Source of the DNA: Acidisarcina sp.
GTDB taxonomy: Bacteria > Acidobacteriota > Terriglobia > Terriglobales > Acidobacteriaceae
Assembly (NCBI GenBank): GCA_035539175.1
Contig: DATLIY010000011.1
Span: 62,001-126,000 of the forward strand
DNA length: 64,000 bases
Direction of reading: 5' to 3'
Below the pieces are notes generated by a model. That model had not been told where the DNA came from, searched no databases, and was given only the letters and a program-made list of their open reading frames with translations. The first letter of the stretch is position 1; every line of letters starts with the position of its first letter. A program made the translations under genes and the position numbers. Shown here piece by piece: positions 1-64,000 of the stretch.

Positions 1-2
1 AT

Positions 3-482
3 GTCATTCCTGACGAGGCTGTTATCAAGCTCAATGTGCGTACATTTGACGAAGGTGTTCGGACGCGTGTTCTGGCCGCAATTACGCGGATTGTGAATGC
101 GGAAGCCGCCGCTTCGGGTGCTCCCAGGCCGCCGGAGATTACGCCGCTCGACCACTACGCAATCGTTCGGAACGATGACCAGGCAACTCATCGGGTGGTG
201 GAAGCCTTCCATAAGTATTTTGCAGACGACCGCATACGGGAAACCAAGCCCTCGACTGCAAGCGAGGACTTTGGATGCTTCGGATCCTCGTGGCACGTAC
301 CGGCTGTATTCTGGTTCGTTGGCGGCACGGATCCCAATGTGTACGAGAAGGCCAAAGCCGCTGGTAAGCTCGGCGAGCTTCCAACCAACCATAATCCGCG
401 ATTTGCCCCAGTGATCCATCCAACGCTGGAAACAGGCGTGCAGACCCTGGTGGTTTCCGCCCAGGCCTGGCTGGCCTCGTAG
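3..482 (+). CDS. M20-family amidohydrolase, C-terminal part (cut by window start)
   Basis: The frame is open from the first bases and begins with IPDEAVIKLNVRTFD, the beta-strand that opens the late catalytic segment of M20D amidohydrolases (hippurate / N-acyl amino acid hydrolase type). Further on, ASEDFGCF matches the conserved SEDF metal-site segment, and the product ends in a typical helix (HPTLETGVQTLVVSAQAWL). These enzymes cleave N-acyl amino acids or similar amides with a two-metal centre. Only about 159 residues are visible; the N-terminal metal ligands and lid domain lie upstream. A GTG at 36 is a possible internal start, but the continuous homology-like reading before it makes this a truncated view, not a short gene. 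The stop is 5 nt before the next gene, so the two are probably co-transcribed. Confidence 0.8.
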   Translation, partial: VIPDEAVIKLNVRTFDEGVRTRVLAAITRIVNAEAAASGAPRPPEITPLDHYAIVRNDDQATHRVVEAFHKYFADDRIRETKPSTASEDFGCFGSSWHVPAVFWFVGGTDPNVYEKAKAAGKLGELPTNHNPRFAPVIHPTLETGVQTLVVSAQAWLAS

Positions 483-487
483 CTACT

Positions 488-1126
488 ATGATTGTTAACG
501 ATCAAATCCTGGTGAGTGATTTCCTGAACCTGCTGGATCTGGTAGGTACCTTCGCGTTCGCGATTAGCGGAGCGGTATCCGGCATCAAGCACAAGCTCGA
601 TCTTTTTGGGGTGCTCGTACTGTCCTTCGTTGCGGCCACGGCAGGGGGCATCACCCGCGATGTGTTGATCGGAGCGATCCCGCCGGCTTCGGTCGCTGAC
701 TGGCGATATATCACCGTGTCGATCCTTGCAGGATTGGCTGTATTTTTCTGGTACCCGCTCACGACAAAATTGAAGAGTCCGGTCCAGCTATTCGATGCAA
801 TCGGGCTGGGACTTTTCGCGGTTGTCGGAGCCGGTAAGGCGCTTGCCTTCCATGTCGCCCCGGGAGGAGCCGTCCTTCTGGGCGTGATGACCGGAGTTGG
901 CGGGGGAGTCGTACGCGACGTGCTTGTCGCAGAGGTTCCCATCGTTTTTACCGCCGAACTCTATGCGGTTGCCGCCCTGCTTGGCTCGATTGTGGTTGTG
1001 CTGGGCCACGCGCTTTCCCTCCCGTCCGCCCCAGCGGAAGCGGTTGGCGGGTTTCTATGCGTCGCACTGCGGCTGCTGGCCATTCGGAACGGCTGGCGTC
1101 TCCCCGTAGCGCAGCATCCGGATTAA
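488..1126 (+). CDS. TRIC / UPF0126 (YicG-like) membrane protein
   Basis: This 212-residue, very hydrophobic protein has the internal duplication of the UPF0126 family. The motif GGITRD at residues 53-58 recurs as GGVVRD at 139-144, each at the end of a three-helix bundle, and a seventh helix closes the protein. Bacterial and archaeal members are structurally related to eukaryotic trimeric intracellular cation channels, and some E. coli homologues have been linked to glycine transport. It is an inner-membrane channel or transporter of uncertain substrate. The start lies 5 nt after the amidohydrolase stop, suggesting one transcript. Family assignment is secure from the duplicated motif; the transported ion or solute cannot be read from sequence. 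Confidence 0.85.
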   Translation: MIVNDQILVSDFLNLLDLVGTFAFAISGAVSGIKHKLDLFGVLVLSFVAATAGGITRDVLIGAIPPASVADWRYITVSILAGLAVFFWYPLTTKLKSPVQLFDAIGLGLFAVVGAGKALAFHVAPGGAVLLGVMTGVGGGVVRDVLVAEVPIVFTAELYAVAALLGSIVVVLGHALSLPSAPAEAVGGFLCVALRLLAIRNGWRLPVAQHPD

Positions 1127-1134
1127 AAGGCCCG

Positions 1135-1415
1135 CCTTGTCATCTTGAGCGCAGCGGCTCTGCTCCCCCACAGGCTTTGTCATCCTGAGCGCAGCAACTC
1201 TGTTCCCCACACTAGCCTTGTCATCTCCCACTAGCCTTGTCATCCTGAGCGAAGCGAAGGACCTGCTTCTTCATCTCCGGCCGCGTCCTCAGCAAAGCGC
1301 TCCGTGCTCCTCCCCACTGGCTTGTCCTAAGCGCAGCAACTCTGTCCCCCCACCAGCTCTGTCATCGCCCACGCCAGCCTTGTCATCCTGAGCGCAGCGA
1401 AGGACCTGCTTCTTC
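1135..1415 (+). repeat. REP-like repeat array, left arm (reverse orientation)
   Basis: At least five copies or remnants of one short element lie head to tail, reading CATCCTGAGCGNAGCG on the plus strand: near 1141, 1181, 1241, 1326 (degenerate) and 1384. The best copies (1241-1272 and 1384-1415) continue into AAGGACCTGCTTCTTC. Spacers are short and related to each other (CACTAGCCTTGT-like). The core CCTGAGCGAAGCGAAGG can fold as CCT/AGG, tandem G-A mismatches, GC/GC and a GAA loop. The inner GCGAAGC is the well-known extremely stable DNA mini-hairpin. The segment 1231-1320 is an inverted copy of 1915-2004 on the other side of the GIY-YIG gene. No coding potential was recognised in it. Confidence 0.85.
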
Positions 1416-1470
1416 CCCTTGCCCACGAAAATCTTTGCGCCTCGCTCTTTGTCAGCCGTAAGCTCGCTTC

Positions 1471-1818
1471 ATGCATGGCGAGCGCGTTTATAGCACATAC
1501 ATTATGGCGAGCCGGAGCCGGACACTGTATATCGGCATGACTGGAAACCTGCGACAAAGAGTATTCGAGCATAAGCAAAAACGAGGGTCGGACTTCACTG
1601 CGAAGTATCGGTGCAGCCGCCTTGTCTGGTACGAAAACTTCCATTACGTCCGGAACTCCATCGCCATGGAAAAGAAATTGAAGGGGTGGCTGCGGGCAAG
1701 AAAGATTGCACTCATCGAAGAGGTGAATCCCTCGTGGGAGGATTTGAGCGAAGGATGGTACTCAGAAGAGCAGTTGAGGATTGATGAGGGGGAAGCAGAT
1801 CCTTCGCTGCGGAGATGA
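1471..1818 (+). CDS. GIY-YIG nuclease domain protein
   Basis: This 115-residue, single-domain GIY-YIG nuclease is of the small YhbQ/UPF0213 type. Visible signature residues are Y10 (in YSTYIMAS, the GIY strand), Y20-I21-G22 (YIG), R28/R30 and H34 on the catalytic helix, the metal-binding E67 in AMEKKLKGW, and the family's final INPxWEDL-like segment (VNPSWEDL). The active site looks intact. Such enzymes cut DNA, usually with one metal ion; the target is unknown. The last residues (EGEADPSLRR) are encoded by a degenerate copy of the neighbouring repeat (about 1792-1812). The start codon sits in the loop of an inverted repeat (GCTCGC 1462-1467 with GCGAGC 1478-1483). No clear Shine-Dalgarno sequence is visible. 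Confidence 0.85.
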   Translation: MHGERVYSTYIMASRSRTLYIGMTGNLRQRVFEHKQKRGSDFTAKYRCSRLVWYENFHYVRNSIAMEKKLKGWLRARKIALIEEVNPSWEDLSEGWYSEEQLRIDEGEADPSLRR

Positions 1819-2108
1819 AGAAGCAGGTCCTTCGCTTCGCTCAGGATGACAAAGCTGGCGTGGGGGATGACAAATGCGATGTGGAGACAGAGCTCCCGCG
1901 CTCAGGATGACAAGCCAGTGTGGCGAGCAGGGAGCGCTTTGCTGAGGACGAGGCGGGAGATGAAGAAGCGGGTCCTTCGCTGCGCTCAGGATGACAAGGC
2001 TGGTGTGGGGGAAGCAGGTCCTTCGCTTCGCTCAGGATGACAAAGCTGGCGTGGGCGATGACAAGGCTGGCGTGGGGGGCAGAGCTGCTGCGCTCAGGAT
2101 GGCAAAGC
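1792..2108 (+). repeat. REP-like repeat array, right arm (forward orientation)
   Basis: Copies of the element read in the direction opposite to the left arm: a degenerate one within the GIY-YIG 3' end (1792-1812), full copies at 1817-1850, 1961-1996 and 2011-2043, and partial copies at about 1892-1914 and 2083-2108. Full copies share AAGCAGGTCCTTCGCTTCGC or its one-base variant with CTGCGC, followed by TCAGGATGACAA. The spacers GCTGGCGTGGGG and GCTGGTGTGGGG are also repeated, so the real unit is about 45-50 bp. The array runs up to the 3' end of the M13 peptidase gene and fills the space between the two genes. Confidence 0.85.
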
Positions 2109-2150
2109 CAGCAGCGCCATGCTGGCAGCAGCCACAGCAAGGCGCGGGGA

Positions 2151-4274
2151 TTACCAGACTCTGCAGGTTTTTTCGGCGGCCATGGGCTGGCCTTTCCTGC
2201 AATGGAAGGTCCTGGCGAACTGCGGCAGGTCGGCGAGGATGCCGTTGGTGCGATATTCGTCGGGGGAGTGGGGATCGGTCTGCAGTTGCGTGCGCAGAGC
2301 TTCGGGACGGGTCTGCGTGCACCACTGCTGTGCATAGGCCACAAAGAAGCGCTGTTCCGCTGTGTAGCCGTCCTGTTTCGCTGCCATGTCGAGATGGTTT
2401 TTCTGTGCTTCGTCGGTCCAGGCGAGGTAGGCCAGCCAGAGGCCGCCGAGATCGGCGAGGTTTTCTCCCAGCGTGAGCTTGCCGTTGATGTGCACGTTGT
2501 CCACCGGCACATAGCCGTTGAACTGCCGGACCATACAGGTCGCGCGCTCGGTGAACTTCTTCCCGTCCTGTGCGGTCCACCAATCGGTCAAGTTTCCACT
2601 GGCATCGAACTGGCGTCCTTCATCGTCGAAGCCGTGGGTCAGCTCGTGGCCGATGGTGGAGCCCATGTCGCCATAGTTCGCGGCGTCATCCTCCAGCGCG
2701 CTGAAGAAGGGCGGCTGCAGGTATCCGGCGGGGAAGTTCACATCGTTCATCTGCGGGTTGTAGTAAGCGTTGACGGTGGGGGGAGTCATACCCCATTCGG
2801 CCCGATCGACGGGTTTGCCAATCTTGGCGAGGTCGCGGTCGCTCTCGAACTCGCGGGCCCTCAGCATGTTGCCCAGCGTATCGCCGCGAACAATCTCCAG
2901 CCGGGAGTAGTCGCGCCACTTGTCCGGATAGCCGATTTTGTTGACGACGGTGTGGAGTTTTTCCCTGGCGCGCAGTTTGGTTGCAGCGCTCATCCAATCC
3001 AGGTTGTCGATGTCCCGCCCCATGGCCGCTTCAATCGCAACCGTCATATCCAGTGCGCGCTGCTTTTCGGAGGCTGGAAAGTAGCGGCTTACATAGACCT
3101 GGCCGAGTGCCTCGCCAAGTTCGCTGTCGACGCGACGGGTGCAGCGTTTCCAGCGGGGCTGCTGCTCCTCCTGCCCGCGCAGAGTGTGCGCGTAGAAGTT
3201 GAAGTCCTCATCGTCAAAGCTTTGCGGCGTGCTGGTACCGGCGATGGCGTGGATGAAGTGCCAGCGGAGATAGGTCTTGATGGCAGCCAGATCGGTGTCG
3301 TTGAGGAGGGCGTTCATCTCGGTGAAGAATTTCGGCTCCGTAACGTTGATGCCATCGGTTTCGGGATTGTGTAGAGGCGCGTGCAGCGCAGCAAGGTAGG
3401 CGTTGAAGTCGAAGGCAGGCACAGAGGCTTCAAAGGCCGCAAGCTTCATCGGGTGATTGAGTTTTTGCGGGTCGCGCGCTTCAGTGACCGTCAGCGAGGC
3501 CCTGGCCAGCCGCGTCTCCAGCGCCATCACGGTCTGCGCATCCTGGGAGGCTTTGCCGGCCGGCTCGCCCAGCAGTCGGAACATGTTGGCGACATGCAGC
3601 ACGTACTGGTTGCGCTGCTCCACGCTCTTGGCGTCGGTGCGGGTGTAGTAGTCGCGCTCCGGCAGGCCCAATCCACTGGCGACAAAATAGTCGATGACGC
3701 GGGTGGAGTCGGCAAAGTCCTGGTTGGAGCCGGAGGCGAAGAACGCGTCCACGCCCTGGCGATGCAACTCGGCAAGCAGAACGGGAAGATCCCGCTTCTC
3801 GCGGAGAGCCGCGATGCGGTCCAGCTCGGGCTGGAAGGGCGCGGTTCCCCTGGCGTTGACTGCCGCTACGTCCATGCAGGTGGCATATTCGTCGCCGATC
3901 TTCTGCTCGTTGGGGGTGCGGGTGGAAGAGGCGCTGGAGGTGCTCTCCAGTATGAGGCGCAGCTTCTCGCGATTGATATCGGCCAGCTCAGTGAAGCGGC
4001 CGTAGGTGGTCTGGTCCTTCGGCAGCGGATTCTTCTTTAACCAGCCATTGCAGGCGTAGCGATAGAAGTTCTGGCAGGGATCGATCGCCGTGTCGACCAG
4101 CGAAGCGTCGAAGACCTTGAGCGTATTTCGCGAAGGCGAATCCGTGGGAGTCTGGCCGGTGAGCGCGGCGGGCGCAAGCGTAAGGAGCAGGGCAGCCACG
4201 ACGCCGGTGATGGAAGCAGCAGCGCGATTGTCCCCGGCTCCGCGGCTCAGCAGCAGATTTCGTCCAAAGGTCAT
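2151..4274 (-). CDS. M13-family zinc metallopeptidase (neprilysin/PepO-like), secreted
   Basis: This is a peptidase of about 707 residues with all hallmarks of family M13: the zinc motif HELTH (genomic about 2631-2645), the downstream ENLAD motif carrying the third zinc ligand Glu (about 2448-2462), the substrate-binding NAYYNPQMND segment just before, and the invariant C-terminal CRVW. An N-terminal hydrophobic stretch (about 20-40 residues from the start) ending in ALTGQT looks like an export signal, so the enzyme probably acts in the periplasm or outside on peptides of limited size. I chose the ATG at 4274. A GTG at 4337 would add 21 residues before the signal and neither has a clear ribosome site. 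The gene is divergent from ndk and ends directly at the repeat array. Low-copy M13 enzymes are common in Acidobacteria. Confidence 0.9.
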   Translation of the reverse strand: MTFGRNLLLSRGAGDNRAAASITGVVAALLLTLAPAALTGQTPTDSPSRNTLKVFDASLVDTAIDPCQNFYRYACNGWLKKNPLPKDQTTYGRFTELADINREKLRLILESTSSASSTRTPNEQKIGDEYATCMDVAAVNARGTAPFQPELDRIAALREKRDLPVLLAELHRQGVDAFFASGSNQDFADSTRVIDYFVASGLGLPERDYYTRTDAKSVEQRNQYVLHVANMFRLLGEPAGKASQDAQTVMALETRLARASLTVTEARDPQKLNHPMKLAAFEASVPAFDFNAYLAALHAPLHNPETDGINVTEPKFFTEMNALLNDTDLAAIKTYLRWHFIHAIAGTSTPQSFDDEDFNFYAHTLRGQEEQQPRWKRCTRRVDSELGEALGQVYVSRYFPASEKQRALDMTVAIEAAMGRDIDNLDWMSAATKLRAREKLHTVVNKIGYPDKWRDYSRLEIVRGDTLGNMLRAREFESDRDLAKIGKPVDRAEWGMTPPTVNAYYNPQMNDVNFPAGYLQPPFFSALEDDAANYGDMGSTIGHELTHGFDDEGRQFDASGNLTDWWTAQDGKKFTERATCMVRQFNGYVPVDNVHINGKLTLGENLADLGGLWLAYLAWTDEAQKNHLDMAAKQDGYTAEQRFFVAYAQQWCTQTRPEALRTQLQTDPHSPDEYRTNGILADLPQFARTFHCRKGQPMAAEKTCRVW

Positions 4275-4401
4275 TGGCACAAACTTTAACAGACAGCAAC
4301 CCCCGGGAACGCAGGAAAGGAGCCTAAACAGGTACACTTGAAGGATTGCAGCGACTTATTCGCATAAGAGATCGCAACTATACGTTTACAGGAGAAACTG
4401 A

Positions 4402-4818
4402 GTGTCAGAACGCACGTTCAGCATCATCAAGCCGGACGCCGTCCGCAAGGGGTACACCGGCGCGATTCTAGCGGAGATTGAAAAGGCAGGATTCAAGATC
4501 GTCGCCGTGAAGAGGCTTTCCATCTCCAAGCAGCAGGCCGAAGGTTTCTACCACGTGCATGCGCAGCGGCCGTTCTTCGATTCGTTAACAACCTTCATGT
4601 CTTCCGGGCCGATCTTTCCGATGGTGCTCGAGAAGGACAACGCGATCGCGGATCTGCGGAAGCTGATGGGCGCAACGAATCCCGCAAATGCCGAGGAAGG
4701 CACGATCCGCAAGCAATATGCAGGGTCGATTGAAGAGAACGCGATTCACGGCTCGGATGCTGCTGATACGGCGGCGTTTGAGATTGGCTACTTTTTCGCT
4801 GGCTACGAGCTGGCGTAG
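4402..4818 (+). CDS. ndk: Nucleoside diphosphate kinase
   Basis: This 138-residue protein is full length for the family. It opens with [11 protein letters not shown] and carries the phospho-accepting His116 in the signature [12 protein letters not shown]. It transfers the gamma-phosphate from ATP to NDPs through a phosphohistidine and balances nucleotide pools in the cytoplasm. The start is GTG at 4402, preceded by AGGAG at 4390-4394 with 7 nt spacing, which settles the start. It is divergent from the M13 peptidase gene and is followed by a hairpin, so it is probably monocistronic. Confidence 0.97.
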
Positions 4819-4825
4819 TTCCCAG

Positions 4826-4853
4826 GGCGCCGCGGGTCTCGTCCCGCTGCGCC
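4826..4853 (+). terminator. Possible terminator after ndk
   Basis: GGCGC-C-GCGGG (4826-4836) pairs with CCCGC-T-GCGCC (4843-4853) around a 6-nt loop with one mismatch. The T-tract that follows (TTGCTATT) is weak. Confidence 0.4.
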
Positions 4854-5110
4854 TTGCTATTCAGGGAGGACACCTTTTTCTCTCTCTTCGCGCCTGGGCC
4901 TGACGTACAGGGTTCAGCGGCCCGGCGGCAGGCGAAGAAGGGCCCGTAGAGCTGCCGGGGTGCACAAGCTGATAGACTAGGTATTGTGCCCAATCAGGGG
5001 TTGGGAGCATCGACTGCGGCGGACGGCTGCTGCGCAGTCCTGCCCGCTGTTCCCGCCCGATAGCAATCCAAATCTGCAAGCACTGCAAAAAGAATAGGAA
5101 AACCGCGCCT

Positions 5111-6928
5111 GTGAGTACGACAATTCGCAATATCGCCATCATCGCCCACGTCGATCACGGTAAGACAACGCTCGTGGACGCATTGCTGAGGCAGGCCGGA
5201 ACTTTTCGCGCCAATGAAGCCATAGCCGAGCGGGTCATGGACTCGAATGATCTGGAGCGTGAGCGTGGCATCACCATTCTCGCCAAGAACACGGCAATCC
5301 ACTTCCGCGATACCAAGATCAACATCATCGACACGCCGGGCCACGCCGACTTTGGCGGCGAAGTGGAGCGCGCACTGAAGATGGTGGACGGCGTGATGCT
5401 GCTGGTGGATGCCTCCGAGGGGCCGCTGCCGCAGACGCGCTATGTGCTCTCCAAGGCTCTCGAAGCCAAGCTGAAGCCCATCCTGGTGATCAACAAAATC
5501 GATCGCCCCGACGCGCGCGCGCAGGAGGTCCTGAACGAGGTCTATGACCTGTTCATCGATCTGGATGCGGGAGAAGACCAGCTGGATTTTCCGGTGCTGT
5601 ACACCAACGCCAAGGCAGGAACGGCGAGTCTCTCGATGACCGAACCAGGCACCGACCTGCAGCCTTTGTTTGAGGCGATCCTCTCGACCATTCCGCAGGC
5701 AACCGGCGACCCGAATGGCGATATGCAGATCCTGGTGACCAACCTGGACTACTCGGATTACCTGGGCCGCCTGGCGGTGTGCCGCGTGTTCAACGGTACT
5801 CTGCATACCGGCGACGAGGTATACATCTCCAAGCGCGACCACTCGCTGCAGAAGACAAAGATCACCAAGCTCTTCTCGTATATGGGCCTCAAGCGCGTGG
5901 ATATTACCGAAACCGAGATTGGCGACATCGTCGCCGTGGCCGGCGTGGAAGGGATCACGATTGGCGAGACCATCACCGGAATCGACAAGCCGGCGCCGCT
6001 GCCGCTGATCGTGATCGACGAGCCAACGATTGCGATGCAGTTCTCCGTGAACAACTCGCCCTTCGCGGGGCGGGAGGGCCAGTATGTCACGTCGCGCAAT
6101 CTGCGGGAGCGGCTGGAAAAGGAGCTGCTGACCAACGTTTCGATTCGCGTTGAGGATACGGGCAGCCCGGACAGCTTCAAGGTGCTGGGACGCGGCGAGT
6201 TGCAGCTCGCCATCCTGATCGAGATGATGCGCCGCGAGAGCTTTGAGTTGATGGTGGGCAGGCCCGAGATCGTGACTCGCCAGGTAGATGGCAAGACGAT
6301 GGAGCCCGTGGAGCGGCTGACGATCGATGTTCCAGAGAACTTTGTTGGAGTGGTGATTGAAAAGCTTGGGCCGCGCAAGGGCGAGATGCTGAAGATGCAC
6401 AATCACGGCTATGGACGCGTGCGGCTGGAGTTCCGCGTGCCCAGCCGGGGATTGATCGGACTGCGCAGCGAGATGTTGACCGAGACGCGCGGCACGATCG
6501 TGATGAACACGATCTTCGATGGTTACATTCCACATCAGGGAGAGATTCCGCAGCGTCCCACCGGGGCTCTGATCTCGGATCGCGCGGGCGTGACCACAAC
6601 CTATTCGCTGAATGGCTTGCAGGAGCGGGGCACGCTCTTCCTGGGGCCGGGAGTGGATGTTTACGAGGGGATGATCGTCGGCGAACACTCGCGCGACAAC
6701 GACCTGGACGTGAACGTGGTGCGGGAGAAGAAGCTCACGAATATGCGGGCTTCCAGCGCGGATGAGGCCATCCGCCTGGTCCCGTTCAAGTCCCTGAATC
6801 TGGAGCAGGCGATTGAATTTATCGCCGAAGATGAGCTAGTGGAAGTGACACCGAAGTACCTGCGGCTGCGGAAGAAGATTCTGCAGGCAAACCGGCGCCC
6901 GAAGCGCTCCACCAACGTTATGGCCTGA
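5111..6928 (+). CDS. typA: Translational GTPase TypA/BipA
   Basis: This 605-residue protein matches the usual BipA length and has intact G motifs: AHVDHGKTT (G1), RGITI (switch I), DTPGHADF with the catalytic His (G3) and NKIDR (G4). EF-G-like domains III and V follow, then the BipA-specific C-terminal domain ([20 protein letters not shown]). BipA binds the ribosome and assists 50S assembly and stress or cold adaptation. The start is GTG at 5111; only a weak AGGAAA lies upstream. A strong hairpin follows the stop. Its canonical motifs contrast with the altered ones in the EF-G paralogue at 26083. Confidence 0.96.
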
Positions 6929-6937
6929 AACGGATAG

Positions 6938-6968
6938 ACGCGGCTTCTCCTGCGAGGAGGAGCCGTGT
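6938..6968 (+). terminator. Hairpin after typA
   Basis: A 13-bp stem (6938-6950 with 6956-6968, one G-T wobble in each half) closes a TGCGA loop just after the typA stop. No long T-run follows, so it may act as an RNA 3' stabiliser or a weak terminator. Confidence 0.55.
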
Positions 6969-7073
6969 TCCGGCCAGCCGACCTCCGGCGCGGGCGATGT
7001 AGTTACACTGTGGTAACGTTGGCTTAAGGTATTGCCCCGCGCGTACTTTAGAACGCGGTAGCATAGATTGAAA

Positions 7074-7403
7074 ATGTCGCATTCGCCGAACCTGCTTCCC
7101 CCGAACGCATCTCACGGCTCGGCCGATCCTGACCGCAATCCGGTGCGGGATCCCCATGCCGGCAAAGTGCTTTGGCTCAAGCGGGTTGAGTTGTTCCTGC
7201 GCGTGGTGATCCGCCTCTACATCGGGGTTCTGGTCCTGCTGCTGCCGTGGACGCATCTCTGGCAGGACAATCACTTTCTGAATTATTTCCCGCAAATGGC
7301 GCATGTGGCGACGCTGGGTGTCGTTCGAGGAATTGTCTCGGGCATCGGGCTTCTCAATCTATGGATTGCTCTCTCCGACGCGATTCAATATCGTGAATCG
7401 TAA
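7074..7403 (+). CDS. Small membrane protein of unknown function
   Basis: This protein of about 109 residues has a polar N-terminus (about 30 residues, Pro/Asn/Asp-rich) followed by two predicted membrane helices: VVIRLYIGVLVLLLPW, and a second around GVVRGIVSGIGLLNLWIAL, joined by a loop with HxWxxNHFLNYFP-like character. I do not recognise a named family. The ATG at 7074 is preferred over the TTG two codons upstream. It ends 18 nt before the LOG-family gene on the same strand, so the two are likely co-transcribed. The reading is supported by the helix pattern and tight spacing, not by homology. Confidence 0.6.
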   Translation: MSHSPNLLPPNASHGSADPDRNPVRDPHAGKVLWLKRVELFLRVVIRLYIGVLVLLLPWTHLWQDNHFLNYFPQMAHVATLGVVRGIVSGIGLLNLWIALSDAIQYRES

Positions 7404-7421
7404 CTTCGAATAAAGTGAGCC

Positions 7422-8408
7422 ATGAGCATAAACATTCCTGATCCGCCGCATCTTGCCAAAGCGCCGCTGGCCTATGAGAATCCCAACTTCCTGAATGGGC
7501 CGGATGGCCGCATCATCCGCATCCTGTCGGAGTACTCGGAACCGCTGGCGCGTTTTCGCCGCGAGCGCATCCAGGACACCGTGGTTTTCTTCGGGTCGGC
7601 ACGTTTTCGCGGAATGGATGAGGCGAATCACACGCTCGAAGTGCTGGAGAATACCGGGTCAGCACAGGCCGCGCCATCGGAGGAGCAGCCGGCGCGGCTT
7701 CCAGAACTGGAGCAGGGAACGGCAACCGAGCTGAGTTTACGCCGGGCCGAGGCTGCGGTAGAGATGGCCCGCTACTACGAAGATGCGCGCCGTCTCGCTT
7801 ACATGCTGACCAAGTGGTCGATGTCCTTGAACTATCGCCGCCGGCGCTTTGTGGTGACCTCCGGCGGCGGCCCCGGCATTATGGAAGCGGCCAATCGCGG
7901 GGCATACGAGGCAGGCGGAAAGACAATCGGGTTAAATATTCGTCTGCCATTTGAGCAGGAGCCGAATCCTTACATCACTCCATCGCTGAACTTCGAATTC
8001 CATTACTTCTTCATGCGTAAGTATTGGTTTGCCTACATGAGCAAGGCGCTGGTGGTCTTCCCCGGCGGCTTCGGCACGCTGGACGAGATGTTTGAGCTGC
8101 TGACGCTGTCGCAGACCAACAAGCTGGCCAAGAAGATGACGGTGGTGATCTACGGCTCGTCCTATTGGAACCAGGTGTTGAATCTGGATGTTCTGGTGGA
8201 CAAGGGCGCGATCTCGCCGAAGGATCGTGAACTCTTTCAGATGGTCGATACGCCGGAAGACGCATTCGCCATATTGAAAGAGGGCCTGACGCGGAATCAT
8301 CTGGAGCCGGAGGCGTTGCGCGCCCGGCAAAGCGCGGAGGAAGAGGTGCTCTCCGGCTGGACTGAAGAAGAATTTCTTGGTCCTGAGATTACTAAGACGA
8401 GCATGTAA
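7422..8408 (+). CDS. LOG-family (TIGR00730-like) Rossmann-fold protein
   Basis: This 328-residue protein has both LOG signatures: TSGGGPGIMEAANRGA at about 147-162 and PGGFGTLDE at 214-222. Characterised LOG proteins are cytokinin riboside 5'-monophosphate phosphoribohydrolases or related nucleotide hydrolases; the old label lysine decarboxylase is wrong for this fold. The protein is longer than a minimal LOG (about 190 residues). It has an N-terminal extension and a low-complexity, Glu/Ala/Gln-rich insertion (about 75-110) after the first strand VVFFGSARF, plus a C-terminal helical tail. The substrate is therefore open: a nucleotide monophosphate is most likely. It probably shares a transcript with the small membrane protein upstream. 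Confidence 0.85.
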   Translation: MSINIPDPPHLAKAPLAYENPNFLNGPDGRIIRILSEYSEPLARFRRERIQDTVVFFGSARFRGMDEANHTLEVLENTGSAQAAPSEEQPARLPELEQGTATELSLRRAEAAVEMARYYEDARRLAYMLTKWSMSLNYRRRRFVVTSGGGPGIMEAANRGAYEAGGKTIGLNIRLPFEQEPNPYITPSLNFEFHYFFMRKYWFAYMSKALVVFPGGFGTLDEMFELLTLSQTNKLAKKMTVVIYGSSYWNQVLNLDVLVDKGAISPKDRELFQMVDTPEDAFAILKEGLTRNHLEPEALRARQSAEEEVLSGWTEEEFLGPEITKTSM

Positions 8409-8601
8409 AGCGCACTGTGGATGAGTGCGTGTATGAAGAAGCGGTAAATATTTTGCATTGCTGAAGCGAACGATTTTGGTCTTCCCGGTATCTTTCTATG
8501 TTCGCGTCGGAATTGAAGTTCCTTTCTTGTGTCCGTAATCCGGTGTTCATGGCATCGCGTTGATACTGCCATCGGAATTGGGATGCAAGGAGGACACTTA
8601 G

Positions 8602-9765
8602 ATGCTCGAATCGAAGATTTCGTATCTTTGGGACGATAATCAGGCCGCGCGTGGTTTCGTCTCTGGTGTTTCTCTCCATAGCCATACCAACCAATCGAAG
8701 GAAACGCTGGATTTTCTCGCCAACCTCGGCAACCAGTACCCCTGGATTCGTCCCGTGCTGGCGCGCAGCGAGCGCTATTGCCGGGAAAAACAAAAGCTTC
8801 CTCTCGACTATGCGCGCAGCTATTGGACGCCTCCGTTGACCCCGCGCCTGGCATTTGAGCTGGAAGGACGTCAGATTCAAAACCTGAATCTTGCGCCGCT
8901 GGTTTCCATTACGGATCACGACACGATCAACGCGCCGATGCTGCTGCGCACGGTAGCCAGCGCGCGCCACATTCCGGTATCGGTGGAGTGGACGGCCCCG
9001 TTTGGCTCGGATCAGGCCTTCCATCTCGGGATTCACAACCTGCCCAGCGAGTCGGGGGCGGAGTGGATGAAGATCTTCGAGGAGTTCACCGCGAAGCCCA
9101 ACGATGACCGGCTGACGGAGTTGCTGGCGGAGCTGCATGCCCTGCCGAATGTGCTGGTGATCTTCAATCATCCCCTGTGGGATCTATACCTGATCGGCGA
9201 AGAGAAGCACGCCGTTCGCGTCGAAGAGTTCATGCGGCGGAATGGCGAGTTCATGCATGCGCTGGAGTTGAATGGGCTGCGGAACTGGGAAGAGAATCGC
9301 TCGGTAAAACGGATGGCGAAGCGGTGGAACAAGCTGCTCATCTCCGGCGGCGACCGGCACGGGGTTGAGCCCAATGCCAACATCAATCTTTCGCAGGCGA
9401 CCAGCTTTACCGAATTTGTGCACGAGGTGCGCTACGAGGGCCGGAGCCACGTGCTCTTTATGCCCCAATATGCCGAGCCCTGGAAGCACCGCATTCTGCA
9501 ATCGACACTGGACGCGATCCGTCACTACCCGGACTTTCCACAGGGTTCGCGGAGATGGGATGAACGTGTTTATCATCCGGACCGGAATGGAGTGATTCGG
9601 CCGCTGTGCGAGCTGTGGAACAACGACAAAGCTCCCTGGGCGATGCGCTATGCGCTGGAAGCGGTGAGGATGATGGGCAGCAAGCCGGTGAGCAGCAGTC
9701 TTCGTCTCGCCTGGGCGGAGTCACGGCAACTGCGCTTTGCGCTTGGCGAACAGGAAGCGTTCTAG
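8602..9765 (+). CDS. PHP-like metal-dependent phosphoesterase
   Basis: In this 387-residue protein the metal-binding motifs of the PHP fold appear in order: HSHTN (H26, H28), TDHD (104-107), FNHP (188-191) and GGDRHG (D251, H253). These fit a bi- or trinuclear metal centre acting on phosphoesters. Between the first two motifs lies an unusually long, basic insertion. The C-terminal third (from about 290) is not recognisable. A strong AAGGAGG precedes the ATG at 8602. A GT4 glycosyltransferase gene follows 113 nt later on the same strand, which hints at a role in glycolipid or sugar-phosphate metabolism; that is inference. No signal peptide is present, so it is probably cytoplasmic. Confidence 0.7.
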   Translation: MLESKISYLWDDNQAARGFVSGVSLHSHTNQSKETLDFLANLGNQYPWIRPVLARSERYCREKQKLPLDYARSYWTPPLTPRLAFELEGRQIQNLNLAPLVSITDHDTINAPMLLRTVASARHIPVSVEWTAPFGSDQAFHLGIHNLPSESGAEWMKIFEEFTAKPNDDRLTELLAELHALPNVLVIFNHPLWDLYLIGEEKHAVRVEEFMRRNGEFMHALELNGLRNWEENRSVKRMAKRWNKLLISGGDRHGVEPNANINLSQATSFTEFVHEVRYEGRSHVLFMPQYAEPWKHRILQSTLDAIRHYPDFPQGSRRWDERVYHPDRNGVIRPLCELWNNDKAPWAMRYALEAVRMMGSKPVSSSLRLAWAESRQLRFALGEQEAF

Positions 9766-9878
9766 AGAGAACCGGTGTGCGATCGTTTCGAGGCAGCGGG
9801 AGGCGAAGATCTGCGGACTGGCGGCGGAACCAGGGAAAGCGCCTGTACGGGGATGGCACGCACGGCTAAACTTTTGAT

Positions 9879-11072
9879 ATGGAAATCGATCAGCCGCGGG
9901 TGGCCTATTTCCCCGACTCCTTTCACGAGATCAACGGGGTAGCGCATACCAGCCGCCAGTTTGAAGCCTTTGCCAAACGCAGGGATCTTCCCTTCCTTTG
10001 CGTGCGTGCGGGGGACCGGGCGCAGCCCTTCTTTGAGGATGGTCAGGTTTCCACCCTGGAGCTGCCGCGGGGTTTTCTGTCCTTTGCCCTGGATAAGGAT
10101 CTTCGCTTCGATCCTGCATTCGTGCGCCACTTGCCGGACATCATTCGCACGCTTCGGGGCTTTCGTCCGGACATTCTGCACATCACCGGGCCGAGCGAGG
10201 TGGGCATGCTTGGGGCTGCGCTGGCGCATCATCTCGATGTGCCTCTGGTGGCCTCGTGGCACACCAATGTGCACGAATACGCGGCGCGGCGTTCGGGGTG
10301 GTTTCTGCGGCTGCTGCCGCAGGAAAGCGCTGAGAGAACCGCGAAGACCATCGAAGCGGTGACGCTGGCTGCTGCTGCTCGTTTCTACCGCCTGGCGCGG
10401 ATCCTCTTCGCGCCCAATCGCGAGCTCTGCGATCTGCTGGAAAAGGCCACACATCGGTCCTGCTACCTGATGCAGCGTGGCGTGGACACGAATCTGTTTT
10501 CTCCCCAGAGCCGCAGCCGGCAAGCAATCGATGAGGAGGTAGTGCTGGGCTATGTGGGCCGCCTTTCCGTGGAGAAGAACGTCGCCCTGCTGGCCACGTT
10601 GCGGGCAGATCTGCTGAAGCAGGGGCTGACGCGCTTCCGGTTCTTGATTGTGGGGCAGGGAGCGGAGGAGGGCTGGCTCCGCGAGAACCTGCCGAATGCC
10701 GAGTTTACCGGCGTATTGCGCGGCGCAGCGCTGGCGCAGGCTTACGCGAACATGGATCTCTTCGTATTTCCCTCCCACACCGACACGTTCGGAAACGTTG
10801 TGCTGGAGGCGCTGGCCTCGGGCGTTCCCGCAATTGTGACGCCGGATGGCGGCCCGCGCTACATCGTTCAGGATGGCAAGTCCGGGCTGATTGCCTCGGA
10901 CGAGGAGTTTTCCGCAGCAGTGGCCAGCGTCCTGTGCGATCCGGAGAAGTATGCGCAGATGCGTCGCGATGCGCGGACGCAGGCCTTGAGCGCATCCTGG
11001 GATGCGGTGTTTGAAGGTGTCTACGCGGCGTATGAGACGGTGCGCAAGCCGAAGGAAGTCGTGATGGCTTAG
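9879..11072 (+). CDS. GT4-family glycosyltransferase
   Basis: This 397-residue GT-B glycosyltransferase has an N-terminal acceptor domain starting with PRVAYFPDSFHEINGVA, as in GDP-mannose-dependent MgtA-type enzymes. Its C-terminal donor domain has VGRLSVEKN (226-234) and the nucleotide-sugar motif FPSHTDTFGNVVLEA (297-311), whose final Glu matches the EX7E region. The predicted reaction is retaining transfer of a hexose, possibly mannose, to a lipid or sugar acceptor at the inner face of the membrane. No signal or membrane segment is evident. It follows the PHP-like gene on the same strand and is convergent with the ABC-F gene. The acceptor and donor are not proven by sequence. Confidence 0.85.
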   Translation: MEIDQPRVAYFPDSFHEINGVAHTSRQFEAFAKRRDLPFLCVRAGDRAQPFFEDGQVSTLELPRGFLSFALDKDLRFDPAFVRHLPDIIRTLRGFRPDILHITGPSEVGMLGAALAHHLDVPLVASWHTNVHEYAARRSGWFLRLLPQESAERTAKTIEAVTLAAAARFYRLARILFAPNRELCDLLEKATHRSCYLMQRGVDTNLFSPQSRSRQAIDEEVVLGYVGRLSVEKNVALLATLRADLLKQGLTRFRFLIVGQGAEEGWLRENLPNAEFTGVLRGAALAQAYANMDLFVFPSHTDTFGNVVLEALASGVPAIVTPDGGPRYIVQDGKSGLIASDEEFSAAVASVLCDPEKYAQMRRDARTQALSASWDAVFEGVYAAYETVRKPKEVVMA

Positions 11073-11151
11073 CTGCGGCGCCGGACAATTGCGTAGGGCG
11101 CGTTCAGGCCGCGTTGGGCGTGCCGTAACTCACCCGTCGAGAGCGAGAGGA

Positions 11152-13101
11152 TTACGCCGTCGATTGCTCTTCCAGCACCACCATCAGCTCTTCCCACTCT
11201 GCGGTGAGTGCCTCGTTGCGTGCGCGCAGGTCTTCAAGCTCCCTGGTCAACCGCTGCGTCTCTTCCATGCTCACAAACACGCCCAGCGCCTGCTCGGTAT
11301 CGGCAATCGAAGCTTCCACGCGCGGAATCTCCTCTTCGATCCATGCGTATCGCTCCTGCATCTGCTTCAGCTTGATAGGGTTCAGGCGTTTGCTCTTTTC
11401 CTTCTCTGCAGTCTCAGGCTCGGCCACTGCGGCGGGGGCAGGCTTCGCATTGCCGCTCGCATGCGTGGAGGAAGGCAGTGCGCCCACCAGCGCAGCACCG
11501 CTCTCCTTGCGGTAGAGGTAGTCCTCATAGTTGCCGGGATACACGTGGACGTGACCGCCCTCCACCTCGAAGACCCGCGTCGCAAGACCATCAATGAAAT
11601 AGCGGTCGTGGGAGACGAAGATCACCGTCCCCGTAAAGCTGTTGACCGCCTCCAGCAGTACATCCTTGGCGCGAAGATCCAGGTGATTCGTCGGCTCATC
11701 CAGCAGCAGGAAGTTCGCCGGACTAACCAGGATTCGTGCCAGCGCATAGCGATTTCGCTCTCCGCCCGACAGGACGCCGAGCGGCTTGAACACATCGTCT
11801 CCGGAGAAGAGGAAGCATCCCAGCAGGCTTCGCAGTTCTGTCTCGGTGACCTTTGGAGCCGTCCGGCTGATGTCGTCCAGCATGCGCGCCTCAGGGTCCA
11901 GCACCTTGTACTGATCCTGCGCGAAATACTCCGCCAGCACGTTGTGCCCCAGCTTCAGCGTTCCCGCTGTCGGCGGCTCGACCCCTGTCAGCAGGCGGAT
12001 CAGCGTCGATTTGCCCGCGCCGTTCGCGCCTACCAGTGCGATGCGGTCGCCCCGGTCGATGGTGAAGTTGACGTCGTGCAATACCTGCTTGGCATCGTAG
12101 TTCTTCGACAGCGCTGAGACTTCCACCACAGTGCGCCCCGATGGCGGAGGCTGCGGAAAAGTGAAGTGGATCGCCTTCTCCTCCTCGGGAATCTCGATGC
12201 GCTCAATCTTCTCCAGTTCCTTGATGCGGCTCTGCACCTGCTTCGCCTTCGTGGCCTGCGCGCGGAAGCGGTTGATGAAGGCCTCAAGGTGCTCAATCTG
12301 GTCGCGCTGATTCTTGTATGCCGCCTCCAGCTTTGCCCGCCGCTCGGCCTTCTGCGTCAGGTACTTTTCGTAGTTGCCGGAGTAGGAGTGCAGCCCCTTA
12401 TTCCAGATCTCTACGATCTTGTTTACCGTCACATCCAGAAAGTAGCGGTCGTGCGAGATGAGGATGAAGCCGTTGGGATAGGTTCGCAGATATCCTTCGA
12501 GCCAGTTGCGCGATTCCAGGTCGAGATGGTTGGTGGGCTCATCCAGCAGCAGCAGATTCGGCCTCTGCAGCAGCAGCTTGGCCAGTGCGATGCGCATCTG
12601 CCATCCGCCGGAGAACTCCTCTGTCCGGCGTGCCCAGTCTTCCTTGCTGAAGCCCAGGCCCGTCAGCACTGAGCCTACCTGGGCATCCAGCGCGTAGCCG
12701 TCGTGCGCGCGGAAGCGCGACTCCAGCATGGAGAAGCGCTCGGCGGCGGCGTGATAGGCTGCGCTGTCGTGCTCCAGGTCCGCCAGAGAAACCGACAGAT
12801 CCTCCAGCTCCTGCTCGATGCCGCGCAGCTCATCAAATACCGACAGGCATTCTTCAAAGACGGTGCGTCCGGTGAGCGCCAGTCCATCCTGCGGCAGATA
12901 GCCGATGGTCATGCCGCGAGTCCGCTGCACGCTGCCGTAGTCCAGCGAATCGAGATCCGCCAGCACCTTCATGATTGTGGATTTGCCGGTACCGTTCGCG
13001 CCCACCAGCGCCGTCCGCTCATCCGGCGTAATCAGCCAGTTGGCGTTCTCAAACAGCAGCCGTGGGCCGAATCGTTTCCCCGCGCCAGAAAGCTGAAGCA
13101 T
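11152..13101 (-). CDS. ABC-F family ATPase
   Basis: This 649-residue protein has two ABC cassettes in one chain and no membrane domain. The first has Walker A GANGTGKST (34-42), signature FSGGWQ and LLLLDEPTNHLD; the second has GANGAGKST, LSGGERNR and LLLDEPTNHLD. The linker between them (KAERRAKLEAAYKNQRDQIE region) is the helical P-site tRNA interaction motif of ABC-F proteins. A C-terminal coiled coil follows an Ala/Pro/Lys-rich hinge. ABC-F factors bind the ribosomal E site and relieve stalling; some give antibiotic resistance. The architecture is closest to the YheS/Uup branch, so a general translation role is more likely than target protection. It lies 25 nt from the DUF2252 gene on the same strand. 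Confidence 0.93.
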   Translation of the reverse strand: MLQLSGAGKRFGPRLLFENANWLITPDERTALVGANGTGKSTIMKVLADLDSLDYGSVQRTRGMTIGYLPQDGLALTGRTVFEECLSVFDELRGIEQELEDLSVSLADLEHDSAAYHAAAERFSMLESRFRAHDGYALDAQVGSVLTGLGFSKEDWARRTEEFSGGWQMRIALAKLLLQRPNLLLLDEPTNHLDLESRNWLEGYLRTYPNGFILISHDRYFLDVTVNKIVEIWNKGLHSYSGNYEKYLTQKAERRAKLEAAYKNQRDQIEHLEAFINRFRAQATKAKQVQSRIKELEKIERIEIPEEEKAIHFTFPQPPPSGRTVVEVSALSKNYDAKQVLHDVNFTIDRGDRIALVGANGAGKSTLIRLLTGVEPPTAGTLKLGHNVLAEYFAQDQYKVLDPEARMLDDISRTAPKVTETELRSLLGCFLFSGDDVFKPLGVLSGGERNRYALARILVSPANFLLLDEPTNHLDLRAKDVLLEAVNSFTGTVIFVSHDRYFIDGLATRVFEVEGGHVHVYPGNYEDYLYRKESGAALVGALPSSTHASGNAKPAPAAVAEPETAEKEKSKRLNPIKLKQMQERYAWIEEEIPRVEASIADTEQALGVFVSMEETQRLTRELEDLRARNEALTAEWEELMVVLEEQSTA

Positions 13102-13126
13102 GCTTCTATTCTAGCTGGTGAGGGGG

Positions 13127-14491
13127 CTATTTCTCCGCTGTCGCCTTCGCCTTCGCAGTAGCCCGTGGCGCATGCTTCGACTTCAACAGCTCCTCCCGAT
13201 CGCGCTCCGTCTGGTCCGCGTATGCCTCGGCAAACTCCATGATGGCTTTCTCAAAGCTCCGGCCGTTTCCCAGGTAGCCTGACAGGACCTGTGGCTCCCC
13301 GGCGCGCGAGTGACCTCGTGCCAGCAACTCCCCGCAGATCTCTGCATACTCCACCAGCGCCTGGCCTTTCAAATCCTCCACGGCGATGGAGGCTTTATGG
13401 TCGTTCAACTGGCGTACCACGTAGTCGCGATCCGCCAGGGTGGTCCAGCCGAGAAAGATATCGGATTGAAACTGCATGGCTCGCTGCCCTTCCGCAACCC
13501 GGCGTCCCTGGTGCCGGGCAACCCCTGTCTCCTTCAGATAGGGCTCATACGCCGAGGGCAGCTCTTCCTTGATCTGCAGAAACAGGGGATCGCCGCTGCC
13601 GTTTCCTTCAAAATAAACGCAGTAGTCTCGCGTGCCGACGCTGCCCGTTCCCACCACCTTGAAAGCAACATCGCGCGGACGATATTGATGCACAAAGTGC
13701 CGCCGATCCGGCTGAAGGCTTTCTTCATAGAGCTTCAACGAGGCCAGTACGGCTCGTGCCTGAGAAGGCCTCACCCGCGTCAGCAGCGGCTTCTGTTCCT
13801 TGAAGATGCGGTGGGGCGATTCATTCCGCTTCGGCTTCGCTGGTTCCGTCAGCGTCTCCAGCGTGTGCAGAGCCGTGGAACGCTCCGCCTTCAGCAGTGC
13901 CTGCGACACCGGAGCGATGCGCTGCAGGCGGTGCACCTGGTAGCGGGCCAGATCGATTACCGGCATGTTGGCGAATCCCCGCACGGCTTTGCAGTAGGTG
14001 CGAATGAATGCGGAGACGGCATCGCTGCAATCATGGTTCTTGTTGCCGGCCTCTCGCCCGGCCAACACCAGGCTGGTCGCCAGCCGCTTGATGTCCCACT
14101 CAAAGGGGCCGCGGATCGTTTCGTCAAAATCGTTGATGTCGAAGACCAGCCGCCCGTCGGGCCCTGCGTAAGCTCCCAGGTTGCGTACATGCGCATCGCC
14201 GCAGAGCTGGGTCAGGATGCCGGTATCCGGCAGTTGCGCAAGATCGGCTGCCATGATCGGCACTGCACCGCGAAAGAATCCGAATGGCGAGGCAGCCATC
14301 CGCTCGTATTTCAGCGTCACCAGCGAAGGCACCCGCCCGCGCATCGACTGCTCCAGCAGGCTCAGCGCCGAGTGCTGGCGCTGCTTCGGATCCCAGCGTC
14401 CGTGGCTCTGCCGGGGAAGCTGCTTGCGGCGCGACTGACCATACTCGCGCCGCGTCTCAAAGCTATCCATGTCTGTCATGTGGCTGAACAT
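13127..14491 (-). CDS. DUF2252 family protein
   Basis: This 454-residue protein contains the DUF2252 motifs CGDAHVRNLGAY (97-108), DINDFDET (118-125) and EWDIKRLATS (131-140). They resemble the catalytic HGD/N and DxD elements of aminoglycoside-phosphotransferase-like kinases, so an unusual small-molecule or protein kinase is plausible but unproven. The N-terminus is basic (RRKQLPRQSHGRW) and the C-terminus is Lys/Ala-rich. Alternative starts at Met5 and Met8 exist; the first ATG is kept. It stands upstream of the ABC-F gene and downstream of the sugar kinase on the same strand, but the gaps leave operon structure uncertain. Confidence 0.85.
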   Translation of the reverse strand: MFSHMTDMDSFETRREYGQSRRKQLPRQSHGRWDPKQRQHSALSLLEQSMRGRVPSLVTLKYERMAASPFGFFRGAVPIMAADLAQLPDTGILTQLCGDAHVRNLGAYAGPDGRLVFDINDFDETIRGPFEWDIKRLATSLVLAGREAGNKNHDCSDAVSAFIRTYCKAVRGFANMPVIDLARYQVHRLQRIAPVSQALLKAERSTALHTLETLTEPAKPKRNESPHRIFKEQKPLLTRVRPSQARAVLASLKLYEESLQPDRRHFVHQYRPRDVAFKVVGTGSVGTRDYCVYFEGNGSGDPLFLQIKEELPSAYEPYLKETGVARHQGRRVAEGQRAMQFQSDIFLGWTTLADRDYVVRQLNDHKASIAVEDLKGQALVEYAEICGELLARGHSRAGEPQVLSGYLGNGRSFEKAIMEFAEAYADQTERDREELLKSKHAPRATAKAKATAEK

Positions 14492-14521
14492 ACACCGCGC
14501 CGCTTCCGGAGCGCAACGGCC

Positions 14522-15559
14522 CTAGCCTGCAGCCCGCGCGATCTGCGCCTCCAGCGCGGCAGCGGTTGCTTCGCTCAGCGGAGGCATGGCCCCGGGCTGC
14601 GAGGCTACCCATGCACCCCAGCGATTGCCCGCTTCATTCAGTACCGGCAAGGGCGCGCCTTCCAGGTAGTAACGCGTCAACGCCGCTGTAAACGCATCTC
14701 CGGCGCCTATGGTGTCCGCGACCGTCGTTGCTAAACCGGGATGCAGGTGCGTCGCCTCGCGCGTTCGAAGTATGCTGCCCCGGGCGCCACGCGTGATGCA
14801 GACCAACTGCAGCGGAAACTCGGAGAGCAGCAGAGTTGCCGCCGCGGTCAGGTAATCCGAGGCGAGCGAGCCGCCCGATGCATCGCCCACCAGGCCATCG
14901 CCGGAGTCGTCCCCATCGTTGCCTGCATTGTCCTCGAGATCCAGCAGTCGCAGCACCTCTGCCACTTCGCCGTCATTCATCTTCAGAATGGTGGCGAACT
15001 CCATGGATTCCTCCACCACCTCGGGCGAGTAAAACGGCTCGCGCAGATTTACATCGAAGACGCGCACGCACTCCGGCGAAGTTGCCGCCAGAAAATCCTG
15101 AATCGTCTGCTGCGAGTCCCGTCCCCGCTGCGCCAGCGTTCCAAAGCAGACCGCATCCGTGCGCGAGGCTATCTGCTGCCAGTCTGCCGAGAATTCCAGA
15201 AAGTCCCACGCCGCGGGCTGCTCGATTACGTAGCTGGGCTGGCCATTGGTCAGCGTGACGGAGACCGTTCCCGTGCGGTGGTGTTCGTCCACCTGCACGT
15301 GGCTCAGATCAATGGGAAAGCTCTTCAACGTGTCGATCGCATCCCGCCCGAGGGGATCGCGGCCGATGCGGCTCAACACGGCAGCGCGGTTGCCCAGCCG
15401 CGCGGACATCACCGCAAAATTCGCCGGGGCTCCCCCAAGCTGCCTGCCCTCCGGCAGCATGTCCCAGAGCAGTTCGCCCAGGCCAACGACGAGCTTTGTT
15501 CTGGTGCCGTGTTCGTCTATATCGCGTTCGTCTATATCGTGTTGGTCTATCCCGTCCAT
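14522..15559 (-). CDS. PfkB-family carbohydrate kinase (fructokinase-like)
   Basis: This 345-residue ribokinase-fold kinase has the N-terminal substrate motif LGGAPANFAVMSARLG (41-56) and the C-terminal DTIGAGDAF (282-290) with catalytic Asp288 in the anion hole. The GELLWDMLPEG opening is typical of bacterial fructokinase-like members. It would phosphorylate a sugar (fructose or similar) with ATP in the cytoplasm. Two oddities are seen: an acidic N-terminal leader encoded by a 15-bp tandem repeat (about 15519-15548, DIDERDIDEH), and an Asp/Gly-rich insertion (EDNAGNDGDDSGDG) in the middle. No alternative start codon lies closer to the conserved GELL, so the ATG at 15559 is kept. Substrate specificity is inferred. 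Confidence 0.88.
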   Translation of the reverse strand: MDGIDQHDIDERDIDEHGTRTKLVVGLGELLWDMLPEGRQLGGAPANFAVMSARLGNRAAVLSRIGRDPLGRDAIDTLKSFPIDLSHVQVDEHHRTGTVSVTLTNGQPSYVIEQPAAWDFLEFSADWQQIASRTDAVCFGTLAQRGRDSQQTIQDFLAATSPECVRVFDVNLREPFYSPEVVEESMEFATILKMNDGEVAEVLRLLDLEDNAGNDGDDSGDGLVGDASGGSLASDYLTAAATLLLSEFPLQLVCITRGARGSILRTREATHLHPGLATTVADTIGAGDAFTAALTRYYLEGAPLPVLNEAGNRWGAWVASQPGAMPPLSEATAAALEAQIARAAG

Positions 15560-15725
15560 GGTTCCCGCCGCTCGGCAATTCTATCTTGTGCAATCCTGCG
15601 CCGCGAAGGCGCGAGGCGTCTCGCTGTGTACCCTGGATGCCACATACGCGATCCAACAATACCAGTCCACAGATCATCTAAACCAGCAGCTTTCCCTGGA
15701 GGCACCTCGCAAACGGCCGCCGAAG

Positions 15726-17279
15726 ATGAATGCTCCTGCCCAAACACGTCACCCCCTTCTCTGGCTGCTGTTGGCTGTCTTTGTCCTGCTCCTTGCGGCG
15801 GCTGTGACGGGAGTTCTTATTCTCAGGCGCCACGCGGAACCGATCCTTCGTGCCAGGGTAATCGAGTCGCTCTCCGCCCGCTTCAACAGCAAGGTCGAGC
15901 TGGGGGAGTTTCATGGCGAGGTGCGAGACGGCCTGCTGGTACAAGGCTCGAACCTCAAGCTCTATCCCCGCGCGATTGCGTGGGAGAAGCCGCTCTTCGC
16001 CATCCGGCGCTTTTCCTTTCATACCTCGTGGAAGGAGCTGTTGCGCACGCCCATGCACGTCGAACTGGTGCAAGTGGAAGGAATGGAGCTCAATCTTCCG
16101 CCGAAAGATCAGAGAAGCAAGATGCCGGAGATCACCCATGCGCAAGAGAAGATATCCATTTACGTCCATGAAATGGATATAACGGAGGCCCATCTGACGC
16201 TGGGAACAAGCAATCCGGGCAAGCTGCCACTCGAGTTCGATATCAGCCAGCTCGTCCTCCACACCATCGCGCAGGGCCAGCCTATGAAGTTCCAGACAAC
16301 GCTGGTTAACCCCAAGCCGGTAGGAGATATCGCATCGAGCGGCTACTTCGGTCCCTTCAACGCCGACAGCCCCGGGGATTCAAACGTCCGTGGCAGTTAC
16401 GAATTCAGCCATGCAGACCTGAGCACCATCAAAGGCATCGGCGGCATGCTCTCTTCGCAGGGGCAATACTCCGGCACTCTCAACCAGATCACGGTTGACG
16501 GCTCGACGGAGACACCGGATTTCAGCGTCTCGATCAGTGGGCATCCCGTGCCGCTCCAGACTACGTTTCACGCGATTGTGGATGGCACCAATGGAGACAC
16601 GCTGCTCGATCCCGTGGATGCAACCCTGGCGCACTCGCACCTGATCGCCAGAGGGCGCATCGTGCGTGCAGAGGATCGCAGCGGGCACGATATCCACCTC
16701 CACGTCATCGTCGATAAGGCTCGCGTCGAAGACCTCCTGCGCCTGGGCGTGCGTACCGATCCGCCGGTGATGACCGGAGCCGCGCAGCTTACGACCGCGC
16801 TGGAGCTGCCTTCCGGCGATATTCCTGTGCACCGGAAACTGCGATTGCATGGCCGGTTTTCCATCGAGAGGGCGCACTTCACCAATCCTGCAACTCAGAA
16901 CAAGATTGATTCCTTAAGCCTGCGCGGACAGGGAAAGCCGAAAGAAGCGGCGGAACCCAATCCGGATGACGTCTTTTCGCGCATGAAGGGCAACTTCACC
17001 CTGCGGAACGATCGGCTTATGCTGGATGCGCTGCAGTACAACGTTCCGGGTTTGCAGGTAAATCTGGATGGCGTCTACAGCCTCGACGGAAATGATTTCG
17101 ACTTCCATGGAAAGGCGCGTCTTGATGCCAGGCTTTCCCATATGACCACCGGATGGAAGAGCCTGCTGCTCAAGCCCGTCGACCCCTTCTTTGCCAAGGA
17201 CGGGGCGGGCACTGTCCTCCCCGTAAAGATCACCGGCACACGATCCGAGCCTCACTTTGGACTTGATTTCGGACATTAG
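15726..17279 (+). CDS. AsmA-like envelope protein
   Basis: This protein of about 517 residues has one N-terminal membrane helix (LLWLLLAVFVLLLAAAVTGVLIL) followed by a long, beta-rich periplasmic part without enzyme motifs. The segment after the helix (ARVIESLSARFNSKVELGEF) and the closing GTRSEPHFGLDFGH are typical of AsmA/YhdP-type proteins, which form groove-like bridges thought to move phospholipids between membranes. The frame is open further upstream to 15246, but that part overlaps the sugar-kinase gene and lacks the signal; the ATG at 15726 places the helix at the N-terminus. It is divergent from the kinase gene. It could also be a generic DUF748-like envelope protein. Confidence 0.7.
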   Translation: MNAPAQTRHPLLWLLLAVFVLLLAAAVTGVLILRRHAEPILRARVIESLSARFNSKVELGEFHGEVRDGLLVQGSNLKLYPRAIAWEKPLFAIRRFSFHTSWKELLRTPMHVELVQVEGMELNLPPKDQRSKMPEITHAQEKISIYVHEMDITEAHLTLGTSNPGKLPLEFDISQLVLHTIAQGQPMKFQTTLVNPKPVGDIASSGYFGPFNADSPGDSNVRGSYEFSHADLSTIKGIGGMLSSQGQYSGTLNQITVDGSTETPDFSVSISGHPVPLQTTFHAIVDGTNGDTLLDPVDATLAHSHLIARGRIVRAEDRSGHDIHLHVIVDKARVEDLLRLGVRTDPPVMTGAAQLTTALELPSGDIPVHRKLRLHGRFSIERAHFTNPATQNKIDSLSLRGQGKPKEAAEPNPDDVFSRMKGNFTLRNDRLMLDALQYNVPGLQVNLDGVYSLDGNDFDFHGKARLDARLSHMTTGWKSLLLKPVDPFFAKDGAGTVLPVKITGTRSEPHFGLDFGH

Positions 17280-17388
17280 CGCCCCAGCCCCACGAGCCAT
17301 CCCCGGTTGTGATATTTTTCCCCTTCCGGCTGAGATGGATTAAGTTCAACCGTGAATCCAAGCACTCCCAAGCATTACGAGGACAAAC

Positions 17389-19164
17389 ATGATCGCAGCA
17401 GGCAAACGAACAGGTATCGTCGCAACTCTAGTGTTGCTCCTCTCCAGCCTGGCTCTACAGCCGGCCTGGTCCCAGGCGCAGAAGTCCGGCAAGGCGCCTG
17501 CGGTTCAGGCTGCCACCACCGCCGCGGAGCCGTGGTGGAAACACGCAGTCTTTTATGAGATTTACCCGATCAGCTATCAGGATACGAATGGGGATGGCCG
17601 CGGAGATCTGAAAGGCATCACCCAGAGGCTCGACTACCTGAAGACACTCGGCATCGACGCCATCTGGCTTACGCCTATCTATCCCTCGCCGCTGGTGGAC
17701 TTTGGCTACGACATCTCCAACTACGTGGCCATCGATCCCCGGTACGGCACCATGGCGGATTTTGACAAGCTTATCGCCGAGGCGAAGAAGCGCAATATCC
17801 ATGTCCTGATGGACTTCGTGATGAACCATACCTCCGACAAACACCCGTGGTTCCTTCAGTCGGAGAGCTCGAAGACGAATCCCAAGCGCGACTGGTATGT
17901 CTGGAAGGATGGCAAGGGGCCCAATCAGCCGCCCAATAACTGGGAGTCCGGCTTCGGCCACTCTGCCTGGCAGTTCGATCCCAAGACCGGGCAGTACTAC
18001 TACCACAAGTTCTATATTCAGCAGCCTGACCTGAACTGGAACAATCCCAAGGTCAAGACGGCGATGTTCGACGCGGCCCGCTTCTGGCTCAGGCGCGGAG
18101 TCGCCGGGTTCCGCCTCGATGCCGTGGATACCTTGTTTGAAGATCCCGATCTTACCGACGAGGAGGTGGTGAAGGATAAGGATGGCAAGCCCATCCTCAA
18201 TGCGTATGGCGATCCGCAGCTCGTCCATAGCCGGACCAACAACCTTCCCAAGCTGCACGAGGTTCTCATGGGCCTGCGCACCGTTACCGACACCTTCCCC
18301 GGTGACCGCGTGCTCGTGGGCGAAACCTATATGCCCAATATCGCCGAGCTGGCCAAGATGTACGGCCCCAAAAACGACGAACTGCAGCTCCCGATGGATA
18401 CGCAGATCGGCATGATCAACAAGCTGGACGTAGCGACCTTCCGCCAGAAGATCCTCGAGTCACAGACGGGCCTGAACGGAAATCTGCCGATGATCGTCTT
18501 TGACAATCACGACAACCCGCGCATGGATGCCCGCTATGGCGACGGCGTCCACAATGAGGACATCCAGCGCGTCCTCTCCACCGTTCTCTTCACCACCCGC
18601 GGCGTCCCGCTTATGTATTACGGAGACGAGATCGGCATGAAGACCACCCCGCCGGCCCGCAAGGAAGACGTCAAAGACCCCATCGGCATTACCGGCTGGC
18701 CCAAGGAGAAGGGCCGCGACGGCGAGCGCACTCCCATGCAGTGGGACGACTCCGCCAACGCCGGCTTCACAACCGGCACGCCCTGGCTCCCTATTCCGGC
18801 GGACTACAAAACCGTCAACGTCAAGGACGAGATACCCAACTTCAACTCGCTGCTCAACTGGTATAAGGAGCTGATTGCGTTGCGTCGCACGCAGCCTTCG
18901 CTGCGCGATGGCAACTACGTGGCGCTCAATACCACGGACAACAATGTGCTTGCATGGCTGCGGCAGGCGCCCGGCAAACCTGCCGTCGTCGTCGCCTGCA
19001 ACTTTACTGCTGCGGCGCAGAAGATCTCCATCAACCTGACCGGTGTCGGCCTGGGAGGCAAATCCGCGAAGACTCTGATGAAGACTCCCGGCTCTAGTGA
19101 TCCCGCATCTCTTTCGGCGATTCAACTGCCGCCGTTCGGTGTCTATATCGGAGAGGTGCAGTAG
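17389..19164 (+). CDS. Secreted GH13 alpha-glucosidase / alpha-amylase family enzyme
   Basis: This 591-residue enzyme has a signal peptide (about 1-30, ending AWSQAQ) and a complete GH13 (beta/alpha)8 barrel. Region I is DFVMNH (142-147), region II GFRLDAVD with nucleophile D244, region III VLVGETY with acid/base E312, and region IV FDNHDNP with D379. The DTNGDGRGDLKGI segment and the overall layout match the oligo-1,6-glucosidase/alpha-glucosidase/trehalose-synthase group. A small beta-sandwich domain C closes the protein. It would hydrolyse (or transglycosylate) short alpha-glucans in the periplasm or outside. Export makes intracellular trehalose synthase unlikely. It is convergent with ppc, separated by a perfect hairpin. 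Confidence 0.92.
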   Translation: MIAAGKRTGIVATLVLLLSSLALQPAWSQAQKSGKAPAVQAATTAAEPWWKHAVFYEIYPISYQDTNGDGRGDLKGITQRLDYLKTLGIDAIWLTPIYPSPLVDFGYDISNYVAIDPRYGTMADFDKLIAEAKKRNIHVLMDFVMNHTSDKHPWFLQSESSKTNPKRDWYVWKDGKGPNQPPNNWESGFGHSAWQFDPKTGQYYYHKFYIQQPDLNWNNPKVKTAMFDAARFWLRRGVAGFRLDAVDTLFEDPDLTDEEVVKDKDGKPILNAYGDPQLVHSRTNNLPKLHEVLMGLRTVTDTFPGDRVLVGETYMPNIAELAKMYGPKNDELQLPMDTQIGMINKLDVATFRQKILESQTGLNGNLPMIVFDNHDNPRMDARYGDGVHNEDIQRVLSTVLFTTRGVPLMYYGDEIGMKTTPPARKEDVKDPIGITGWPKEKGRDGERTPMQWDDSANAGFTTGTPWLPIPADYKTVNVKDEIPNFNSLLNWYKELIALRRTQPSLRDGNYVALNTTDNNVLAWLRQAPGKPAVVVACNFTAAAQKISINLTGVGLGGKSAKTLMKTPGSSDPASLSAIQLPPFGVYIGEVQ

Positions 19165-19208
19165 GCGCTTGCGGGATAACGATCCCCAGTACGGGGATGG
19201 GGATTGGG

Positions 19209-19245
19209 CCACCCACTCTTCACGCTCCTTGCGAAGAGTGGGTGG
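19209..19245. terminator. Perfect hairpin between convergent genes
   Basis: CCACCCACTCTTC (19209-19221) is perfectly complementary to GAAGAGTGGGTGG (19233-19245) around an 11-nt loop. It lies between the convergent glucosidase and ppc genes. The lack of T-runs on either side suggests a bidirectional stabiliser or factor-assisted terminator. Confidence 0.5.
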
Positions 19246-19305
19246 CAGAAAGCAGACCGGGGACAGATTCCCTGTTCGCTTCGTATTAGTTAGATTCGTT
19301 CCGCT

Positions 19306-22161
19306 CTACCCGGTATTCCGCAGTCCGGCAGAGATTCCGTTGATAGTTCCTGCCAGCGCGCGATGGATCGCGTCCGTTGAGTCTCCTGCGCGCTTGCGCC
19401 GCAGCAGATCAACCTGGATCAGGTGCATCGGGTCCACATAAGGATTGCGCAGCTTGATGGACCGGGACAGCACGGGGTTCGTCTCCAGCAGCTTCGTCTG
19501 CTTGGTAACTGCCAGCAGCATCCGCAGCGTGCGTTGGAACTCTCCCTCCATCTTGGCGAAGACCCGTTCGCGCATCGCCTCATCCGGAGCCAGCGACGCA
19601 TACAGCCTCGCGATGCCCATATCCGCCTTGGCCACCGCCATCTCCACGTTGCGGATCAGATCGATGAAAAGGGGGAACTCCTGCGCCATCTCCTGCAGCA
19701 GCTCCAGGCCGCCCGGTCTGCGGCAGAACTCTTCGAGCGCATAGCCCACGCCGAACCATGCGGGAACCAGCAGGCGGCTCTGCGTCCACCCAAAGACCCA
19801 GGGAATCGCACGCAGGTTGGAGAATTCGATTCCCCCTTTGCGCCGTGCGGGGCGGGAGCCGATCTTGGCATGTTCCAGCTCCGCCACCGGGGTAGCCTGC
19901 TCAAAGTACAGCAGCACTTCGGGATCCTCGACCACCGATGTGCGATAGTGCTTGAACGATGTTGCTGAAAGCTCGTCGAATGCAGCCTCCCAGTCAAGCG
20001 TCAGCACGCCTGTCTGGTGCCCCTGGGGATCGCGCACATTGGGCCGCGCCAGCGCATCCAGCGATGCGGCAATCATCAGCTCCAGGTTGCGCTCGGCCAG
20101 CACCACGTCGGCATACTTCCAGTTCAGTACCTCGCCCTGCTCGGTGATGCGGATCTGGCCGTCGAATCCCCCGATGGGCTGGGCGTAGATCGAGCGGTGC
20201 GTCGGACCGCCGCCGCGTCCCACCGTGCCTCCGCGCCCATGGAAGAGGCGCAGCGTTATGCCGCACTCCCGCGCCACCTCATGCAGCGCCCGGTGCGCGC
20301 GAAATATCTCCCACGTGCTCGCGATCATGCCGCCATCTTTGTTGGAATCCGAATAGCCGAGCATGACCTCCTGCGTATTGCCCCACGATGCCAGCAGTTG
20401 CCGGTACTCCGGCAGGTTCCACAGGGTGCGGCAGATCGCCGGAGCGTTGCGCAGATCCTCGATCGACTCAAAGAGGGGGACGGGCATCAGCCCGGGATCC
20501 CGCTCGCTGCCCTCGACGGTGACCCCGCCAAGCCGCGCCAGCCACAACACCGCGAGGATGTCCTCCACACTGGTGGCGCCGCTGATGATGTAATTGCGAA
20601 TCGCCTCCGGAGTACGGCCCTTCTTGATCTCCGCAATGGCGCGGACGGTATCCAGCACATCGGCGGTCTGCGGGGTAAGCGGCACCGGAATGGCCGTATC
20701 GTGGCTCGCACTGTCGCTCCACAAGGAGGTTTCGCGCAGCGCCGCGCGATGCACGTTGGCGTGCTGCCGAATGTCCAGGGTGTGCAGATGCAGGCCGAAG
20801 GTTCGCACCAGCAGGATCAGGGGATCCACCAGGGTTTGCGCCAGGCGCAGCCCGCGATTCTCTTCGAGGCTTCGGCGCAGGATCAGGAGATCGTCAAGAA
20901 ACTCCGACGCGGAGCCGTAAGGAGGCAACGCCCCCAGCGGCAACTCCTTCGACTGCGAGATGGTGAATTCCGTCACCGGCAGTTGCGAGGGAGAGCTCTC
21001 CGTCTCGCGCTCCGCCAGGGTCTGCTCCAGTCGCGCCCGCAGGCAGATCAAGTAACGGCGGTAGTATTCAAACTCGTACCGCTCGCTGAACACCTGGCTT
21101 TCCGCGCTCTGCAGGCGGGCAACGTAGCTCTCCAGCCGGTTGCTCAACTCGTCGCTTACCGGAAGCTGCTGCGCCGAACTGGTCAACAGATCGATCGTCA
21201 ACTGGATCTGCTGCTGGTAGTGCGTCAGCAGATGGCCCCGCGCCAGCCGGATTGCATCCCGTGTAATCTGCGGCTTTACAAAAGGATTGCCGTCGCGGTC
21301 GCCGCCAATCCACGAGCCGAACGAAAGCAGCACCGGAAGCTGCGAAATATCGAGATCCAGGCCATATTCGCTGTGCAGAGCGTCGGCCATCTCCTGGTAC
21401 AGGCCCGGCAGCGTGGCAAAGATGGAGATGTCGTAGAAGTCCAGCCCCATCTTGATTTCGTCATACACGGTGGGTCGCCGGCTGCGCACTTCGTCGGTCT
21501 GCCATAGCGCCGTAATCTCCGCCGTGATGGAATCCTGCAGCCGCTCCAGCTCTTCATCCGGCACCGGAATCCGGTCCAGACGTTCGAGGAACTCCCCAAT
21601 GCGGCGGCGCTTGAACATGACCGAACGGCGCGCGACCTCGGTGGGATGCGCAGTAAAGACCGGGACCACCCGGATGCGGCTCAGCCAGTCCAGCGCTTCC
21701 TCGGCGGTAATGCCAACCTGCTTCATCTCGCGCAGAGTTCCGCGGAAGGAGCCGCGCTGCGTATTCGCCTCCTCCGTCAATTGCAGGGATGTGCGGCGGC
21801 GCTTGCGATGATTCGTCTCTGCCAGGTTGATCAGCTCGAAGTAGAACGCAAAGGCCCGCGTCAGCGTGTAGGCTTCGTCCACCGAGAGCGCGTGCACCTT
21901 CGCCAGCGCCGAGTCCAGCAGCGAAGCCGCCTCGGCACATCGGTCCTGGTTCTGCGCTTCGCGCCGCCGGATCGCGATCTGGCGGACCTCCTCCTCTTCC
22001 TGAAAAAGAGCGGCACCTGCCTGCTCGCGCAGTACTTCTCCCAGCAGCATTCCTAGTGAACGGACATCCCGCCGCAGCGGTGCTTCCTTCAGGTCCCCCG
22101 AGCGGGCTTCCAGTTCAGCAAGGCGCTGCGGCCAACTTTCAGGTTTCCAAAGAGGCGGCAT
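19306..22161 (-). CDS. ppc: Phosphoenolpyruvate carboxylase
   Basis: This protein of about 951 residues fits the bacterial enzyme. It shows the catalytic-His motif VFTAHPTE (H172), the GYSDSNKDGG lysine motif, the glycine loop FHGRGGTVGRGGGP, and the invariant C-terminal RNTG. It adds bicarbonate to PEP to form oxaloacetate, refilling the TCA cycle, in the cytoplasm. The frame stays open to 22314, but that extension overlaps the end of the MFS gene and has no family character; the ATG at 22161 (MPPLWKPESW) is preferred. The gene follows the MFS transporter on the same strand. No regulatory site is evident. Confidence 0.95.
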   Translation of the reverse strand: MPPLWKPESWPQRLAELEARSGDLKEAPLRRDVRSLGMLLGEVLREQAGAALFQEEEEVRQIAIRRREAQNQDRCAEAASLLDSALAKVHALSVDEAYTLTRAFAFYFELINLAETNHRKRRRTSLQLTEEANTQRGSFRGTLREMKQVGITAEEALDWLSRIRVVPVFTAHPTEVARRSVMFKRRRIGEFLERLDRIPVPDEELERLQDSITAEITALWQTDEVRSRRPTVYDEIKMGLDFYDISIFATLPGLYQEMADALHSEYGLDLDISQLPVLLSFGSWIGGDRDGNPFVKPQITRDAIRLARGHLLTHYQQQIQLTIDLLTSSAQQLPVSDELSNRLESYVARLQSAESQVFSERYEFEYYRRYLICLRARLEQTLAERETESSPSQLPVTEFTISQSKELPLGALPPYGSASEFLDDLLILRRSLEENRGLRLAQTLVDPLILLVRTFGLHLHTLDIRQHANVHRAALRETSLWSDSASHDTAIPVPLTPQTADVLDTVRAIAEIKKGRTPEAIRNYIISGATSVEDILAVLWLARLGGVTVEGSERDPGLMPVPLFESIEDLRNAPAICRTLWNLPEYRQLLASWGNTQEVMLGYSDSNKDGGMIASTWEIFRAHRALHEVARECGITLRLFHGRGGTVGRGGGPTHRSIYAQPIGGFDGQIRITEQGEVLNWKYADVVLAERNLELMIAASLDALARPNVRDPQGHQTGVLTLDWEAAFDELSATSFKHYRTSVVEDPEVLLYFEQATPVAELEHAKIGSRPARRKGGIEFSNLRAIPWVFGWTQSRLLVPAWFGVGYALEEFCRRPGGLELLQEMAQEFPLFIDLIRNVEMAVAKADMGIARLYASLAPDEAMRERVFAKMEGEFQRTLRMLLAVTKQTKLLETNPVLSRSIKLRNPYVDPMHLIQVDLLRRKRAGDSTDAIHRALAGTINGISAGLRNTG

Positions 22162-22220
22162 AACTCTGATTATGCACGAAAGTGATGGACGTATTTTTAC
22201 AGCCGGTTGGACCCGCGCGG

Positions 22221-23510
22221 TCAGGAGGCAGCGTCCTCTGCGCTGCTGCGGGAGATCAGTGCCTCCGGTGTGAGCTCGTCGGTCCTGCGGAGCGAAGGGA
22301 AGAGGAAACTCCACAGGCCGGCGATCAGCAGAGAGCCGACGCCGCCAACGACTACGGCGGGCACGGTTCCGAACCAGTGAGCGGTGAGGCCGCTCTCAAA
22401 TTCTCCCAGCTCATTCGAGGCGCCGATGAAGAGCGAGTTCACCGCGCCGACGCGTCCCCGCATGGAGGGCGGAGTGGCCAGTTGCAGTAGGGAGGAGCGG
22501 ATGACGACGCTGATCATGTCCGATGCTCCCACGATCATCAGCGCCGTGAGCGAGAGGCTGAGGCTGCGCGACAGTCCGAAGACGATGGTCGCCACGCTGT
22601 AGATGGCGACACAGAGGAACATCTTCGCTCCTGCCCGGCGCTCGATAGGCCGCCACAGGACGACCAGGGAGACGAGCAGTGCTCCGGCAGCAGGGGCGGC
22701 GCGCAGCATGCCCAATCCGGTAGGCCCGGTGAACAGGATCTCTTTTGCATAGATGGGCATAAGGGCGACGGCTCCGCCGAGCAGCACCACAAAGAGGTCG
22801 AGCGAGATGGATCCCAGGAGGATCTTGTTGCCGGCCACGTAGCGGAAGCCCGCAAGCAGTACTTCCGCGGAGACGGCGCGGTGCTCCATCCTGCCAGGCC
22901 GCACGTGTAGCGAGGCGACCAGCGCCACAAACCATAGCAGGGTGCCGAGGGTGAAGAGGAAGACCAGCGCCGCTCCGCCGAAGCGGCCATGGACGGGAAG
23001 AGTGAAGATCAGGCCGCCGAGCGCCGGGCCGGTGATGTTGGCGATCTGAAAGATGGTGGCGCCCCAGGCGACGGCGTTGATGAAGTGCTCCGGCGGCACC
23101 AGGTGCGGCACCAGCGCGGCACTTGCCGGCCCGCTGAAGGCTCTTCCCGTACCGATAAGAAAGAGCACTGCATAGATGAGGAGAACGTTGTGCATCCGCT
23201 GCCAGGCAAACCAGAAGAGAGCCAGGGTGCAGAAGGCCTGCAGCGAGTAGCAGACGAGGATGACCGCCCGCCGGTCGTAGCGGTCGGCGGCGTGTCCGGC
23301 GGGCAGGATGAACAGGAGGCCGGGGAGAAAGAGAGCCAGCCCGGTGTAGCCAAGGTCCAGCGCACGGTGGGTGATCTGGTAAACCTGCCAGGCGACGGCG
23401 ACGGACTGGGCCTCCGCTCCCAGAATGGCCATGACGCGCGCCATCTGGTAACGGCGAAAGTCGCGGGAGCGGAACGCGGCGGCTCCGTTGCTTCGTTTCC
23501 CATCTTTCAT
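22221..23510 (-). CDS. MFS transporter (EntS-like, MFS_3 type)
   Basis: This 429-residue protein has about twelve membrane helices. It opens with AAFRSRDFRRYQMARVMAILGAEAQSVAVAWQVYQIT, shown here only as the type of opening seen in EntS/MFS_3 exporters, and carries the loop motif GHAADRYDRRAV after helix 2, the canonical MFS motif A. It is probably a drug or siderophore-like exporter in the inner membrane; the substrate is unknown. It is divergent from the MFS gene that starts at 23644, leaving a compact shared promoter region. Confidence 0.9.
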   Translation of the reverse strand: MKDGKRSNGAAAFRSRDFRRYQMARVMAILGAEAQSVAVAWQVYQITHRALDLGYTGLALFLPGLLFILPAGHAADRYDRRAVILVCYSLQAFCTLALFWFAWQRMHNVLLIYAVLFLIGTGRAFSGPASAALVPHLVPPEHFINAVAWGATIFQIANITGPALGGLIFTLPVHGRFGGAALVFLFTLGTLLWFVALVASLHVRPGRMEHRAVSAEVLLAGFRYVAGNKILLGSISLDLFVVLLGGAVALMPIYAKEILFTGPTGLGMLRAAPAAGALLVSLVVLWRPIERRAGAKMFLCVAIYSVATIVFGLSRSLSLSLTALMIVGASDMISVVIRSSLLQLATPPSMRGRVGAVNSLFIGASNELGEFESGLTAHWFGTVPAVVVGGVGSLLIAGLWSFLFPSLRRTDELTPEALISRSSAEDAAS

Positions 23511-23643
23511 GGAGCGCTTCTCAGGGTGGGCTTCGCCATGCTGTGAATTTCAGTTATACAGCTTTGGAGATACAGCTTCGAGAACGGGCAGCGGGAGTCC
23601 TCCGGCTGCCGCAAGAAGCACTCGCACTCGTTTATGCTGGAGA

Positions 23644-24891
23644 GTGACCGAGACCTCCGCAACAACCCCAGATATCGAGCCGGAGCGGCCGTCCAGTGCG
23701 GAAAGCACGCCGGGGCTGGGCCCGCTTACGGGCGTGGCGGCGGTGTTTCTTTGCGGCGTCTGTGCGTTTCTGGATCTGTATGCCACCCAGCCGCTGCTGC
23801 CGCTCTTCTCGCGCATCTTCCACGCGAGCAAGGCTGCCGTGGGGCTCACTGTATCGGCCTCCACGCTGGGCGTGGCCATGTCGGCACCTCTGTTTGGCAT
23901 CTTCGCGGAGAGGCTGAGCCGCAAGCGGGTCATCGTTGCGTCGATCGCTGCGGTTGCGGTGCCGACCTTTCTGGCGGCAACGGCTTCCAGCCTGAACGTG
24001 TTCATCTTTTGGCGATTCATGCAGGGGCTGCTGGCTCCGGGCATCTTCGCAATCACCATCGCGTATGTGACGGAGGAGTGGGATCGCAGGAACGTTGCGC
24101 TGGTGATGAGCGTGTACGTCAGCGGCACGGCGCTTGGCGGCTTCATCGGGCGTATGCTTTCCGGCCTTACCGCAGACTGGTTCGGCTGGAAGTACTCGTT
24201 TGTCGTGCTGGGCGCAGTGACGCTGCTGGGCGCGGTTGCGGTAGCCCGATGGCTGCCGCGGGAGCGCCGTGTGGTGATCGAGGAGGAGCCCTCGCTCCGG
24301 TCGCAGTTGGCGCCGATGCTGCAACACCTAAGGAATCCGCGGCTGCTGGCCACGTACGCGGTCGGGTTCAACGTGCTGTTCTCGCTGGTCGGAGTCTTCA
24401 CCTACATCACGTTCTATCTGGCAGATCCGCCGTTCCTGCTTTCTACCGCGGCACTCAGTTATCTGTTCGTGGTGTACCTGGTGGGCCTGTTTGTGACGCC
24501 GGCAGCCGGCTACGTCATTACCCGGGTCGGGCTGCGGAGAGGGATCGTCACGGCAGTTGCAATCTCGATGGTCGGGGTGGCCATTACGCTGGTGCCGTCG
24601 CTGCCTGTGGTGATTGCGGGGCTGGCTCTCTGTTCGACCGGCGTCTTCATTTCGCAGGCCTCGGCAACCAGCTTTCTGCGGGAAGCAGCGCCGGAGGGCG
24701 GGCGGGTGTCGGCGGCGGGGCTGTATCTCTCCTGCTACTACGTTGGCGGAACGGCCGCCGGAGTGGTGCCGAGCTTCTTCTGGCGTCTGGGCGGGTGGCC
24801 GGCGTGTGTAGGGTTCATCGTGGCGATGCAGGCGGTGACCATCTTCATCGCGTTAGCGGGTTGGCGGACCAATGCCGGACATTCCATATAA
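23644..24891 (+). CDS. MFS transporter (YnfM-like)
   Basis: This protein of about 415 residues has twelve membrane helices, beginning with VAAVFLCGVCAFLDLYATQ. Motif A-like GIFAERLSRKRVIV follows helix 2. The pattern (DLYATQPLLPLF) matches the YnfM-type subgroup of MFS permeases, of unknown substrate. The frame is open back to 23488, but that overlaps the divergent MFS gene; the GTG at 23644 gives the family's usual length. Its ribosome site is poor (GGAG is only 2-3 nt away), so the exact start is uncertain. The methyltransferase gene begins 47 nt after its stop on the same strand. The two adjacent MFS genes are not close copies of each other. Confidence 0.88.
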   Translation: MTETSATTPDIEPERPSSAESTPGLGPLTGVAAVFLCGVCAFLDLYATQPLLPLFSRIFHASKAAVGLTVSASTLGVAMSAPLFGIFAERLSRKRVIVASIAAVAVPTFLAATASSLNVFIFWRFMQGLLAPGIFAITIAYVTEEWDRRNVALVMSVYVSGTALGGFIGRMLSGLTADWFGWKYSFVVLGAVTLLGAVAVARWLPRERRVVIEEEPSLRSQLAPMLQHLRNPRLLATYAVGFNVLFSLVGVFTYITFYLADPPFLLSTAALSYLFVVYLVGLFVTPAAGYVITRVGLRRGIVTAVAISMVGVAITLVPSLPVVIAGLALCSTGVFISQASATSFLREAAPEGGRVSAAGLYLSCYYVGGTAAGVVPSFFWRLGGWPACVGFIVAMQAVTIFIALAGWRTNAGHSI

Positions 24892-24938
24892 TCGACTGGC
24901 AAAGCACACAGAAGAATCATGCGGAAAGAAGGGCATAC

Positions 24939-25580
24939 ATGGGGCTGTTCGGGAAGAAGCTGAAGCAGGAACACAAGGTGATGCGGCAGGCGGAGCGCGC
25001 CAAGGGTGCACTGCTGCCGGAGTATCACCGGGCGACTCCCGAGTGCCCTCACCCGGAGCGCTGGAGCATGTACGACTCCATGACCGCCGAGGTTGAGGTG
25101 CTGGAGTTTCTGCGGACCCTGGTGACAACGACCAAGCCGGAACTGGTGGTGGAGACGGGCTCCTTCCTGGGCGTGAGCACGCTGTGGATCGCCGAAGGCC
25201 TCAAGCAGAACGGCTTTGGCCGGATTATCAGCTGCGAGTTTGATCCGGTGGTCTTCGCCCAGGCCAGGGAGAAGATTGCCGCGTCGGGGCTGGGGCAGTG
25301 GATCGAACTGCGCAACGAGTCCAGCCTGGAGATGAAGGTCGACGGCACAATCGATCTGTTCTTCAGCGACAGCGACATGCCGATCCGCGAGCAGGAGGTG
25401 AAGCGCTTCCTGCCGCAAATCAATCCGCAGGGGATCATCCTGATGCACGACGCCAGCTCGCACCTGAAGATTGTCCGCGATGCCGCGCTGAAGCTGGAGG
25501 CTGAAGGGCTGGTTTCGGTGGTGCTGCTGCCCACGCCTCGCGGGCTGGTGGTGGCGCAGAGGCGCGAAGGACGGCGGTAA
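24939..25580 (+). CDS. Class I SAM-dependent methyltransferase
   Basis: This 213-residue protein has a basic helical N-terminus (GKKLKQEHKVMRQAERAKG) and a Rossmann methyltransferase domain. Motif I is VVETGSFLGVSTLWIAEGL (about 71-89), followed by an acidic residue after the second strand (ISCEFDPVVF) and a motif-IV-like IDLFFSDSD. The set resembles the Methyltransf_24/O-methyltransferase type that modifies small molecules or sugars. The ATG at 24939 has AGAAGG upstream. It may be co-transcribed with the MFS gene before it, which could mean that the exported compound is methylated, but this is speculation. No substrate-binding signature was recognised. Confidence 0.8.
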   Translation: MGLFGKKLKQEHKVMRQAERAKGALLPEYHRATPECPHPERWSMYDSMTAEVEVLEFLRTLVTTTKPELVVETGSFLGVSTLWIAEGLKQNGFGRIISCEFDPVVFAQAREKIAASGLGQWIELRNESSLEMKVDGTIDLFFSDSDMPIREQEVKRFLPQINPQGIILMHDASSHLKIVRDAALKLEAEGLVSVVLLPTPRGLVVAQRREGRR

Positions 25581-26082
25581 GCCGCCGCCGGGGAAAAACG
25601 CGCAAGCCCCGCTCCCTGCTCTTCACGGGGCGAGGACGGCTGCCCGGCTGGAAGGAACTCAATCCTCGCTAAGTTGTGGGCGCCACACGCAGAATCGCAT
25701 GCTCCCGGTGTCGTATTGGCTGTCACATTGAGGCTTACGGATCGGTGTGATAGCATCCGAGGTTTCCTACAGACGCAAGGCCGCGGAACGTCTGCAATCG
25801 ACGGCCTTAAGCGCCATTTGCTGGTGCCTGGATGGGCGAGCAAGGCAGATTCGGCATTTACCTGACTGTAATGTCAGTGTGGCGGCGCCCGCCGCAACAG
25901 AACTATTCCTGTGCCTCACCCGTAGCTCTAGCAATTTCCTCAGATAACTCTTTGCAGGCCGATCCCTCGTGCGCGCGCACCCGTCGCGCACAGGCAGGCC
26001 TGCCTGCGGCCGCCATCCGCGGAATTTCAATGATTTGGCAATTCAATGACTGGCAATTTCAGGAACCAGGGAGGATGTATCG
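25581..26082 (+). other. 502-nt non-coding region, probable structured leader of the EF-G-like gene
   Basis: No gene was found. Seen directly: a GCCCCG/CGGGGC stem near its left end, perhaps the end of the methyltransferase transcript; two interlocking stems, CAGACG 25770-25775 with CGTCTG 25789-25794 and AAGGCCG 25777-25783 with CGGCCTT 25802-25808, in H-type pseudoknot order; a CTGAC/GTCAG hairpin near 25862; a 16-bp perfect palindrome CAGGCAGGCCTGCCTG at 25991-26006; an imperfect tandem repeat (TTTCAATGATTTGGCA then TTCAATGACTGGCA, about 26026-26058); and a good GGGAGG ribosome site before the ATG at 26083. No known riboswitch was recognised. Confidence 0.45.
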
Positions 26083-28227
26083 ATGAAAACCTACATGGGA
26101 AGTGAGATCCGCAACGTAGCTGTAGTTGGGCATGCACACAGCGGAAAGACCACTTTGATTTCCGCTCTGTTGCATGCCGCAAAAATGACCGACAAGCTGG
26201 GGCGTGTGGAGGATGGTTCGGCTGTTACCGCCTATGACGAAGAGGAAGTGGCTCGCCGCACCACGATGGCCAATGCCGTTGCCTTTGCGGAGTGGGCCGG
26301 GGTGAAGCTCAATTTTATCGATACTCCGGGCTTCCACATGTTTACCCATGAGGCCCGTGCCGCGATGATGCCGGTGGAGTCTGCCCTGGTGGTGATCAAT
26401 GCCCAGTCCGGCCCGGAGACGGTGACCGACCGTGTGTGGAAGTTTGCCGATGAGTTCAAGCTGCCGCGCATGATCGTGATTAACCAGATGGACCATCCGA
26501 AGGCGGATAACAGCACGGCGCGCGAAGAGATGCTGGCGGCGATGCAGGAGCGCTGGGGGCGGCAGGTGGTGCCGATCCAGTTGCCGATTGTGGATCAGCA
26601 GGGCTTCCACGGAGTGATCGACCTGGTGACGATGAATGCGTTTTTCTACACACCCGACGGGGATGGCCGGGGCAAGATCGGGGAGATTCCCGGCCCGCTG
26701 AATGTGGCCGCCAAAGAGGCGCACGAGGCGCTGGTGGAGCTGGTGGCCGAGGGCAAGGATGAGCTGATGGAGGAGTTTTTCGCCCAGGGCACGATCCCGG
26801 AGCAGCATCTGATCACGGCTCTGCATGAGGCGATCCGCGAAGACCGCATCTTTCCGGTTCTCTATGCCAGCGCGCTGCGCAACGTGGGCACGGATCATCT
26901 GCTGGATTTTCTAAAGGTATATGCCCCTTCGCCGGTGGAGCGCGAGCCGGTAGAGGCGCGGTCTGTGCTGCAGGCGGTGGCGGCCAACGGTGGCGGCGGC
27001 AGCGATGCGCAGCCGGAGGTCGTGCTGCGCCGGGTCGATGACAAGGAGCCGCTGACCCTCTATGTGTATAAGACCATGACGGATCCCTTCGCTGGCCGCA
27101 TCACCTTTTTCAAGGTGTACTCCGGCACGGTGAAGAATGAAGCCAGCGTTTTGAACTACACGCGCAAGGAGCCGGAGCGGCTGGCGCACCTCTCGATTAT
27201 GCAGGGGCGCAAGGCGATCGAGGTGGCCGAGCTGCACGCCGGGGATCTGGGCGCCGTTGCGAAGCTGCGCGTCACGCTCACCGGCGACACCCTGGGCGAG
27301 AAGGGGCACGATGTCCTGATCGAACCGCTGAAGATGCCGGAGCCGGCCATGACCTATGCCATTGAGCCGAAGAGCCGGGCCGATGAAGATAAGCTGGCCC
27401 CGGCGTTGCACAAGCTGATGGAAGAAGACCTGATGGTCCGCTTCTTCCGCGATCCGCAGACGAATGAGTTTCTTGTAGCCGGGGCAGGCCAGCCGCATAT
27501 CGAATCAATCGTCTCCAAGCTGCGCAAGCGATATCACACCGAGGTGATGCTGAAGGCGCCCAAGATTCCGTATCGGGAGACGGTGCGCGCCAAGGTGGAG
27601 GCACAGGGCCGCCACAAGAAGCAGACCGGAGGCCACGGCCAGTTTGGCGACTGCAAGATTCGCCTGGAGCCACTGCCACGCGGAGCGGGCTTTGAGTTTG
27701 CCAACGAAATCTTCGGGGGTGCGATCCCTCGGCAATTCGTACCTGCGGTGGAGAAGGGCATTGTCGAGTCGGCGGCTCGCGGCTATCTGGCGGGATATCC
27801 GGTGGTCGACTTCAAGGTAACGGTCTTCGACGGCAGCTATCACGAAGTAGATTCGAACGAAATGTCCTTCAAAATGGCGGGTCGCATTGCGTTTCGCAAG
27901 TGCATGGAGCAGGCCAGACCTGCATTGCTGGAGCCGATCATGCGGGTAGAAATCGAAGCACCGGAGGAGTTTGCCGGGGCGTTGATGGGCGATTTGAACG
28001 GGCGGCGCGGCCGCGTGCAGGGCATGGACAGCCGGGGCAGCAGCACCATAGTCAAGGCCGAGGTTCCCATGGCGGAGATGCTTAGCTACGGAACAGCGCT
28101 GACCTCGATGACCCAGGGCCGCGGCAGCTTCCGCATGGAGATGGACCACTACGACATCGTGCCCCAGCTGGTCGCGGATAAGATCCTGGCGACGGCGAAG
28201 AAGCCCGTGGATGAAGAGGAGGAGTAG
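26083..28227 (+). CDS. EF-G-like translational GTPase paralogue (FusA2 type)
   Basis: This 714-residue protein has full EF-G architecture: G domain, domain II, III, IV (GGHGQFGDCKI) and V. Its GTPase motifs are divergent. G1 is GHAHSGKTT (16-24) rather than AHIDAGKTT. G3 is DTPGF (80-84), so the catalytic His of DTPGH is replaced by Phe. G4 is NQMD (134-137) instead of NKMD. These changes are the mark of EF-G-like paralogues such as mycobacterial FusA2 rather than the housekeeping translocase. It probably binds the ribosome with slow or altered GTP hydrolysis; the role is unknown. No rpsL/rpsG/tuf genes surround it, unlike canonical fusA. A 502-nt leader precedes it and a hairpin separates it from the convergent kinase gene. 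Confidence 0.9.
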   Translation: MKTYMGSEIRNVAVVGHAHSGKTTLISALLHAAKMTDKLGRVEDGSAVTAYDEEEVARRTTMANAVAFAEWAGVKLNFIDTPGFHMFTHEARAAMMPVESALVVINAQSGPETVTDRVWKFADEFKLPRMIVINQMDHPKADNSTAREEMLAAMQERWGRQVVPIQLPIVDQQGFHGVIDLVTMNAFFYTPDGDGRGKIGEIPGPLNVAAKEAHEALVELVAEGKDELMEEFFAQGTIPEQHLITALHEAIREDRIFPVLYASALRNVGTDHLLDFLKVYAPSPVEREPVEARSVLQAVAANGGGGSDAQPEVVLRRVDDKEPLTLYVYKTMTDPFAGRITFFKVYSGTVKNEASVLNYTRKEPERLAHLSIMQGRKAIEVAELHAGDLGAVAKLRVTLTGDTLGEKGHDVLIEPLKMPEPAMTYAIEPKSRADEDKLAPALHKLMEEDLMVRFFRDPQTNEFLVAGAGQPHIESIVSKLRKRYHTEVMLKAPKIPYRETVRAKVEAQGRHKKQTGGHGQFGDCKIRLEPLPRGAGFEFANEIFGGAIPRQFVPAVEKGIVESAARGYLAGYPVVDFKVTVFDGSYHEVDSNEMSFKMAGRIAFRKCMEQARPALLEPIMRVEIEAPEEFAGALMGDLNGRRGRVQGMDSRGSSTIVKAEVPMAEMLSYGTALTSMTQGRGSFRMEMDHYDIVPQLVADKILATAKKPVDEEEE

Positions 28228-28261
28228 CGGTCCTGGATATAGCGTGGCGAGTCACTTCGGC

Positions 28262-28291
28262 GGAGGCCGTTTCCTCCAGGGAACGGCCTCC
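28262..28291. terminator. Perfect 10-bp hairpin between convergent genes
   Basis: GGAGGCCGTT (28262-28271) pairs perfectly with AACGGCCTCC (28282-28291) across a 10-nt loop, between the EF-G-like gene and the convergent histidine kinase gene. There is no T-run on either strand. Confidence 0.45.
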
Positions 28292-28315
28292 ACAGGAGTG
28301 GATTCGGCGAGTTGA

Positions 28316-29566
28316 CTAGGCTGCGCCGGAGTTCGGGGCGCTCGCGGCGGTGGTTTCGTCGACCGCGGCTGCGGGCTCTTCCAGCGCAACTGCCGCCCGC
28401 GTGCTGGGCAGGATGGTTGGCCGCAGATTGGTTGGCAGAAAGACGGTAAAGACGGTGCCATGCTGCCTCGGCGACACGCTGGAGTGAAGCTGCAGGTTCC
28501 CGCCATAGCGCTGCAGGATGGACTGCGTGACCCACAATCCCAGGCCCGTACCGCGCTCCCCCTTGGTGGTAAAGAAGGGCTCTCCCAGTCGGTTGCGAAC
28601 CTGCGCCGGGATGCCGCTGCCGCTATCGGCAACGGAGATGCGAATGCCGCGCACTTCTCCGTCGGCCACATGGCGGGTTGCGCGGATGCGCAGACGGAGC
28701 TGTCCACCGGCGCTGCTGGCTTCAATGGCATTTGAAATCAGGTTAGAAAATACCTGCCGCATCTCACCGGGGAGCACGGTAACCGGCTCGATGACCTCAT
28801 ACTCTTTGATCACGGCCAGATGCTTTTCCTCGATGCGCCGCGCATACAGAACGAGTACCTCATCGAGCAGGCGGGAGAGGTCTGTGGCGATCGGGGCAGG
28901 CGCTTCGCGATAGAAGTTGAGCGTCTGGGTGCTGATCTGGGTCACGCGTGCCAGTTCGTGTTGCGCCATCTGCAGATAATTCCGCGTACTGCCGGAGAGC
29001 ATGGGATCGTCGGCCATGAGGAAGAGAAGATTGGTGATCGACTCCAGCGGGTTGTTGATCTCGTGAGCAATGGAGGCGGTCAGTCTTCCGATGGTCGCCA
29101 TCTTCTGGCTCTCGCGCATGGCATCCACCGGCCGAGGGGATTCAAGACCTTTACCCCCCAGTCTTTCCGGCTGGTTTTCAACCAGCGGGTTCTTGTGGAG
29201 CGCATGTTTCATCGCCACCGGCAATCTCTGCATTTCGGATTCACGTAAAGCATCGATTGCACCAGATTGCAGCGCCAGCAGCACCTGGTCTTCGCTCCTG
29301 GCCCCAAGCAGGATCACCGGAATCGGGGGGGATTGACGCTGCCCCATTGCGATGACGTCCAGCGCCGTTAGATCAGGAACGCTGTTCTGGTCGACAAGAA
29401 GGAGGTTGGACCGGTTTTTGTGAAGGCAGTCCAGCAGAATCCGTTGGGATGGAGCCACCTCCAGCGCCACACTCTGCCGGTTACTACGCAAAATTTTGCG
29501 TATCTCGTGGCCCTGGCGGAAGCTGCTTGTTACCAGCAAAGCTCGGGTTGTGTGTTTTATGATCAC
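28316..29566 (-). CDS. Soluble histidine kinase with N-terminal receiver-like domain
   Basis: This 416-residue protein has no membrane segment. Residues 1-120 fold like a response-regulator receiver (LLVTSSF strand 1, LLLVDQNSVP with D59 where the phospho-acceptor would be, PVILLGA strand 4), but the acidic pair after strand 1 is missing, so it may not be phosphorylated normally. A HisKA domain follows with H168 in ASIAHEINNPLES, then HATPase_c with N box NLISNAIEA, G1 VADSGSGIP, F box FFTTKGERGTGLGL. The C-terminal tail is Ala/Glu/Thr-rich. The start is GTG at 29566. No cognate response regulator is adjacent. It is divergent from the TolC-like gene across a promoter-rich 280-bp gap, so co-regulation is possible. 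Confidence 0.88.
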   Translation of the reverse strand: MIIKHTTRALLVTSSFRQGHEIRKILRSNRQSVALEVAPSQRILLDCLHKNRSNLLLVDQNSVPDLTALDVIAMGQRQSPPIPVILLGARSEDQVLLALQSGAIDALRESEMQRLPVAMKHALHKNPLVENQPERLGGKGLESPRPVDAMRESQKMATIGRLTASIAHEINNPLESITNLLFLMADDPMLSGSTRNYLQMAQHELARVTQISTQTLNFYREAPAPIATDLSRLLDEVLVLYARRIEEKHLAVIKEYEVIEPVTVLPGEMRQVFSNLISNAIEASSAGGQLRLRIRATRHVADGEVRGIRISVADSGSGIPAQVRNRLGEPFFTTKGERGTGLGLWVTQSILQRYGGNLQLHSSVSPRQHGTVFTVFLPTNLRPTILPSTRAAVALEEPAAAVDETTAASAPNSGAA

Positions 29567-29682
29567 TGCGGTCGGTTACGCCTCCGTTGGATTCCCAGGG
29601 TCCCAGAATTGCGCTTCCTGCGCGCTGCATACTTGGCCGCGCTTGGTTGGTACGATGTACTTTATTCGTCATTTGTTGCCAA

Positions 29683-29734
29683 ATTTGCACAAGTTGGTAT
29701 ACAGCAAATCAACACAATACTGAGAGCGTGTTGA
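29683..29734 (+). promoter_or_regulatory. Candidate promoter with two overlapping dyads upstream of the TolC-like gene
   Basis: TTGGTA (29694-29699) and ATACTG (29717-29722) are spaced 17 nt apart, like a weak sigma-70 promoter. Two inverted repeats overlay it: ATTTGC (29683-29688) with GCAAAT (29704-29709) over the -35 side, and TCAACAC (29709-29715) with GTGTTGA (29728-29734) over the -10 side. They look like operator half-sites. This is read by eye only. Confidence 0.3.
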
Positions 29735-29846
29735 GGTTACAGGGAGAAAAGAAGTGGCCCAGAGCGCCCCTCGCTTACCAGTGCTTCGGTGGAGAACGAT
29801 TTTTGGCACCCATATAACCAGTTTTGCGATCTAAACGGCTGAGACA

Positions 29847-31337
29847 ATGGGCACAGGGAGACGGTTGGATTTGCAAAGTAACGAAAAATGCATGGTTACC
29901 AACGGAACCAGGATGACAGTCCTGGGGGGAGTCGCAGGTGCGGCGTTCCTGGCGTTAACCGCTCTGTTTGCAGCATCATTGGGAGCCGCACAGAACCAGA
30001 ACCAATCTTCGGCCCAGAATCCCTACTTTGGCAGCGTGACCACTACGGCAGCCAGGCCGGATGTGATGCCGATATCGCTCGACGATGCGATCCGCATGGC
30101 GTTGGAGAAGAATCTGGCACTGACCTTAACGCAGCAGGATGAAGGAATTGCCCACGCACAAAAGCTTGAGGCGCTGGCGCCGATGCTGCCTACGGTCACC
30201 GGCGAGGCGAGTACCGGGGTTCACCAGTACAATCTTGCCGCCCAGGGCTTCCGGCCCGGGCTGGTCCACAGCCTTTCGCCCGGCGCCATCCCTATGGTGG
30301 TGGTTGTGGACGTGACATCCGCCCAGGCTAATTATTCGCAGACCCTGTTCGACGCATCGCAGATCGCCAGTTATCGCTCCGCCCGCGCCAATGAGGAGGC
30401 GGCGCGGTTCGACACGCAATCCTCGCGCGGGCTGGTGGTTCTGGCGGTAGGCACGACCTATCTCCAGGCCGTCGCGGCGGCGTCCCGGGTGGAGTATGCC
30501 CGGGCCCTGTTGCGCACCGATGAAGTGCTGCTGAACCAGGCAGTGGAGCAACACAAGGCCGGAGTGGTCGCCAATCTGGACGAGCTGCGCGCCCGAGTGA
30601 TCTACCAGAGCCAGCAGCAGACCGTCATTGCAGCAGAGAACAGCTTTGAAAAGGCCAAGATCGCGCTGAATCGCGAGATCGGGCTTCCTGCCGAGCAGAA
30701 GATTGCCCTGAGCGACGCGGCTCCCTACCAAGATTTGGCAACCATCACGGTGGAAGAGGCACAGCAGCAGGCGTATCGCAGCCGGCAGGACTACCTCTCC
30801 ATGCAGTCGCAGGTGAAGGCGGCGCAGCTCCATCGCAACGCTGCCAGGTATGAGCGGCTGCCGACGCTCAGCTTCGGCGGAAATTACGGTGTTACGGGCA
30901 TCACGGGTGGGCTGTATCACGGAACCTTTGCCGCCGTTGGGTCGCTGAATCTTCCTCTCTTTGAGGAGGGCAAGCTGCGCGGAGACCGGGCAGTGGCGGA
31001 GGCACAACTGGGCAGCGCGATGTCGCAACTGGCGGATATGCGGTCGAAGATCGACGCGCAGCTTCGCGACAGTCTGCTGGACGTGCAGTCTTCCCAGGAC
31101 CTGGTGCGCGTGGCGCAGAGCAATATCGGCCTCGCCACAAAGACGCTGGAACAGGTGACGGATCGCTATCAGGCGGGCATTGACGACAATCTTCCGGTGG
31201 TGGAGGCGCAGAGCACCCTCGCGAATGCGCAATCGCAACTGGTGGATAGCCTGTACCGCTACAACCAGGCCAAGTTGGGGCTGGCGCGGAACCTTGGCAT
31301 CGTTGATACGCAGTACAAGGTTTACCTTGGGCGATAA
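29847..31337 (+). CDS. TolC-family outer-membrane efflux protein
   Basis: This protein of about 496 residues is built from two repeats of long amphipathic helices and strands typical of TolC/OEP channels. Conserved features are ISLDDAIRMALEKN after the mature start, YSQTLFDASQIASYRSARAN, LNREIGLP, and the second-half copy LPLFEEGKLRGDRAVAEAQ. The N-terminus carries a signal peptide (GAAFLALTALFAASLGAAQ). In-frame ATGs at 29892 and 29913 would give tidier signal peptides than the ATG at 29847, so the start is uncertain. It should form the trimeric exit duct of a tripartite pump. No adaptor or inner-membrane pump gene is adjacent, so its partners are encoded elsewhere. Confidence 0.88.
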   Translation: MGTGRRLDLQSNEKCMVTNGTRMTVLGGVAGAAFLALTALFAASLGAAQNQNQSSAQNPYFGSVTTTAARPDVMPISLDDAIRMALEKNLALTLTQQDEGIAHAQKLEALAPMLPTVTGEASTGVHQYNLAAQGFRPGLVHSLSPGAIPMVVVVDVTSAQANYSQTLFDASQIASYRSARANEEAARFDTQSSRGLVVLAVGTTYLQAVAAASRVEYARALLRTDEVLLNQAVEQHKAGVVANLDELRARVIYQSQQQTVIAAENSFEKAKIALNREIGLPAEQKIALSDAAPYQDLATITVEEAQQQAYRSRQDYLSMQSQVKAAQLHRNAARYERLPTLSFGGNYGVTGITGGLYHGTFAAVGSLNLPLFEEGKLRGDRAVAEAQLGSAMSQLADMRSKIDAQLRDSLLDVQSSQDLVRVAQSNIGLATKTLEQVTDRYQAGIDDNLPVVEAQSTLANAQSQLVDSLYRYNQAKLGLARNLGIVDTQYKVYLGR

Positions 31338-31350
31338 ACAATCCGCTGAA

Positions 31351-31540
31351 ATGAAGAAGCAGGTCCTTCGCTTCGCTCAGGATGACAAAGCTAGTGTGGG
31401 GATCAGAGCTGTTGCGGGAATGAAGAAGCAGGTCCTTCGCTTCGCTCAGGATGACAAGCTAGTGTGGCTAGCAGAGCCGCTTCGGCTCAGGATGACAAAG
31501 CTAGTGGCGGAGGAGCGGAGCCGTTGCGCGCAGGATGAAA
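31351..31540 (+). repeat. REP-like repeat cluster 2 (all forward orientation)
   Basis: Two full copies of the same element as in the 1135-2108 arrays (31352-31389 and 31421-31458), one variant (31471-31500, core reading CCGCTTCGGCTCAGGATGAC) and one degraded copy (about 31512-31540). They are separated by the same GCTAGTGTGGGG-like spacer. All lie on one strand, between the TolC-like gene and the aminotransferase gene. No GIY-YIG gene is present here. Confidence 0.85.
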
Positions 31541-31613
31541 ATTCGCGTCGGGTCCATACATTTCCCGGGAAAATGCAGACTCTTCCCCGGCGCAGCGACT
31601 AAGATGGATTTCC

Positions 31614-32816
31614 ATGGAAGAGTTTTCAAGAATCAAGCGGCTGCCCCCTTATGTCTTCAACATCACGGGTGAGCTGAAGGCCAATGCCCGCAAGGCAGGC
31701 GAAGACATCATCGACTTCGGCATGGGCAATCCCGATGGCGCCACGCCGCAACACATCGTCGACAAAATGATTGAAGCGGCGCGCCGTCAGACGACGCATC
31801 GCTACTCGCTGTCGAAGGGGATTCCCCGCCTGCGGAAGGCTATCTCCAACTGGTACAAGACGCGCTACGCGGTCGATATCGATCCGGAATCGGAGGCGAT
31901 CGTCACCATCGGCTCCAAGGAAGGGATCGCGCACCTTTGCCTGGCGATGCTGAACACCGGAGACACGGTGCTGGTGCCGAATCCCAGCTACCCCATCCAC
32001 ATCTACGGCCCGGTGATTGCCGGGGCGGATGTGCTGAGCATCCCGGTCCACAATACAGAGGATTTTCTCGCGGAGTTGGAGAGCACGATTCCGCGCATGA
32101 CGCCGCGGCCCAAGCTGCTGATCGTCAACTTCCCCTCCAACCCGACGACGCAATGTGTCGATCTGCCGTTCTTTACGCGGCTGGTGGAGCTTTGCCGCGA
32201 GTTTAAGATCTGGCTGGTGCATGATCTCGCTTACGCGGATCTCGTCTTCGATGGCTACCGGGCTCCCTCGATCATGGAAGTGCCGGGCGCGAAAGAGATA
32301 GCGGTGGAGTTCTTCACGCTCTCCAAGAGCTACAACATGCCGGGATGGCGGGTTGGCTTCATGGTGGGGAGCAAGACGCTGGTCAACGCGCTCTCGCGCA
32401 TCAAGAGTTACTTCGACTACGGCACCTTTACGCCCATCCAGGTGGCTTCAATTCTGGCCCTGGAGGGTCCGCAGGATTGTGTGCGCGAGATCGTCGAAAA
32501 CTATCGTTCGCGGCGCGACGTGCTGGTGCAAGGGCTGAACAAGGCCGGCTGGCAGGTGGCGCTACCCAAGGCCACCATGTTTGTGTGGGGTAAGATTCCC
32601 GAGCCGTACCTCGGTCTGAAATCGCTGGAGTTCTCCAAGAAGCTGCTGACCGATGCCAAGGTCGCCGTCAGCCCCGGCGTGGGGTTCGGGGAGTACGGCG
32701 ATGAACATGTTCGCTTTTCGCTGATTGAAAACGAAGAGCGCACGAGGCAGGCAATTCGCGGCATCCGGCACATGTTCCTCAAGGATGGAATCCTGGCGGA
32801 AAAGGTCCGCGAATAG
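31614..32816 (+). CDS. PLP-dependent aminotransferase, AlaC-like
   Basis: This 400-residue fold-type I class I/II aminotransferase starts with [19 protein letters not shown], the opening of the AlaC/YfdZ group. The PLP Schiff-base lysine is K238 in [12 protein letters not shown], the phosphate-binding SKEG and NPSYP motifs are present, and the terminal [18 protein letters not shown] carries the substrate-carboxylate Arg. AlaC makes alanine from pyruvate with glutamate as amino donor; LL-diaminopimelate aminotransferase is a related alternative. It is cytoplasmic. Its TAG stop is immediately followed by the ATG of a 46-codon membrane microprotein, implying translational coupling. Confidence 0.9.
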
Positions 32817-32957
32817 ATGCTGCTGCTGGGAATCGTCTTTGGCCTGGTAACAGTGGGCTCGTTCTATGCCGATTATCGCTGGAAGCGGTGGATGGCACAG
32901 CGGCGCGAGGCACGCGAACTGGATGAGAAGGGCGGGGCGGCGAAGGACCGGGGCTGA
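32817..32957 (+). CDS. 46-residue single-pass membrane microprotein
   Basis: The reading frame starts with the ATG directly abutting the aminotransferase stop (TAGATG). The product begins MLLLGIVFGLVTVGSFYAD, one membrane helix, followed by a strongly basic then acidic cytoplasmic tail (YRWKRWMAQRREARELDEK). No family was recognised. The zero-distance junction argues for translation by ribosomes finishing the upstream gene. The helix plus positive-inside tail looks like a real small membrane protein rather than chance. It may anchor or modulate a partner; no function is claimed. Confidence 0.5.
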   Translation: MLLLGIVFGLVTVGSFYADYRWKRWMAQRREARELDEKGGAAKDRG

Positions 32958-33130
32958 TTTTCGGTAGTCCCGAGCCCTGCTCAACTGAAAGCTGCGCCTT
33001 GGGAGAAAAGCCTCCGGAAGGTTCGCCCGGGGAAAGCCGCATGGCAAGACGGGCAGGATTGCGATAGGCTGAAAGGGATCCGCCAAACGCACGTCCGGAT
33101 ACAATTTCGCGATACGCGAGTCTAATCATC

Positions 33131-33826
33131 ATGTCCTTGTTTGCACGAGTACGTCGCTATGCCCTTGTCAGTCTGCCCGTGATGGCCGTGTTCTTCCTGC
33201 TGGCCACGACGGGCTTTGCCCAGTTTTCAAACCCCACGCCGGTGGGGGACAAGTCGGCGCTCCGGCCGCCCGCCGGGGCACGCGTGGCGCTTTACGTGTT
33301 CGAGGATCTGGAGTGTCCGGATTGCTCGCGCGCCTATCCGTTGCTGACGGAGGCGGCGGAGAAGTACAAGATTCCGCTGCTGATCCACGACTTCCCGCTG
33401 CCCTTTCACGCGTGGAGCTTTGACGCGGCGGTGAATGCCCGCTGGTTCGACACCAAGGGCAAAAAGACGGGCGATGAATATCGGGCAGCCGTTTATGCCT
33501 CGCAGCCCTCGATCCACACTCCGGGAGATCTGAGGTCGTTCACGGAGAAGTTTGCCGCGCAGCACCAGATCCAGTTGCCCTTTGTCGTCGATCCGCAGAA
33601 GAAGTTGTCGGATGCGGTCAAGGCCGACTACGCCCTCGGGCAAAGGATAGGCATCGAGCACACGCCGACGATCTGGGTGGTAACCAACAAAACGAATGGC
33701 GTGCCGTTTGTCGAGGTGGTGGACCGCAGCAAGCTCTACGAGATGATCGACAAGGCATTGGCGGAGACCAAGAGTCCAGCGGCTCCGGCGAAAAACCGGG
33801 TCGTGAAGGCATCGACGAAGAAGTAG
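33131..33826 (+). CDS. Exported DsbA-like thiol oxidoreductase
   Basis: This 231-residue protein has a signal peptide (LVSLPVMAVFFLLATTGFAQ, about 12-31) and a thioredoxin-fold domain with the active site CPDC (C62, C65) after the strand VALYVFEDLE. A cis-Pro loop EHTPTIWV lies late in the domain. An alpha-helical insertion between (about 85-165) matches DsbA/DsbG-like thioredoxin_4 proteins. It probably forms, breaks or isomerises disulfides in the periplasm; no DsbB partner is nearby. The basic C-terminal tail (KNRVVKASTKK) is unusual. A strong intrinsic terminator follows. Confidence 0.85.
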   Translation: MSLFARVRRYALVSLPVMAVFFLLATTGFAQFSNPTPVGDKSALRPPAGARVALYVFEDLECPDCSRAYPLLTEAAEKYKIPLLIHDFPLPFHAWSFDAAVNARWFDTKGKKTGDEYRAAVYASQPSIHTPGDLRSFTEKFAAQHQIQLPFVVDPQKKLSDAVKADYALGQRIGIEHTPTIWVVTNKTNGVPFVEVVDRSKLYEMIDKALAETKSPAAPAKNRVVKASTKK

Positions 33827-33859
33827 CTCCCCGCAGAATTTCAAGTAATCCAAATAGTG

Positions 33860-33884
33860 AAGCCGCGAGCGAATCGCGGCTTTT
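33860..33884 (+). terminator. Intrinsic terminator of the DsbA-like gene
   Basis: AAGCCGCGA (33860-33868) pairs with TCGCGGCTT (33874-33882) around GCGAA and runs into TTTTCC. This is a textbook rho-independent terminator, placed before the convergent radical SAM gene. Confidence 0.8.
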
Positions 33885-33900
33885 CCTATTTACGGCTGCT

Positions 33901-34935
33901 TTAGTGAATCTGGACCAGCGGAGACTTCTCCTCGTGCTGAGAGGGGGGATTGACGCGGGTATGCTGCGGGGCACGCCAGTGATCGATGTAGGAGATCTGG
34001 TGTACGCAGGAGATGGTGCAGTTCGGCGAGCACGATTTTTCTGTCAGGAACTCGTGATTGAGGTGCTGACGGGTGTATTTCGCCAGCGGAATTCCAGGCC
34101 AGCCGCGCTGCTGGGAGCAGTAGTGGACGAGGCCGTCTTCGCAGACATAGATGTAGCGCGATCCGGCGCGGCAGCGCCAATCATTGGGCTTGCCGTCGGC
34201 AATGGCGAGCTGGAACTTGTTGAAACGGGAGTAGTTCTTCTTCTTGAGGCCGCGAACTTCAAAATAGACGCGGCGCTCTTCATCCTGGAGCGGCTTCAAC
34301 TGGCCACTGCCGTCGTGAATGATGCCGATGGTCGAGGTAAAACCTAGCTCAAGGGCGCGGTGGCTGACGGTGAGTGCATCCTGGGGGTTCTTGATGCCGC
34401 CGCCGACGACGGAGTTGATGTTCACGTGGAAGTCAGCGTGCTCCGCCAGAAACTGCAGTTTTTTGTCGAGGACCTTGAGGCTCTTCTTGGAGATTTCGTC
34501 CGGCTCCACGTTGTCGATGGAGATCTGCATGTGGTCGAGCCCGGCGCGGTTGAGGCGCTGGATGCGCTCGGGGTTGAGCAGATAGCCGTTGGTGATCATT
34601 CCTGCCATGCGGCCGTGGTGGCGGATGCGGGCGATGATCTGATCGAGGTCGGGATGCGTCAGCGGCTCGCCGCCGGAGATGGTGATGATGCTGGTGCCGA
34701 GACGCGCAAGGTGGTCGATGCGGCGCAGCATCTCGTCGACCGGTACCGGATCGGAGACCTTATCGTACTCATTGCAGTAGGCGCAGGAGAGGTTGCAGAA
34801 GCGCATGGGAACGATCTGCGCCATAACGGCATGCCGGGTCGAGAGCAGGGCGTGACCCACCAGCGCCAGCTCGCGAGTCTTGCGCCAGGCGCCCTTCAGG
34901 CTGCGGGAAAGGGTCTTTTTGCGAGCAACGGACAT
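33901..34935 (-). CDS. Radical SAM protein with C-terminal cysteine-rich (SPASM-like) region
   Basis: This 344-residue protein has the radical SAM cluster motif CNLSCAYC (CxxxCxxC) early in the barrel after QIVPMRF, then [10 protein letters not shown] (SAM-binding GGE) and QISIDNV. The C-terminal third has further cysteines ([29 protein letters not shown]), which could hold one or two auxiliary Fe-S clusters as in SPASM/twitch enzymes. Those commonly modify peptides or cofactors. The N-terminal 35 residues are basic and helical. No small precursor peptide gene or RRE protein was found beside it, so the substrate is unknown. It is convergent with the DsbA-like gene. Confidence 0.88.
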
Positions 34936-35066
34936 ATCTCATTGTATTGAATCACAGCCAGGACGCAGACTGCGAGGGGCAGGCGACGAATGGTAGGAGA
35001 TCGGCGGCGAAGCGGTATCTGGCGCATCCGGCTGGGATTGCGCCGGGAGAGAGCTCAGGATGGACT

Positions 35067-36218
35067 TCAGTCCATCGGCTGCGCGGGGAGTTCCTGCCGC
35101 AGGCGGTCCATTTCGCGGCGAAGCTGATCCATCTGCTGCGGAGTGAAGAGTTCGGGCATCTGCTGGCGCATCTCCTCCATCTGCTGTCGGATGGCGTCGG
35201 GGTTCACGCCACTCAGGGATTTGCGGACCTCTTCCGCCAGAGCCCTGGAATCTATGTTGGGCATTTCCTGCTTCGCACTGGCTACGAGGGCATCGATCTC
35301 GGCTTTGGAGGGTGCGAAGCCGGGCCAGTCCAGCTCACTCTTCTTTTTCTGGTTCTTGGGGGAGCCGGCCTGCATGGTCAGGACCTGCTGCTTGCGGTCG
35401 CGGACGATGGTGAGCTGGACGCTCTTGCCGTAGTTCTCGCGCAGTTCGCGCTCCCAGTCGGCACGGGTGCTCAACGTGTCCTGGTTGATCTTCAGGACGA
35501 CATCGTTTTGTTTCAGCCCGGCGGTGGCGGCGGGGCTCTTGCTATCCACGCTCTTGACCAGCAGACCCATCCCCTCCTGTACGCCGATGTAGTTGGCGAG
35601 CTGGGGGGCGACGGGATCCATTATGGCTCCCACGTAGAGGGCGCTGCCCTTGCCGAGGGACCAGCCTCCCATGAGGCCGTGGGGCGAGCCTGCAGTGGAG
35701 GAGTTGAAGCCCATGGCGGGAGGCGGCTCCGGGACGCTGATGTGGTTGTTCCATGCCTCCTGCTCGACGGTGGCGCGATCGGCAAGCTGTACGCTCACGT
35801 TGGTGAGCACACCGTTGCGGCTGACGACGAAGGTAACGGTTCTTCCGGAGGGAGTTTCGCGTAACAAGCGGCGGAGCTGCTCGACGCCTTCGACGGCCTG
35901 GCCATTCATTTCGAGGATGACGTCGTGGACTCTGAGGCCGGATTTGCCGGCTGGTGCGTCGTGGTCGACGGTGACGATTTCCGCGCCTTTGGCCTCCTTC
36001 AATTTGAGGGCACCGGCGCGGTCACTGTCGATGTCGCGAATGTCGACGCCAAGGTAGCCCTGCGAGGGGCGCGCCAGATAGGCAGGCGAATCCTGCATGG
36101 GCAGGAAAAATTGGCCTTCTCCCATGGCGGCATAGGCCGCGGGCGCTGCGAGACTGAGAGAACCAAGGCAGAACGAACCAAGAATGACGAACGAAACTCG
36201 CGTCAAGAAAGGATTCAT
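35067..36218 (-). CDS. Exported protein with two PDZ domains, no protease domain
   Basis: This protein of about 383 residues has a signal peptide (SFVILGSFCLGSLSLAAPAAYA) and two PDZ domains. The first (YLGVDIRDID to GLRVHDVILEMNGQAVEG) and the second (GLLVKSVDSKSPAATAGLKQNDVVLKINQ) carry the usual ligand-loop and GL-x-DVI pattern. A helical C-terminal region rich in Gln, Met and Arg follows (QMEEMRQQMPELF). There is no trypsin-like or metalloprotease domain, so it is not DegS/DegP or RseP. The ATG at 36218 puts the signal at the N-terminus. It is the third gene of an ECF sigma / anti-sigma operon (62-nt gap), so it may sense misfolded envelope proteins for that circuit. A hairpin GATGGAC/GTCCATC overlaps its stop codon. 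Confidence 0.82.
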   Translation of the reverse strand: MNPFLTRVSFVILGSFCLGSLSLAAPAAYAAMGEGQFFLPMQDSPAYLARPSQGYLGVDIRDIDSDRAGALKLKEAKGAEIVTVDHDAPAGKSGLRVHDVILEMNGQAVEGVEQLRRLLRETPSGRTVTFVVSRNGVLTNVSVQLADRATVEQEAWNNHISVPEPPPAMGFNSSTAGSPHGLMGGWSLGKGSALYVGAIMDPVAPQLANYIGVQEGMGLLVKSVDSKSPAATAGLKQNDVVLKINQDTLSTRADWERELRENYGKSVQLTIVRDRKQQVLTMQAGSPKNQKKKSELDWPGFAPSKAEIDALVASAKQEMPNIDSRALAEEVRKSLSGVNPDAIRQQMEEMRQQMPELFTPQQMDQLRREMDRLRQELPAQPMD

Positions 36219-36280
36219 CGCACGACTCCTGACTGCATTTCTTCCTCTGACGTTTTCCGGACGTACAGACCTCGCCGGCG

Positions 36281-37240
36281 TCATTGTATTTCGGGCAACT
36301 GGCTCAACACCTGTTGCGAAGCATTACGAATGTGTGGATTCTGGTCCTCAACCGCAACCGTGTGGAGCACCTGGCGCACGCTGCTGTCGGCCTCGACCGG
36401 TTGCAGAACGCTGATGGCCTGGGTGCGAACCGCCGGGTCACCGTCGCTCATCAGTATCTCCAGGACGGCATCGCGTACGCGCATGTCTTCCGCGATGAAG
36501 GGCTCCAGCCCGGCAAGCGCTTTACGGCGTACCGCCGGAGAGCGATCGTAGCGAGCGGAGACCATCAGGGCGTCGCGAACGGGGCCTCCGTTGCACTGGT
36601 GGCCGGCGCGGCACTCGGCGGCGAGCAGCCCGACGCTATTGCTGCGGATCTCGTTATCGCCATTGGCCTGCGCGGCGGCCAGCAGCAGACTCCGGATAAA
36701 GGGGTCGTCGAGCGAGCCGCGCATCTTGACGGGCACGACGCGGTCGTAGCTGACCTCCACTGTCTCCGAATCGGGCTCGCGCACGATGCTGCTGACGTTG
36801 GCAATCTGCGCGGAGCTTAAGTCCTCATTGGAAGCGGCAACAATGGCGGCGTTGGCCGCCGCCCGTTTCTCCGCCAGGTGATATCCGCCAAAAGCTCCGC
36901 CGCCAATGCCGAGCAGCAGGAGGACAGATGCGGCAACGGGGGCAGTACGCAGACGGCCTGCTCCGGCAAGCATGTTCTGTGCCAGGCGAACCATCCAGCT
37001 CTGCCGGGGAAGAGTATCGAGGGCGTCTTCCAGCCGGAGCCGCGTCCGCGCCAGCAGGTTGGCGGAGGGCTCCGTTACGGGATAGAGGTACATGGCCTGA
37101 TGGAGTGCCTGTACGGCCTCCAGTTCGCGGCGGCAGGCGTCGCAGATGGCAAGATGTCGATCGAGTTCCGGGCTGGCTTCGTCCGGCAGTTCCCCGTAGA
37201 CGGCAAGCGCTATTTTTTCTTGTGCCAGTTCGCACTTCAT
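36281..37240 (-). CDS. Transmembrane anti-sigma factor with periplasmic HEAT-like repeats
   Basis: This 319-residue protein has an N-terminal ZAS zinc-binding anti-sigma domain with H29-x3-C33-x2-C36 (HLAICDAC), a membrane helix at about 101-120 (PVAASVLLLLGIGGGAFGGY), and a periplasmic C-terminal half built of HEAT-like helical repeats (RDALMVSARYDRSPAVRRKALAGL, VRDAVLEILMSDGDPAVRTQAI, each shown as the repeat type). It sits 31 nt after the ECF sigma gene and is its likely inhibitor. HEAT repeats are protein-binding scaffolds, so the periplasmic part may bind a signal protein, perhaps the PDZ product encoded next. The fusion is not the RseA layout. Confidence 0.85.
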   Translation of the reverse strand: MKCELAQEKIALAVYGELPDEASPELDRHLAICDACRRELEAVQALHQAMYLYPVTEPSANLLARTRLRLEDALDTLPRQSWMVRLAQNMLAGAGRLRTAPVAASVLLLLGIGGGAFGGYHLAEKRAAANAAIVAASNEDLSSAQIANVSSIVREPDSETVEVSYDRVVPVKMRGSLDDPFIRSLLLAAAQANGDNEIRSNSVGLLAAECRAGHQCNGGPVRDALMVSARYDRSPAVRRKALAGLEPFIAEDMRVRDAVLEILMSDGDPAVRTQAISVLQPVEADSSVRQVLHTVAVEDQNPHIRNASQQVLSQLPEIQ

Positions 37241-37271
37241 GATGTTTCCTTTGGCCTCAACGTACTTCCGC

Positions 37272-37868
37272 TCAACGTAGTTCCGTCAGATGCGTCCTTA
37301 ACTTTCTGGTCGCACGGAAGAGGGTGTTTTTCGCCGTCTCTTCCGTGGTGTGCAGCATCTCTCCGATGGTCCTCAACTTCAGGCCCTGGTAGTGCTTCAA
37401 CTCAAAAACCATGCGTTCGCGCGGGGTTAGTGTGTCCAAAGCCGCCTTGATTTTCTGGGCAAGGAGCTTGCGGTCCAGTTCGCGGGCGGGGTTGGCTCCC
37501 GGACGCTCGTCGGACACATTGCTCAGCAGGTCGATCTCCTCGCCGGACGAATCCACCAGTATCGATTGCTCTTCGCGGCGGGATTTGCGGCGGCGAAGAT
37601 GGTCCAGGCAGAGATTGGTGACGATCCGGTAGAGCCAGGTATAAAACGAGCACTCAAAGCGGAAGTTCCCCAGATAGCGATAGGCCTTGAGAAAAGCTTC
37701 CTGGTGGATATCCTCGGCGTCGTGTTCGGAGCCCGTAAGATGCAGCGCAAGGCGTAACACCTGGGCATCGTATTGGCGCACCAGCGTGTCGAACGCTGCT
37801 CGCGAGCCCTGTTGGGCTTCACGAATCAGTTCCATCTCACTAGCTCGAGCCCGTTCGTCCTTCACCAT
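37272..37868 (-). CDS. ECF-type RNA polymerase sigma factor
   Basis: This protein of about 198 residues has region 2 (HDAEDIHQEAFLKAYRYLGNF, FYTWLYRIVTNLCLDHLRR) and region 4 (LTPRERMVFELKHYQGLKLRTIGEMLHTTEETAKN, a typical ECF helix-turn-helix), joined by a variable acidic linker. It recruits core RNA polymerase to a dedicated promoter set. The frame is open to 37967, but the ATG at 37868 (MVKDERARASEMELIREAQ) gives the family's normal length; no good ribosome site is visible. It is first in an operon with its anti-sigma factor and a double-PDZ protein. Confidence 0.9.
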   Translation of the reverse strand: MVKDERARASEMELIREAQQGSRAAFDTLVRQYDAQVLRLALHLTGSEHDAEDIHQEAFLKAYRYLGNFRFECSFYTWLYRIVTNLCLDHLRRRKSRREEQSILVDSSGEEIDLLSNVSDERPGANPARELDRKLLAQKIKAALDTLTPRERMVFELKHYQGLKLRTIGEMLHTTEETAKNTLFRATRKLRTHLTELR

Positions 37869-38068
37869 GCTTGAGGAGGATTGTACCCTCCGCGCGGATG
37901 TCCAGTTTTGTCCCGAAGCACAGTTCGAAGGGGAACGAAGGGTCAGGGCGTCAGCAGGCATCATCACGCTCCATCCTTGCCAAATCCAGCGCTGCCGGTG
38001 GCAGCGGCACTGGTTTAGACGATGGAGGGCAGGGTTTTGTGAGCGGGAATTCGCGGATTCAAAAGGAA

Positions 38069-38095
38069 ACAGGCGGCTCTTGAAGGGCCGCCTGT
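38069..38095 (-). terminator. Terminator of the GH92 gene
   Basis: ACAGGCGGC (38069-38077) pairs with GCCGCCTGT (38087-38095). On the minus strand the stem is followed by TTCCTTTTG, consistent with an intrinsic terminator just beyond the GH92 stop. Confidence 0.6.
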
Positions 38096-38130
38096 CGTGG
38101 ATACTGCCGGTTCGGTCGATTTTGAAGGGG

Positions 38131-40455
38131 TTATGCGGTCATGGAGGGCGGTGCGGCGCTCTCGTCGGCACCGAAGGCCTTGTTGGGTTCGCTGCCCATG
38201 GTAAAGACGAAGGTTCCGCCATTGGCGACGTCGGCATGGCTGAACCAGACTTTGGTGTGGGGCTTCCCGTTGAAGGTTACGGATTGGATGTATTTGTCCT
38301 CGGGGGACTTGCGCTTTGTCTCCAGGACGAGCTCCTTGCCGTTGGCCAGCCGGATAGCTGCACGGTCAAAAAGCGGCGAGCCGAAGACGTAGTTGGCGCT
38401 GACCGGATCGACGGCGTAAAAGCCGAGGGCGCTGATGATGTACCAGGCCGACATCTGGCCGCAATCTTCGTTTCCTGCCAATCCATCCGGCTGGTTGTCG
38501 TACATGGTTTCGAGCAGGCTGCGGACGCGCTCCTGGGTCTTATAGGGTGCGCCGGCGCAGGCATAGAGGTAGGCGATATGATGGCCGGGCTCGTTTCCGT
38601 GCGCATATTGCCCGACGAGGCCGGCGATATCGGGCGGCGCATCGGGCGGCAGGTCCGAGGGGGCGCTGAAGAGCGCGTCGAGCTTGGCAACGAGAGCCTC
38701 GCGGCCGCCGAACAACTGGCCCAGGCCCTTGGGGTCGTGCTGCGCGGAGAACGTCGTTACCCAGGGATTCGACTCCGTGTAATCGCGCCACTGCTTCGAG
38801 TGGCCGATCTCGATCGGGCTGAAGGGCTCGGCCCACTCGCCATTGGCAAGTTTGGGGCGGATGAAGGTCGTTGTCTTGTCGTAGAGATTACGGTAATTCC
38901 CGGCGCCTGCCAGCAGTTGCGCAGCGTCCTCATGGGCTCCGGCGGCGCGGGCGAGATGGGCTGCGGCCCAACTGTCATAGGCGTAGTCCATCGTCTTGCT
39001 GGTTGATTCCGGCTCCTTGTCGCAGGCGATGTAGCCCTCTTTGCGGAAGGCTGCGAGGCCCTGGTAGTCCTCTTCCAGGGCGCGCTTTCTGACCAGGGAA
39101 TAGGCCTTGTCAAACTCAATCCCGCGGAAGCCCTTGGCGTGGGCCTCAGCCATCACCACGACGGAGTGGTAGCCGGTCATGCAGGCGGTCTCCCTGGCAT
39201 GCAGCGGCCAGACAGGCATGCCTGCCGGGCTTTCGTCCGCCATGCGGATGAGGCAGTTGACCAGATCGGGGACGCGCTTGCCCTGTGCGAGGGTGTAGAG
39301 GGGATGGGTCGCCCGGTAAGTATCCCAGAGGGAAAAGGTGCTGTAGTTGTGCAGACCCGGCTCCAGTTGATGGACCTTGCCGTCCATGCCGCGGTAGTGG
39401 CCATCGACGTCATCGAAGAGGGTAGGGGAGACGAGGGCGTGATAGAGGCCGGTATAGAAGATTTCCTTGTGCTTCTGGCTGGCGGACTCAACCGTGATGG
39501 CGGAGAGTTCCTGCTGCCAGGCGGAGTGGGCCTGGGCCTTGACCTTGGCGAAGTCCCAGCCGGGGATTTCGGCATCGAGGTTCTTCATTGCGGCTTCCGC
39601 GCTCACGCCGGAGATTCCCGTCTTGACGTAGATGACTTCGCCCTCTGCGGTTTGGAAGTGGACGAGGCACTTGAGCGATTTGCTGTCGCTCTGGCGCACT
39701 GAGGGATCGAGCTTTTGATCGTCGGCCACGATCTCAGAGGAGGCGAAGGGCCGGGAGAACTTCATGGCGAAGTAGATTTCGCGTCCAGCGGCCCAGAGCG
39801 CGGTGCTGCGTCCGCCGGTGATGGTGTCGTTGCCAACGAACTTCACATTCGACCAGAGAATGGACTTTGGGTTGCCGCCATTCAGGTGAGTCAGGTCAAG
39901 GATGAAGTGGCTGGAGTCGCTCTTGGGAAAGGTGTACTTATGAATTCCGGCGCGTTCGGTGGCACTGAGTTCGGCGCGGATGCCGTAGTCCTTGAGCAGG
40001 ACGGAGTAATAGCCGGGCTCGGCGATCTCGTCGGCGTGGGAGAAGCGGGAGCGGTAGCCCTCCTCGGGATGCTCCAGGCTGCCCGGAACGGTTTTGACCG
40101 GGCCAGTGCCGGGCATGAGCAGAAAGTCCAGCAGATCGGCGGCACCGGTGCCGCTCAGATGGGTATGGCTGAATCCCATGATGGAGGTGTCCGAGTAGTG
40201 GTAGCCGGAGCAGTGGTCCCAGCCCTCGTTGAACGTATCCGGACTGAGCTGCACCATGCCGAAGGGCACGGTAGCGCCGGGATACGTGTGTCCATGTCCC
40301 CCGGTGCCGATTGCGAGCTTGACGTATTTGGTCAGGTCAGGGGCGGAGGAGGAGCGGGCTACGGCGGAAGCGAGTTTGTCCAGGCCGTGCGAGCTTGCCA
40401 GTCCGGCGGCGGAAACAGCGGAAACAGCACCGAGAAATGTTCTTCTTGTGATCAT
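38131..40455 (-). CDS. GH92-family glycoside hydrolase (alpha-mannosidase type), Tat signal
   Basis: This 774-residue protein starts with a twin-arginine signal (ITRRTFLGAVSAVSAAGLASS). GH92 hallmarks follow in order: GTGGHGHTYPGATVPFGMVQLSPDT, a known opening of the family, then CSGYHYSDTSIMGFSHTHLSGTG, GNEPGHHIAYLY and GNEDCGQMSAWYIISALGFY near the C-terminus, with the catalytic acidic residues in these blocks (motif names only; each is longer in the protein). Family members are calcium-dependent exo-alpha-mannosidases, often alpha-1,2. It would act in the periplasm or be surface-exposed on mannans or glycoprotein glycans. It is divergent from the RNase HI gene, with an 83-bp shared promoter region. 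Confidence 0.92.
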   Translation of the reverse strand: MITRRTFLGAVSAVSAAGLASSHGLDKLASAVARSSSAPDLTKYVKLAIGTGGHGHTYPGATVPFGMVQLSPDTFNEGWDHCSGYHYSDTSIMGFSHTHLSGTGAADLLDFLLMPGTGPVKTVPGSLEHPEEGYRSRFSHADEIAEPGYYSVLLKDYGIRAELSATERAGIHKYTFPKSDSSHFILDLTHLNGGNPKSILWSNVKFVGNDTITGGRSTALWAAGREIYFAMKFSRPFASSEIVADDQKLDPSVRQSDSKSLKCLVHFQTAEGEVIYVKTGISGVSAEAAMKNLDAEIPGWDFAKVKAQAHSAWQQELSAITVESASQKHKEIFYTGLYHALVSPTLFDDVDGHYRGMDGKVHQLEPGLHNYSTFSLWDTYRATHPLYTLAQGKRVPDLVNCLIRMADESPAGMPVWPLHARETACMTGYHSVVVMAEAHAKGFRGIEFDKAYSLVRKRALEEDYQGLAAFRKEGYIACDKEPESTSKTMDYAYDSWAAAHLARAAGAHEDAAQLLAGAGNYRNLYDKTTTFIRPKLANGEWAEPFSPIEIGHSKQWRDYTESNPWVTTFSAQHDPKGLGQLFGGREALVAKLDALFSAPSDLPPDAPPDIAGLVGQYAHGNEPGHHIAYLYACAGAPYKTQERVRSLLETMYDNQPDGLAGNEDCGQMSAWYIISALGFYAVDPVSANYVFGSPLFDRAAIRLANGKELVLETKRKSPEDKYIQSVTFNGKPHTKVWFSHADVANGGTFVFTMGSEPNKAFGADESAAPPSMTA

Positions 40456-40538
40456 TCGTCCTATCCCACGTCGAGTTGAACGGTAACGTTTCCAAATGTA
40501 GCACCGCGACCGCTATTTTGGTTCGGTAGACTGGAATT

Positions 40539-41255
40539 ATGGATCAATTGAATTTCGACTCTCCCAAAGCGGAGAAGCGTGAGCAGGCGGGTTGGACGAT
40601 CGCGTATTGCGACGGAGGCTCGCGCGGCAATCCAGGACCGGCGGGGTTCGGGGTCTACCTGCAGGATGAGAAGGGCACCGTTGTCGGAGAACTGAGCGAG
40701 TTCCTGGGCCGGAAGACGAATAATTACGCGGAGTATTCGGGGCTGCTGGCGGCGCTCGAGTTCGCGCTGGACGCAGGACACGAGAGGTTGCGGGTAATCT
40801 CCGACTCAGAGCTGATGGTGAAGCAGATTAAAGGGCAGTATCGCGTAAATAGTCCGGAGCTGCGGCCGCTTTACGAAGAGGCGAAACGCCGCATCGGGCG
40901 ACTCAAAAGCTTCCAGATTCAGCATGTGCTGCGGGACAAGAATAAGCAGGCGGACCGGCTGGCGAATCTGGCGATGGACCGGGGAATGGGCAAACCTGCG
41001 AGCGCTGCTGCGCCTGCTGCGGAACATAGATCGGAGCGGGGATCGGAGCAGGGACCGGAACGAGGGCAGGGGCGAGCCTCTACGGGCGCGAGCGCAGCGG
41101 GATATCAAATCCCGGTGGTGCGCTTGGGCTCCGAGGGCAGATCGGCTGCCAAGCCTCCGGTGAAGGCGATCCGCGGATTTGTGAAGGGCGGCGTCGTGCA
41201 TCTGGTGGAAGGCGAACTGCCGGATGGAGTGTTTGTGAAGATTGAGCGGGAGTAG
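40539..41255 (+). CDS. RNase HI domain protein with extra C-terminal beta segment
   Basis: In this 238-residue protein, residues 19-148 form an RNase HI fold with all four carboxylates: D25 (YCDGGSRGN), E65 (NYAEYSG), D89 (ISDSELM) and D139 (KQADRLAN). It should cut RNA in RNA-DNA hybrids. After a disordered Arg/Glu/Gly/Ala-rich linker (150-195) comes a short module, IRGFVKGGVVHLVEGELPDG, that resembles the small antitoxin-like beta fold (DUF104/AF2212 type, RGxVxNGxVxLxxGxxLPEGT). The standard N-terminal hybrid-binding domain of long RNases H is absent. The bacterial RNase HI/Bacillus YpdQ-like branch fits. Confidence 0.85.
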   Translation: MDQLNFDSPKAEKREQAGWTIAYCDGGSRGNPGPAGFGVYLQDEKGTVVGELSEFLGRKTNNYAEYSGLLAALEFALDAGHERLRVISDSELMVKQIKGQYRVNSPELRPLYEEAKRRIGRLKSFQIQHVLRDKNKQADRLANLAMDRGMGKPASAAAPAAEHRSERGSEQGPERGQGRASTGASAAGYQIPVVRLGSEGRSAAKPPVKAIRGFVKGGVVHLVEGELPDGVFVKIERE

Positions 41256-41268
41256 GCCGGGGCTGGGC

Positions 41269-41306
41269 CGAGGCGCTATACAGCGCCTCGCACCAATTCT
41301 TGTTTT
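41269..41306. terminator. Bidirectional terminator between RNase HI and yqeY
   Basis: CGAGGCGCT (41269-41277) and AGCGCCTCG (41282-41290) form a perfect 9-bp stem with an ATAC loop. A T-rich tail (TTCTTGTTTTT) follows on the plus strand. Confidence 0.65.
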
Positions 41307-41319
41307 TCGCGGGCGCTGA

Positions 41320-41787
41320 TTATTTGGCGAGCTCGGCTTTGACGATGTCGCTTACCTGGCGGCCATCGGCGCGGAGTCCAGAGCCCTGGATCTTCGCCTG
41401 AACGGATTTGATGACGGTTCCCATCTCACGGGGGCCGGGTTTTGCGCCAGAGGCAGTGAGCTCGGCGATGACGGCGGAGACAGTATCGCGAATCTCGCTC
41501 TCCCCGGCGACCTTGGGCATGTAGGCCTCAATGACGACGATCTCGGCTGCTTCCTTTTGAGCAAGCGCGGGGCGGTTGCCCTTGGTAAATTGCTCGATGG
41601 AATCATGACGCTGTTTGACCATGGTGGTCAGGGTCTGCATCTCTTCTGCCTCGGAGAGCTCGCTGCGCTTGTCGATTTCCTTGTTCTTGAGTGCCGTCAT
41701 CACCATGCGCAGGGTGGAGGTGCGTTCTGCGTCGTGGGCCTTCATTGAGGCGACCATATCTTTCTTGACTCTTTCCGCGAGGCTCAC
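41320..41787 (-). CDS. GatB/YqeY domain protein
   Basis: This 155-residue protein matches the stand-alone YqeY family: an N-terminal helical part (KKDMVASMKAHDAERTSTLRMV) and a C-terminal GatB-tail-like domain (EIVVIEAYMPKVAGESEI, GPREMGTVIKSVQAKIQG). The same fold ends the GatB and GatE subunits of tRNA amidotransferases, where it binds tRNA. The stand-alone protein probably binds tRNA but has no settled function. The ATG at 41787 is the only sensible start. It is divergent from the class V aminotransferase gene. Confidence 0.92.
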   Translation of the reverse strand: MSLAERVKKDMVASMKAHDAERTSTLRMVMTALKNKEIDKRSELSEAEEMQTLTTMVKQRHDSIEQFTKGNRPALAQKEAAEIVVIEAYMPKVAGESEIRDTVSAVIAELTASGAKPGPREMGTVIKSVQAKIQGSGLRADGRQVSDIVKAELAK

Positions 41788-41935
41788 CGGAGATCTCCTG
41801 TCGAAACACTTTAATTTTTATGCTTGACGCTGCGCGTGACCCGAATTTCGCCGGGTACCGGCGCAAACTTCTAATTATAGAATCCCGGGTTCAGAACTGG
41901 CTCTTAGTACAATGAATCAAAGGAAAACGACATCT

Positions 41936-43108
41936 ATGATTCGTAAGACCCGTCTGTTTACGCCTGGTCCGACCCCTCTGCTTCCTGCTGCACAGTTCGC
42001 TATGGCAGCGGCCGATATTCACCATCGCACGCCAGAGTTTCGCACCCTGTATCAGAGGGTGCTTGAACAGTTGAAGGTTTTCGTCGGGACAAAGAACGAT
42101 GTGCTGCTTCTTTCGGCCTCGGGTACGGGCGCAATGGAGGCCTCAGTTTCCAATCTGACGTCGCCGGGCGATCGCGTGCTGGTGCTCTCCGCAGGTAAGT
42201 TTGGCGAGCGCTGGAGCGATCTGACGAAGGCATTCGGCTGCGTCGTCGATGTGGTGAAGGCTCCTTATGGAGAGACCTTTTCGCTGGACGAGGTTCGCAA
42301 GGCTCTGAAGCCCGATACGCGTGCCGTATACATGCAGGCGACGGAGACCTCTACCGCCGTGAGGCATCCGGTGCAGGGCGTCGCGGAGCTGCTGAAGGAC
42401 GCAAAGAGCGAGGCGCTGCTGGTGGTGGATGCTATCACCGGGCTGGGCACTACGCACTTCGATGTGGATGCCTGGGGCGTCGATGTGCTGATTGGCGGCT
42501 CGCAAAAAGCAGTGATGATTCCGCCGGGGCTGTCGTATCTGAGCGTGAGCGACCGTGCCTGGAAGGCGATGGACTCCTCGCGGAATCCGCGCTATTACTT
42601 CGATCTGCGCAAGGAGCGGAAGAACGCGCAGAAGGGCGAATCCGCCTACACTCCCGCGGTGGCGTTGATTGCCGCGCTGGGCGCGTCGTTTGACTGGATT
42701 GCCGCGCAAGGTGGCGGCGATCTGGAGAAGGGACGCATCCTGCTGGTGGAGAATGCGGAGACATGCGCAGCGATGACGCGCGCGGCAGTGGAAGCGATGG
42801 GGTTGAAGCTGTTTGCCCCCAGCTCTCCAGCCGCGGCTGTAACCGCGGTGCTGCCGCCGGAGGGCGTCGATTCGGGCTCGATCATCAAGGAGTTGAAGAG
42901 CCGTTTTGCCGCGGTCATCACCAATGGACAGGGCGAGATGAAGGGCAAGATCTTCCGCATTGCGCATCTCGGATTCTTCGACTACATGGACACCATCTCG
43001 CTCGTCGGGGCATTGGAACAGGTGGCTGTCGATCCTCTCAAACTGCCGGGATTTGAATTTGGCAAGGCGCTTGTTGCCGCGCAGAAGGTGTACGCCTCGC
43101 GCAAGTAG
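41936..43108 (+). CDS. Class V aminotransferase (serine/alanine-glyoxylate type)
   Basis: This protein of about 390 residues has the fold-type I class V pattern: RLFTPGPTPLLP opening, SASGTGAMEA, VVDAITGLGT and the Schiff-base lysine in IGGSQKAVMIPPG (K191 with this start), with a C-terminal RIAHLGFFD. It transaminates small amino acids and oxoacids. The next gene, 113 nt later, is serA, so it may act as the phosphoserine aminotransferase of serine synthesis, as class V enzymes do in some bacteria and archaea lacking SerC. The ATG at 41936 has AAGGAAAA upstream; an ATG at 41912 would add eight residues. Confidence 0.88.
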   Translation: MIRKTRLFTPGPTPLLPAAQFAMAAADIHHRTPEFRTLYQRVLEQLKVFVGTKNDVLLLSASGTGAMEASVSNLTSPGDRVLVLSAGKFGERWSDLTKAFGCVVDVVKAPYGETFSLDEVRKALKPDTRAVYMQATETSTAVRHPVQGVAELLKDAKSEALLVVDAITGLGTTHFDVDAWGVDVLIGGSQKAVMIPPGLSYLSVSDRAWKAMDSSRNPRYYFDLRKERKNAQKGESAYTPAVALIAALGASFDWIAAQGGGDLEKGRILLVENAETCAAMTRAAVEAMGLKLFAPSSPAAAVTAVLPPEGVDSGSIIKELKSRFAAVITNGQGEMKGKIFRIAHLGFFDYMDTISLVGALEQVAVDPLKLPGFEFGKALVAAQKVYASRK

Positions 43109-43221
43109 CCATGGTTGAAGCTGCGGACGGCGAAAAGCTGTCCGCAGCTTCAGCAACAGGCAGTTCGTCCGCGGTTCTTGTTTTGGTCATCAGACGCAGC
43201 TAAGAAAGCATAGGGAGACAA

Positions 43222-44820
43222 ATGAAGATTGTTCTGGCGGAAAAGGTTTCATCCGCAACGGTGGACGTGTTCGCCGCTGAAGCTGGCTGGCAGGTTGTGA
43301 CTCACGATCAGATTCAGAACGGACTGGCGGCGGAGATCGCCGACGCCGATGCGCTGGTTGTTCGTTCGGCGGTGCAGGTGGATGATGCGCTGATGGCAGC
43401 CGCACCCAAGCTTCGCGTGATTGGACGCGCGGGCGTGGGAGTAGACAATATCGATGCCGAAGCGGCCACCCGGCGCGGCATCATTGTGATGAACACTCCG
43501 GGCGCGAATGCGGTTGCTGTGGCGGAGTTGACGATTGGCCTGATGCTGGCGCTGGGACGCAAGCTGCCGCAGGCGAACTCGAGCATGCACGCCGGCAAGT
43601 GGGAAAAGAAGTCGTTGCAGGGCGTGGAGCTTCGCGGCAAGAAGCTGGGCATTCTCGGGCTGGGCCGGATCGGTCTGGAAGTAGCGCGGCGGGCTCGCGT
43701 GTTTGGCATGGAGATCATCGGCCACGATCCTTACGTGTCGGCTGCGATTGCGCGGGAAAATGGAATCCGCCTGGCGACGGCTGAAGAGATGTTTCGCGAG
43801 GTGGACTACCTGACGCTCCATGTCGGGCTGACGCCGCAGACAACCGGCATTATCAATCAGAAGACGCTGGCCACGATGAAGAAGGGCGTGCGGATCATCA
43901 ACTGCGCGCGCGGCGAGCTGGTGGTGGAAGCCGATCTGGCCGAGGCACTGAAGAGCGGCCATGTGGCAGGCGCAGCTCTGGATGTCTTCACGAAGGAACC
44001 GCTGAAGGATTCGCCTTTCTTCGCGCTGGACAACGTTATTCTGACGCCGCACGTCGCCGGTTCCACGGCGGAGGCGCAGGAGGCGGTCGGGGTGCAGATC
44101 GCGCTGCAGGTGCGGGAGTATCTCAAGTTTGGTGTGGTGCAGAACGCGGTGAACATGACGTCGCTCACCCACGAGGAGTATCAGCAGCTTGCTCCTTACA
44201 TGAACGTGGCGGAGCGGCTGGGCCAGTTCCTCGCCGAGTCGGTCGCCGGCAACCTGGAGAGCATCCACTTGACCTATACAGGCAGGTTGGCGGATGCCAA
44301 GACGGAGCTGGTCCGCAACAGCGCAATCAAGGGCGTGCTGGGGCATTCCGAGTCGGTGAATCGCATTAATGCGGCGAGCGTGGCGGAGGAGCGCGGCATC
44401 CGGATTCACGAGGAGAAGGAAGAGGCTGTCTCCGGTGGCGCGGGTTCGGTGTTGACGATCGAATTGCATGCGCGGAGCGGTGAATCGAAGGCGAGCGCCA
44501 CGGTGCTGCACGGCAAGTATCCGCGCCTGCTTTCCTGCGACGGCATCGATGTTGAGGCCCCACTCGAAGGCACGCTGATCTATATGCGAAATCGCGACGT
44601 GCCCGGCGTAATCGGAAGAATCGGAACGATTCTGGGCGAGCACAAGGTGAATATCGCGAACTTTGCTCTGGGCCGCTCCGAGAAATCTGCCGATGGCAAG
44701 CCGGTGATCGCGCTTGCGGTGGTGCAGGTGGATGGACCGGTAACGCAGGCGTTGCTGGATGCGTTGCTGGCGGTGGACGCAATCACAGAGGCGCGCTTTG
44801 TACGGCTGGGCGACGCATAA
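43222..44820 (+). CDS. serA: D-3-phosphoglycerate dehydrogenase, long form
   Basis: This 532-residue protein fits the long (type 1) SerA. The NAD-binding loop is GLGRIG (146-151), and the catalytic residues are R230 (CARGELV), E259 (KEP) and H277 (TPHVAGST). An intervening allosteric-substrate-binding domain and a C-terminal ACT domain follow (about 455-532, RDVPGVIGRIGTILGEHKVN). It oxidises 3-phosphoglycerate to 3-phosphohydroxypyruvate; ACT domains usually bind serine for feedback inhibition. GGGAGA precedes the ATG at 43222. The class V aminotransferase upstream would supply the next pathway step. Confidence 0.96.
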   Translation: MKIVLAEKVSSATVDVFAAEAGWQVVTHDQIQNGLAAEIADADALVVRSAVQVDDALMAAAPKLRVIGRAGVGVDNIDAEAATRRGIIVMNTPGANAVAVAELTIGLMLALGRKLPQANSSMHAGKWEKKSLQGVELRGKKLGILGLGRIGLEVARRARVFGMEIIGHDPYVSAAIARENGIRLATAEEMFREVDYLTLHVGLTPQTTGIINQKTLATMKKGVRIINCARGELVVEADLAEALKSGHVAGAALDVFTKEPLKDSPFFALDNVILTPHVAGSTAEAQEAVGVQIALQVREYLKFGVVQNAVNMTSLTHEEYQQLAPYMNVAERLGQFLAESVAGNLESIHLTYTGRLADAKTELVRNSAIKGVLGHSESVNRINAASVAEERGIRIHEEKEEAVSGGAGSVLTIELHARSGESKASATVLHGKYPRLLSCDGIDVEAPLEGTLIYMRNRDVPGVIGRIGTILGEHKVNIANFALGRSEKSADGKPVIALAVVQVDGPVTQALLDALLAVDAITEARFVRLGDA

Positions 44821-44863
44821 TGCGCGCCCGGCTACAATAGAAGTAGACCAATATCTGGTCGCC

Positions 44864-44868
44864 AGGAG
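44864..44868 (+). promoter_or_regulatory. Ribosome binding site deciding the fmdB-like start
   Basis: AGGAG lies 7 nt before a TTG codon at 44876, which is followed by the family's conserved PLYEYRC. Confidence 0.65.
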
Positions 44869-44875
44869 TTTCACG

Positions 44876-45193
44876 TTGCCGCTTTATGAATACCGCTGCA
44901 AGAGTTGCGGTCACCAATTCGAGAAGATTCAATCCTTCAGTGCGCCCTATGTGAAGGTTTGTCCGGTATGCAAGGGCGAGGTGGAGCGGCTCATCTCCGC
45001 TCCCGCTATACGCTTCAAGGGATCGGGCTTTTACGAGACGGACTACCACAGCAAGACGAGGAACGAATCACACACTTCCTCTCCGAGCCCTGCGGCAACG
45101 CCGTCCTCTTCTGCCGCGAGTGATGCGAGTAGCGCAAAACCCGCAGCACCAGGGACGACCAGTTCGTCCAATACGCCTTCCGGCAATAGCTGA
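44876..45193 (+). CDS. FmdB-family zinc-ribbon protein
   Basis: This protein of about 105 residues starts PLYEYRCKSCGHQFE, the canonical FmdB opening. A zinc ribbon is formed by C8/C11 and C29/C32, and RFKGSGFYETDY follows. The rest is a Ser/Ala/Pro-rich low-complexity tail. FmdB-type proteins are thought to be regulators, but the function is not established. The TTG at 44876 is chosen because every member begins at this Met-Pro-x-Tyr-Glu-Tyr and an AGGAG sits at the right distance. The open frame upstream to 44759 overlaps serA and is not plausible. Confidence 0.85.
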   Translation: MPLYEYRCKSCGHQFEKIQSFSAPYVKVCPVCKGEVERLISAPAIRFKGSGFYETDYHSKTRNESHTSSPSPAATPSSSAASDASSAKPAAPGTTSSSNTPSGNS

Positions 45194-45204
45194 GCTGTTC
45201 GGAG

Positions 45205-45238
45205 GATTCAGGGCGCTCGCCAGGTGGGCGCCTGAATC
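45205..45238. terminator. Hairpin between convergent fmdB-like and histone-like genes
   Basis: GATTCAGGGCGC (45205-45216) pairs with GCGCCTGAATC (45228-45238) with one bulged G and an 11-nt loop. No T-run follows. Confidence 0.5.
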
Positions 45239-45248
45239 ATCTGCGGCG

Positions 45249-45575
45249 CTATTTGGATTTTTTAGAGGGGACCTTTGCCCCGGCGCGGCGCGCCTCCGAC
45301 AGGCCGATGGCGATAGCCTGTTTGCGACTTGTCACCTTCTTTCCGCTACGGCCTGACTTCAGCTTGCCTTGCTTCATGGCCTTCATCTCACGTTCGACGC
45401 TGGCAGAGGCTTTAGGGCCATACTTCCTGGTAGAGGCTTTCTTTTTCGTGGAAGCTTTCTTCGTAGTGGAAGCTTTCTTTTTGGTGGAGGCTTTCTTCGC
45501 GGTGGATGACTTCTTGGCGGTAGATGACTTCTTCTTCGTGCTCTTCGCAGAACTCCGCTTCTTTGTAGTTGCCAT
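45249..45575 (-). CDS. Lys/Ala-rich histone-like protein
   Basis: In this 108-residue protein the N-terminal half is a run of short Lys-Ala-Ser-Thr repeats (KKSSTAKKSSTAKKAST, STKKKAST), like the tails of bacterial histone H1-like proteins. The C-terminal half (ASVEREMKAMKQGKLKSGRSGKKVTSRKQAIAIGLSEARRAG, the DUF6496 type) is a conserved small domain. It is probably a nucleoid-associated DNA-binding protein; Lys tails of this kind bind DNA non-specifically. The repeats arise from in-frame duplications of an AAG-rich unit. It is transcribed away from purF. Confidence 0.75.
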   Translation of the reverse strand: MATTKKRSSAKSTKKKSSTAKKSSTAKKASTKKKASTTKKASTKKKASTRKYGPKASASVEREMKAMKQGKLKSGRSGKKVTSRKQAIAIGLSEARRAGAKVPSKKSK

Positions 45576-45686
45576 GTAGTTTCTCCCCGACTATATGGGA
45601 AGCGCAGGGTGCAGCGAAGGTTGTGCAGTGGGAGCAGCGAGCGGGGTTGGAAGGAAGTGAGCCGCAGCGCTTCTATGTCAGGGAAG

Positions 45687-45715
45687 CGTGGTGGATCTGG
45701 CTTCAGTCCACCACG
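45687..45715 (-). terminator. Hairpin after purF
   Basis: CGTGGTGGA (45687-45695) pairs perfectly with TCCACCACG (45707-45715). It lies just beyond the purF stop on the minus strand. The loop contains TGGCTTCAG, similar to the small palindrome over the PDZ stop at 35059-35076. Confidence 0.45.
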
Positions 45716-45724
45716 GGACCGGGA

Positions 45725-47221
45725 TTACTTGCGGCCTGCGGGAATTGGATCTGCTCCTGCTGTCGCCGGTTGAATCTCGTCTACATCGACCCATTGCGTG
45801 GGATAGACGCCGGTGTAGCATGCCGTGCAGTAGTGATTGCCTTCGCCGCCGTTGCAGGCGTGCTCCAGCCCTTCGAGCGAGAGGTAGGCCAGGGAATCCG
45901 CCTCAATAAACTGCCGAATCTCCTCAACGGTGTTATTGGCAGCGATCAGGTCCTTCTTGCTGGGCGTGTCCACGCCATAGAAGCATGGCGAGATGGTGGG
46001 AGGGCAACTGATGCGCAGGTGAACCTCTTTTGCTCCCGCGGCGCGGACCATGCGCACGATCTTGCGGCTGGTCGTCCCGCGAATGATGGAGTCATCGACG
46101 AGGATGATGCGCTTGCCTTCGAGCAGATTGCGAACCGGGTTGAGCTTAAGCTTGACGCCGAAGTCGCGGACGCGCTGCTCCGGTTCAATGAACGTACGCC
46201 CCACATAGTGATTACGGATGAGCCCGAAGCGGAAGGGAATGCCGCTTTCGGCTGCGTATCCAATGGCGGCGGTGACGCCGGAGTCAGGGACGGGGACGAC
46301 GAGATCGGCAGGTACGCCGGATTCGCGTGAGAGCTGACGCCCCATCTCTTCGCGGCTGTCCTGCACCCAGCGGCCGAAGATGCGGCTATCCGGGCGTGCG
46401 AAGTAAACGTGCTCAAAGATGCAACTGGCCTGCGGAGTGCCGGTGGAGTATTGCCGCGAGGTAATTCCATCGCGGGTCACCATGATGAGCTCGCCGGGTT
46501 TGACCTCGCGCTCATACTGGGCACGCAGCAGATCGAGCGCGCAGGTCTCCGAGGCAAAGACGATCGTATCCGGGCCTTCAGGATTGCTGATGCGCCCCAT
46601 GGAGAGCGGGCGGAAGCCATACGGATCGCGGGCGGCGAAGATCCGGTCGCGCGTCATCATGACGATGGAGAAGGCTCCATCCACTTGCCTTAAGGAGTCG
46701 GCAATTGCGTCTACGAGGGTATCTTCCGCGGAGTGCGCGATGAGCTGCACGATAATTTCTGAGTCGCTGGTGGTCTGGAAGAAGGCGCCCTCCCGCTCCA
46801 GGCGGGTGCGGACCTTTCCAAGATTCACCAGGTTGCCATTGTGCGCGATGGCAATCAGGCCCTTGGTGGAGTCAACGCGAATTGGCTGGGCATTCAGCAG
46901 AGCCGAATCGCCGGTGGTGGAGTAGCGCGTGTGGCCGATGGCCATTTCACCAGGAAGCTTGGCCAGCACATCTTCCGTGAAGATTTCGGCGACAAGTCCC
47001 ATGCCCTTGATGTTGGAGAGATTGGTGTAGTCGGCGGTGGCAATTCCCGCAGACTCCTGCCCACGATGTTGCAGTGCATACAATGCGAGGTAAGCCTGGC
47101 GGGCGGCGTCCGGGTGGCCATGGATGGCGACAACGCCGCACTCTTCGCGCAGCTTATCGAAGTGCAGATCCGACGGATTCTCTTGCTCGTCGGCGAACTT
47201 GTCGATGGCAGACTCGATCAT
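45725..47221 (-). CDS. purF: Amidophosphoribosyltransferase
   Basis: This 498-residue protein has an N-terminal propeptide (about 27 residues) ending at EE|CGVVAIHGH, so C28 becomes the N-terminal nucleophile after cleavage. The glutaminase part shows ALYALQHRGQESAGI and GHTRYSTTG; the transferase part has the PRPP loop RIILVDDSIIRGTTS. Cysteines in SCPPTISPCFYG and HYCTACYTG fit the Fe-S form known from B. subtilis. It makes 5-phosphoribosylamine from PRPP and glutamine, the first step of purine synthesis. It lies 16 nt after purL on the same strand, an operon. Confidence 0.96.
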   Translation of the reverse strand: MIESAIDKFADEQENPSDLHFDKLREECGVVAIHGHPDAARQAYLALYALQHRGQESAGIATADYTNLSNIKGMGLVAEIFTEDVLAKLPGEMAIGHTRYSTTGDSALLNAQPIRVDSTKGLIAIAHNGNLVNLGKVRTRLEREGAFFQTTSDSEIIVQLIAHSAEDTLVDAIADSLRQVDGAFSIVMMTRDRIFAARDPYGFRPLSMGRISNPEGPDTIVFASETCALDLLRAQYEREVKPGELIMVTRDGITSRQYSTGTPQASCIFEHVYFARPDSRIFGRWVQDSREEMGRQLSRESGVPADLVVPVPDSGVTAAIGYAAESGIPFRFGLIRNHYVGRTFIEPEQRVRDFGVKLKLNPVRNLLEGKRIILVDDSIIRGTTSRKIVRMVRAAGAKEVHLRISCPPTISPCFYGVDTPSKKDLIAANNTVEEIRQFIEADSLAYLSLEGLEHACNGGEGNHYCTACYTGVYPTQWVDVDEIQPATAGADPIPAGRK

Positions 47222-47237
47222 CGTCGGTATCAGCTCC

Positions 47238-49580
47238 TCAGCATTGCATCGGGAGTTTCAGCTCCCTGGGCGTTGTGTACAGCATGGATTCGAGCGCGCC
47301 AGCCCAGAGCTGGCGGAGATCGGCGACCGCTTCCGACACGGCAACCTGGCCGTTCCAGCGAATCTCCAGTTTGCGAGCCGCGGTTACGCCAAGGGAAGTT
47401 ATGGCACAGCCGGATTTGGCGGCGATTGCTCGTACCTTCTCTACGTCATTTGTTGCGCAAGTCACGATGACCCGGGTCGCTCCCTCTTCGAAGAGAGTGC
47501 AGAGCGGAGTTGCCTCGCCGGGTTCGGTGAGCGTGATCATGGCTCCCACATTCTTTCCAAAGCATGCTTCAGCCAGGGCCACGGCAATTCCACCTTCGGA
47601 AATATCGCGGGCGGAGTGGAGGACACTCTCTTCAGCCAGAGCGATGAGGCACTTCTGGAGTGCCGCTTCGTGGGTAAGATCGAGAGACGGCGGAGTTCCC
47701 CATAGCGCGCCGATGATGGTCTTGGCGTACTCGGAGGAGCCGAACTCGCGCAGCAGATTCGTTTTGGGAGCAGCGGGCGCGGAGAGCAGCAGCACCGCAT
47801 CGCCAGCTTGTAGAAAGTCTGCCGGCATGGCCTTCGATACGTCCTCGATGATTCCAACGACTCCGAGCACGGGCGTGGGATAGATGCCTTCGCCGCGGGT
47901 CTCGTTATAGAGGCTCACGTTTCCGCCGGTGATCGGCGTACCGAGCGCAATACATGCTTCGCTGATGCCGTCGATGGCGGCGGAGAGCTGCGCCATGATC
48001 TCCGGCTTCTCGGGGTTTCCGAAGTTCAGGCAGTTTGTAGCAGCGACGGGCACAGATCCTGTGCAGGCCACTTTGCGGGAACTCTCGGCGACTGCGTGCA
48101 TCGCGCCGAGCCGCGGATCCAGATATGCCCAGCGGCCGTTGCCGTCGAGTGCCATGGCCAGTGCGCGCCTGGTTCCCTTGATGCGCATGACTCCGGCTTC
48201 CTGCCCGGGACCCTCCACCGTGTTGGTCTGCACCATGGAGTCGTACTGCTCATGCACCCAGCGCTTGGAGCAGATGTTGGCCGAGGCGAGCAGGGTCTTC
48301 AGATCGGCTGCGTAGTCGCGGGGCTTGTTGATCTCCGCGAGAACCGAGGCTGGAGGATCGAGCGGAACGGGAGCCTTCCAGGTACCGACGGGGCGGTGAT
48401 AGAGCGGGGCATCGTCGGTGAGCGAGGTGTTCGGAATATCGGCAACCAGAGCGCCGTGATGGCGGATGCGAAGGCGATTCTCGCCAATCACCTCGCCGAC
48501 AATCACGCCATCGAGTCCCCACTTCTCAAAGACGCTGAGAACCTCCTGCTCGCGGCCCTTTTCAGCAACCAGCAGCATGCGCTCCTGGCTCTCGCTCAGC
48601 ATGATTTCATAGGCGGTCATGCCGGTGGCGCGCTGGGGTACAAGATCAAGCTCGACGTCGACGCCGACGCCTCCGCGTGCGCCCATCTCGCAGGTGGAGC
48701 AGGTGAGGCCGGCAGCGCCCATATCCTGGATGCCGACGATTGCGCCGGTCTGCATGGCCTCAAGGCAGGCTTCCAGCAGCAGCTTCTCCATAAATGGATC
48801 GCCGACCTGCACATTCGGGCGCTTCTGTTCCGAGCCTTCCTTGAACTCTTCGCTGGCCATGGTGGCGCCATGGATGCCGTCGCGGCCTGTCTTGGCGCCG
48901 ACGTAGATGACCGGATTGCCAATGCCGCTGGCCTTGCCGTAGAAGATCTCCTCGCGCCGCACCATGCCGAGAGCGAAGGCATTGACCAGCGGATTGCCGG
49001 CGTAGCAGCTTTCAAACTTGGTTTCGCCGCCGAGGTTAGGCACGCCGAAGCAATTGCCGTAGGAGGCGACACCGCTGACCACTCCTTCGACGATGGAGTG
49101 ATCCTTGCGGATGAGTTCGTCGGGAGTGTCGTCGTTCTTCTCGCGGGAGAGTGGGCCGAAGCGGAGCGAATCCATCACGGCCAGCGGTCGTGCGCCCATG
49201 GTAAAGATGTCGCGAAGGATGCCGCCGACTCCGGTGGTCGCTCCCTGGAACGGCTCGATATAGGAGGGATGGTTGTGCGACTCAATCTTGAAGGCGCAGG
49301 CCCAGCCATCTCCGACATCGATGATTCCGGCGTTTTCCCCTGGTCCCTGAACAACGCGGTCGCTCCTGGTGGGGAGCCGCTTGAGGTGAACCCGCGAGGA
49401 CTTGTAGGAGCAATGCTCGCTCCACATGACGCTGTAAATGCCGAGTTCGGTCAGGCTTGGGGTGCGGCCCAGTGCAGAGAGGATGCGCTGATACTCCTCC
49501 GGCGTGATGCCGTGCTGGGCAAGAAGTTCAGGGGTCACTGAGGTGGACTCAGGGACCAAAGCTGAGGAATCAGGTTTCAT
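47238..49580 (-). CDS. purL: Phosphoribosylformylglycinamidine synthase, small-type PurL
   Basis: This 780-residue protein is the short PurL without a glutaminase domain, so it needs separate PurQ and PurS, which are not in this window. Conserved parts are [15 protein letters not shown] near the N-terminus, KIESHNHPS with the catalytic His, [11 protein letters not shown] and [10 protein letters not shown]. Two AIRS-like halves bind ATP. It converts FGAR and ammonia to FGAM. It is followed 16 nt later by purF and preceded 72 nt upstream by the homocysteine methyltransferase gene on the same strand. Confidence 0.96.
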
Positions 49581-49652
49581 GATGGTTAAAAGTTTATTGT
49601 CGCATGCCAGCTGGCGCTCGTGCGCGGTAAGACGCAGGCGGCAGAGGAAGTG

Positions 49653-50579
49653 TTATCCGAGAGAGGCTGGCAAGGTCTGACGAATGTGGTGGATATGCTC
49701 TGGAGTGGTGCGGCAGCAGCCGCCGACGGCTTGCGCCCCGGCAGCGTACCAGGCGGCTGCCTGGGCGGCAAAATCGCCAGGGTCCGAGCTTCCCCGCCAC
49801 GCTCGATGGCTGGCATCCCAGATCTCGCCGGAGTTGGGGTAGACCACAATCGGTTTCCTGGTGGCTGGCCGCAGCTCTCCGAGGAGAGGAAGGATGAGGG
49901 CCGGTGCGGTGCAGTTGATCCCAATGGCGACAACCTGGGGGTGTCCATCGAGCAGCCTGCCGCAGTCGCTGAGCCGCTCACCGTGGGCGATGTGGGCCTG
50001 GTCCGTGCAGGTGAAGCTTAGCCAGGCGGCGACACCAGGATGACTCTCGAGCGCGATAAGAATGGCTCCGGCTTCGTCGAGGGATGGGATGGTCTCAAAC
50101 GCGAGGAAATCGGCGTTGGTCCCGGCAAGGATCGCGATGCGCTGCGCATGGAACTGGACGAGCTGGTCGAAGGAGATGGCGTAGTTGCCGTGATACTCTG
50201 CGCCATTGTGGAGGATGGCTCCGTAGGGACCGAGAGAGGCGCCGATCCAGACGTGGCGTGGAGAAAGGGATCGATACCAGGTGCGAGCGGACTCCGCCAC
50301 GGAGACGGAGCGGCGCAAGGCGGCTGCGGCTGCCTCGGGTGGCAGCCCCTGTTCGGCATATCCCTCAATGGAGACTTGGTAGCTGGCGGTGAGCAGGCAG
50401 TCGGCTCCGGCCTGAAGATAGCTGCGGTGGACCTCCTCAATAGAGGCGGGCGAGTCTTCCAGCACGCGTGCCGACCATATTCCGCTGGACAGATCGCAGC
50501 CCCGGCGCTCCAGCTCCGTTGCCATAGCGCCATCGATGACGCGGAGCCCATCCAGGTTGAGTTCTTCACGCGGCGTCAT
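49653..50579 (-). CDS. Homocysteine S-methyltransferase (MmuM-like)
   Basis: In this 308-residue (beta/alpha)8 protein the zinc-binding cysteines are C223 (AIGINCTAP) and the pair C288-C289 (VGGCCRTTP), as in MmuM and the MetH homocysteine domain. IDGAMATELERRG opens the barrel. It transfers a methyl group from S-methylmethionine or SAM to homocysteine to make methionine. It is encoded just upstream of purL on the same strand (72-nt gap), so read-through is possible. SAM-recycling lyases of this fold are less likely, given intact zinc ligands. Confidence 0.9.
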   Translation of the reverse strand: MTPREELNLDGLRVIDGAMATELERRGCDLSSGIWSARVLEDSPASIEEVHRSYLQAGADCLLTASYQVSIEGYAEQGLPPEAAAAALRRSVSVAESARTWYRSLSPRHVWIGASLGPYGAILHNGAEYHGNYAISFDQLVQFHAQRIAILAGTNADFLAFETIPSLDEAGAILIALESHPGVAAWLSFTCTDQAHIAHGERLSDCGRLLDGHPQVVAIGINCTAPALILPLLGELRPATRKPIVVYPNSGEIWDASHRAWRGSSDPGDFAAQAAAWYAAGAQAVGGCCRTTPEHIHHIRQTLPASLG

Positions 50580-50874
50580 ACGGAGATTCTATCCACAGAA
50601 AGGCTGCGGGTTGAGAGAAGGGGGGCGCGCGAGGCTCTATACATATGGGGTTGTGGAGCTGGAAGGTGCGTAAAAGTTTGGGATAGAGGATGTCTGGCAA
50701 GGTGGCCACGCTATGTTTGTACCGCCTTTTCCGCCGAGATGGGGGAGAGAAGCCGAATTGGTGCTGGCCGGGCGGTAAGACGTGGAGGCTTTCTGATACA
50801 CTCAGGTGTAGCCCGCAGGCATGCAGAAGGCATCTACCAGGGCGCCTTCGTCTGGGGTTCCTGTCAACAAGGTT

Positions 50875-50951
<77 letters not shown>

Positions 50952-51089
50952 TTCTTTCTCATTCAAAACAAATCAGTTAAGCCACTTCGACAAAGAACGT
51001 CCTGTTCTTCCGTTGTCTTAGTTTCACGTTTGCCAGCAAAAGGATGATGGGCTATTCTTTCGTTACTCGAAAATCAACGAAAGGATACC

Positions 51090-52265
51090 GTGTCAGAGAC
51101 CGATCCGTCCGCCCGACCAGGCCGCTATATCGTTAAGCAGTTTGAGGGCGAGACTGTTCGAGCTTTCATGCCTCCACCGTTGCCGCCTGTGCCGCCGGTG
51201 GATCTGGCGCGGTTTCAGATCCTGCTGGAACAGGGCAATCAGGCCATCGGCCGGCTCGACGGTCTGGCCTCGCTCCTTCCCGACCTATCGCTGCTCCTTT
51301 ATACATATGTTCGCAAGGAGGCCGTGCTCTCCTCTCAGATCGAAGGCACGCAGTCTTCGCTTTCTGATCTCCTGCTTTACGAGAACGATGAGGCGCCGGG
51401 AGTGCCCGTAGAGGATGTGCAGGAGGTCTCGAACTATGTCGCGGCCATGAATCACGGTCTGGAGCGAATGCGTTCGGGCTTTCCGTTGAGTCTTAGGCTG
51501 ATTCGGGAGATTCACGAGATTCTGCTCTCCAAAGGAAGAGGCAGCGGCAAGCAGCCGGGCGAGTTTCGCCGCAGCCAAAATTGGATTGGCGGCAGCCGCC
51601 CAGGGAATGCGGTCTTCGTACCGCCTCCTCCGGAACTTCTGAATGAGTGCCTCAGCCAATTGGAGCTATTCCTGCATGACGAGCACACGGGCTTGCCCTT
51701 GCTGATTCGAGCGGGCCTGGTGCATGTGCAATTTGAGACAATTCACCCGTTTCTGGACGGCAACGGACGGCTTGGGCGGCTGCTCATTACGTTCCTGCTT
51801 TGCGCAGAGAGTGCGCTACGGGAGCCGATCCTCTACCTTAGCCTTTATTTCAAAACCAATCGTGCGGGGTACTATGAATTGCTCGACCGCGTACGAACCA
51901 AGGGCGATTGGGAAGCCTGGCTTGATTTCTTCCTGACTGGCGTGCGCGACACCGCCGACCAGGCAGCCAACGCGGCGCGCGAAATTCTGAATCTTTTCAA
52001 CCGCGATCAGAAAAAGATCGAGACGCTCGGCAGGCCCGCCGCCTCCGTACTGCGCGTGTTCCAGCACATGCAGCGAAACCCAATCATCGCGATTCCATCG
52101 ACGGCGAAGCGGATTGGTATCTCCGCTCCGACGGTTGCGAAGTCGCTAGGCCACATGATCGACCTCGGCATCCTCGAAGAGACCACTGGCCGCGAGCGGC
52201 ATCGCCTTTTCGTCTACCGTCGATACTTGGACATCCTCAACGAAGGAACGGAGCCGTTGCGGTGA
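51090..52265 (+). CDS. Fic-domain protein with N-terminal inhibitory motif and C-terminal winged helix
   Basis: In this 391-residue protein the Fic core motif is HPFLDGNGRLGR (219-230), with all residues needed for AMP transfer. The self-inhibitory (S/T)xxxE(G/N) motif is in the N-terminal helix SSQIEG (81-86), making this a class II Fic. A DUF4172-like N-terminal segment is present, and the C-terminal part (NPIIAIPSTAKRIGISAPTVAKSLGHMIDLGILEE as a region) is a winged helix-turn-helix. It probably AMPylates a protein, with the flap (FVPPPP) positioning the target. The start is GTG at 51090. It stands alone just after tRNA-Pro, a spot often used by acquired genes; no integrase or attachment repeat was seen. 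Confidence 0.92.
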   Translation: MSETDPSARPGRYIVKQFEGETVRAFMPPPLPPVPPVDLARFQILLEQGNQAIGRLDGLASLLPDLSLLLYTYVRKEAVLSSQIEGTQSSLSDLLLYENDEAPGVPVEDVQEVSNYVAAMNHGLERMRSGFPLSLRLIREIHEILLSKGRGSGKQPGEFRRSQNWIGGSRPGNAVFVPPPPELLNECLSQLELFLHDEHTGLPLLIRAGLVHVQFETIHPFLDGNGRLGRLLITFLLCAESALREPILYLSLYFKTNRAGYYELLDRVRTKGDWEAWLDFFLTGVRDTADQAANAAREILNLFNRDQKKIETLGRPAASVLRVFQHMQRNPIIAIPSTAKRIGISAPTVAKSLGHMIDLGILEETTGRERHRLFVYRRYLDILNEGTEPLR

Positions 52266-52450
52266 AACGAGGAACTGGAGACTGAACCAGCATCCGGGTA
52301 TCCATATCGCGCGGGCAGCAAACTGCTCCTACCGGTGGAAGTCACGGATTCAGATTCCATTGTTGCCAGCAGAAACCCCTCTACAATCAATTTTCTTCGA
52401 GGACAATTGCGGGCTGGCCTATCGATTTTCGGACGACCGTGAGTGGGTGG

Positions 52451-53791
52451 CTACGGGCGCGAATCAAAGCGCGTGGCGATGACGTCGGTCTGTCCGATGA
52501 CGCTGTTGGTGAAGGAGGTCGCGTTCAACAGAACCTCGAAGTTGGACAGGCTTCCATCGCTTCTTCTTGCCTTGGCGATGATGGGAGCCATCTTCGTGTC
52601 GTTGAAGAGAAAGGCGACGGTCGCCTCGACTCCGACTTGAGAGGTCCCCTCGATGAGAAGCACCTTGCCATTGCTATCCAGGTTGTCCGTAACAGCGATG
52701 TAGCCGAAAACCTTTTGCGAGTCGGTGGTGTAAACGGAGAGCTCCCCAGAGAGAGGCTTGCGGTTTTCGATGTACATGGAGCTTTGCCCCTCGCCGCTAT
52801 AGTGAACGTGAAAGTTCAGGCGGACGTCGAACAGCTCATCCCATGGGTTGTAGACCGGGGCTCCGGAGAGAATGACGTTTGCATTGCGAAAGTCCTCGGG
52901 CCGGAGGCCGCGGGGAAACTTGATCTGGTAGTTCTCGCGACGAAAACGAGGGACCTCCGCAAGGCGGTCTGTAAGCTGCAGGTCCGTCATGGCGATATAA
53001 CGGCGGCTGGCGAGAGGGGCTCCGGCGAATTCCGGGGACTGTGCCTTAGGGGAGTAAAGATATCTGCCGCCGATGTAGTCGGAGAGATGGACCTCGTGAG
53101 TGGAGTGAGCCTGATTGTTGAAAATGTTTAGGCCGGCGTCGCCAGGGACGAAGAGGACGGTCTGTCCGGGGGAGAACATCTCACGCCATAGGGGATCGGT
53201 GGCGGATGAGTGGAGATGCCTGAAGGATAGAAGAGACTGGAGAGCAAGGACAAGCGCGGCTCCCATGATGATGAGTGCGCAGTAAAGCCAAGCTCGCCGG
53301 ATCTTCTTTTCAGGGAAAAGAGCGCTGGAGGGGATGCTGTGGGAGACTGTGCCCTCCTGAGAGAGCGGGTACGGAGGGCGCAGGGGGGCGATCTCCAAAT
53401 CCTGTGAGTGGGACTCGCGGGTCTGGACGAAGGTCGGCAGATATCCTCCGCGGGGCACCTCGATGCGGAGATCGTCAGTTGTTCCTTCCTCCTGATAGTA
53501 GAGAGCGAGGCGCTGGCGAAGCTGCCGGGCAGTTGTGCGCACGATGTTATCTTCCGCAGCGTTGTAGCCGGGTGCCCGTCCAAATACATGAGTTCCAATC
53601 TGCTGTTCGGTGATCTCTTCGGTTCGATTCTCAATCGTACTTCGGACGATGTAGATAAGAAACGCACTCAATCGCCCTGACTTCGCGAAGTTTCGGCTCG
53701 CAATGATCCGTTCTGCTGCCGCCCAGCGAGGATCGGAGATCGTAGCCGATGGGAGATCCTGAAGTTCTTCTCTCTGTTCCAAAAATGGCAT
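52451..53791 (-). CDS. Membrane-anchored winged-helix regulator (divergent from TonB receptor)
   Basis: This protein of about 446 residues has an N-terminal DNA-binding-like domain (about 20-125, including LSAFLIYIVRSTIENRTEEI, EQQIGTHVFGRAPGYNAAED, VRTTARQLRQRL and the wing-like LRIEVPRGGYLPTF) typical of acidobacterial wHTH proteins. One membrane helix follows (AWLYCALIIMGAALVLALQ), then a periplasmic domain of about 240 residues with no enzyme motif. It is ToxR/CadC-like in layout: a one-component sensor that reads the periplasm and binds DNA from the membrane. It is transcribed away from the TonB receptor gene. The ATG at 53791 is preferred to the in-frame start at 53818. Confidence 0.72.
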   Translation of the reverse strand: MPFLEQREELQDLPSATISDPRWAAAERIIASRNFAKSGRLSAFLIYIVRSTIENRTEEITEQQIGTHVFGRAPGYNAAEDNIVRTTARQLRQRLALYYQEEGTTDDLRIEVPRGGYLPTFVQTRESHSQDLEIAPLRPPYPLSQEGTVSHSIPSSALFPEKKIRRAWLYCALIIMGAALVLALQSLLSFRHLHSSATDPLWREMFSPGQTVLFVPGDAGLNIFNNQAHSTHEVHLSDYIGGRYLYSPKAQSPEFAGAPLASRRYIAMTDLQLTDRLAEVPRFRRENYQIKFPRGLRPEDFRNANVILSGAPVYNPWDELFDVRLNFHVHYSGEGQSSMYIENRKPLSGELSVYTTDSQKVFGYIAVTDNLDSNGKVLLIEGTSQVGVEATVAFLFNDTKMAPIIAKARRSDGSLSNFEVLLNATSFTNSVIGQTDVIATRFDSRP

Positions 53792-54011
53792 GAATCCAAC
53801 TCTCCCCAACCATAGCAATGAAGTATGTCGAAACGATGAACTGTTTCTTTTTCGTTAACAAAGCCTGCTTACAAAGGTTTTACGTATGTAACCTCCTGTG
53901 AACCACCTCACGGGTGGCAGCTTTACGGGCGAAGATGTCTCGGTACTCAGCTTCAATCAAGCAAGACCGGCGATCACTCCCGATTGCCGGGTTCTATACA
54001 CGCGAAATTCC

Positions 54012-54019
54012 AGGGGAGG
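54012..54019 (+). promoter_or_regulatory. Ribosome binding site deciding the TonB-receptor start
   Basis: AGGGGAGG lies 5 nt before an in-frame TTG at 54025. The upstream ATG at 53914 has no such site, and the export signal fits the TTG better. Confidence 0.6.
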
Positions 54020-54024
54020 ATGTA

Positions 54025-57000
54025 TTGTCGGTAAAGCGGTTTCTTCGAAGCTCTCATTCGGTTATTCGGGAAGCGTCACCAACACCACAATTGAGAAACA
54101 GGCGGGGACGATTTGTTTCCCTGCTTGCTCTTCTTCTGCTGGTTATCTTCCATATGGCAGGGTTTGCGCAGCAGGGTTCGAATGCAGGGCTTACCGGCAT
54201 GGTCACGGACCGATCCGGCAGCGGTGTGGGCAATGCGCACGTTGTGGCGGCCAACCATGAGACCGGCGTCATCTACACGGCTAAAGCCACCGAGGCTGGA
54301 GTCTACACCATCCCCTCGCTGCCTCCCGGCGTCTATGATGTCTCGGCCACTCATGAGGGCTATAACAAGGCGGTCGTCAAGGACATCACTTCTTACGTAG
54401 GGCAACTGATCACGGTGAACCTGAACCTTGACATTGCATCCACCTCGGACACCGTAACAGTGTCGAGTGACGCGCAACTTCTCGAAACGGGTTCACCGCA
54501 GATTGACTACATCATCGGCAAGAAGGAGATGGAAGACTGGCCGCTCATCGCTACCTCAGATGGTGAGCGCGACGTCTCTCAATTCCTCTATAACAACTTG
54601 CCCGGCGCGACCGGGGTCTCATTCACCGGTTCGATCAACGGTGGGCAGACGAGGTCGAACGAGATCTATTTGGAAGGAGTGCCGCTGGGCACGATGGACA
54701 CTGCCGAGGAGGGCATCAGTGTCGATGCCGTTCGCGAGCTCAACCTGCAGGTTGGGGTCATGAATGCGCAATACAACGGCGGCGGTACAGCAGTGACCAA
54801 CCTCGCCGTCAAGTCAGGTACCAACCAGATCCACGGCTCGCTTATCGCCATTCTGCAAAACGAGGACATGAATGCGAACAGCTACGCCGCAAAGCAGGCA
54901 GGTCGCGAGCGTGCGCAGGACCGGTTCACGACCTACGGCGGCACAGTGGGCGGCCCCGTGTATACTCCCAAAATATACGGCGGCAGAAACAAGAGTTTCT
55001 TTTTCTTCGACTTTGAGCGGGACCAGATTAAGAACCTTGGGTACGGCGGAGCGAATGCTACTCTTCCCACCCAGGCGATGCTGGGCGGGGACTTCTCGGC
55101 GTGGCTGAGTCCGGCATTGACCCTCGACTCGCGCTCGGGCACGACCGTCACCCAGGACATCCTGGGCCGCCCAGTCGTCTTCGGGCAGATCTACGACCCA
55201 GCAACGACTCGCATCCTCAAGACTGGGCAGATTGACACGGTAACCGGGCTAAAGTCCACAGGCAATGGCTTCGTCCGCGATCCCTTCCCTGGCAACAAGA
55301 TCAGTCCGTCCCGCTTCGATCCTGTGGCAGCAAACCTGCTGAAGCTGAACTGGCCCAAGAATTACCTGAGCAGTCAGGTTGTGGGCAACATTCCCACCTT
55401 GGCCAAGACGCTCCCGCTGCTAGTGCAGAAGTTCTACACGATCAAGTTCGATCAGGTTCTGACGGCGAATCAGAGGCTCTCCATTCTGTTCGACGACAAC
55501 CAGCGCAGCAATATTAACGGCGGAACATATTGGTCTCTGCCCAGCGACAAAAACATCCTCGACGTGGCCTACAATCAGGCCTTCCATACGCAGATCACTC
55601 GCGTGAACCACTACTGGACGCTCTCTCCGACGATCTCGAACCACGTTGGTGCCGGCTACTTCCGCATTCCCATCTCGTTCAACAGCGTGGATCAGCGGAA
55701 CTGGGCCTCTCAGCTCGGTATACCGAACTTCAGCGGAATGGGCTTCCCCACGTTCGATTTTACGGGTAGCACTTCTCTCGGCGGAGGAACGAAGACGCTG
55801 GGTGTTGCCGGCTCGTACCAGGGCCAACTACGCTCCAACTCTGACTTCATGGTGATTGATCAGGTGTACGTTAGCCGTGGAGCTCATCAGATGCAGGGGG
55901 GCTTTGAAGGCCGCTTCTACCTGAGCAACTGGACCAACGGCAATGCTCCGGGCACCTACCAATTCAGCAGCGCGATGACCGACGACGGTACCTCGACCGC
56001 CAGCTACGCGGGTAATTCATTCGCCAGTCTGCTGCTCGGGCAGGTGAACTCCCTGTCCAGTACCGTATACGCTGGTACGCAGCACTACCGCCGCCGCCAA
56101 GCCGGAGTCTACTTTCAGGACGACTGGAAGGCAGCCCGAAACTTCACCTTGAATCTCGGCCTTCGCTGGGAATTCATCGGCAAGCTATACGAGACCAATG
56201 GGCAATGGAGTGGCGTTGACCTGACCATTCCCAACCCCGCAGCCGCCGGTCTGCCGGGAGCCCTCGTCTTCGCCAGCCAGCTTGGCAAGAAAAGCTTTGA
56301 GAATCCCGACTGGCGGGTCTTCCTTCCTCGCGTCGGGTTCGCGTACAACCCTGATCCACGAATCGTCTTCCGCGGGGGCTTTGGCATCAACTCTCAGGCG
56401 CCGGTCTATAGCGCTGAGCCTTTCCAGGGCCAAACACTACCGCCTACTACGGGCTACTCTGCGTCGATCGCGGTTGACGCAACGCACAACCCGCAGCCGT
56501 ACGCCGGCATGGCGGTGGCGAAGCTCAGTGACCCGTATCCGGCTCCTACAACGTCCTTGCCGAACTACAACCCGGCACAGCTAAACCTGCAGAGTGTCAC
56601 GGTGAATAATCCAGCCGGCTCGAAGCCCCTGACCTACGCGAGCTATACGATGGGAATCCAGGTGGACATGGGCCGAGGCGTCATCGCCCAAATCAATTAC
56701 GTTGGCAACGTGGCCCGCAGAATCCGTCAGGCCGCGCTGACGCAGATGAACCAGCTCCCTCTCAGCGCTCTGCAAACCTATGGTGATGCGTTGTTGGACA
56801 ACATCAAGATTCACCCGGAGATTCCCAAGCCCTATCCGACTTTCGCCGGGACGGTGCGCCAAGCTCTTGCGCCCTATCCGCAGTTTGCGGGAGGCGGTGT
56901 CTCCTTGTTTGATCCTGGCGCCGGCTGGTCCCGTTACGATGCGATGCAGGTGACGCTTACGAAGCGGGTGAACTCCGGACTCTCCATCTTCGCAACGTAC

Positions 57001-57690
57001 TCCTGGTCGAAGACCCTGACCAATACCAACGGCGGATTGCAGGATGTGTCCAACAAGCAGGCCGCCAAGGCTGAGGCGTCCTTCATCCACGTCCCGCAGA
57101 TGTTCAAGCTCACGGCTATCTATGATTTGCCGATCGGGAAGGGTAAGCTGCTGAACGTACACGGCCCGCTCGACTGGATCGCTGGTGGCTGGAAGCTCTC
57201 CGGCAATGGCATCTACCAGTCGGGCGACACCCTCACCATCACGGACAGCTTCGTAAGCAACGGCATTTTCGCGACCACCCGGCCCAACTTCACAGGCCAG
57301 GCCGTCCGACTCAACCAGAAGGGCTTCATCGATACGGTTCACAACCGGGGCCCGGTCTATCTCAATCCGGCTGCGTTCACTCATGTCCCATATACCTCAA
57401 ACAACAAGGTGGCCCTGACGACAGGCAACGTCCCCTCGGTTCTTCCGGGAATCCAGGGGCCCGGTTATGCATACGAGAACATGGGACTCCAGAAAGCATT
57501 CAGCTTTGGCGAGACCCGCAGCTTTTCGCTGCGTGTCGTCGCGGCCAACGCCCTCAACCGTGCCGGACTCGGCGATCCTGTGACTGATATCAACAACGCA
57601 AATTTCGGACGCATTCTGAGCACACAGGCGGCCACGCGTCAGAACTTCACTCCACGTACTGTGCAGGTTGAGGCGCACCTAACCTTCTAA
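54025..57690 (+). CDS. TonB-dependent receptor, Oar-like, with carboxypeptidase-regulatory-like N-domain
   Basis: This protein of about 1,221 residues has a signal peptide (FVSLLALLLLVIFHMAGFAQ), a CarbopepD_reg-like beta-sandwich (GLTGMVTDRSGSGVGNAHVV, GVYTIPSLPPGVYDVSATHEG) and a plug domain (LPGATGVSFTGSINGGQTRSN, GGGTAVTNLAVKSGTNQIHG). A long outer-membrane beta-barrel follows and ends in the aromatic-terminated VEAHLTF. It imports a large or bulky ligand, or acts in adhesion as the myxobacterial Oar does. The acidobacterial relatives are often tied to polymer use. A phosphoesterase gene follows after a strong hairpin, and a membrane regulator is divergent. The ligand is not known. Confidence 0.9.
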   Translation: MSVKRFLRSSHSVIREASPTPQLRNRRGRFVSLLALLLLVIFHMAGFAQQGSNAGLTGMVTDRSGSGVGNAHVVAANHETGVIYTAKATEAGVYTIPSLPPGVYDVSATHEGYNKAVVKDITSYVGQLITVNLNLDIASTSDTVTVSSDAQLLETGSPQIDYIIGKKEMEDWPLIATSDGERDVSQFLYNNLPGATGVSFTGSINGGQTRSNEIYLEGVPLGTMDTAEEGISVDAVRELNLQVGVMNAQYNGGGTAVTNLAVKSGTNQIHGSLIAILQNEDMNANSYAAKQAGRERAQDRFTTYGGTVGGPVYTPKIYGGRNKSFFFFDFERDQIKNLGYGGANATLPTQAMLGGDFSAWLSPALTLDSRSGTTVTQDILGRPVVFGQIYDPATTRILKTGQIDTVTGLKSTGNGFVRDPFPGNKISPSRFDPVAANLLKLNWPKNYLSSQVVGNIPTLAKTLPLLVQKFYTIKFDQVLTANQRLSILFDDNQRSNINGGTYWSLPSDKNILDVAYNQAFHTQITRVNHYWTLSPTISNHVGAGYFRIPISFNSVDQRNWASQLGIPNFSGMGFPTFDFTGSTSLGGGTKTLGVAGSYQGQLRSNSDFMVIDQVYVSRGAHQMQGGFEGRFYLSNWTNGNAPGTYQFSSAMTDDGTSTASYAGNSFASLLLGQVNSLSSTVYAGTQHYRRRQAGVYFQDDWKAARNFTLNLGLRWEFIGKLYETNGQWSGVDLTIPNPAAAGLPGALVFASQLGKKSFENPDWRVFLPRVGFAYNPDPRIVFRGGFGINSQAPVYSAEPFQGQTLPPTTGYSASIAVDATHNPQPYAGMAVAKLSDPYPAPTTSLPNYNPAQLNLQSVTVNNPAGSKPLTYASYTMGIQVDMGRGVIAQINYVGNVARRIRQAALTQMNQLPLSALQTYGDALLDNIKIHPEIPKPYPTFAGTVRQALAPYPQFAGGGVSLFDPGAGWSRYDAMQVTLTKRVNSGLSIFATYSWSKTLTNTNGGLQDVSNKQAAKAEASFIHVPQMFKLTAIYDLPIGKGKLLNVHGPLDWIAGGWKLSGNGIYQSGDTLTITDSFVSNGIFATTRPNFTGQAVRLNQKGFIDTVHNRGPVYLNPAAFTHVPYTSNNKVALTTGNVPSVLPGIQGPGYAYENMGLQKAFSFGETRSFSLRVVAANALNRAGLGDPVTDINNANFGRILSTQAATRQNFTPRTVQVEAHLTF

Positions 57691-57694
57691 CTCC

Positions 57695-57743
57695 GGCCAC
57701 GCGCGTCGAGCGCTGAGTCTGGCGCTCCGCGCACGTGGCCTTT
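57695..57743 (+). terminator. Strong hairpin between TonB receptor and phosphoesterase genes
   Basis: GGCCACG-CGCG-GAGCGC on the left arm (57695-57712) pairs with GCGCTC-CGCG-CGTGGCC on the right (57722-57740), with small bulges. TTT follows at 57741-57743. It should end or attenuate the receptor transcript. Confidence 0.65.
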
Positions 57744-57807
57744 CAATAAAACACTGAACTTTTTAGCTCACGCAGAGAGTAAAGAGAGCGAACGGAGAGT
57801 TTCACCA

Positions 57808-60465
57808 ATGCCGATACGTCACAGAATTTCCCCGCTCGGTGTAGCTGCCGCGCTCCTTGCGGTGTCGGCCATTGGCGCGAACCGTCCGAGCCTGGCGCAA
57901 ACAGCCGAACCCTCTACTTCTGTGAAGGATCATCCGCTCGGCGAACAGACAATGCGGCTCCCGCGGCACTTCGCGGACGGTGCCGACCTTCCCAACGGTT
58001 GGCGCATCACGCCGGCCGGTAAGGTCATTGCCACAGTCGGAGACCTCATTACGAATCTCACCGTCTCGCCCGACGGAAAGATCGTCGTCTCTCTTAACTC
58101 CGGCTTTTTACCGCATGGACTCGATGTCTTCGACGCCATAACGCATAAGCAACTGCAACACATCAAGCTGACCTCAGCATGGTTGGGAATGGCATGGTCT
58201 TCGGATGGTCATACGCTCTTTGTCTCTGGCGGGAATGCCTCCGGCAGCAAGAGCAAGAGCGATCCGGTTGCGCCTATCTATTTGTTCTCTTATGCGAATG
58301 GATTGCTGAGCAATGAGCCGACGGGAAGATTGGTTGAGACAATCGATCCGAAGGAGGTCTCCTGGTCCGGCGTTGCGTATCTCCCGGGGAAACATTGGCT
58401 CTATGCAGCCAACAGGGGAACCGGCGAAAATCCGAGCAATGTTGTGGTTTTTGATGCGGAGACACACAAGATTGTTACTCGCATTCCGGTGGAGGTATCG
58501 CCTTACCAGGTGCTTCTGAGCGCCGATGGGAGACGGCTCTTTGTCTCGAACTGGTCGAGCGAATCGATCAGTATTATCGATACGAACAACAACAAGGTTC
58601 TGCGTACACTGCATGTCGGGATGAACCCAAATGATTTGAAACTCTCCGCGGATGGAAGGCTTTTTATTGCCTGCTCCAACGACAACACGGTGTGGGTGAT
58701 CGACACGCATACGCTACAGGTGACGGAGCGCCTTTCGACGACAATGACCCCGCTCGCTCCGGAAGGCTCGACGCCGAACGCACTTGCAATCGACAATACA
58801 CATCATCTGCTGTACATCGCGAACGCCGATAACAATTCGATTGCTGTGGCGAGCATCGATAACCGAACACACAGCACTATCGTCGGTTTTATTCCTACAG
58901 GATGGTATCCTTCGGCGCTTGCGCTAGCAGATCATAACGGCACGCTGTACATCGGCAATACCAAGGGAGAAGAGGGGCATCCAGATCCATTGGGGCCGCA
59001 TAGTCCCCTCACAGAGAGAGATATTCCCTTCTCAGAGGCTGCCCCTGGTTCATCCATTTCTCCTTTTGCGTCGGGAATTTTTTCGCAAGGCAGAGGAAGT
59101 GTGCACACGGTCCAGACAGGCAGCATCGAGATGCTTTCGGTCGTCGGATTAAAGGAGAAGCTTCAGGGCTGGACGCGGCAGGTGGCGAAGAACACTCCGT
59201 ATAAGGACTCGTTGCTTGCGGAGACAAAGAAGCCGCTGGAGCCGAGCATTCTTCCACAGAGCGTAGGGGAGCCGAGTCCCATTAAGCACATCATTTACAT
59301 CATCAAGGAGAACCGTAGCTACGACCAGGTCTTCGGCGATATACCGGGTAGCAACGGTGATCCGCGGCTGGCGATCTTTGGAGAAAAGGTCACGCCGAAC
59401 CAGCATGCGCTGGCGAAGGAGTATGTCGTTCTCGACAATCTTTACTGCGATGGCGAAGTGAGTCAGGATGGGCATTTCTGGTCAACCGCGGCCTATGCCA
59501 CGGACTTTAATGAGAAGCAGTGGCCGGCTCGCTATGCTGGGATCACTAAAGGTGAATACCTTACCCACGCGGAGATTCCTTCCGGAGGCTTCATATGGGA
59601 TCTGGCGCGGCGCAAGGGACTGACATACCACATCTATGAAGAGATGACGACCTCTGCCAAGAATGGATCGGTATGGGAAGCGACTCCCGCGCCAGGGATG
59701 GATGGTCTCTATGGCCATTACACGAAGGAGTTCGCGGGCGACATCGCCGTGCGGGATGGGGAGAAGGTGAAGATTTTTCTTCGCGAGTTTGACGAGTGGG
59801 CGAATAACTACGATAGCTCAGACGCTGGAAAGCGCTTGCCAAACCTGATTGTGATGCGGATGCTGGAAGACCATACAGTTGGGACACGACCTGGCTGGAA
59901 TACCCCGACGGCGATGGTGGCGGATAACGACTATGCCATCGGGCAGCTCGTCGATACTGTGACGCACAGCCGCTACTGGCCGAATACAGCGATCTTCATC
60001 ATTGAAGACGACGCGCAGGATGGAGCGGACCATATAGATGCGCGCCGTACGGTAGGGCTTGTTCTCAGCCCATATGTGAAGCGCGGCATCGTGGATAGCA
60101 CGCTGTACACAACGTCCTCGATGCTGCGATCGATGGAGCTGTTGCTTGGGCTGCCACCGATGAGCCAGTACGATGCGGCGGCTATGCCGCTGTTCGCTTC
60201 GTTCGGAACGATGCCGGTGATGAAGCCCTTCAATCGAATCGCTCCGCTCGTCGACACCAATGAGAAGAACACGAAAGACTCTGCAGGTGCCAAACAAAGC
60301 AGCAGGATGGATTTCTCCGGAGTGGACCGCGCTCCGATGCATGCTCTGAATGAAATTATCTGGAAGAGCGTCAAGGGCAAGGACTCGGTGATGCCTCCGC
60401 CGGTGCATCGCTTCCGCCCGATCGTCGATGTGAGCGGCTCGGGCAAGGACGATGACAGGTACTGA
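57808..60465 (+). CDS. Exported beta-propeller plus phosphoesterase (AcpA/phospholipase C-like)
   Basis: This 885-residue protein has a signal peptide (GVAAALLAVSAIGANRPSLAQ), then an N-terminal YVTN/seven-bladed beta-propeller (about 60-470; repeats such as LSADGRRLFVSNWSSESISI and NNKVLRTLHVG). A C-terminal phosphoesterase domain of the PF04185 type follows, with IIKENRSYDQVFGD (E501-N502) and FIIEDDAQDGADHID (about 730-744) contributing metal and phosphate ligands. Family members include acid phosphatases and phospholipases C. It would release phosphate from organic esters outside the cytoplasm. The propeller may bind polymer or membrane. CGGAGAG precedes the ATG. Position after the TonB receptor suggests a joint nutrient-acquisition role. 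Confidence 0.88.
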   Translation: MPIRHRISPLGVAAALLAVSAIGANRPSLAQTAEPSTSVKDHPLGEQTMRLPRHFADGADLPNGWRITPAGKVIATVGDLITNLTVSPDGKIVVSLNSGFLPHGLDVFDAITHKQLQHIKLTSAWLGMAWSSDGHTLFVSGGNASGSKSKSDPVAPIYLFSYANGLLSNEPTGRLVETIDPKEVSWSGVAYLPGKHWLYAANRGTGENPSNVVVFDAETHKIVTRIPVEVSPYQVLLSADGRRLFVSNWSSESISIIDTNNNKVLRTLHVGMNPNDLKLSADGRLFIACSNDNTVWVIDTHTLQVTERLSTTMTPLAPEGSTPNALAIDNTHHLLYIANADNNSIAVASIDNRTHSTIVGFIPTGWYPSALALADHNGTLYIGNTKGEEGHPDPLGPHSPLTERDIPFSEAAPGSSISPFASGIFSQGRGSVHTVQTGSIEMLSVVGLKEKLQGWTRQVAKNTPYKDSLLAETKKPLEPSILPQSVGEPSPIKHIIYIIKENRSYDQVFGDIPGSNGDPRLAIFGEKVTPNQHALAKEYVVLDNLYCDGEVSQDGHFWSTAAYATDFNEKQWPARYAGITKGEYLTHAEIPSGGFIWDLARRKGLTYHIYEEMTTSAKNGSVWEATPAPGMDGLYGHYTKEFAGDIAVRDGEKVKIFLREFDEWANNYDSSDAGKRLPNLIVMRMLEDHTVGTRPGWNTPTAMVADNDYAIGQLVDTVTHSRYWPNTAIFIIEDDAQDGADHIDARRTVGLVLSPYVKRGIVDSTLYTTSSMLRSMELLLGLPPMSQYDAAAMPLFASFGTMPVMKPFNRIAPLVDTNEKNTKDSAGAKQSSRMDFSGVDRAPMHALNEIIWKSVKGKDSVMPPPVHRFRPIVDVSGSGKDDDRY

Positions 60466-60709
60466 TATTTTCCGCCGAGAAGGGGCGCCTTCGGGCATTT
60501 CTCCGGCTTCATCGAACACGAAGCCGGAATAGACTCCACCGCCGGCCCGAACGTGGCCCGGGTCAAGCGAGGGCACGTATCGCGCTTCCAGTGGTATGAG
60601 AAATCGTTACGCGTACGTGAGCTGGCTGCGGAACATCAGACAGATGAGGAGCGGACTGAAATCGAAGATGCGGCTTTGACGTAAACTGCCCGTCGTTGTG
60701 ATAGCAGCT

Positions 60710-61426
60710 TCATCCGGCTGCGGGTGGCTTGAGAACGGCCAGGTGGAACGTGCGGCGAAGGACGAAGCCTACCTGTTGATAGACGCGGATCGCTCCCGCA
60801 TTGGCCTCGTATGAGGTCAGGAACGGTATGCGCCCCTCGGCATGGATGTTGCGGGCAACGGTGGCGACCAGCGCCTCAGCATAGCCGCGGCTGCGGAAGT
60901 CAGGATGTGTGCAAACGGCGCTCACTTCCGCAAATCCAGTGGGTGACAATCGCTGGCCGGCCATTGCAGCCAGGCGGCCATCGACGCGGATTCCGAGGAA
61001 GCCTCCAAGCGTGGCCGTGTGGTCGCGGAATGGACCCGGCTCTGTGGCGGCAGTGAGTGCTACCATCTCGGGAAAATCCGCCGGCCCCAGCGAGACGATC
61101 CTGTCGGCAAGAGGCCGCCGATCTGGAACCGCAGGGCAGACCATCTGAACGAGCACTCCTCCGGCAAGCGACTGCCAGCCTGCGGGAATCTCGGCGGGAT
61201 CCTCAAGAAAGAGAACTGCGACATCGCCTGCTGGCACAACAGCGGCGAGATCCGCATAGGCTTCTGGCGTTGGCTCTCGAAATGCGGAGAGGGGGCCAAT
61301 ATCCGCGGGATAGCGGCGCGCAAGGCCGCGCCCCACATCCGCGCCCACGGCGATGGGAGCGTGACCTGTGACAAGGGAATTCCAGATTGGATTGTCCAGC
61401 AGCGTCTCGTTTTCGAGATTCTTCAT
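60710..61426 (-). CDS. GNAT-family N-acetyltransferase (FR47-like)
   Basis: This protein of about 238 residues has the GNAT acetyl-CoA site region VSAVCTHPDFRSRGYAEALV (R-x-x-G-x-A loop), preceded by FLGIRVDGRLAAMAGQRLS and followed by IPFLTSYEANAGAIRVYQQVGF, the standard last strands and helix. The N-terminal half (LARRYPADIGPLSAF) matches the FR47-like subgroup. It acetylates an unknown amine. The open frame continues to 61603, but the extra 59 residues are translated repeat (including VILSEAKDLLLHP); the ATG at 61426 (MKNLENETLLDNP) is the real start. Confidence 0.85.
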   Translation of the reverse strand: MKNLENETLLDNPIWNSLVTGHAPIAVGADVGRGLARRYPADIGPLSAFREPTPEAYADLAAVVPAGDVAVLFLEDPAEIPAGWQSLAGGVLVQMVCPAVPDRRPLADRIVSLGPADFPEMVALTAATEPGPFRDHTATLGGFLGIRVDGRLAAMAGQRLSPTGFAEVSAVCTHPDFRSRGYAEALVATVARNIHAEGRIPFLTSYEANAGAIRVYQQVGFVLRRTFHLAVLKPPAAG

Positions 61427-61497
61427 TGATGTGATTTTAGATGTTGGCGGAGATGTGGAGGCTTCAAGATGGCGTGTCTTATACAGCCGGATTGAGT

Positions 61498-61832
61498 CTG
61501 CGGGAGCGGGTCTTTCGCTGCGGGGATGGAGAAGCAGGTCCTTCGCTTCGCTCAGGATGACAAGAGGGAGTGAAGGATGACAAGAGGGAGTGAAGGATGA
61601 CAAGAGGGCTCAGGATGACAAAACGGAGTGCGGGGTGGGGCAGGATGACAAAACGGAGTGAAGGAGGCGGGTGCTGCGGGAGCTAGCGTTTTGCTCCGGT
61701 GGGAAAAGCAGGTCCTTCGCTTCGCTCAGGATGACAAAGAGGGAGTGAAGGATGACAGGAGTGGGGCTCAGGATGACAAAACAGAGTGAAGGGTGAAGGA
61801 GCTGGGTTCAGGATGACAAATATATAGACAAG
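61498..61832 (+). repeat. REP-like repeat cluster 3 with tandem short units (forward orientation)
   Basis: Two full copies of the same element lie at about 61528-61564 and 61704-61739. Between and after them are many shortened units built from AGTGAAGGATGACAAGAGGG and CTCAGGATGACAAAACGGAG (three or more repeats each). All read on the plus strand. No gene was found in 61427-61898. A degraded copy (CGGGTCTTTCGCTGCGGGGA) opens the cluster. It looks like a partly decayed, tandem-amplified version of the arrays near 1135-2108. Confidence 0.82.
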
Positions 61833-61898
61833 AGTGGAGTTGTTGACGGAAGCTGCGCTCAGCGCGGAGATGAGGCCGCACTGGCGCAGCTCACTTCA

Positions 61899-63362
61899 TC
61901 AGGCGTTATAGGTTGAGGACGATACGCGGCCTCCGTGGCCAGTCCAATTGGTGTGGAAGAATTGGCCGCGCGGTTGATCGGTGCGCTCATAGGTATGTGC
62001 GCCGAAGTAGTCGCGCTGTGCCTGCAGCAGGTTGGCGGGTAGCCGCTCGGTTCTAAAGCCGTCGAAGAACGCCAGCGCGGTAGAGAACGCCGGGGTGGGC
62101 ACGCCCAACTCGATGGCATGAACCAGCGCCTTGCGCCACGATGCCTGGTACTGGTTCAGAGCTCCGGAGAAGAAGCTGTCGAGCAGCAGATTCTCGAGCG
62201 CGGGGTTCTTGTCGAAAGCCTCCTTGATCTTGCCCAGGAAGCGGCTGCGAATGATGCATCCGCCGCGCCACATGAGCGCAATGCCGCCCATGTTCAGATT
62301 CCAGCCATTTTGTTTGGCTGCCGCACGCAGCAGCATGTAGCCCTGAGCGTAGGAGATCATCTTGGAGCAATAGAGCGCCCGCCGGACGTCTTCGATGAAT
62401 GCGGTCCGATCGCTGCTGGACACGGCCTTCGCTTCCGGTCCCTGAAGAATCTTCGAGGCCGTGACTCGCTCCTCTTTGAGCGCCGACAGATAGCGCGCAA
62501 AGACCGACTCACCGATCAAAGTTAGCGGCTGCCCCATATCCAGCGCGCTGATTGCCGTCCACTTGCCGGTGCCTTTCTGGCCGGCGGTGTCCAGAATCTT
62601 ATCGACGAGCGGCTTTCCGTCTGCATCCTTGTTGGTAAAGATCTGGCTGGAGATTTCGATGAGGTAGCTGTCCAGCTCGCCCTTGTTCCATTCGTCAAAG
62701 ACCTCATGCAGTTCGTCGGCGGTCAGTCCCAGGCCACGGTGGAGCAGATCGTAGGCTTCGCAGATCAACTGCATATCGCCATATTCGATTCCGTTGTGCA
62801 CCATCTTGACGTAGTGGCCGGCGCCATCCTCGCCTACCCAGTCGCAGCAGGGCGATCCATCCTCGACCTTAGCGGCGATCGACTGGAAGATCTCCTTCAC
62901 ATGCGGCCACGCGGCCGGATTGCCGCCGGGCATGATGGAGGGGCCGCGGCGTGCGCCTTCCTCACCGCCGGAGACGCCGGTGCCGATGAACAGGATGCCT
63001 TTAGCGGCAAGATCCCTGGTGCGGCGGCTGGAATCGGCATAGAGCGAGTTGCCGCCGTCGATGATGATGTCGCCCGCTTCCAGGTGTGGCAGCAACTGGT
63101 CGATCATCTGATCGACGGTGTCGCCTGCCTTAACCATCAGCATGACGCGGCGCGGCCGCTTGAGCAGGCCGGCCAGCTCCTCGATAGAGTGCGCGCCGAC
63201 GACGTTGGTCCCCTTTGCCTCGTTGGCCAGGAAGTCGTCGACCTTAGACACGGTGCGGTTAAATACAGCAACCTTAAAGCCATGATCGTTCATGTTCAGG
63301 ACAAGGTTCTGTCCCATAACTGCGAGCCCGATCAACCCGATATCGCATGATGCTGGCGTCAT
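61899..63362 (-). CDS. gnd: 6-phosphogluconate dehydrogenase, decarboxylating
   Basis: This 487-residue protein has the N-terminal NADP-binding GLAVMGQNLVLNMNDHG, the catalytic GHYVKMVHNGIEYGDMQL (Lys and Glu of the active site; longer in the protein), and the C-terminal QRDYFGAHTYER and FFHTNWTGHGG tail, all typical of the dimeric Gnd. It converts 6-phosphogluconate to ribulose 5-phosphate, CO2 and NADPH in the pentose phosphate pathway. It is single, flanked by the repeat cluster downstream and a hairpin upstream. No zwf or pgl gene is in view. Confidence 0.96.
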   Translation of the reverse strand: MTPASCDIGLIGLAVMGQNLVLNMNDHGFKVAVFNRTVSKVDDFLANEAKGTNVVGAHSIEELAGLLKRPRRVMLMVKAGDTVDQMIDQLLPHLEAGDIIIDGGNSLYADSSRRTRDLAAKGILFIGTGVSGGEEGARRGPSIMPGGNPAAWPHVKEIFQSIAAKVEDGSPCCDWVGEDGAGHYVKMVHNGIEYGDMQLICEAYDLLHRGLGLTADELHEVFDEWNKGELDSYLIEISSQIFTNKDADGKPLVDKILDTAGQKGTGKWTAISALDMGQPLTLIGESVFARYLSALKEERVTASKILQGPEAKAVSSSDRTAFIEDVRRALYCSKMISYAQGYMLLRAAAKQNGWNLNMGGIALMWRGGCIIRSRFLGKIKEAFDKNPALENLLLDSFFSGALNQYQASWRKALVHAIELGVPTPAFSTALAFFDGFRTERLPANLLQAQRDYFGAHTYERTDQPRGQFFHTNWTGHGGRVSSSTYNA

Positions 63363-63447
63363 AAAATCTCCAGAATTTCCTAAGGAATGATGACTGCAAA
63401 TAAAGGCTGTGCAGGTGGGGATTCTTGCACGGCGAGGTGATTGGAAG

Positions 63448-63482
63448 GTGGCGGAACGTCTTGGCGTTCCGCCACATGTTTT
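63448..63482. terminator. Perfect 11-bp hairpin with T-run, between gnd and the GH79-like gene
   Basis: GTGGCGGAACG (63448-63458) pairs perfectly with CGTTCCGCCAC (63465-63475) around TCTTGG, followed by ATGTTTTT on the plus strand. Both flanking genes are on the minus strand, so it most likely ends the GH79-like transcript, although its T-run points the other way. Confidence 0.55.
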
Positions 63483-63524
63483 TAAAAGCCTGCTTGCGAC
63501 AGCCGCTTCAAACTGCGTCTCCCG

Positions 63525-64000
63525 TTACTGCTGGCAGCTCGCATTGTGCGCCTGCGGCAAGGTGAGAAATGTAATGCTTGCAGGTGCAAACGTAACTTTA
63601 CCAGAGCGCGTAGCAACACTCTTCAGTTCAGGCAAAGCATCGTCTGCGCCCAGCTTCAGCTCACTTCCGTTCAATTCTACCTGCCGGGTTCTCAACTCCT
63701 TGGCGGTGAGGGTGTAACGCTCGGATGCCGCAGGAACGTTGATCGAGTGTGCTTCCTTCGCGTCGGCATTGATGGCGAGAAGGGTCACGCCGCCAGGGTG
63801 ATTCGGCAGGCATTGTGCGTAGAGATGCAGGCTGGACGCAGGAGAGGCTCCGGGATCGAGCACCGTGGCTCCCATGAACTTGCTCCACAGCAGAGCAGCC
63901 CAGTAGTTAGGGCGCGGCTCGTAGGTCTTCTCATCTAGCAGACCGTAGTCGCTGGCGGCCAGCGTGTTGTGCATGTGCACCTGGACGCCGCGCTTGGCCA
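63525..64000 (-). CDS. Glycoside hydrolase, GH79-like (heparanase/beta-glucuronidase type), C-terminal part
   Basis: Only about 158 C-terminal residues are visible; the frame is open past the window end (AKRGVQVHMHNTLAASDYGLL). NTLAASDYGLLDEKTYEPRP and NYWAALLWSKFMG are typical of the segment between the catalytic barrel and the C-terminal beta-sandwich in GH79 enzymes (heparanase-like, beta-glucuronidase). The remainder (YAQCLPNHPGGVTLLAINAD, YTLTAKELRTRQVELNG) fits that sandwich. The catalytic glutamates lie outside the window, so activity cannot be judged. Other (beta/alpha)8 plus sandwich hydrolases are possible. Confidence 0.6.
   Translation of the reverse strand, partial: AKRGVQVHMHNTLAASDYGLLDEKTYEPRPNYWAALLWSKFMGATVLDPGASPASSLHLYAQCLPNHPGGVTLLAINADAKEAHSINVPAASERYTLTAKELRTRQVELNGSELKLGADDALPELKSVATRSGKVTFAPASITFLTLPQAHNASCQQ

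Follow-up and report, generated by a model that had tools for sequence, protein, structure and literature searches.

Genes and domains of the operon

The minus strand of the window (the whole 64-kb stretch of DNA that was analysed) carries, between positions 35067 and 37961, the genes of an ECF sigma factor, a ZAS (zinc anti-sigma) protein and a protein with two PDZ domains, as read from the open reading frames and from Pfam matches (Table 1). The sigma and anti-sigma genes are separated by 31 nt, and the anti-sigma and PDZ genes by 62 nt. A preliminary description of this DNA had given both gaps correctly, and its domain assignments (an ECF sigma factor, a ZAS anti-sigma with a HEAT part, and two PDZ domains without a protease domain) are supported by Pfam. 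The sigma start that it placed at 37868 is probably wrong, however, since an N-terminal extension with an MPAD or MPAE start recurs in many, albeit not all, relatives, so that translation probably begins at an ATG 93 nt further upstream. The sigma factor matches Sigma70_r2 (1.2e-19) and Sigma70_r4_2 (2.6e-12), while a region-3 family is not listed, and TIGR02937 is also above its cut-off, so that the protein has the regions 2 and 4 without region 3 that characterise ECF sigma factors.

Table 1. Features of the operon and of its predicted promoter in the window.
Feature	Position	Strand	Basis
ECF-type promoter motif (predicted), GCTCAC (-35 part) N17 CGTCT (-10 part)	38017..38044	-	Same motif upstream of sigma in relatives
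ECF sigma factor, 229 aa (from the probable start)	37272..37961	-	Sigma70_r2 and r4_2 (scanned from 37868); MPAD-type start in relatives
Anti-sigma, 319 aa: ZAS, one membrane helix, periplasmic beta element and HEAT	36281..37240	-	zf-HC2, HEAT_2, invariant C3/H29/C33/C36, AlphaFold2 model
ZAS domain, residues 1-75	37016..37240	-	Family profile matches RsiW (5wuq, E 0.0015) and 3hug_B (E 9.3e-5)
Predicted membrane helix, residues 103-128	36857..36934	-	Helix in model; hydrophobic stretch read from sequence
HEAT domain, residues 178-319, four helical pairs	36284..36709	-	Pfam, AlphaFold2, Foldseek second look, profile search
Exported two-PDZ protein, 383 aa, signal peptide ending AYA	35067..36218	-	Pfam, AlphaFold2; signal peptide read from sequence
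PDZ1, HtrA-like, candidate carboxylate-binding loop YLGV	35781..36059	-	Best solved relatives are DegP-like PDZ1 domains
PDZ2	35370..35639	-	Nearest are site-2-protease (aq_1964) and DegQ PDZ domains

In the anti-sigma, Pfam places zf-HC2 at residues 3-37, barely above the cut-off (23 vs 22.2 bits), and HEAT_2 at residues 225-312. The four residues C3, H29, C33 and C36 are invariant in all 37 aligned anti-sigma sequences, and the HX3CX2C pattern together with the upstream candidate metal ligand assigns the protein to the ZAS family. From this family and from the operon, the protein would be expected to bind and inhibit its sigma factor. In the AlphaFold2 model (mean pLDDT 88.4, pTM 0.57), residues 148-314 form three strands and eight helices. 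With a profile built from the 37 sequences, alphaRep/HEAT proteins were matched at E values as low as 2.3e-21. A second structural look at residues 141-319 returned alphaRep, HEAT and ARM arrays at Z ~13, a score also attained by common repeat arrangements. With Foldseek alone, no match to the anti-sigma reached E ≤0.001, the best being an alphaRep at 1.9e-3. The antiparallel helix pairs in a superhelical array that define HEAT domains are thus supported by HEAT_2 above its cut-off, by the model and by the profile matches.

The start of the PDZ gene is preceded by an AGGAG site, while a longer open reading frame extends to 36284. Pfam finds no trypsin-like domain in the product, which is not classed as an HtrA protease, and the NCBIfam HtrA models score far below their cut-offs, with their PDZ parts as the best stretches. 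AlphaFold2 predicts two confident PDZ domains and C-terminal helices that are less sure (mean pLDDT 76.7). The loop pattern [YWF]-[LMIV]-G-[VIL] of PDZ1, taken as the first match after residue 20, is conserved in all 94 relatives, and PDZ1 can therefore probably bind C-termini. Elsewhere in the window, imperfect direct repeats at 31345-31549 (44 nt twice and 22 nt three times), which look like an intergenic repeat element, lie behind an outer-membrane-efflux-like gene at 29847-31337.

Conservation of the gene set in Terriglobia

Some match to the anti-sigma is present in 52 of 61 genomes, in several of them to the ZAS part alone. Within the family, the full-length protein is encoded in 35 of 37 genomes by our own tally of matches, which includes the window's own genome and counts G013 from two overlapping pieces; the exceptions are G003 and G006. 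Linkage was followed in loci from 28 (L032-L059) of the other 34 family genomes. In 27 of these loci the anti-sigma gene is followed, on its own strand, by a PDZ gene, the exception being L033 of genome G018. Among the nine class-level loci with an anti-sigma (L060-L068), the PDZ gene is downstream in six; L060 ends too soon to show it, and L062 and L063 have the anti-sigma and a further gene, described below, without a PDZ match downstream. These counts exclude L069, L070 and L071 of the 40 loci, as L069 and L071 have no anti-sigma BLAST match and L070 matches in the ZAS part only; sigma and PDZ matches are nevertheless present in L071. From genomes of named species, the best 80 of 148 confirmed relatives were retained, among them loci of Paracidobacterium acidisoli, Occallatibacter savannae and Acidicapsa dinghuensis; some come from the same genomes as the first set (e.g. 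L167, L175, L194 and L240). Among these best 80 of 148, sigma is upstream in 77, and the remaining three begin less than 200 bases from the anti-sigma, while the PDZ gene is found downstream in 76. The four exceptions are three loci that end within 1.2 kb and L172, in which 3.7 kb downstream contain no PDZ gene. Since the arrangement recurs across the family it is more than chance; the linkage also extends to other families of the class, and the gene set is an old module of Terriglobia, real and conserved; the conserved linkage for which the preliminary description had proposed to look is thus present.

A fourth gene, which the preliminary description had not mentioned, is present in most relatives outside the window's clade. 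It is encoded in all 25 paired loci there, usually between the anti-sigma and PDZ genes, and its product of ~400 aa has a signal-peptide-like start and Gly-rich repeats. Only one of the six fourth proteins scanned, from L068, matched DUF4097/Toastrack (PF13349) at E up to 0.01. In a tree of 94 paired loci (quick method, midpoint root), the 69 loci without the fourth gene fall on one side of a single branch (SH-aLRT 100), and the class-level loci L061, L064 and L065 carry the gene; this is most simply explained by a single loss within the clade of the window. The operon copies in the named loci matched at tblastn E 1e-95 or better, and a profile of the fourth protein gave only weaker matches in 11 clade genomes (best E 5e-27, away from the operon), in a search that had no four-gene genome as a yardstick. 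The fourth gene of L068 (6918-8738, G055) encodes a TonB C-terminal domain, suggesting that in this lineage the protein is connected with the outer membrane.

Two genomes bear on how firmly the PDZ gene is tied to the other two, one in each direction. In favour, the draft genome G006 (98% complete) has no anti-sigma match, and its best sigma shares only 36% identity, vs 59% in G012; its PDZ gene is a frameshifted remnant with internal stops (L296 6540-7532, G006:C35) behind an L9-like gene. No sigma, anti-sigma or fourth-gene match was found in the 13.5 kb around this remnant, and an L9 gene, by our own reading, also precedes sigma in the four-gene locus L041. Against, the PDZ gene of G018 is intact and lies ~317 kb away from the operon locus, and the motif discussed below was not found upstream of it in the searched form. 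The loss of linkage that the preliminary description had held to speak against its reading is therefore represented by this mild case, while linkage is otherwise general. Besides its operon copy, G012 encodes a second sigma factor (G012:C1:112220-112786) with 61% identity to that of the window.

Direct contact between the HEAT and PDZ domains is suggested by co-location and by nothing further. Co-variation of distances over the 94 paired loci revealed no HEAT-PDZ-specific signal, as the partial r given the sigma distances was 0.35 for PDZ1 and 0.29 for PDZ2 with HEAT, vs 0.26 and 0.39 with the cytoplasmic ZAS part. The C-terminus of the anti-sigma was considered as a PDZ ligand: its last residue is Q, E or D in 78 of the 80 named loci and is preceded by Ile in 61 of the 80. 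By entropy, however, the final four columns are no more than average for the HEAT part (52nd-62nd percentile, 94 loci), the protein is extended at its C-terminus in some distant relatives, and PDZ ligands do not usually end in a polar residue, so that this C-terminus is kept as a lead only.

Promoter motif and candidate targets

The preliminary description had proposed to look for a shared promoter motif, and one is present in front of the operon. The form GCTHAC-N16/17-CGTCY, that is GCT[ACT]AC-N16(17)-CGTC[CT], is present upstream of sigma in 52 of the 72 named loci with enough sequence there, while the other 20 are without the searched form. By comparison, 4 of 2193 control windows taken from these loci have it, and neither the reversed pattern (0 of 72) nor shuffles (0 of 1440) gave a match. 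The site before the operon is the sole match in the 64-kb window, where chance would give 0.19 and a match also arises in 18 of 100 shuffles; a lone match is therefore uninformative by itself, and its weight comes from its place and conservation. Given a motif upstream of sigma, the operon is probably self-activating.

A stricter form of the motif has 76 sites in 38 family genomes, vs 32 for the reversed control. In 11 of the 64 site loci examined an ECF sigma gene lies downstream, in one case (L131) at a place other than that genome's operon. In nine loci of nine family genomes, the product encoded downstream is a small exported protein (L083, L085, L094, L106, L121, L123, L134, L141 and L142); the one member scanned had no Pfam match. 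Seven of the nine open reading frames begin 238-341 nt downstream of their site, so that these genes are candidate targets only. The protein was not matched in nine clade genomes, in a search that had no positive control. Other recurrent products downstream of sites are a DUF2911 protein (three loci, one scanned) and another small protein (two loci), and a gene for an S55 (SpoIVB-like) peptidase follows one site (L140). Sites before BlaI/MecI-like genes (L112 and L258) were set aside as targets, since they presumably represent BlaI operators, which they resemble.

The genome of the window has nine motif sites vs 65 for the reversed control, and 11 clade genomes have 47 sites of a similar pattern vs 157; since the motif is rarer than its control, targets outside the operon are statistically unsupported in the clade. 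By open reading frames, only two of the nine sites are intergenic and upstream of a gene, namely that of the operon and one between divergent genes (C9:54619-54646 of the window's genome, G000; L080 1501-1528) that precedes a GWxTD-domain gene. The sequence and place of this site make the GWxTD gene a candidate target.

Release of the sigma factor and relation to known systems

The genome of the window encodes a membrane-anchored HtrA of 384 aa with one PDZ domain, DegS-like by layout, a second HtrA of 545 aa, and an RseP-like site-2 protease of 453 aa beside a putative dxr. The Pfam matches to these proteases are 3.9e-65 for PF02163 and 1.8e-37 and 4.6e-34 for PF13365; the DegS-like and RseP-like layouts and the identity of dxr were read by eye from the open reading frames. 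Site-1 and site-2 proteases of the kind required for sigmaE/RseA-type proteolysis are thus both present, so that ordinary regulated proteolysis is available without a protease in the operon. In E. coli, too, degS and rseP are encoded apart from the rpoE operon, which makes the difference from that pathway smaller than it appears. The preliminary description had raised a non-proteolytic circuit, in which the PDZ protein would bind the HEAT domain until the C-termini of unfolded proteins displace it; sigma would then be freed by a change in shape. Both partners would be periplasmic, HEAT arrays as a family bind peptides and proteins, and Pfam finds no protease domain in the three operon proteins, as this proposal would have it. 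Yet the genome encodes the two proteases, the domains lack a specific co-variation, and membrane-bound anti-sigmas are most frequently released by proteolysis, as stated in excerpts of PMC8103513. A non-proteolytic circuit is thus unsupported, displacement of this kind is quite improbable, and ordinary proteolysis is the more likely route of release.

The explanation put forward as the best one, with somewhat less than even confidence, is that the genes form an ECF sigma/anti-sigma module that is autoregulated, linked to the membrane and used by Terriglobia to monitor the cell envelope. Judging from the protein families, sigma would very likely be held in the cytoplasm by the ZAS domain, while the HEAT domain, on the periplasmic side, would serve for sensing or docking. 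It seems fairly probable that release proceeds by regulated proteolysis, in which the DegS-like HtrA and then RseP, both encoded elsewhere, would cut. The weakest step concerns the PDZ protein of the same operon, which may, as a tentative proposal, act as a periplasmic co-regulator whose PDZ1 binds C-termini and alters the cutting of the anti-sigma, either like RseB or as an adaptor, and so provides feedback. It is unlikely, although conceivable, that the module is a split sensor, in which a protease-free PDZ adaptor under the control of sigma would read periplasmic C-termini, dock on HEAT and gate a separate DegS-like cut, the older exported repeat-protein partner being dispensable.

The PDZ protein might instead be an output of the regulon without any part in sensing, serving as a periplasmic chaperone or quality-control binder for envelope repair, with which MucD and DegP help elsewhere. 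The position of its gene as the last of the operon under the sigma promoter, the exported proteins encoded by other motif-linked genes, and the intact though unlinked gene of G018 would agree with such a role, which is nonetheless somewhat unlikely. The constancy of the PDZ gene despite loss of the intervening gene, together with its decay in G006, favours a tight tie to the circuit and fits either an output or a co-regulator. It is highly improbable that HEAT chiefly senses another ligand, such as the exported repeat protein of four-gene relatives or its cargo, with something else now used in the window's clade. Outside the clade, the gene that directly follows the anti-sigma in the paired loci is the fourth gene, which was apparently lost once, but HEAT is retained in the clade after this loss, and the profile matches to the fourth protein in 11 clade genomes are only weaker ones away from the operon, in a search without a four-gene yardstick.

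An earlier description of the operon was not met in the literature searched, the scope of which did not extend to the ECF reclassification paper, so that absence from print is not established; nor was a study of envelope-stress sigma signalling in Acidobacteriota met there. The module is found in nearly every searched genome of one family, and its predicted promoter, few candidate targets, defined periplasmic sensor fold and partner make an uncharacterised envelope response directly testable.

From general knowledge and excerpts of PMC8103513, the operon resembles the sigmaE-RseA-RseB/DegS/RseP system of E. coli and the AlgU-MucA-MucB-MucC-MucD system of Pseudomonas in having an ECF sigma, a membrane-crossing anti-sigma and a periplasmic partner encoded in the operon. 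As in these systems, DegS-like and RseP-like proteases are encoded in the genome, but the anti-sigma has a HEAT domain in the periplasm. Furthermore, the partner consists of PDZ domains only, whereas MucD carries a protease domain. RseB/MucB has no Pfam match in the three operon proteins at E up to 0.1, and the operon is therefore not classed as rpoE-rseABC. The ZAS anti-sigmas RsiW, RsrA and 3hug_B, the last of which we take to be RslA, share the N-terminal HX3CX2C with an upstream Cys but differ in that only the present protein has the periplasmic HEAT domain. The fourth protein of the relatives has Gly-rich, beta-helix-like repeats as in the Toastrack/DUF4097 proteins of the PSP and Lia systems, a membership that is weakly supported (one of six). 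Excerpts of PMC11237479 report Toastrack contexts that include an operonically linked sigma factor and argue that Toastrack is intracellular, unlike the fourth protein with its signal-peptide-like start; 'pdz' is absent from the text of that paper.

The operon is thus a variant of the systems that pair an ECF sigma with a membrane anti-sigma, unusual in its periplasmic HEAT domain and with a partner that has only PDZ domains. Its PDZ1 resembles the DegP-type PDZ1 of the HtrA family (DegP/DegQ/DegS), from which the protein differs by the lack of a trypsin-like domain. The operon may be a natural example of PDZ recognition and proteolysis residing on separate proteins. DegS joins sensing and cutting in one chain; a split sensor, if true, would distribute them over two chains, with a HEAT scaffold between.
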